From a virus, in IMG/VR virus record IMGVR_UViG_3300006919_000526, positions 1-22,142 of that record: a stretch of 22,142 bases of DNA, one strand, 5' to 3'. Below the pieces are notes generated by a model. The model ran no database searches, was not told the origin of the DNA, and was given only the letters and a program-made list of their open reading frames with translations. The stretch's first letter is position 1. The number at the start of each line of letters is the position of its first letter. Shown here in pieces: positions 1 through 22,142 of the stretch. Made by a program: the position numbers and the translations under genes.

Positions 1-1
1 A

Positions 2-151
2 GAAGAGTTTCGTCAGCAGAATCGTGGAGATGTAGCACCTTCTGTTCCCCAATCACTCAAAGATGAACTTGATAGTCTGAGTTCTTCTAAAATGACTGAA
101 GATGAGGACGATGATGCAATGTCCTACTTTGCCCGTCTTGCCGAAGATTGA
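2..151 (+). CDS. C-terminal end of an acidic-tailed protein, possibly gp32 ssDNA-binding protein (partial)
   Basis: An open reading frame enters from the left edge and ends with TGA at 149-151. The visible 49 residues are hydrophilic, with a serine-rich spacer, then a cluster of acidic residues (TEDEDDDAM) and the ending SYFARLAED. A disordered, strongly acidic tail with a short hydrophobic or aromatic tip is the hallmark of single-strand DNA-binding proteins of the T4 gp32 kind, where the tail recruits replication and recombination partners. That family logic is the only basis for the identification, because the OB-fold core lies outside the window. Codons use more C and G at third positions than the AT-rich structural genes that follow. 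It is immediately followed by an intrinsic terminator and converges with gp53. Another acidic-tailed phage protein is possible. Confidence 0.45.
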   Translation, partial: EEFRQQNRGDVAPSVPQSLKDELDSLSSSKMTEDEDDDAMSYFARLAED

Positions 152-158
152 TAGAGTT

Positions 159-183
159 GGGGAGGGAAACCTCCCCCTTTTTT
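159..183 (+). terminator. Intrinsic (rho-independent) terminator
   Basis: A 7-bp perfect stem, GGGGAGG (159-165) with CCTCCCC (170-176), closes a GAAA tetraloop of the stable GNRA class. It is followed by one C and six T (178-183). It begins 8 bases after the stop codon of the left-edge gene and so terminates that plus-strand transcript. The T-run overlaps the reverse-strand stop codon of gp53 (182-184). Read on the minus strand the hairpin lacks a U-tract, so it should act mainly in one direction. Confidence 0.9.
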
Positions 184-835
184 ATGCAGGTGGTATGGTA
201 TTTCTAGTATTCTCTGTTATAATTAATCTTTCATCAATGTATTGAGAAGAAGTTTGATAAGTCATGATTTGTCTCATGTCATTCAAGAATTGTTGTAAGT
301 ATCTTGGTTTTAAAAGATATATATTAGATTTTTCTTGATTTTTTCTAACTTCGTATTCATAATTTGTAATTCCTCTGACTGGATTTAATTTTTGTGCAGT
401 ATAATCATCTGGATTAGGAATTTTAAAATCGCTATTAACTTCTTTTCCTTTTGGTAAAATTAATCGACCATTATTATCTTTTACTTCAGTTGTTTCATAG
501 TGGTGAATTGCATTGATGTCATCATACTTATTATTAGCGTATTCATATAGATGATAATTTGATAGAGGCCATTCATCTCTTATGTTAACAATACCTGCAG
601 TCATTATAACAACCCAATCTAGTTCTGCACTTCCATATAATTCTTCGGCAATCGTGTCTGGTCTTGCACCTTCTACAATTTCATACTTATTAAACAAAGT
701 AAAAACATTTTGGAGGTCATCACGAAGTTTGTTTCTTCTAAAAAGATTTTTTACCGCAACGTATTGATCAGAAGTATTTCTATTTGTCAGTGGTGATTGA
801 TAAAGTAAATTTGGTAGTTCTCTGAAATATCCCAT
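182..835 (-). CDS. 53: Baseplate wedge protein gp53
   Basis: The 217-aa product matches the T4 gp53 family, a wedge subunit that helps join wedges around the hub during baseplate assembly. The clearest signature is residues 58-82, ARPDTIAEELYGSAELDWVV followed by IMTAG. It has the same pattern as the T4 gp53 segment with RPEELANAIYG and the following YWVLLM, a LysM-like helix-turn-helix unit. The C-terminal part has a tyrosine-rich stretch (KPRYLQQFLNDMR) and no membrane or signal segment. The start lies one base after the gp48 stop, and its ribosome-binding site (AGGA in the mRNA, about 8 bases upstream) is inside the gp48 C-terminus, so the two genes are probably translationally coupled. 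It is the last gene of the minus-strand late operon and ends head-on against the left-edge gene. Confidence 0.85.
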   Translation of the reverse strand: MGYFRELPNLLYQSPLTNRNTSDQYVAVKNLFRRNKLRDDLQNVFTLFNKYEIVEGARPDTIAEELYGSAELDWVVIMTAGIVNIRDEWPLSNYHLYEYANNKYDDINAIHHYETTEVKDNNGRLILPKGKEVNSDFKIPNPDDYTAQKLNPVRGITNYEYEVRKNQEKSNIYLLKPRYLQQFLNDMRQIMTYQTSSQYIDERLIITENTRNTIPPA

Positions 836-836
836 T

Positions 837-2024
837 TTAGTATCCTGTTCCGCCTACGTCATCGTGATCACTATAATATACTGGTGATAACTCTTGAAAT
901 GCTAATTGCATCGTACTCGAAACTGGAGCACCATCAGCATAAGTAGCATAATTTCCTTCACCAGTATAATTAATGCTCATATTTGTGAGAGCACAAAGTT
1001 TAAACCTATTTAAATAATTACTTCCCTTACCAATATATGATAATTTAAAAATATTCGGAGTTTGCATAAACTTATCTCCTGGAGATGATATTGGACTCAT
1101 GTTTTGTTTAAAAACCCTCATGATATCTTTAACCATCACTGCTTCTTTTTGATATCTTGGAGTGAATTTAAATTCGAAATTAAATTGTCTTAAAGTTGGA
1201 CCACTAAATAATAATTCCATATTTGGATTTATTATTGATCCAGTTGCTCTTGCAAATAATTGATCTGTGCTTACGTTTGCTCCTAGACTAGAAACTGCCT
1301 GTGAAGCAAAAAATAACCGCAACGCAGCTTGTACTTTTCGATCTTGCGCTATTTTTGCAGCATCAATTGTACTTGATGCTAATGATGTTGCTAATTCTTC
1401 TGGACTACCAGAAGATATTCCCTTTAGAGCAGTGCCAATAGCAGCAGCATAAAAATTGTTTAAATTACTTTCGCCAAAATTTGTTGCATTAGTATCAGAT
1501 ACTTGTCCAGGAATTGGTAATATTATTGATCCCAACCGATTTTCTGCAGTAGGATTACGAGCACCTCCAACAAATGGGTTATCAAAAGCATTCTGGTTTC
1601 TTACATTAATTATTGTAGTTCCCTTTTCAATATAATCGGTTCCATCTTTATTCTTTTCAAATACCTTTACTTGCTCTCCTGATGTATAACTAATACCTTC
1701 TGATTTTTTTCTTTCATACTTAATAATATCAAATTTTATATGATCTTGATCAAGATTAATACTTGCTATGGGATATCTTAAATTTGATTCTAATTTTTTT
1801 ATATTACGTCCAGCACCCAATTTTTCTATTTTGGGATCTTTATTGTAATCAGCATGGTCTTCTGTTATTCCCTCTCTACGACCATCAGGACCATAAACAT
1901 TTCCAAGCACTTCATAGTATTGGGGGTTGCCAGCATTATTAGGAGTATTATTAGGAGTATTATTAGGAGTAGGTCTGGGTCTTCCTCCACTATATCTTGT
2001 TCTACTTGCTCCTGTGTATGTCAT
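837..2024 (-). CDS. 48: Baseplate tail-tube cap protein gp48
   Basis: The 395-aa product is a gp48-type tube cap, which sits on the baseplate hub beneath gp54 and prepares the platform for tail-tube polymerisation. Residues from about 270 onward carry the tube-like beta domain: LLFSGPTLRQFNFEFKFTPR, a helix (AVMVKDIMRVFKQNM), then NMSINYTGEGNYATYADGAP and MQLAFQELSPVY. This resembles the two-sheet tube fold shared by gp48, gp54 and gp19. The N-terminus is a low-complexity, proline/asparagine-rich linker containing three exact TPNN repeats. The start at 2024 has only a weak upstream purine run and lies 11 bases after the preceding stop. It is the third gene of the minus operon. In T4 gp48 sits directly beside gp54, whereas here the gp54-like gene is on the opposite strand across the divergent promoter. 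Confidence 0.8.
   Translation of the reverse strand: MTYTGASRTRYSGGRPRPTPNNTPNNTPNNAGNPQYYEVLGNVYGPDGRREGITEDHADYNKDPKIEKLGAGRNIKKLESNLRYPIASINLDQDHIKFDIIKYERKKSEGISYTSGEQVKVFEKNKDGTDYIEKGTTIINVRNQNAFDNPFVGGARNPTAENRLGSIILPIPGQVSDTNATNFGESNLNNFYAAAIGTALKGISSGSPEELATSLASSTIDAAKIAQDRKVQAALRLFFASQAVSSLGANVSTDQLFARATGSIINPNMELLFSGPTLRQFNFEFKFTPRYQKEAVMVKDIMRVFKQNMSPISSPGDKFMQTPNIFKLSYIGKGSNYLNRFKLCALTNMSINYTGEGNYATYADGAPVSSTMQLAFQELSPVYYSDHDDVGGTGY
1935..1970 (-). repeat. Three perfect 12-bp tandem units inside gp48
   Basis: The plus-strand unit ATTATTAGGAGT is present three times without a mismatch (1935-1946, 1947-1958, 1959-1970). On the coding strand each unit reads TPNN, giving an N-terminal linker that could change length by slippage without shifting frame. 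Confidence 0.9.
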
Positions 2025-2035
2025 TATCGTTTTTT

Positions 2036-2410
2036 CTAACTATTTAGAATGAATTTTTGAATTGGAAGCTCTCTTGCATCTGCAAGCTCATCTGGATATA
2101 TTTGGTATAATGATCCAACAACTTCTTCCCAAGAATATTGACGATATTGTCTCCAGTGATAATTGATTCCACGAAATCCCCAACGAAATATATCAGTAAC
2201 TGCCACCAAAGGATTTTGATCGTATTGTATTAGAGGAGTTTTCGGTCTATAAACAAATACATAATACTTTCCAACATCTGGAACAAGCGTAGAGTCACTA
2301 CTAAGAGCATTCATTAATTCCATCATGATATCATCGGCATCTTCTGTGCCAATTAGATTATCAACCACTCCACGAATGCGATTGCTATTAATGTCTGTTG
2401 GATATCTCAT
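2036..2410 (-). CDS. Conserved-looking protein of unknown function between gp4 and gp48
   Basis: The gene encodes 124 aa and I cannot assign it to a named family. Visible features are an N-terminal RYPTDINSNRIRG segment, an acidic helix (EDADDIMMELMNALSSD), then a strongly aromatic block: YYVFVYRPKTPLIQYDQNP, LVAVTDIFRWGFRGINYHW, RQYRQYSWEEVVGSLYQIYP. The density of W/Y/F with regularly spaced R and H suggests a small folded protein-interaction domain. There is no signal peptide or membrane helix. The ATG overlaps the gp4 stop by 4 bases (ATGA arrangement), with a GGGA ribosome-binding motif inside gp4, so it is translationally coupled to the head-completion protein. Its position between gp4 and gp48 suggests a virion structural or assembly role, which is inference only. 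Confidence 0.75.
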   Translation of the reverse strand: MRYPTDINSNRIRGVVDNLIGTEDADDIMMELMNALSSDSTLVPDVGKYYVFVYRPKTPLIQYDQNPLVAVTDIFRWGFRGINYHWRQYRQYSWEEVVGSLYQIYPDELADARELPIQKFILNS

Positions 2411-2847
2411 TTATGAATTCCCAATTCGTCTTCGGTGATTACTTTAAATTCCCATTGACGATCTTCACAGAAATCTTTTGCTGCTCTCCACTTTGCCTGA
2501 TTTCTTACATACTCTTTGACTTCGTAAATATATCCTTTAGTCTTTCTTTTTGGTCTTATTGGTTCAACACACTGCTTTTTGGGTTTTACCTCAATTAGCA
2601 TTTTTTTAATTGCACCATTAGATTCTTTTACTTTGATGTAGAAGTCAGGATAGTAACGATGAATTCTATTATCCAATGGTGAACGATAAGGGAGTGCAAT
2701 TTCTTCACTTGCCCATTCTAAAATATTTTCATTCTTATCACAATAAACCATAAACTTTCGCTCCCATAGAGAACGATATACTATATTTGATGGATTACCT
2801 TTATATTTTTTAGGAAAGGATGGTTGGTATTTTCCTTTATATGCCAT
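2407..2847 (-). CDS. 4: Head completion protein gp4 with PD-(D/E)xK nuclease-like fold
   Basis: The 146-aa product matches the T4 gp4 (gp50/gp65) head-completion family, needed to finish the DNA-filled head before tail joining. The sequence carries the residues of a TnsA/restriction-type nuclease core: W28-E29 in YRSLWERKF, D68 in RYYPDFYIKV, and E86-x-K88 in LIEVKPK. This is the classic E, D, ExK constellation, so the acidic site is intact rather than decayed. The length is close to T4 gp4 (about 150 aa). It is the first gene of the minus operon. Its start codon sits 33 bases beyond a CTAAATA box on the same strand (2887 to 2881), and no strong Shine-Dalgarno sequence is visible in the leader. 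A nicking or DNA-end trimming activity is plausible from the fold but is not shown by the sequence. Confidence 0.85.
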   Translation of the reverse strand: MAYKGKYQPSFPKKYKGNPSNIVYRSLWERKFMVYCDKNENILEWASEEIALPYRSPLDNRIHRYYPDFYIKVKESNGAIKKMLIEVKPKKQCVEPIRPKRKTKGYIYEVKEYVRNQAKWRAAKDFCEDRQWEFKVITEDELGIHK

Positions 2848-2854
2848 CTAAATA
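2848..2854 (+). promoter_or_regulatory. Late promoter box for the plus-strand tail operon
   Basis: The sequence CTAAATA lies immediately after the gp4 start codon complement and 34 bases before the gp54-like ATG at 2889. It matches the T4 late consensus TATAAATA at 6 of 7 aligned positions and fits the CTAAATA variant I associate with T4-like cyanophages. No -35 element is visible, as expected for late promoters that use the phage sigma factor gp55. Confidence 0.65.
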
Positions 2855-2880
2855 CTTAATAATGTAGGATTCGTATAAGG

Positions 2881-2887
2881 TATTTAG
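2881..2887 (-). promoter_or_regulatory. Late promoter box for the minus-strand gp4-gp53 operon
   Basis: Plus-strand TATTTAG is CTAAATA on the minus strand, 33 bases before the gp4 start codon and just upstream of the gp54-like ATG on the other strand. It faces the plus-strand box at 2848-2854 with 26 bases between the two, so the two transcripts would start inside each other's promoter region. Confidence 0.65.
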
Positions 2888-2888
2888 G

Positions 2889-3644
2889 ATGCCAAGGATA
2901 AATGACTTAAAAGTAGGTGCTATCGAAAGAAGTCAAATTACCAATGTATCATTATCGAATTATTATCAAGTTCATATGACTGGACTTTCGGAAGGAAGTG
3001 GTCTTATGAAATTTCTTAAAAAATATGGATTAAAGGTGGATTGGTTGAGCAATAATCTTGGATTGATGTGTTCTGAGGCAACACTTCCCACTAGTTCTCT
3101 TGCCACAGCAGAGGTAAAAGATAATTTTCATGGTATTAATGAGCAATATGCTCATACGAGATTATATACCGATAGTGATTTTACTTTTTATCTTGATGGG
3201 GATTATCGAGTTTTGAAATTTTTTGAGGGTTGGATAGATTATGTTGCCGGTGAAAATAATTATCCAGTGAATAAGCAAGGTGGTCAAGTTTCGGTAGCAC
3301 ATGATGGATATTATAAAAGATTCAATTATCCTTTAGATCCCATTGATGGGTATAAATTGGATGGACTGTATATAACAAAGGGTGAAAAAGATTCAAACGA
3401 AAGAGAGAGACCAATTATATCCTATAGATTTTTTCATGCTTTTCCTAAAGCAATTACTTCTATTCCAGTTTCTTATGGAAGTGCAGAAGTTTTAAGAGTT
3501 ACAGTTTCTTTTGCTTATGATAGGTATATTGTTGAGCAATATAGAGGATGGAATAAAGGTCCTTTTCATGATTATCCTACTAATAAAACAGGATTGAACA
3601 TTGATGGGGATGATCAAGTAGGTCTTCCTCCTGGCGTGGGGTAA
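2889..3644 (+). CDS. 54: Baseplate tail-tube initiator, gp54-like
   Basis: The 251-aa product resembles the tube-initiator class that sits on gp48 and nucleates gp19 tube assembly. Supporting features are an N-terminal strand-rich region (NYYQVHMTGLSEGSGLMKFL), the middle segment LMCSEATLPTSSLATAEVKD, and a C-terminal tube-type hairpin: RFFHAFPKAITSIPVSYGSA, then VLRVTVSFAYDRYIVEQY. The pattern of a strand, the proline turn IPVSY, and a final strand ending in F-Y-R-Y is typical of tail-tube and tube-like proteins. The tail after residue 230 is glycine- and proline-rich and probably flexible. The start is chosen because AAGG lies 8-12 bases upstream and the late box lies just before it. It is the first gene of the plus operon. 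A tube-related protein other than gp54 is possible, so the specific number is less certain than the fold. Confidence 0.6.
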   Translation: MPRINDLKVGAIERSQITNVSLSNYYQVHMTGLSEGSGLMKFLKKYGLKVDWLSNNLGLMCSEATLPTSSLATAEVKDNFHGINEQYAHTRLYTDSDFTFYLDGDYRVLKFFEGWIDYVAGENNYPVNKQGGQVSVAHDGYYKRFNYPLDPIDGYKLDGLYITKGEKDSNERERPIISYRFFHAFPKAITSIPVSYGSAEVLRVTVSFAYDRYIVEQYRGWNKGPFHDYPTNKTGLNIDGDDQVGLPPGVG

Positions 3645-3650
3645 TAAATA
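3644..3650 (+). promoter_or_regulatory. Candidate late promoter box before gp26
   Basis: ATAAATA overlaps the stop of the gp54-like gene and lies 26 bases upstream of the gp26 start. It agrees with the T4 late consensus TATAAATA at 7 of 8 positions, the first base being A instead of T. It would allow gp26 and downstream hub genes to be transcribed independently of the upstream late promoter. Confidence 0.5.
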
Positions 3651-3676
3651 ATCATACCTGAATTGTATCAAACAGT

Positions 3677-4399
3677 ATGCCTTTACCCAAGATTTCGACA
3701 CCGACATATGAGTTGGAATTGCCTTCAAATGGAAAATTAATTAAATATCGTCCATTTCTTGTAAAAGAAGAAAAAATTCTTATCATGGCACTGGAGAGTG
3801 AAGATCTTAAACAAATTTCAAATGCAATTAAAACTGTTATATCAGATTGTATTATTACAAGAGGAATTAAAGTAGATCAGTTATCAACTTTTGATATTGA
3901 ATATTTGTTTTTAAATGTTCGTGCAAAATCCGTAGGAGAATCTGTAGAAGTAAGTGTAACATGTCCAGATGATGGAGAAACACAATTACAAGTTGAAATT
4001 GATATTGATTTAATTAAGGTTCAAAAGAATCCTAATCATAGTAATATTATTAAATTGGATGATAATCTTTCGGTTAAAATGAAATATCCATCTTTAAATC
4101 AATTTGTTGAAAGTAATTTTGAAGTTGATAATAAAAATGAACAAGTTGATAAGTCTATTCAAGTGATAGCATCTTGCATTGGTCAAGTATTTACTGATGA
4201 AGAATCTTGGGATGCTTCTGATTGTAGTAAGAAAGAATTGAATGATTTCATCGAGCAAATGAATACCAAACAATTTAAGAAAATTGAAGAATTCTTTAAC
4301 ACGATGCCAAAATTATCACATACAATTAATGTGAAGAATCCAAAGACAGGTGTGGAGTCAGAAGTTGTATTGGAAGGGTTAGCAAGTTTTTTCAGTTAG
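3677..4399 (+). CDS. 26: Baseplate hub assembly protein gp26 (zero-frame product)
   Basis: The 240-aa product fits the T4 gp26 family (T4_baseplate, PF12322), a factor needed to assemble the central hub. It begins MPLPKISTPTYELELPSNGK and continues YRPFLVKEEKILIMALESED, the characteristic opening of this family. Next comes a helical region with CIITRGIKVDQLSTFDIEYL and then a small beta domain (VSVTCPDDGETQLQVEIDID) with a proline-glycine turn. T4 gp26 is about 200 aa, so this one is slightly longer. The last codons before the stop contain a T TTT TTC heptamer that permits a -1 slip into a 62-codon downstream frame. The gene therefore probably makes two proteins, 240 and 301 aa, in the manner of tail assembly chaperones. 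It follows the gp54-like gene after 32 bases with its own late-type box. Confidence 0.75.
   Translation: MPLPKISTPTYELELPSNGKLIKYRPFLVKEEKILIMALESEDLKQISNAIKTVISDCIITRGIKVDQLSTFDIEYLFLNVRAKSVGESVEVSVTCPDDGETQLQVEIDIDLIKVQKNPNHSNIIKLDDNLSVKMKYPSLNQFVESNFEVDNKNEQVDKSIQVIASCIGQVFTDEESWDASDCSKKELNDFIEQMNTKQFKKIEEFFNTMPKLSHTINVKNPKTGVESEVVLEGLASFFS
4387..4393 (+). promoter_or_regulatory. Candidate programmed -1 ribosomal frameshift site
   Basis: In the gp26 frame the heptamer reads T TTT TTC, the canonical X XXY YYZ slippery form, two codons before the gp26 stop (TAG 4397-4399). A -1 slip leaves both tRNAs paired in the first two positions and continues with CAG (4393-4395) into an open frame to TAG at 4579-4581. 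The new frame has no ATG before 4489. I see no convincing downstream stem-loop or pseudoknot, and no obvious Shine-Dalgarno stimulator at the usual distance upstream. Confidence 0.65.
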
Positions 4400-4581
4400 C
4401 GCTGGCTCATGAGAGTTTGGAAAATTATTACAAAACAAACTTTGCCTTGATTCAGCACCATAAATATTCATTGACGGAACTAGAAAATATGATACCTTGG
4501 GAAAGAGAAATATATGTTTCTCTTTTGCAACAATATATTGAGGAAGAAAATTTAAAACAGCAAAAACAGAGTGGTATTTAG
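4393..4581 (+). CDS. 62-codon -1-frame extension of gp26, in the position of T4 gene 51
   Basis: This open frame continues from the gp26 slippery site and encodes a well-formed, charged helical peptide: QLALAHESLENYYKTNFALI, QHHKYSLTELENMIPWEREI, YVSLLQQYIEEENLKQQKQS, GI. The SLTELENM-PWERE-YVSLL-EEE pattern looks selected rather than random. No standard start with a ribosome-binding site exists near its beginning: the only ATG (4489) would give a 30-residue fragment, and TTG 4417 is the nearest alternative. Expression as a gp26 fusion of 239+62 = 301 aa by -1 frameshifting is the simplest reading. In T4, gene 51 (hub assembly) directly follows gene 26, so this extension may be the functional counterpart, although 62 aa is far shorter than T4 gp51. 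It ends 11 bases inside the next gene's GTG start. Confidence 0.65.
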   Translation, partial: QLALAHESLENYYKTNFALIQHHKYSLTELENMIPWEREIYVSLLQQYIEEENLKQQKQSGI

Positions 4582-6340
4582 TAGTCAAAGTTTTACGGCA
4601 CCTACTTTAGATAAAAAACCAAAGTTGGGGAAGAAAATGATTTCTTCTTCAGTTTTTCGTGGTGCCTTTAAATCTATTGGAAAATCGACTACTATCAAAA
4701 TTCCTAAAGGAATGCAAATAGGGGCAAGTAAGTCTTATGTTGATCCAAGTTATTTAAGAAAAGAAGAAAGCACGCCAATTGAACAAACATTAGTAGAAAC
4801 AAACAATATTCTTATAGAAATACAAAATCAGTTAGCAACTGATTTTGCTTATAGGATTGCAAAAGAGAAAGAAGATATACAAAAAATAAAAATTACATCT
4901 GATAAGGAAAAAAAGAGTAGGGCAGAAGCAGGTGTAGAAAGTGTAAAAAAAATTGGTGGTTTTGTTAAAAATCAAGTTGATAAAGTTACTACTCCTGTAA
5001 AAGGATTTTTTCAAAAAATACTTGACTTTTTTGGTGCCATTATTACTGGATTTGTAGTTAATAAGGCGATTGATTGGTTAACAAAACCAGGTAATGCTGA
5101 AAAAATAGCGGGGATATTTACTTTTATTGGGAAACATTGGAAACCAATTCTTGCTGTTATTGGCGGTTTTCTTTTAACTAATGTTGTATTAAAAATTTAT
5201 CGATTATATAAACTTATCCGTGGAGCACTGAGACTTATTGGTATTGGTAGACGTGGTGCTGGTGCTGGTGCTGGTGATGCTATAAGGAGAGGTGGTTTAA
5301 TTAGAAATGCTGCCGGTGGTAGAAGAGGTGTTAATGTTGAGATGGAAAGAATTACCAGAGCAAAACCTGGTTCTGGTGGACTACTTCATGAGAGAGTAGA
5401 TGTATATAAGAGAACTAAAAATCCAGTAGCAAAGGCAGTTCAAAAAGCAGAAGTATTATCAAAGTTAGCTGGTAAAAAGGTAGTAAAAGCACTTGGTGCA
5501 AAAGGTCTCATGAAATTTTTGAGACCAGTATTTAAAAGAGTACCTGTATTTGGAGCACTAATTGATTTTGCCGTGTCTCTTGCTCTTGGAGAGCCAATAG
5601 GTAGGGCAGCAGCAAAGTCGGTTGGTATGTTGCTTGGTAGTGCTTTAGGAACATTAATTCCAATTCCTGGTGTTGGAACATTTGCTGGGGGTTTACTTGG
5701 TGACTTTGTTGGTGGTAAAATTTACGATGCAATTGTTGGAGAAAAACAGGAAGATCCTTTAAAAATGAATAGAGGTGGTATTGTTCCTGGACCCAATATT
5801 AATAAGGACATTGTGCCAATACTTGCTACTCCTGGAGAGGCTGTTGTCCCTAAAAAAGAAACAGCAAGATTTTCGGGATTTTTATCTGATATTATTAGTA
5901 ATGGTGGAGAATTATTTGAGAAAATGTTTCTCTCATTGAGAAAACAAGAATATAATAATAATATATTTAAAGAAGCGAATGAAAAATTTGAAGAATCTAT
6001 AGAAGTGCTTTCCAAGTACTTTAAAAAAGAAACATTAAAAGCGCTTGATCCCAACTTATATAATAAATTATATGGTGCCATTGGAGGACCACGAGATTCA
6101 ATGGCAAATAAATCTTTGAATCCTGTGAAGAAAAATACTTCAAACATGTCAATGAGATCTATGAATAGGTCTCCATCGATTACAATGTTGCCTCCGATAA
6201 GTGCTGCCACTAATTTATCTGCTTCTAAAGTAAATTCAACACCCTCTGGTGGAGATTCGATAATTGCACTTGATGCAGAGGATAATGATAATTTTTATGT
6301 TTCATACTACACTGCATCTTCTCTTGGATTGGGAGTGTAA
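4571..6340 (+). CDS. Tape-measure-like tail/hub protein with hydrophobic helices
   Basis: The 589-aa product is close in length to the T4 tail-length determinant gp29 (590 aa), but I see no direct sequence match. Features in order: a charged helical, coiled-coil-like part (about 65-135); a hydrophobic helix at 153-164 (FFGAIITGFVVN); a second at about 181-213 (KHWKPILAVIGGFLLTNVVL); a basic, glycine-rich linker (IGRRGAGAGAGDAIRRGG); a long glycine/alanine hydrophobic stretch at 327-390; then RGGIVPGP (401-408) and ILATPGEAVVPKK. The last motif closely resembles the GGxVPG...VPAxLTPGEfV segment that recurs in phage tape-measure proteins. The C-terminus is helical and charged. GTG 4571 gives the longest form, but it has no nearby ribosome-binding site. 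ATG 4637, preceded by GGGGAAG, is an equally good start (567 aa). The N-terminal half is related to that of the next gene. Confidence 0.6.
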   Translation: MVFSSQSFTAPTLDKKPKLGKKMISSSVFRGAFKSIGKSTTIKIPKGMQIGASKSYVDPSYLRKEESTPIEQTLVETNNILIEIQNQLATDFAYRIAKEKEDIQKIKITSDKEKKSRAEAGVESVKKIGGFVKNQVDKVTTPVKGFFQKILDFFGAIITGFVVNKAIDWLTKPGNAEKIAGIFTFIGKHWKPILAVIGGFLLTNVVLKIYRLYKLIRGALRLIGIGRRGAGAGAGDAIRRGGLIRNAAGGRRGVNVEMERITRAKPGSGGLLHERVDVYKRTKNPVAKAVQKAEVLSKLAGKKVVKALGAKGLMKFLRPVFKRVPVFGALIDFAVSLALGEPIGRAAAKSVGMLLGSALGTLIPIPGVGTFAGGLLGDFVGGKIYDAIVGEKQEDPLKMNRGGIVPGPNINKDIVPILATPGEAVVPKKETARFSGFLSDIISNGGELFEKMFLSLRKQEYNNNIFKEANEKFEESIEVLSKYFKKETLKALDPNLYNKLYGAIGGPRDSMANKSLNPVKKNTSNMSMRSMNRSPSITMLPPISAATNLSASKVNSTPSGGDSIIALDAEDNDNFYVSYYTASSLGLGV

Positions 6341-6343
6341 TAA

Positions 6344-7855
6344 ATGGAAAGCGTCGAGAATTTAAAACTTAATGTTAGTAATATAAAAAGTGTATTGACT
6401 ACATCAAATAAAAATTTGAAACAGTTACAAATTAAAAAGACAAGTATATTAAGGAAACAAATACAAGGCGAAAAAAGATTTGAAAGAGAGAAAAAAATAG
6501 AGACCCCTAGAATTCCTGGATCCGAACTTGCCAAAGGAATTGTAAGAAAAATTGCAAGTCCTGTTATGGGAGTATTTGATAGAATAATGGGATTTTTCAG
6601 TGCTATATTACTTGGATTTGTAGTTAATAATTTGCCAAAAATAATTGCAGAGTTGACTCCTATTTTTGAAACTATGAAACCAATATATGAAGGTTTTATG
6701 AAAGGATTGGGATTTGTGATAAATGGAATAGGATTTTTGTATAATTCTGTTGCGCCATTATTTTTTAATGAAAATGAAGCACGAAATAATATTAAAACTG
6801 CAGAAGATACACTCAAATTAATTGATAAGGATTTAGATGAAGGTTTTGAATTGTCAAAAGATAATGATAATACTGAATCTGAGACAACTCAAACTCAAGA
6901 AGTAAATAATTATACGGATCCTTCTACGCCTGTCATTCAACAACAAACTCAAGTAAAACCGGAAATACAAAAAAGAAATACTGGTGGTTTAGTAAACAAA
7001 AGACAAAATGCGAATCTTCCACCAAGAAGAAATAATTATGAAAATGCAAAAACAAATCCTTTAAGGTTATTTGGAAAGGTAACAGAGCAAAACAGCGAAA
7101 ATGTAAATCTATTTGAAAAAAATAATGATAAATTAGAAGAAATTGCAAAATTATTAAAATCATCAGAAAGGAAAAAATCTATTACTACTAATGATAATAA
7201 ACCGGCAACTGATAATAAAGTTGTAATTAGTGATGGTAAAATTACCGGACAAATTGTTGGAAGAGTTGGGCATAGTGGGTATACGATCCCAGAAGGTCCA
7301 GAGGGTTCTCACATTCACATTGAAACTGGAAGGGGGGAAGGAGGAGCGGGAGGAGAGATTCCTTCATCAGTTTTGAGTAATATTATTGTTGGTGGTAAAC
7401 CATTGTCTGATTGGCCTCAAACTTCAACAATTGGTGATGGTAGAGGGCACCGTGGATTGGATTATGGTATTCCGAAGGGGACACCAATTACTCTTAAAGG
7501 GGGATTGAAACTTGTTGATTATGATACGGTTAGAGATCCAAGTGGATATGGAAATAATATAGTTATTGTGGATAAATATGGAAATTATTATTTAATTGCT
7601 CACTTATCCAGTGGACCAGAGAAATCTAAAGATGGTGAAGGTGGGCAGTTAAATAATAGTATAACATCTAGACAAATAATTCCTTTAAGTGACGAAATTA
7701 AGAAACAAATTATTATAGTTCCTGTAGAAAAGTTAGTGCCTATTGAAACTCCAGTTCCAGTTACTGGCAATTCTACAAAGGTCTATAGACCTGGTGGAGG
7801 AAAAGATTATGGTGGACGACCTTTAAATCCCTGGCAAACGAGAGGACCTCAATAA
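6344..7855 (+). CDS. Tail/hub protein with coiled coil, hydrophobic helix and permuted M23-type peptidase domain
   Basis: The 503-aa product has three parts. Residues 1-65 are a charged coiled coil. Residues 65-160 hold a hydrophobic region, with FFSAILLGFVVNN at 84-96, paralogous to the preceding protein. After a low-complexity N/Q/T/E linker, residues 302-425 hold the residues of an M23 (LytM/lysostaphin) zinc endopeptidase. H369-x3-D373 (HRGLD) and H420 (YLIAHLSS) have the spacing expected for the zinc pair and catalytic histidine. The third element, H-x-H (H323 and H325 in EGPEGSHIHIE), lies before them instead of after. It is preceded by GQIVGRVGHSG, which normally leads into HLHFE at the C-terminal end of the fold. 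The likely role is local cutting of host peptidoglycan cross-links during injection, carried on the tail tip. The start has GGGAG upstream. The stop shares one base with the gp27 start (TAATG). Confidence 0.7.
   Translation: MESVENLKLNVSNIKSVLTTSNKNLKQLQIKKTSILRKQIQGEKRFEREKKIETPRIPGSELAKGIVRKIASPVMGVFDRIMGFFSAILLGFVVNNLPKIIAELTPIFETMKPIYEGFMKGLGFVINGIGFLYNSVAPLFFNENEARNNIKTAEDTLKLIDKDLDEGFELSKDNDNTESETTQTQEVNNYTDPSTPVIQQQTQVKPEIQKRNTGGLVNKRQNANLPPRRNNYENAKTNPLRLFGKVTEQNSENVNLFEKNNDKLEEIAKLLKSSERKKSITTNDNKPATDNKVVISDGKITGQIVGRVGHSGYTIPEGPEGSHIHIETGRGEGGAGGEIPSSVLSNIIVGGKPLSDWPQTSTIGDGRGHRGLDYGIPKGTPITLKGGLKLVDYDTVRDPSGYGNNIVIVDKYGNYYLIAHLSSGPEKSKDGEGGQLNNSITSRQIIPLSDEIKKQIIIVPVEKLVPIETPVPVTGNSTKVYRPGGGKDYGGRPLNPWQTRGPQ
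7247..7620 (+). other. M23-type domain with apparently circularly permuted motif order
   Basis: Motifs in order: G-Q-x-x-G-x-V-G-x-S-G (residues 302-312), H323-x-H325, H369-x3-D373, G-T-P-I, GYGNNIVIVDKYG, H420. A canonical M23 domain reads HxxxD, GTPV, GYG..v.i.h..g, YaHls, Gq.iG.vG.tG, HLHFE. All elements are present once each, but the last block has moved to the front, joined by a linker of about 43 residues. Confidence 0.65.
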
Positions 7856-9171
7856 TGAATGCAGCACAAGCAAGTATATTTGAAGAATTTATAATTACAT
7901 CTGATGACGGAAGTAATTCTGTAAATCTTTATGATGGTCAGATAAGAATTATTAGTTTTGATTACTTTGAATCTATATTATCACCGTGCATTACTGGCAC
8001 AATTATAATTTCTAGTGGATCTGATGCTGCTGTATCGAGGGAAGATCCCCAAAATAGAGTAGGAAGTATATTATCGCATTTACCTCTTCGTGCAGGATCA
8101 ATAATATCGACAAAAATACGCACAAAAAATGGAGTATTGAATTTTTCTGGAGATGATTATAAAGTTTTATATGTGACAAAGGTTGTTCCTCTAATCCAAG
8201 ATTCTAATTCAGAAACAATATCTATAAAGTTTACATCTAAAATTGGATGGTTAAATGAAACTACCAGAATTACACGATCATTTAATGGAAAAATTACCAA
8301 ATCTGTAGAATCTATATTAACAAAAGAATTGGGTATAAAATCTAATAAAATTTTTATTGAAGAAGCAATCAATAGTCTCACATTTACTGGAATGAGAAAG
8401 AGACCATTTGATTTATTAATAGGACTTTTATTAAAACAATCTATACCCCCCAATACAGTAAATCCTGGTTATTTTTGTTATGAAACAAAGAGTGGATTTA
8501 ATTATGTTTCTATTGATACTTTGATAAATCGAGAGGAATTTAAAATTCCTTATGAATATAATGGCAAAAATATATCATCTTTTGAAACTAAAGATGACAG
8601 TGCTGATTTTAAGGTAGCAACATTTTCGACAGAAAAAGATCAAGATTTGTTGATGCAAATTAGATCTGGAATGTATGCTACAAAAAATTTATTTTTCAAT
8701 CCACTAACTTTTAAATTTACCGAAATTGACATATCTGTGATAACAAATTCAAAGTTTTCTTCATTGGGTAAAAAACAAAAACTTCCAAGAATTTTAGATC
8801 AAGATTTCAATGAGGGGAAAAAATATCATCGAGTTCAGTCTGCTATCCTAGATATAGGAAGTAATACAGAAGAAAAAACTCAAAATAATAATCCAGAACT
8901 TTACTATGCAGCAGGAACTACTAGATATAATGCATTATTTTCTCAAATTCATAATGTAACAATTCCATCAAATATTTTACTTGAAGCTGGAGATTCGATT
9001 ATTTTAAATATTGAAAGTATATCTAATGATAAGGTGCAAGGTGTTGATCAAGTTAAAAGTGGTAAATATATAATTAGGGGAATAAGGCATCATTTTACTC
9101 CTAAAGTATCTACTACTGGATTAAAACTTATTCGCGATTCTTATGGATTACATTTTAGTAAGAGCAAATAA
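7855..9171 (+). CDS. 27: Baseplate hub protein gp27-like
   Basis: The 438-aa product fits the gp27 hub family, which forms the trimeric (pseudo-sixfold) ring that links the tail tube to the central spike. Supporting features are the beta-rich N-terminus with LYDGQIRIISFDYFESILSP and TGTIIISSGSD, the alternating charged/hydrophobic strands of the first tube-like domain, and the C-terminal second tube-like domain: SNILLEAGDSIILNIESISN, then VKSGKYIIRGIRHHFTPKV and STTGLKLIRDSYG. This last block is the usual ending of gp27 and gpD-type hub proteins. T4 gp27 is 391 aa, so the length is compatible. It overlaps the previous stop by one base and has GAGAGGA upstream, giving good translation coupling. 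The next gene is the OB-fold partner that in T4 binds gp27. Confidence 0.8.
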   Translation: MNAAQASIFEEFIITSDDGSNSVNLYDGQIRIISFDYFESILSPCITGTIIISSGSDAAVSREDPQNRVGSILSHLPLRAGSIISTKIRTKNGVLNFSGDDYKVLYVTKVVPLIQDSNSETISIKFTSKIGWLNETTRITRSFNGKITKSVESILTKELGIKSNKIFIEEAINSLTFTGMRKRPFDLLIGLLLKQSIPPNTVNPGYFCYETKSGFNYVSIDTLINREEFKIPYEYNGKNISSFETKDDSADFKVATFSTEKDQDLLMQIRSGMYATKNLFFNPLTFKFTEIDISVITNSKFSSLGKKQKLPRILDQDFNEGKKYHRVQSAILDIGSNTEEKTQNNNPELYYAAGTTRYNALFSQIHNVTIPSNILLEAGDSIILNIESISNDKVQGVDQVKSGKYIIRGIRHHFTPKVSTTGLKLIRDSYGLHFSKSK

Positions 9172-9683
9172 TGGAAGGACTAAATTCGGCACAATTTAAT
9201 TTTTATGGTTTGGGGACAAATGAGTGGATAGGTATGATATTGCCCTTTGAATCCCAAAAAGATCAATCTACGGGAAAGAAAGGATTTGGTTTTCGTTATC
9301 GAGTGGCTATTATGGGTTATCATCCACTTGATAATAGTATAACTGATGAAGAAATTACTTATGCCATAACTGGATTCTCACCTGCTGATGGCGGCGGCGG
9401 TGGATCGTGTTATAAAACATCTAAATTGACTCAAGGAGATGTTGTTTTGGGTAAATTTTTAGATGGTGATAATAAACAATTGCCAATTATATTGCATGTT
9501 TTATGTAGAACGTCTGATATACAATATGGATATGGATCTGGTAGATTTGATCCAAAAACTGGATTTGTTGGAAGTAGAAAAAAGACATCATTAACAAAAA
9601 ATCAAGAAACATGTGAACAAAAAGGAATATGCACGCCAAGACTAATACCTGGGAATGGGAAACAAGGTAGAACATCTCCATAA
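9171..9683 (+). CDS. 5: Stand-alone gp5-type OB-fold hub protein
   Basis: The 170-aa product corresponds to the N-terminal OB domain of T4 gp5, which docks the spike onto gp27. Diagnostic segments are RYRVAIMGYHPLDNSITDEE with ITYAITGFSPADGGGGG, and LTQGDVVLGKFLDGDNKQLP with IILHVL. This is the gp5/VgrG pattern of an exposed glycine-rich loop followed by G-D-x-V-x-x-x-F-x-D-G-D-x-x-x-P-I-I. After residue 110 only a short glycine- and lysine-rich tail remains, with no lysozyme and no beta-helix. T4 gp5 is 575 aa, so this is the OB part only. A separate spike-like protein is encoded two genes downstream. The start overlaps the gp27 stop by one base, with only AAGAG upstream. The gene symbol refers to domain equivalence, not full-length orthology. 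Confidence 0.7.
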   Translation: MEGLNSAQFNFYGLGTNEWIGMILPFESQKDQSTGKKGFGFRYRVAIMGYHPLDNSITDEEITYAITGFSPADGGGGGSCYKTSKLTQGDVVLGKFLDGDNKQLPIILHVLCRTSDIQYGYGSGRFDPKTGFVGSRKKTSLTKNQETCEQKGICTPRLIPGNGKQGRTSP

Positions 9684-9686
9684 ATA
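9680..9686 (+). promoter_or_regulatory. Possible late promoter box before the 496-aa gene
   Basis: ATAAATA overlaps the stop of the OB-fold gene, but it is only 13 bases ahead of the next ATG (9700). A transcript starting there would have almost no leader. The match may be chance in AT-rich sequence, although box-at-stop placement is also seen before gp26. Confidence 0.25.
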
Positions 9687-9699
9687 ATTCAAAAAATAT

Positions 9700-11190
9700 A
9701 TGTCAGTTTGTGCAGATCCTATCAGTAATACATCTGGTCATGTAGTAATTCTTCCAGATCCTTGTAAAGATAATACCTTTGCGAAGGCAGAAGCATATCT
9801 GGAAAACTTTTTTGCTTTGGTAACAAAACCACTTGATTCATCCTCAAGTTTAGATCAAGAATTGAAAAAAACCGTGAAACTTCTTTCTATTGGTATGAAA
9901 GGTTTTGTAAATTCTGTTGTGGGAAGATTTCAAGATGAATTGATTGAAAGAATAAAAGGTGGACTTGCAGGACTGGAAAATGCAGTTAGATCTTCATATA
10001 AAGGAAATGAATTATTCAAAGCTCTTGATGAATTAGCAAAAAAACAAGGCGCTCAAATTGATCCAGTTGATAATCTGTTTAAGGCACTTGCTTGTTTGGC
10101 AAATAAGGTTACGGATGCCGCAGAAAAAATATTCACTGATTTGCTATCACAAGCAGTAAAAAATGTATTGAATGTCCCTATTTGTGCAGTTGAGCAAATA
10201 TTGGGTGCATTTACTAATAAGATGATAGATATCATTGAGAGCACCGTTTCACCAATATTGGAACCGATTAAGAATGCATTAGAATTTGTTTTTGATGTAA
10301 GAGATTTTCTTGTTGGTGTAGTGAAAACATTGAGAAAGGTTGAAAATCTTTTAAATTGTAATGAGAAGAAAAAGTGTCCTCCATCTACAAAATATAAAAT
10401 CAATCAAGGATTGTTGAGAGATAGGGGAGAAGGAGAGCAGAAAGACGCCTTTGATAGAATATTTGCAAAAGGAGCACTGTCAAGAGGTGCTGCAAATCTT
10501 GCAAATGATTTTGAAAATCAATATGGATCATGGTCTATATTTGGCGAGACCCTAGAAAATGCTGATCCAAATTCGGGTTGTTATACTGGAAATGTTGTCA
10601 GTTGTGGCACACCAAATGTAGAATTTTTTGGTGGTGATGGTGCAGGAGCATTTGGAAGAGTAATACTTGGCAATATTATTAATGAAGTTGATAGTGAAGG
10701 TGTAATTGATTCTGCACAAAGGACTGCAAGTATTGTTGGTGTAGAAATTCAAGATCCCGGAAGTGGATATACAACTCCACCAATTGTATCTTTTACTGAT
10801 GCATGTGATAAGGGATATGGTGCATATGGCAGAGCAAACATAGATACAAATCCTAGTTCTCCAACTTATGGTCAAGTTACTTCTATAAGTATTATTAGTA
10901 AAGGAGAAAATTACCCAACGGAAGGTCTTATTGAAGATCCATTATACATTGAAGATATTGTAATTGAAAATCCCGGATCTGGATACTCTGAAGGTGATTC
11001 TGCTCAAGGGATTAAATTAACAATTCGTGATGGTCAAATTGTTGACACTGAAATTGAAAACTTAGGATACAATGGATTGCCTGACCTAAATATCAACAGT
11101 AACACTGGGTTTGGAGCTGTGCTAAGACCAATAATGGCAGTTGTTCCGCCACAGAGAGAAGTTATTCAAGTTATAGATTGTGTGAGGTAA
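9700..11190 (+). CDS. Baseplate/hub structural protein with helical N-half and PGSGY beta repeats
   Basis: The 496-aa product is not recognised by name. Residues 20-230 are largely alpha-helical with long amphipathic stretches (TVKLLSIGMKGFVNSVVGRF, LSQAVKNVLNVPICAVEQIL) and scattered cysteines (C4, and a NCNEKKKCPPS cluster). From about 340 the sequence turns to beta repeats with the motif I-x-(N/D)-P-G-S-G-Y: VEIQDPGSGYTTPPIVSF near 345-363, ISIISKGENYPTEG, IEDIVIENPGSGYSEGD near 417-431, and a degenerate TEIENLGYNGLP. Such repeats also occur in other phage adhesin-like virion proteins. It lies exactly where T4 gp5 would have its lysozyme, between the OB-fold and spike genes, so it probably belongs to the tail tip. 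There is no clear Shine-Dalgarno sequence before ATG 9700, so its initiation may be weak. Confidence 0.75.
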   Translation: MSVCADPISNTSGHVVILPDPCKDNTFAKAEAYLENFFALVTKPLDSSSSLDQELKKTVKLLSIGMKGFVNSVVGRFQDELIERIKGGLAGLENAVRSSYKGNELFKALDELAKKQGAQIDPVDNLFKALACLANKVTDAAEKIFTDLLSQAVKNVLNVPICAVEQILGAFTNKMIDIIESTVSPILEPIKNALEFVFDVRDFLVGVVKTLRKVENLLNCNEKKKCPPSTKYKINQGLLRDRGEGEQKDAFDRIFAKGALSRGAANLANDFENQYGSWSIFGETLENADPNSGCYTGNVVSCGTPNVEFFGGDGAGAFGRVILGNIINEVDSEGVIDSAQRTASIVGVEIQDPGSGYTTPPIVSFTDACDKGYGAYGRANIDTNPSSPTYGQVTSISIISKGENYPTEGLIEDPLYIEDIVIENPGSGYSEGDSAQGIKLTIRDGQIVDTEIENLGYNGLPDLNINSNTGFGAVLRPIMAVVPPQREVIQVIDCVR

Positions 11191-11193
11191 CAT

Positions 11194-11724
11194 ATGGCAA
11201 ATTCTGATAGTTTATATCGAGAGGTTTGTAGTCCAAAATTAGTTATTGAGTCGAATTCTGAAGAGCAAACTACTGCCGGTAAATGTGCCTTTTCTATTAA
11301 AAGTGAAAACGAGTCTGGTATTCGTTGCTCACAAGGATTGTATGAAAATGGGATGTTTCATCAAGGAACAGAAGGACGGTTTGAAATAGAGTGTGGAGAT
11401 AAAAATAGAGATGGACAACCAGATTTTACTTTAATTGCACATAATGGCAATATTCATTTTAATGCTGATAGTGGATCATTCGTTGTAGGTGCAGAAACAA
11501 TTACTTTAAAGGCAACAGATGAAATTGTAATAGATGCTCCTTCAATTAGAATTGGAAATAATGAAGGGCAAACAAATAAAATTGAACTTCATGCACAAAA
11601 TTTGATTCCTGTAGAGAATGGAAAAATAAAAAAATTTGAATTGAAAGAAGCACTAATGTCTTCAAGCACAGTTGCATCTTTTAAAGGGTCATTAGCTTCT
11701 GGAAATCCAAAATTAAAAGCATAA
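11194..11724 (+). CDS. Stand-alone central spike-like beta protein (gp5 C-terminal domain type)
   Basis: The 176-aa product has an alternating beta pattern from about residue 60 to 130: RFEIECGDKNRDGQPDFTLI, AHNGNIHFNADSGSFVVGAE, TITLKATDEIVIDAPSIRIG. Short repeated units of the form (N/G)-x-I-x-(L/F)-x-A with D/N/S/T between them are the signature of the intertwined beta-helix spike in T4 gp5 and VgrG proteins. The C-terminus (residues 140-176) lacks the pattern and is basic. It has GAGG seven to ten bases before the ATG. Its likely role is the membrane-piercing needle below the OB ring, or a spike adaptor. A PAAR-like tip is not visible here. Confidence in the beta-spike fold is fair, while the specific equivalence to the gp5 C-terminal domain is inference from pattern and context. 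Confidence 0.65.
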   Translation: MANSDSLYREVCSPKLVIESNSEEQTTAGKCAFSIKSENESGIRCSQGLYENGMFHQGTEGRFEIECGDKNRDGQPDFTLIAHNGNIHFNADSGSFVVGAETITLKATDEIVIDAPSIRIGNNEGQTNKIELHAQNLIPVENGKIKKFELKEALMSSSTVASFKGSLASGNPKLKA

Positions 11725-11727
11725 AAA

Positions 11728-14700
11728 ATGGGAATACCAAGAATAAATCCAGATTTTTCTCAATTAGGTAATTCGATATTTGAAACCGTATATATTTACG
11801 ATAAACTTTATGCGAATGAAATTGTTGTAGATAACACAATTTTTACTGGTGATGTTAATCTTGATGTTTTACGAGTAAGAAAATATTTTAGTGTAGGTAC
11901 TAAGGAAAAACTTTTAAATGTTAATGATAATACTAAAAGAATTGGAATTAACACATTAAATCCTGATAGATCAATTGTTGCGATTGGTAATGTTGGAATA
12001 GGAGGAACGGTTGATATTAATGGTGGTAGGGTAGGTATTAATTCTGATTATATTGATCCAACAGGCAATAGAGTTCTTGAAGTTGGTGGAAGTATAAAGA
12101 TCACAAAATACATTTATGATCAATTTGATAAAAGAGGTAATAATACAAACGTTCTTTCTGTTGATGCAAATGGAATTTTCTGGAAAGAATTAAGTACAGA
12201 AGTTCAGGAAGGTGTCTTTTTACAAGAAGAAGGTGTTGAAGTAGGACAAGGGGTTTCTTTCACAAATATTAATTTCGTGGAGAGAAACAGTCTTGGTATT
12301 TTGACCGAGACTCTGGGAATTACATCTTCCGGAATTTTAGGACTTGCCACTATATTTTCCAATGATTATTGGGGAAATGCAATAGGTGGTGACAAGGCAG
12401 TTGCCGATAATAACATTTATAGAATGACCAATGTTGGTATTTTTACCAATAATCCATTAGTTGCACTACAGATTGGTAAAAATACTTCTGGTGTGGTTGC
12501 CATTACATCGGAGGGTAATCTTGGAATAGGAACTACAAATCCAAGATTTCCTTTGGATGTTTATGGCGGTGTCTCTATTAGTGGTGTAACAACTCTTGCA
12601 TCTGATGGAGGTATTACAACAACCGGTGGAGACTTATTTGTTGATAATGGTCTTTCTGTAGGAGGTGCTGCTACTATAGGAGGTGCTGCTACTGTAGGTG
12701 GTGAATTATTTGTTAAAGATGATTTATCTGTTTTTGGTGGAGATATAAAAACTAATCAATCCACATTTAACTTATTAAACACCACTGTAACCACATTAAA
12801 TCTTGGTGGTGCTGCAACTTCTATTGAGATAGGTAAGAATGATGCTACGGGCATTATAAGCATAAATTCTACGAAGGATTCAACCAGTAAAACAACAGGC
12901 GCATTAGTTGTTGATGGTGGTGTAGGAATTGCAAAAAGATTAACCGTAGATAATGTAAGTATTGCTAATACAGTTGGTGTTGGAAGTACTGCATATTTTG
13001 AGGATGAAGTTGATATTGATGGCACTCTAATACTAAATTCTTTTATACAGGATGTTAATGATTCTACTGGTGGCGATAAAGATTATCGTCTTGCTGCAGT
13101 TGGAAGTGGTGTTTCTTGGAGACCTTCTGGTGTTCAAACAAAGAGAACTATTTGGGTTTCGGAGAGTGGTAACGATGCCAATAGTGGATTACTTGAGGGT
13201 GATGCAAAAAGAACAGTTGGTGGTGCAGCAGCAATAGCAGAAGCGAGTGATACAATTGTTATAAGACCCGGAACATATGATGAAAACAATCCAATTGGAT
13301 TAAGAACTGACGTATCTGTTACAGGTCAAGATTTGAGATTGGTTACAATCAGACCTCAAAATTTGATGCGTGATATTTTTCATGTAAGAAGAGGATGTCT
13401 CATTGAGAATTTGAATTTTGCCTGTAAAAATAATGATGGAGATCCAAATGACAATGGAGTAAGTGTTGCAAATACTGGAGGAGGAGCAGTTGCATTTCCT
13501 CCAACACAAACAGACATTGATGCCGGGACTGCATATCAAGCGGTAAGTGGATTTACTGATGTTGGACCAGCAACAGAAGGTCCTACGGGAAGATGGAGAA
13601 GTCCATATATTAGAAATTGCACAAACTTCATGACCAAAAGTATTGGCATGAAGATTGATGGTAATCATGCCACAGCATCAAGTGATGGTGCTAATTTGAA
13701 ATCAATGGTTTGTGATTCATTTACTCAATACAATGAAGCAGGTATTGGAGTATCACTTACCAATGAAGCATATGCCCAATTAGTTTCTATATTTACAATT
13801 AATAATGATATAGGAATTTATGCTGATACTGGTGCTCAGTGTGATTTGACTAATTCTAATTCTTCCTTTGGAAATTATGGATTGGTTGCAGTTGGATTGG
13901 GAGCAACTCAATACACTGGTTTTGTTACTTCTAATACTGCTGGAGTTGCTTATGATTTTAATAACACCGATATTATAGTTGGCACTGCTGTTACCGACAG
14001 ATCCAATGTATATCAAAGACCTTTTGATGGGCAGGCAGTTTGGTTTGCGATTGATCTTGCAAACTATCCAGATGCAACTCCACCAAGTGGAAGCACAATA
14101 CTTCCATCTCCTATGAGAGAAGTTGAGAGAATTGATTTAATACCTAATGCTACTGGTAACTCTGGATTTAGTGCTGCTTCTCCTCCTAATGTGATTATAG
14201 AAGATTTTGATGATACTTTAGTTGAACCTAAAGGTCCTCAATCTATTGCTGCTCAAGCAACTGCAACTGTAAGTGCAGGAGGATCCATTACCCAAATTAA
14301 TTTAATTAGTAATGGTAGAAATTATCTTCCAACTCAAAATATAGTTGTTAGTATTAATGGAAATACTGGAATTGCGACTGCTATCATGAAACCTATCTAC
14401 TATACAGTTTCTGAAGCGGGCGATTTCAATTCTGTGGGTATGACGACTATAACCTTTAATGAATTTATACCATATGAATTATTTGAAGGAGATCCAATTT
14501 ATTTTGCAAGAATAAGTCGTATTCTTACATCTTCACATTCATTTGAATACATTGGTACTGGGACCACTATAAATAGTGCGTTACCCTTTGAGGGTGCAGT
14601 TCCAATCAAAGCTAATGAAGTTGATGCCAGAGATGGAGCACAAATTCCGTTTACTAGCACCGACCAAAAAGGAAATTTTGATATAGGAGAGGGGATACAA

Positions 14701-14790
14701 ATCGACCAAACAACGTCAACAATTAGAGGTAGAGATTTTAGTAGAGCAGTTCAGGCAGAAATTACACCATTAATACTTGCATTAAATTAA
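11728..14790 (+). CDS. Large virion protein with right-handed beta-helix (baseplate/tail fibre type)
   Basis: The 1020-aa product starts MGIPRINPDFSQLGNSIFET. Residues about 60-460 are beta-rich fibre-like repeats with NVGIGGTVDI, NLGIGTTNPRFPLDVYGGVS and TGALVVDGGVGIAKRLTVDN. Residues 474-760 form a predicted parallel beta-helix, opening with IWVSESGNDANSGL (DUF1565-like), continuing with IVIRPGTYDENNPIGL, and containing GPTGRWRSPYIRNCTNFMTK, SIGMKIDGNHAT and AQCDLTNSNSSFGNYGLVAV. The last 250 residues end with a compact segment, DGAQIPFTSTDQKGNFDIGE through the terminal LILALN. I believe the beta-helix block is widespread among T4-like cyanophage virion proteins. No polysaccharide-lyase or hydrolase catalytic motif is evident, so enzymatic activity cannot be claimed. 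It is packed 3 bases after the spike gene without a visible ribosome-binding site. Confidence 0.75.
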   Translation: MGIPRINPDFSQLGNSIFETVYIYDKLYANEIVVDNTIFTGDVNLDVLRVRKYFSVGTKEKLLNVNDNTKRIGINTLNPDRSIVAIGNVGIGGTVDINGGRVGINSDYIDPTGNRVLEVGGSIKITKYIYDQFDKRGNNTNVLSVDANGIFWKELSTEVQEGVFLQEEGVEVGQGVSFTNINFVERNSLGILTETLGITSSGILGLATIFSNDYWGNAIGGDKAVADNNIYRMTNVGIFTNNPLVALQIGKNTSGVVAITSEGNLGIGTTNPRFPLDVYGGVSISGVTTLASDGGITTTGGDLFVDNGLSVGGAATIGGAATVGGELFVKDDLSVFGGDIKTNQSTFNLLNTTVTTLNLGGAATSIEIGKNDATGIISINSTKDSTSKTTGALVVDGGVGIAKRLTVDNVSIANTVGVGSTAYFEDEVDIDGTLILNSFIQDVNDSTGGDKDYRLAAVGSGVSWRPSGVQTKRTIWVSESGNDANSGLLEGDAKRTVGGAAAIAEASDTIVIRPGTYDENNPIGLRTDVSVTGQDLRLVTIRPQNLMRDIFHVRRGCLIENLNFACKNNDGDPNDNGVSVANTGGGAVAFPPTQTDIDAGTAYQAVSGFTDVGPATEGPTGRWRSPYIRNCTNFMTKSIGMKIDGNHATASSDGANLKSMVCDSFTQYNEAGIGVSLTNEAYAQLVSIFTINNDIGIYADTGAQCDLTNSNSSFGNYGLVAVGLGATQYTGFVTSNTAGVAYDFNNTDIIVGTAVTDRSNVYQRPFDGQAVWFAIDLANYPDATPPSGSTILPSPMREVERIDLIPNATGNSGFSAASPPNVIIEDFDDTLVEPKGPQSIAAQATATVSAGGSITQINLISNGRNYLPTQNIVVSINGNTGIATAIMKPIYYTVSEAGDFNSVGMTTITFNEFIPYELFEGDPIYFARISRILTSSHSFEYIGTGTTINSALPFEGAVPIKANEVDARDGAQIPFTSTDQKGNFDIGEGIQIDQTTSTIRGRDFSRAVQAEITPLILALN
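12661..12696 (+). repeat. 18-bp direct tandem repeat in the beta-helix protein gene
   Basis: GGAGGTGCTGCTACTATA (12661-12678) is followed directly by the same 18 bases with one change (12679-12696), then a partial third start (GGTGGTG). It encodes GGAATI-GGAATV-GGEL, lengthening the fibre-like part in frame. Confidence 0.85.
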
Positions 14791-14791
14791 T

Positions 14792-15463
14792 ATGGCAGTA
14801 GCACCATTAAATAAATTTATAACTGTAGCAGTACCGGTTGCACCTGGAATTAATACTGTATATACAACTCCTGTTGGTGTAAGTGCTATTGTATTATATG
14901 CCGGAGTTTCAAATGTTGGTTTAGGAACGACTACTTCATATCCAACAGTAACGTTTACGCACCAAAGAAAATCCACGGGAACAAGAACATTTGGTAATAC
15001 CAGAGATACGAGAATTGTAAAAGATATTGAGGTGCTACCGAATGATACATTGTTTCTTATTGATGGAAGATTAGTCTTAGAAAGAACTGCTGCTGTATCG
15101 GATTCATTGACTATTATTAGTGATCAGCATGGTGTCAGAGATATTCAGGGTGTTGAATATCATGCTCCTAATGGGGTAACTACTGTAACTACCACAACTC
15201 CTCATGGATTCCAAGTTGGTGATGAGATTACTATGGCAGATATTCAATTCACTTGTACGGGAGATGGATACGGAATAACCACAACGTTTTTCCCCTCACC
15301 ACAGAGAAGTTTTACTGTAGATGTATCAGATACTCCAACAACTTTTGAAGTAAATTCTGGTAAGAGTGTTGGCATTGCTCACAATCATGTTAGTGGAACA
15401 GGAAAAGTAGCACCCTTAAGATTGGAATTAACCCTTAGTATTCTTGAAAATAGTCTTGCATAA
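14792..15463 (+). CDS. Virion-associated protein of unknown function (fibre/baseplate accessory)
   Basis: The 223-aa product is entirely beta-like in composition. It starts MAVAPLNKFITVAVPVAPGI followed by NTVYTTPVGVSAIVLYAGVS, a pattern seen in small phage structural proteins that coat or link to other virion components. The second half carries YHAPNGVTTVTTTTPHGFQV, GDEITMADIQFTCTGDGYGI and a proline-serine FFPSPQRSFTVDV, ending with VGIAHNHVSGTGKV and a final strand ELTLSILENSLA. I recall the GVTTVTT-x-HGF-x-GD-FTC block from other cyanophage virion proteins, but no function is known to me. It sits between two large adhesin-like genes, 1 base after one and 2 bases before the other. It might therefore be a connector for the long fibre. 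Confidence 0.7.
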   Translation: MAVAPLNKFITVAVPVAPGINTVYTTPVGVSAIVLYAGVSNVGLGTTTSYPTVTFTHQRKSTGTRTFGNTRDTRIVKDIEVLPNDTLFLIDGRLVLERTAAVSDSLTIISDQHGVRDIQGVEYHAPNGVTTVTTTTPHGFQVGDEITMADIQFTCTGDGYGITTTFFPSPQRSFTVDVSDTPTTFEVNSGKSVGIAHNHVSGTGKVAPLRLELTLSILENSLA

Positions 15464-15465
15464 CA

Positions 15466-18400
15466 ATGGCAAAATATTTAAGCGGAAGAGTAAAAAGAAA
15501 AGAACAATCCAAAGTAGCAATTTCTACGGATCGCTACCGTTATCTTGGACTTAATGAAACTGAACCAAATTTAGGTGATCCTCTTTCCGGGACATTTCAA
15601 GACACTCCACCTGCTGGTACAAGATATCAAATAGTTTCCGTTGAAGGATATCCTGGAGAAAGATATTGGATTCCTGTTGAGGGTGGAATCATTCCAGGAT
15701 CTATTACTGTCTATGATGAATCTACTAAACTTGTTGGTAATATTAGTAGTATAACTCAACTCAATTTTATTGGTGCTGCTATAACTGCAACATCAGATTC
15801 ATTTAAAGAAACAACATTAACTTTAAGTGGCAATCATAGTTTTTCTGTTGGTTTAGGTATTACACAGGGTAACAATAATGTTACTGGTTTTGTAAAATAT
15901 TCTACAACAACAGTTGGATATGTTACTGTCACTAATGTTGAGGGATCGTTTGCTCAAAATGCAAGTGATGAAATTTATGAGGATGGAGTAACCACTGGAT
16001 TAACCGTAGATTCTTTATCTTCGATTATTGAGACTGGAGTTAAAGCAGACATAACTGTTTCTCCACAATTCTTTTCTGAAAATAAAGAATTAATATTTAA
16101 TGATAATGGGGAATTTAATGGTGCTAGTGTTTATTGGGATAAGTCTAATACACGATTAGGTATTAATAGTAGTGATCCTGCACATACTTTAGATGTTACA
16201 GGAGATATTGATGTAAGTGGTAGCATTAAAGTTGGAGCAACTATCTATGATAGTGATGGTGATCCAGGAACTGACGGGCAAATTCTTGCGAAGGGAGCAG
16301 GAAATCCTGGGACAATAGATTGGGTTCGTTTGGAATCTATTATTACTGGTGCTGGTGGAACAATTGGTAATATTCAGTTTCATGGCACTACTGGATTGGT
16401 TCAGGGTGATGATGAATTAAATTTCAATCCTTATAATGAGTTTATTGGTATTGGTACTAATGATCCGGCACAGAAGTTTCAAGTTGGAGTAGATGGAAAA
16501 AGATATACAACAAAGAAATTAACTTTAGATAGTGCTATAGGTGATAATTATAGTGCAGGAGATTTAGTTCAATTGAGAACGGCAGCTTCTCCATTTGGAC
16601 TGCAGGATATATTTGGAACTCTTGTATATGATGTGCCTTCTGCCGGAACAGCACTAACGGTTAGAAATAGTAATTACGAAACAAAAGGAACTCAATGGAG
16701 TTCTTTTACTGGTAATGGGTATAGAATATACTTTAATAACACTGTTTTAGCTACTGGCAGGTATATAACTTCTGTTGGAAATGATGCCACCATACCAGAA
16801 ACTACCTACGAGGGAGATGATGTCTTTGTAGTTACTAGCACTGGTGATGTTGGTATTGGCACAGTAAATCCAAGGACAAAGAGAGATTCTACGACAGTTA
16901 ATTTAGATGTTGCCGGTGATGTTTTATTTAAAGGTGATAATAACTATGATCTTCACTGGGACAAGAGTGCTTATAGTTTAATACTCGATGATAATGCCAA
17001 GTTTGCCGCAGGCACTGACTCTGATTTAGAAATATATCATAATGGCACTACTGGATATATTGAAAACAACACCGGACATTTTTATATTAGAAATGCTGGG
17101 TCAAATATTAATTCAGACATTTATATTCAGGCAAGAAGTGGAGAAAATAGTATTATTTGTAACGATGATGCTGGCATAGATCTTTATTATAATAATAGTA
17201 GAAAAGCATATACAGATATCAGTGGTTTTCGTATAGATGGTAGATTATATGTTGATCACAGCACATCAGAGTTTCATGGAGATGTAAGATTTGATGGAAA
17301 TACTGCTGGTCGTGATATTTACTTTGATGTGAGTGAAAACTCTTTATATGCTTATGATAATGCAGAATTTCGTGTAGGGACAACTGCCGACCTACGAATT
17401 TACCATGATTCTACACTCACCAAAACATATGTTGGGTTAGATTCTAGTGGTGGTAAGACATTAGACTTCGTTTCTTTTGATAATAATCTTGGCATAAGCA
17501 CTGCCATGAGAGTGACACATGTTAATAGTGGAGATAATTATAATACTTATGTAAATCTATACTATAATGGAGTTGAAAAATTAGAAGTAACGGAAAATGG
17601 TATTGATGTAACGGGTCATGTAGAAACCGATACATTAAATGTTTCTTCTGCATCAACTATTTCTAATATTAAGATTGGTGGTCTTGGTGGAAATCTTTCT
17701 AATACAATAGATACAACTTCTGGAAATTTAATTATTAATGCTCAAGGTGGTTCTAATACAATTGTTACTGATAGCGAACTGCAAATTAATAGTACTGAAC
17801 CAACCACTGGTAATAATGATGGTGCTTTAATTGTTGCTGGTGGTGTTCATATCAGAAGTGATTTGATATTATGTAATGATCCTGATATCGTGGATACTAT
17901 TGACCCCGTTAAAGTTGGTATTGCAACAAGAACTCCTGTTGATAGACTTCAAATAGGATCACGGAACGAATTTATACCAGTTGTAAATACAAATACTGGA
18001 GATCTTGCTGCTCCTGTTGGTGGTTTGGGTACCAATGAAATTACTGGAATCACAATATCTGGATCTGGTATTGTATTGGGACAAGAAGTAAAATCTGGAT
18101 TCCATACAGTTGGCACGAAGATTTCAAATATTGTTGGAAATACAATTATTGTTGATACTTATGCAACTAATACTGTAGCACAAACTAATGTTCCTATTAC
18201 TTTTGGTATAAGAAATGATAGTGCTGTTATTGCTATTGGACAAACCGGTTCTGTTGGAATAGGCACTACAAGTGCCGAAGCAAAATTAGATGTTCGTGGT
18301 AATTTACAAGTTACTGGAATTGCATCAGTCAGTGAAACTATAAAAGTTGGTGCGGCTGTAACGATTTCATCAAGTGGAGATACATTCATATCTGGTATCA

Positions 18401-21400
18401 CATCTGTAGGCACTGGTGTGACCATTACTCCATCTAATGGAGGTATTGCCGTCACCGGAATTATAACAGCAACTGGTGGATTTATTGGCACAGTTAATAG
18501 TAGTGATATTGTTGGTGATATAACAGCAACTAATATTAATGTTACCGAAGAAAGTACTGATGCCGAGTGTAATATAGTTTTTGTAACCGCATCTAATGGA
18601 ATTCTTCCACCAAAAACTAATGCCAACTTAACTTATGATTCAAGTACTGGAAAATTGCAATCTGCTAGTTTTGAGGGTGATGGATCTTTACTGACTGGTG
18701 TTATTGGTGTAGGCACTGGCGTTGAACTTCAATCAAATGGAACTTCGGTTGGAGCTGCAGCAACAATTAATTTTAGTGGAGGATTTAATGTATTACTTTC
18801 TACTTCAAGTGGTGTTGCGACAGTAACTCCAACAGCAACGGATAGAAGTGTTTTCTCTCATTATTCTGATTATGCAAGTCATAGTGAAACATCAAATTAT
18901 GCATACGGTATTGTAGGTATTGCAAACACTTCTTACAATGAAGTAGGAATACTTACTGCAAATTCATCTTCTGCAGATAGTTTTGGATGGTCAGTAGCAA
19001 CCAGTGCTGATGGCAAGACTATTGTTGTTGGAGATCGCTTTGGTGATGGTAATGCAACAGATTCAGGCGCAGTTTATGTCTTTGATCGTGAAGGAAATAC
19101 CTATAGTCAAGTAGGTGTCTTGACAGGTTCTTATTCTACCGATAATTATGATAATTTTGGACAAGCAGTAGCAACCAGTGCCGATGGTAAGACCATTGTT
19201 GTTGGTGCTTTTGATGATGAAACTTCTGGCACTACTGGTTATGGTCTTGTTTATGTTTATGATCGTGTTGGAAATGACTTTAATGAAGTAGCAATTTTAA
19301 CTGGTTCTTATGCCACCGAATCTTTTGATTACTTTGGATGGTCAGTAGCAACCAGTGCCGATGGTAATACTATTATTGTTGGTGCTTATGGTGATGAAAC
19401 TTCTGGCACTACTGGTCATGGTCTTGTTTATGTTTATGATCGTGTTGGAAATGACTTTAATGAAGTAGCAATTTTAACAGCATCTGATCAAGGTGCAGGT
19501 GATTCTTTTGGACAGGATGTTGCATGTAGTGTTGATGGTAAGACTATTGTTGTTGGTGCTGGTGGTCATGACGATCTTTCGGGACATACATCTTCAGGCG
19601 CAGTTTATGTCTTTGATCGTGTTGGAGATGATTTTAATGAAGTAGGAATTTTAACAGCATTTGACAGTAATAATTACTACTTTTTTGGAAATGAAGTAGC
19701 AACTAGTGCTGATGGCAAAACTATTTTTGTTGGTAGAAGTTCTATTTCTGCTAATCAACCTGGTGCTGTTTATGTTTATGATCGTGTTGAAAATGACTTT
19801 AATCAAGTAGGAATTTTAACAGGTTTTTATGCCGATGATGATGATCAATTTGGGATCTCTGTGGCATGTAGTGCCGATGGTAAGACGATTATTGTAGGAG
19901 CTCAAAGTGATGAGTATCCTGGTTCTGGCAATGGTTCTGGTCTCGTTTATGTTTTTAATCGTCAGGGAAACAACTTTAATGAAGTAGGAATTCTCACCGG
20001 ATCTTATGCTTCTAATACTGGTGATTATTTTGGACATTCTGTAGCAACCAGTGCCGATGGTAAGACCATTATCGTTGGTGCTTACAATGATGAGATTAAT
20101 AGTGAACAAGGTCTTGTTTATGTTTTCGATCAAAATGTAAATACAAAATCACTTTTAAGGACTATAGATGAAAAAAATATAATTATAGAATCTAATTTAA
20201 CAGTAAAGGGTGATATTAAAGGAACTGCAGATAATGCCGATAGAAGTATTTTCTCTCATTATTCTGATTATGCAAGTCATAGTGAAACATCAAATGGATC
20301 TTATAATCTTGTAGGTATTGGATCAACTTATATTGAAGTAGGTGCTATAGAACTTGATAATCCTAACTCTAACGATGAATTTGGACACACAGTAGCAACC
20401 AGTGCTGATGGTAAGACCATTATCGTTGGTGCTCCCGATCATGATACTAATTCATTATCAAATGTAGGTGCAGTTTATGTCTTTGATCGTGAAGGAAATA
20501 CTTATAGTCAAGTAGGTTTCTTTACTGGTTCTTATGCTACCAGTAGCAGCGATTATTTTGGACAAGAAATTGCATGTAGTGCCGATGGTAAAACCATAGT
20601 TGTTGGCAACCAATATAGTGAATTACCAGGATCGGAGTCGAATAGTGGACTTGTTTATGTCTTTGATCGTGTTGGAAATGATTTTAATGAAGTCGGTATC
20701 TTAACCGGTTCTTATGCTTCTCAAAATAGTGATAATTTTGGATCGTCAGTAGCAACCAGTGCCGATGGTAAGACTATTGTTGTTGGTGCTCTTCTGGATG
20801 AGAAGGGTGTTGATAGTGTTGATGGCGGAGGTGTAGTTTATGTCTTTGATCGTGTTGGAAATGATTTTAATGAAGTAGGTATTCTAACAGTATCAAGTGG
20901 TGCATTTGTTTTTGATTATTTTGGATATTCTGTAGCAACCAGTGCCGATGGTAAGACTATTGCTGTTGGTGCGTATGGTGATGAAAGTGGCGTAACAGTA
21001 ACTGATGTAGGTGCAATTTATGTCTTTGATCGTGTTGGAAATGATTTTAATCAAGTAGGTATTCTAACAGCATCTTACGATACCGTGCGCTATGACTTTG
21101 GACGCGAAGTAGCAATCAGTGCCGATGGTAAGACTATTATTGGTAGTGCTTATTATGAGTCTGGGACCGGTGATCCTACTAAAGGCACTGTTCATGTCTT
21201 TGATCGTGTTGGAAATGATTTTAATGAAGTAGGTATTCTAACAGCAGGAACTGAATATGCTGATAATCATGATTATTTTGGATGGTCAGTTGCATGTAGT
21301 GCCGATGGTAAGACTATTTTTGTTGGTGCTCCCAATGATGAATATTCATCTACTTTTACTACTGGCATTGTTCATGTTTTTAATCGTCAGGGAAATAACT

Positions 21401-21996
21401 TTAATAAAGTAGGTATTATAACCGGTTCTTATGCTACTAATCTTGCTGATAAATTTGGATACGCAGTGGCATGTAGTGCAGATGGTAAGTCTGTTATTGC
21501 TTCTGCTCTCAATGATGAGATTGGAGGTACTAGTGCTGCCGGTGTCGTTTATGTCTTCGATCAAACAACAGTTGCCAGAGATGCAATTACGGCAACAGAT
21601 ACTGGTGTTTTAATTACCGGAGATCTCAATGTAACTGGTGATATTACTGCATTCTATACTTCTGATGAAAGATTAAAGGATAATATCACTCCAATTGATG
21701 ATCCTTTGGCAAAGGTAATATCAATTAGTGGTAACACATTCGATTGGAATCAAAATTCCAATAAGTCTGGTCATGATGTTGGTGTTATTGCACAAGAAAT
21801 AAAAGAAATTCTGCCAGAAGCTGTTACTGAAAGAGATAATGGGTATCTTGCGGTTGATTATTATAAAGTAATTCCTCTCCTAATTGAGGCAATCAAGGAA
21901 CTTTCTGAAGATAGAAATATCATAACTTCTAAAAACGGAGTTAAGTATCGTTTCGTTGTTGACGATGATGGAAACCTATCAACTGAGAAGGTCTAG
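15466..21996 (+). CDS. Giant tail fibre with two seven-repeat FG-GAP-like propellers and C-terminal S74 chaperone
   Basis: The 2176-aa product begins with a fibre anchor, MAKYLSGRVKRKEQSKVAIS, then YLGLNETEPNLGDPLSG and GYPGERYWIPVEGGIIPGSI. Residues about 220-1120 are fibre beta repeats with GIGTNDPAQKFQV, GDVGIGTVNPRTK, DLEIYHNGTTGYIENNTGHF and SVGIGTTSAEAKLDVRG. Residues 1159-1556 and 1624-2033 each contain seven repeats of about 57 aa of the FG-GAP_2 form: FGWSVATSADGKTIVVGA, a variable loop, GAVYVFDRVGNDFNEVGILT. Each array is preceded by an almost identical DR(S)(V/I)FSHYSDYASHSETSN linker. The C-terminus is a Peptidase_S74 intramolecular chaperone with SDERLKDNI (S2066, K2071) and GHDVGVIAQEIKEILPEAV, which in known fibres trimerises, folds the shaft and cuts itself off before the serine. 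The predicted released piece is 111 aa. Its role is most likely host recognition. Confidence 0.85.
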   Translation: MAKYLSGRVKRKEQSKVAISTDRYRYLGLNETEPNLGDPLSGTFQDTPPAGTRYQIVSVEGYPGERYWIPVEGGIIPGSITVYDESTKLVGNISSITQLNFIGAAITATSDSFKETTLTLSGNHSFSVGLGITQGNNNVTGFVKYSTTTVGYVTVTNVEGSFAQNASDEIYEDGVTTGLTVDSLSSIIETGVKADITVSPQFFSENKELIFNDNGEFNGASVYWDKSNTRLGINSSDPAHTLDVTGDIDVSGSIKVGATIYDSDGDPGTDGQILAKGAGNPGTIDWVRLESIITGAGGTIGNIQFHGTTGLVQGDDELNFNPYNEFIGIGTNDPAQKFQVGVDGKRYTTKKLTLDSAIGDNYSAGDLVQLRTAASPFGLQDIFGTLVYDVPSAGTALTVRNSNYETKGTQWSSFTGNGYRIYFNNTVLATGRYITSVGNDATIPETTYEGDDVFVVTSTGDVGIGTVNPRTKRDSTTVNLDVAGDVLFKGDNNYDLHWDKSAYSLILDDNAKFAAGTDSDLEIYHNGTTGYIENNTGHFYIRNAGSNINSDIYIQARSGENSIICNDDAGIDLYYNNSRKAYTDISGFRIDGRLYVDHSTSEFHGDVRFDGNTAGRDIYFDVSENSLYAYDNAEFRVGTTADLRIYHDSTLTKTYVGLDSSGGKTLDFVSFDNNLGISTAMRVTHVNSGDNYNTYVNLYYNGVEKLEVTENGIDVTGHVETDTLNVSSASTISNIKIGGLGGNLSNTIDTTSGNLIINAQGGSNTIVTDSELQINSTEPTTGNNDGALIVAGGVHIRSDLILCNDPDIVDTIDPVKVGIATRTPVDRLQIGSRNEFIPVVNTNTGDLAAPVGGLGTNEITGITISGSGIVLGQEVKSGFHTVGTKISNIVGNTIIVDTYATNTVAQTNVPITFGIRNDSAVIAIGQTGSVGIGTTSAEAKLDVRGNLQVTGIASVSETIKVGAAVTISSSGDTFISGITSVGTGVTITPSNGGIAVTGIITATGGFIGTVNSSDIVGDITATNINVTEESTDAECNIVFVTASNGILPPKTNANLTYDSSTGKLQSASFEGDGSLLTGVIGVGTGVELQSNGTSVGAAATINFSGGFNVLLSTSSGVATVTPTATDRSVFSHYSDYASHSETSNYAYGIVGIANTSYNEVGILTANSSSADSFGWSVATSADGKTIVVGDRFGDGNATDSGAVYVFDREGNTYSQVGVLTGSYSTDNYDNFGQAVATSADGKTIVVGAFDDETSGTTGYGLVYVYDRVGNDFNEVAILTGSYATESFDYFGWSVATSADGNTIIVGAYGDETSGTTGHGLVYVYDRVGNDFNEVAILTASDQGAGDSFGQDVACSVDGKTIVVGAGGHDDLSGHTSSGAVYVFDRVGDDFNEVGILTAFDSNNYYFFGNEVATSADGKTIFVGRSSISANQPGAVYVYDRVENDFNQVGILTGFYADDDDQFGISVACSADGKTIIVGAQSDEYPGSGNGSGLVYVFNRQGNNFNEVGILTGSYASNTGDYFGHSVATSADGKTIIVGAYNDEINSEQGLVYVFDQNVNTKSLLRTIDEKNIIIESNLTVKGDIKGTADNADRSIFSHYSDYASHSETSNGSYNLVGIGSTYIEVGAIELDNPNSNDEFGHTVATSADGKTIIVGAPDHDTNSLSNVGAVYVFDREGNTYSQVGFFTGSYATSSSDYFGQEIACSADGKTIVVGNQYSELPGSESNSGLVYVFDRVGNDFNEVGILTGSYASQNSDNFGSSVATSADGKTIVVGALLDEKGVDSVDGGGVVYVFDRVGNDFNEVGILTVSSGAFVFDYFGYSVATSADGKTIAVGAYGDESGVTVTDVGAIYVFDRVGNDFNQVGILTASYDTVRYDFGREVAISADGKTIIGSAYYESGTGDPTKGTVHVFDRVGNDFNEVGILTAGTEYADNHDYFGWSVACSADGKTIFVGAPNDEYSSTFTTGIVHVFNRQGNNFNKVGIITGSYATNLADKFGYAVACSADGKSVIASALNDEIGGTSAAGVVYVFDQTTVARDAITATDTGVLITGDLNVTGDITAFYTSDERLKDNITPIDDPLAKVISISGNTFDWNQNSNKSGHDVGVIAQEIKEILPEAVTERDNGYLAVDYYKVIPLLIEAIKELSEDRNIITSKNGVKYRFVVDDDGNLSTEKV
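18841..18897 (+). repeat. 57-bp linker repeat, copy 1
   Basis: It encodes DRSVFSHYSDYASHSETSN immediately before the first propeller array. The copy at 20239-20295 differs by one base (G to A, Val to Ile). The distance between copies is 1398 bases (466 codons), which equals one propeller plus its lead-in. Confidence 0.95.
19216..19301 (+). repeat. 86-bp near-identical blade repeat, copy 1
   Basis: These 86 bases (DETSGTTGYGLVYVYDRVGN and onward) recur at 19393-19478 with one mismatch (T to C, Tyr to His), offset by 177 bases (59 codons, one blade). This indicates a recent duplication or conversion between blades 2 and 3 of the first array. Confidence 0.9.
19393..19478 (+). repeat. 86-bp near-identical blade repeat, copy 2
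   Basis: This is the second copy of the 86-bp segment at 19216-19301, one mismatch apart, located in blade 3 of the first array and running into blade 4. Confidence 0.9.
20239..20295 (+). repeat. 57-bp linker repeat, copy 2
   Basis: This is the second copy of the linker, leading into the second propeller array, with a single base difference from 18841-18897. It marks the left end of the duplicated unit. Confidence 0.95.
20335..21564 (+). repeat. Second array of seven FG-GAP-like blades
   Basis: Seven consecutive repeats are FGHTVATSADGKT, FGQEIACSADGKT, FGSSVATSADGKT, FGYSVATSADGKT, FGREVAISADGKT, FGWSVACSADGKT and FGYAVACSADGKS, the last again ending VYVFDQ. Blade 1 (DREGNTYSQ), blade 6 (NRQGNNFN) and blade 7 (VFDQ) match the same positions of the first array, so the whole propeller was copied rather than individual blades added. 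Confidence 0.85.
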
Positions 21997-22023
21997 GACA
22001 CTCACCCGACTGGCACACACCCC

Positions 22024-22052
22024 TTGACCACCCGGTCCAGATGCCCTATAAT
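22024..22052 (+). promoter_or_regulatory. Sigma70-type promoter upstream of the right-edge gene
   Basis: TTGACC (22024-22029) and a perfect TATAAT (22047-22052) are separated by the ideal 17 bases. This differs clearly from the late boxes elsewhere in the window and fits an early promoter read by the host polymerase. A short inverted repeat, GACC-ACCC-GGTC (22026-22037), overlaps the -35 element. The expected start is around 22059, giving a leader of about 17 bases. Confidence 0.85.
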
Positions 22053-22075
22053 ATGGGGGTAATCAACGGAACAGC

Positions 22076-22142
22076 ATGAACGAGTACGTCAAAGGCATCG
22101 TGATCGACATTTGCTCTCGCTCTTTCCTTCTGCTCAGCAGCG
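22076..22142 (+). CDS. Start of a GC-richer gene of unknown function (partial)
   Basis: ATG at 22076 opens a frame that runs off the right edge, reading MNEYVKGIVIDICSRSFLLL and two serines. A strand (KGIVIDI) followed by SRSFLL is too little to identify a family. The codons (AAC, GAG, TAC, GTC, GGC, ATC, GAC) are GC-rich at third positions, unlike the structural genes. The sigma70-type promoter just upstream suggests early expression. A purine patch (ACGGAACAG) lies just before the ATG. Confidence 0.6.
   Translation, partial: MNEYVKGIVIDICSRSFLLLSS

Follow-up and report, generated by a model that had tools for sequence, protein, structure and literature searches.

Peptidases of the M23 family are widespread enzymes that cut cell walls; NlpC/P60 enzymes are cysteine peptidases whose fold is unrelated to M23. 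An M23 review defines the family by H(x)nD and HxH, its two catalytic motifs, and we take the residue roles (zinc ligands and catalytic histidines) from the same review (PMC9662197). In the canonical layout HxxxD comes first, HxH follows, and an extra histidine lies ~30 residues before HxH. A permuted cell-wall peptidase fold has a precedent in the circularly permuted NlpC/P60 enzymes of the LRAT and YaeF types, as set out in PMC6403190. For M23, our search of open-licence papers found no permuted form, and the word stem 'permut' does not occur in the main text of the M23 review (PMC9662197). Here we describe, in a stretch of viral DNA of 22,142 nucleotides (the window), a domain that very probably derives from a LytM-type (M23) zinc endopeptidase by natural circular permutation.

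The 503-residue protein and its place in the tail block

The domain lies in a 503-aa protein of the tail-hub block (6344–7855, plus strand, from the ORF list), whose homologue Sf-CH8_12 is annotated 'peptidase M23'. The same protein occurs at 14 IMG/VR loci, identical at 13 and with a single change at one. Both M23-defining motifs are present once each in the whole protein: HxH as HIH (323–325; H323 and H325) and HxxxD as HRGLD (369–373; H369 and D373). HxH lies ahead of HxxxD, with 44 residues from H325 to H369, and H420 comes last, an arrangement that departs from the canonical layout. GQIVG starts at residue 302 (nucleotide 7247), GTPI at 379 and GYGNN at 401, and AHL occupies 419–421. Of all the histidines in the protein (310, 323, 325, 369, and 420), four of the five are those expected of an M23 domain. 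In H323-x-H325 (7310–7318, plus strand) the first histidine is presumably catalytic and the second a zinc ligand (PMC9662197); H369-x3-D373 (7448–7462, plus strand) would supply further zinc ligands and H420 (7601–7603, plus strand) a second catalytic histidine. The initial annotation had read each M23 hallmark as occurring once in a rotated order; the motif positions and the crossed profile matches described below confirm this, and a residue count gives the claimed D373-to-H420 distance of 47.

The neighbouring genes resemble tail genes of cyanophages. Upstream, a 240-aa protein (3677–4399, plus strand) matches the 'baseplate hub' protein Sf-CH8_09 in protein comparison (E 8.8e-103). Downstream, a tail protein assigned by PHROGs to phrog_350 (7855–9171, plus strand) has relatives in ACG-2014f, Sf-CH8, and Syn1 that lie directly downstream of the canonical-M23 gene, and is followed by a gp5-like hub in two ORFs (9171–9683 and 9700–11190; 9171–11190 together, plus strand) that match gp5-like proteins of the same three phages. 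This hub is split in the window and is a single 645-aa ORF at locus L030. The 503-aa protein itself matches Sf-CH8_12 (phmmer, E 3e-8), and a profile of nine window-type proteins aligns its N-terminal region (residues 1–164; 6344–6835, plus strand) to that of Sf-CH8_12 (hhalign probability 96.4, E 1.2e-9, columns 65–164). Against ACG_12 and Syn1_013 the protein gave no match at E 0.01.

A canonical M23 domain occupies the equivalent gene position in each of the five cultured T4-like cyanophages that were read (Sf-CH8, ACG-2014f, Syn1, S-RIM44, and Sf-CH3), where gene order was compared for the first three and position was taken from annotation for the last two; the S-RIM44 annotation gives the canonical-M23 gene, then a hypothetical protein, then the hub. 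In two of the three cyanophages scanned, Sf-CH8 and ACG-2014f, the protein encoded at this position combines a lysozyme with a canonical M23 (Phage_lysozyme in the case of Sf-CH8_12). The homology to Sf-CH8_12 and the gene order, with baseplate hub, tail protein, and gp5 neighbours, support the earlier placement of the domain on the tail tip. It had also been proposed that the domain replaces a missing gp5 lysozyme. The two gp5-like ORFs of the window have no Pfam match to a lysozyme; that the permuted M23 stands in for it is at most plausible.

Two further features of the window were observed. The N-terminal regions of the 503-aa protein and of the 589-aa protein encoded just upstream (4571–6340) seem weakly similar; the 589-aa protein matches the 536-aa homologue of the 503-aa protein at L030 (E 7e-4), and the 503-aa protein matches a 528-aa protein at the same locus (E 5e-4). 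At 15466–21996 the window encodes a 2176-aa probable tail fibre with many 'FGWSVATSADGKTIVVGA'-type repeats and an SDERLKDNI end, which we take to resemble an intramolecular chaperone.

Crossed matches to canonical M23 profiles

The Pfam profile PF01551 recognizes only one side of the domain: residues 368–423 match profile positions 2–54 of 96 (E 1.3e-4), and the scores of 22.5 bits for the whole protein and 26.9 bits for the segment do not reach the curated cut-off of 28.7. When the segment was compared with PDB sequences by phmmer, the matches were weak (best whole-sequence E 0.022) and their pieces were crossed. On 5kqb, query residues 71–92 align to chain residues 26–46 and query 8–60 to 93–142; on 3slu, query 72–129 aligns to 243–297 and query 8–33 to 308–328. 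An HMM built from 10 canonical phage M23 domains gave two crossed matches (E < 0.05) in 15 of 16 permuted proteins. With this HMM the first match in Mcat19 is broad (profile 26–102), S-EIVl matches by its HxxxD half only, and the HxH half taken alone gives a weak single-sequence match of 8.8 bits.

Profile–profile comparison gave the same crossed picture. When 13 window-type sequences were compared with the 10 canonical phage M23 domains, query 69–125 aligned to template 13–68 (E 1e-10) and query 2–36 to template 77–106 of 119 (E 7e-7), both E-values being those for one template. As controls, 14 of 14 pieces from the N-terminal part of window-type proteins reached a probability of at most 0.2% against the canonical profile. 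The crossed order recurred against a second, independent profile, built from 36 distinct canonical sequences of bacteria, over template positions 1–69 (probability 95.1%) and 79–111 (66.3%) of 114. For 18 sequences with HxD in place of HxH, the HxxxD half matched two canonical profiles at probabilities of 97.4 and 98.7%, the HxD half matched weakly (11.5 and 47.8%), and the order was again crossed. The two crossed segments together cover one canonical profile, as expected of a circular permutant, and nearly the whole canonical M23 domain is therefore present. About nine canonical positions after the AHL strand are absent in the permuted family, which marks the site of the new opening.

These alignments define two blocks and a joint. 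Block B (residues ~302–347; 7247–7384, plus strand; end approximate), with GQxIGxVG and HxH, is the canonical C-terminal third, which now comes first; block A (residues ~360–423; 7421–7612, plus strand), with TSxxG, HxxxD, GTPI, GYGN, and AHL, is the canonical N-terminal two thirds. The old termini had been thought to be joined by a ~43-residue segment. Much of that segment proved to be M23 sequence at both ends, because the profile pieces cover nearly the whole canonical domain, and the real joint from old C-terminus to old N-terminus comprises at most residues ~348–359 (IVGGKPLSDWPQ; 7385–7420, plus strand; boundaries approximate) and by profile alignment is possibly shorter.

Taken at the level of sequence, the crossed profiles, together with the residue conservation and block exchange described below, give good support to the claim of a natural circular permutant, and we consider it very probable that residues ~302–423 of the 503-aa protein form one. 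Counting against this reading are the Pfam score below cut-off, the weak HxH and HxD halves, and a degenerate M23 piece in S-TIM61.

Spread of the permuted order and exchange of the cassette

Homologues at 40–48% identity keep the order. In all 13 window-type sequences, 40–47% identical to the window protein, none of the five catalytic residues varies. When seven Acinetobacter rows are included, H323, H369, D373, and H420 stay unchanged in all 20, and the seven have aspartate in place of H325. The joint also holds a proline (P59 of the aligned segment) whose conservation across 35 permuted sequences reaches 90% or more. The spacing from HxH or HxD to HxxxD is variable, being 38–54 in 16 HxH domains (44 in 12 of them) and 48–69 in 73 HxD domains.

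The B–A order was read in the cultured phages S-TIM61, S-TIM54, S-TIM66, Acinetobacter phage Ftm, S-EIVl, Moraxella Mcat19, and P60 (gp33), and the domain of S-TIM5 is 100% identical to that of S-TIM61. The initial annotation had proposed to look for homologues in other cyanophages; among these, S-TIM61 and S-TIM66 have the permuted order. The phages that carry the cassette presumably span long non-contractile, contractile, and short tails. The carrier in Ftm is a tape measure protein (TMP_3, E 3e-63), and in relatives of S-EIVl the domain sits in proteins of ~208–263 aa, with one of 449 aa; an S-EIVl-led alignment search of IMG/VR gave 127 relatives, of which 80 were kept. Other searches returned little. 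With the full-length 503-aa protein, tblastn gave no match in phages at E 1e-5; a profile scan of genome contigs returned 123 stretches that matched the pattern, with no relative among them; a scan of viral contigs with the S-TIM61 domain gave no match; and a search of phages with the S-TIM54 domain returned only S-TIM54 itself and two partial Staphylococcus phage matches. Several proteins found with permuted queries have their motifs in canonical order on reading and were set aside: those at loci L102 and L220 and those of MaMV-DC, Corynebacterium phage IME1320_01, Vibrio Yong MS32, Pf-WMP4, G20c, and MT836246.

Across the window and the collected loci, a permuted HMM gave 268 full-length matches (training sequences and repeat fetches included), which reduce to 90 distinct domains, 16 with HxH and 74 with HxD; 89 of the 90 retain HxxxD, which P60 lacks. 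In a stricter test that used the halves as separate HMMs, 91 distinct domains have the canonical A–B order and 46 the permuted B–A order. We looked for a second, complete canonical M23 domain in the homologues as evidence against a permutation, and none of the 137 distinct domains has both orders. At a looser threshold, 92 canonical domains (91 HxH and one unread) compare with 84 permuted domains (68 HxD and 16 HxH), so that no HxD was seen outside the permuted order; the sample is non-random, many canonical rows coming from one bacterial family through similarity in block A. HxD would be a ligand set absent from the canonical-order domains sampled, and the HxD class provides a testable case of a zinc-ligand change tied to chain order. 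A tree of blocks A and B in a common column order (97 rows, 96 columns) has three order changes and many long branches.

The permuted form looks phage-borne. In a profile search of cyanobacterial genomes at E 1e-12, at least 9 of 386 have a match, one of which spans both blocks with the permuted HxD order (genome G193, locus L202, 1240–1866, a 208-aa ORF); this small protein perhaps lies within a prophage. Of the Pseudomonadota genomes, at least 8 of 398 have a match, and among these only the seed Acinetobacter spans both blocks; both genome counts are lower bounds, because at most 10 candidates were scored per cellular genome. The permuted domain is found at seven Acinetobacter genome loci.

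The two halves appear to move together. S-TIM61 (L031, 3393–6446, 1017 aa) and S-TIM66 (L114, 1426–4482) encode the same ~1018-aa protein, and nearly all differences between the two lie in the peptidase cassette. Counted over successive 30-column stretches of the alignment, identity is 28–30 of 30 in the flanks and only 10–16 of 30 at residues ~511–680. The divergent stretch brackets the permuted domain of S-TIM61 (529–670), which indicates that both halves were exchanged together as one module. The S-TIM61 virion protein also contains Phage_lysozyme2 (E 2e-22), for which P60 gp33 has a match below cut-off. Upstream of the permuted domain, residues 450–484 of S-TIM61 form the degenerate M23 piece (Pfam profile 45–79), which by eye has neither HxxxD nor HxH and is possibly a trace of duplication.

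The spread of variants raises the question of activity. P60 gp33 (L117, 7355–7777) carries a permuted domain without the HxxxD histidine and is, from its sequence, possibly inactive, and HxD is present in 74 of 90 permuted domains, as one might expect if the permuted fold had lost catalysis and served as a structural or wall-binding module. We consider this unlikely for the window, since its family keeps every catalytic residue and since a canonical M23 with its motifs stands at the equivalent gene position in the five cultured cyanophages. Whether permuted M23 peptidases make up a whole, so far unrecognized class of phage entry enzymes, an exchangeable cassette across tail types that arose perhaps by one permutation event, with HxH changing to HxD alongside the rotation, appears to us evenly balanced.

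Predicted fold, mechanism, and known systems

AlphaFold2 models of the window segment have a mean pLDDT of 73.4 and a pTM of 0.73 with 13 sequences (model 1) and of 77.5 and 0.77 with 20 sequences (model 2). In model 2 the predicted strands (add 294 for residue numbers) lie at 10–17 after GQ, 28–34 (SHIHIET), 65–67, 78–81 in HxxxD, 87–90 (PITL), 95–100, 110–115, and 121–129, ending AHLSS, and would fit the expected M23 elements in rotated order. Among predicted viral structures, four match model 1 at E ≤ 0.001, namely S-TIM5 (E 9e-8, TMq 0.60), A0A510E7V3_3, P60 (E 4.8e-6, TMq 0.61), and an uncultured tape measure fragment; motif order was read for S-TIM and P60, both of which carry the permuted order. 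Against the PDB, Foldseek gave no match at E ≤ 0.001 for either model, and no M23 protein was among the best 50 of 277 and 331 matches; VIA-align on the top candidates gave 27 and 31 chains with Z ≥ 2, with no M23 among the matches listed. The best of these, the lectin CV2L (Z 4.4) and Thrombocorticin (Z 4.2), we interpret as sharing a common arrangement of beta strands. Because Foldseek and VIA-align depend on the order of the chain, they can overlook a permutant whose fold has been solved in canonical order only. Even so, half of the domain might have matched M23, and the absence of M23 counts against certainty. It does not exclude an M23 fold, the models being of moderate confidence.

Trimers are common among the hub proteins of contractile tails, and the window protein has a short joint between its halves. 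Both would suit an inter-subunit domain swap, in which the HxH half completes the HxxxD half of the next chain to form shared active sites, and the monomer is not a permutant. We regard this as quite improbable: the monomer alone reaches a pTM of 0.77 in a model of moderate confidence, and the order recurs in carriers for which no common oligomer would be expected, namely a tape measure protein and proteins of ~208–263 aa. Two decayed remnants of tandem canonical domains, the end of one copy and the front of another with no shared site, could have left a piece such as that upstream of the permuted block in S-TIM61 through duplication and decay. Such remnants are highly improbable: all five catalytic residues are unchanged throughout the 13 window-type sequences, both orders occur in 0 of 137 distinct domains, S-TIM61 and S-TIM66 differ by an exchange of both halves as a single unit, and a joint proline is at least 90% conserved in 35 sequences, although the distance from HxH or HxD to HxxxD ranges between 38 and 69 in 89 domains.

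For a natural circular permutant we propose the following. At the level of sequence, the chain is cut within the loop that separates the AHL and GQxIG strands, and a few residues bridge the old ends, placing the HxH part first and the HxxxD part second. The homology to Sf-CH8_12 and the gene order show that the 503-aa protein is the counterpart of the canonical-M23 protein of T4-like cyanophages. The two blocks would pack into a single M23 fold in which H325, H369, and D373 bind zinc and H323 and H420 activate water. During entry, as the tail opens the envelope, the domain would cut peptide bonds of the host cell wall. The permutation would shift the tether points to another loop, which may suit the place of the domain inside the 503-aa protein; a tether through a different loop could turn the groove towards the wall. 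A natural permutant suggests that the M23 fold may tolerate changed tether points.

Judged by its sequence, the permuted M23 looks like a real natural variant of a familiar enzyme, one that seems not to have been described before and that recurs in several very different phages. M23 models of one order half-score or miss this form: at E 0.001 Pfam finds an M23 neither in P60 gp33 nor in the tape measure protein of Ftm. The window domain shares with canonical M23/LytM (PF01551) the SxxGxR-like start, HxxxD, GTPI, GYGN, AHL, GQxIGxxG, and HxH, and nearly all profile positions, but its order is rotated, with the chain opened after AHL and the old ends joined. The M23 proteins of T4-like cyanophages (Sf-CH8_12, ACG-2014f Syn7803C8_12, Syn1_013, S-RIM44, and Sf-CH3) resemble the 503-aa protein in their position upstream of the tail protein and gp5, with protein-level homology in Sf-CH8_12 only, but all five are canonical, and two of the three scanned also carry Phage_lysozyme. 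The B–A order of the window is shared by the virion protein of S-TIM5, S-TIM61, S-TIM66, and S-TIM54, by P60 gp33, by the S-EIVl 'peptidase M23', by the Ftm tape measure protein, and by the Mcat19 tail protein, which differ from the window in their host proteins and, in P60, S-EIVl, Ftm, and Mcat19, in having HxD.
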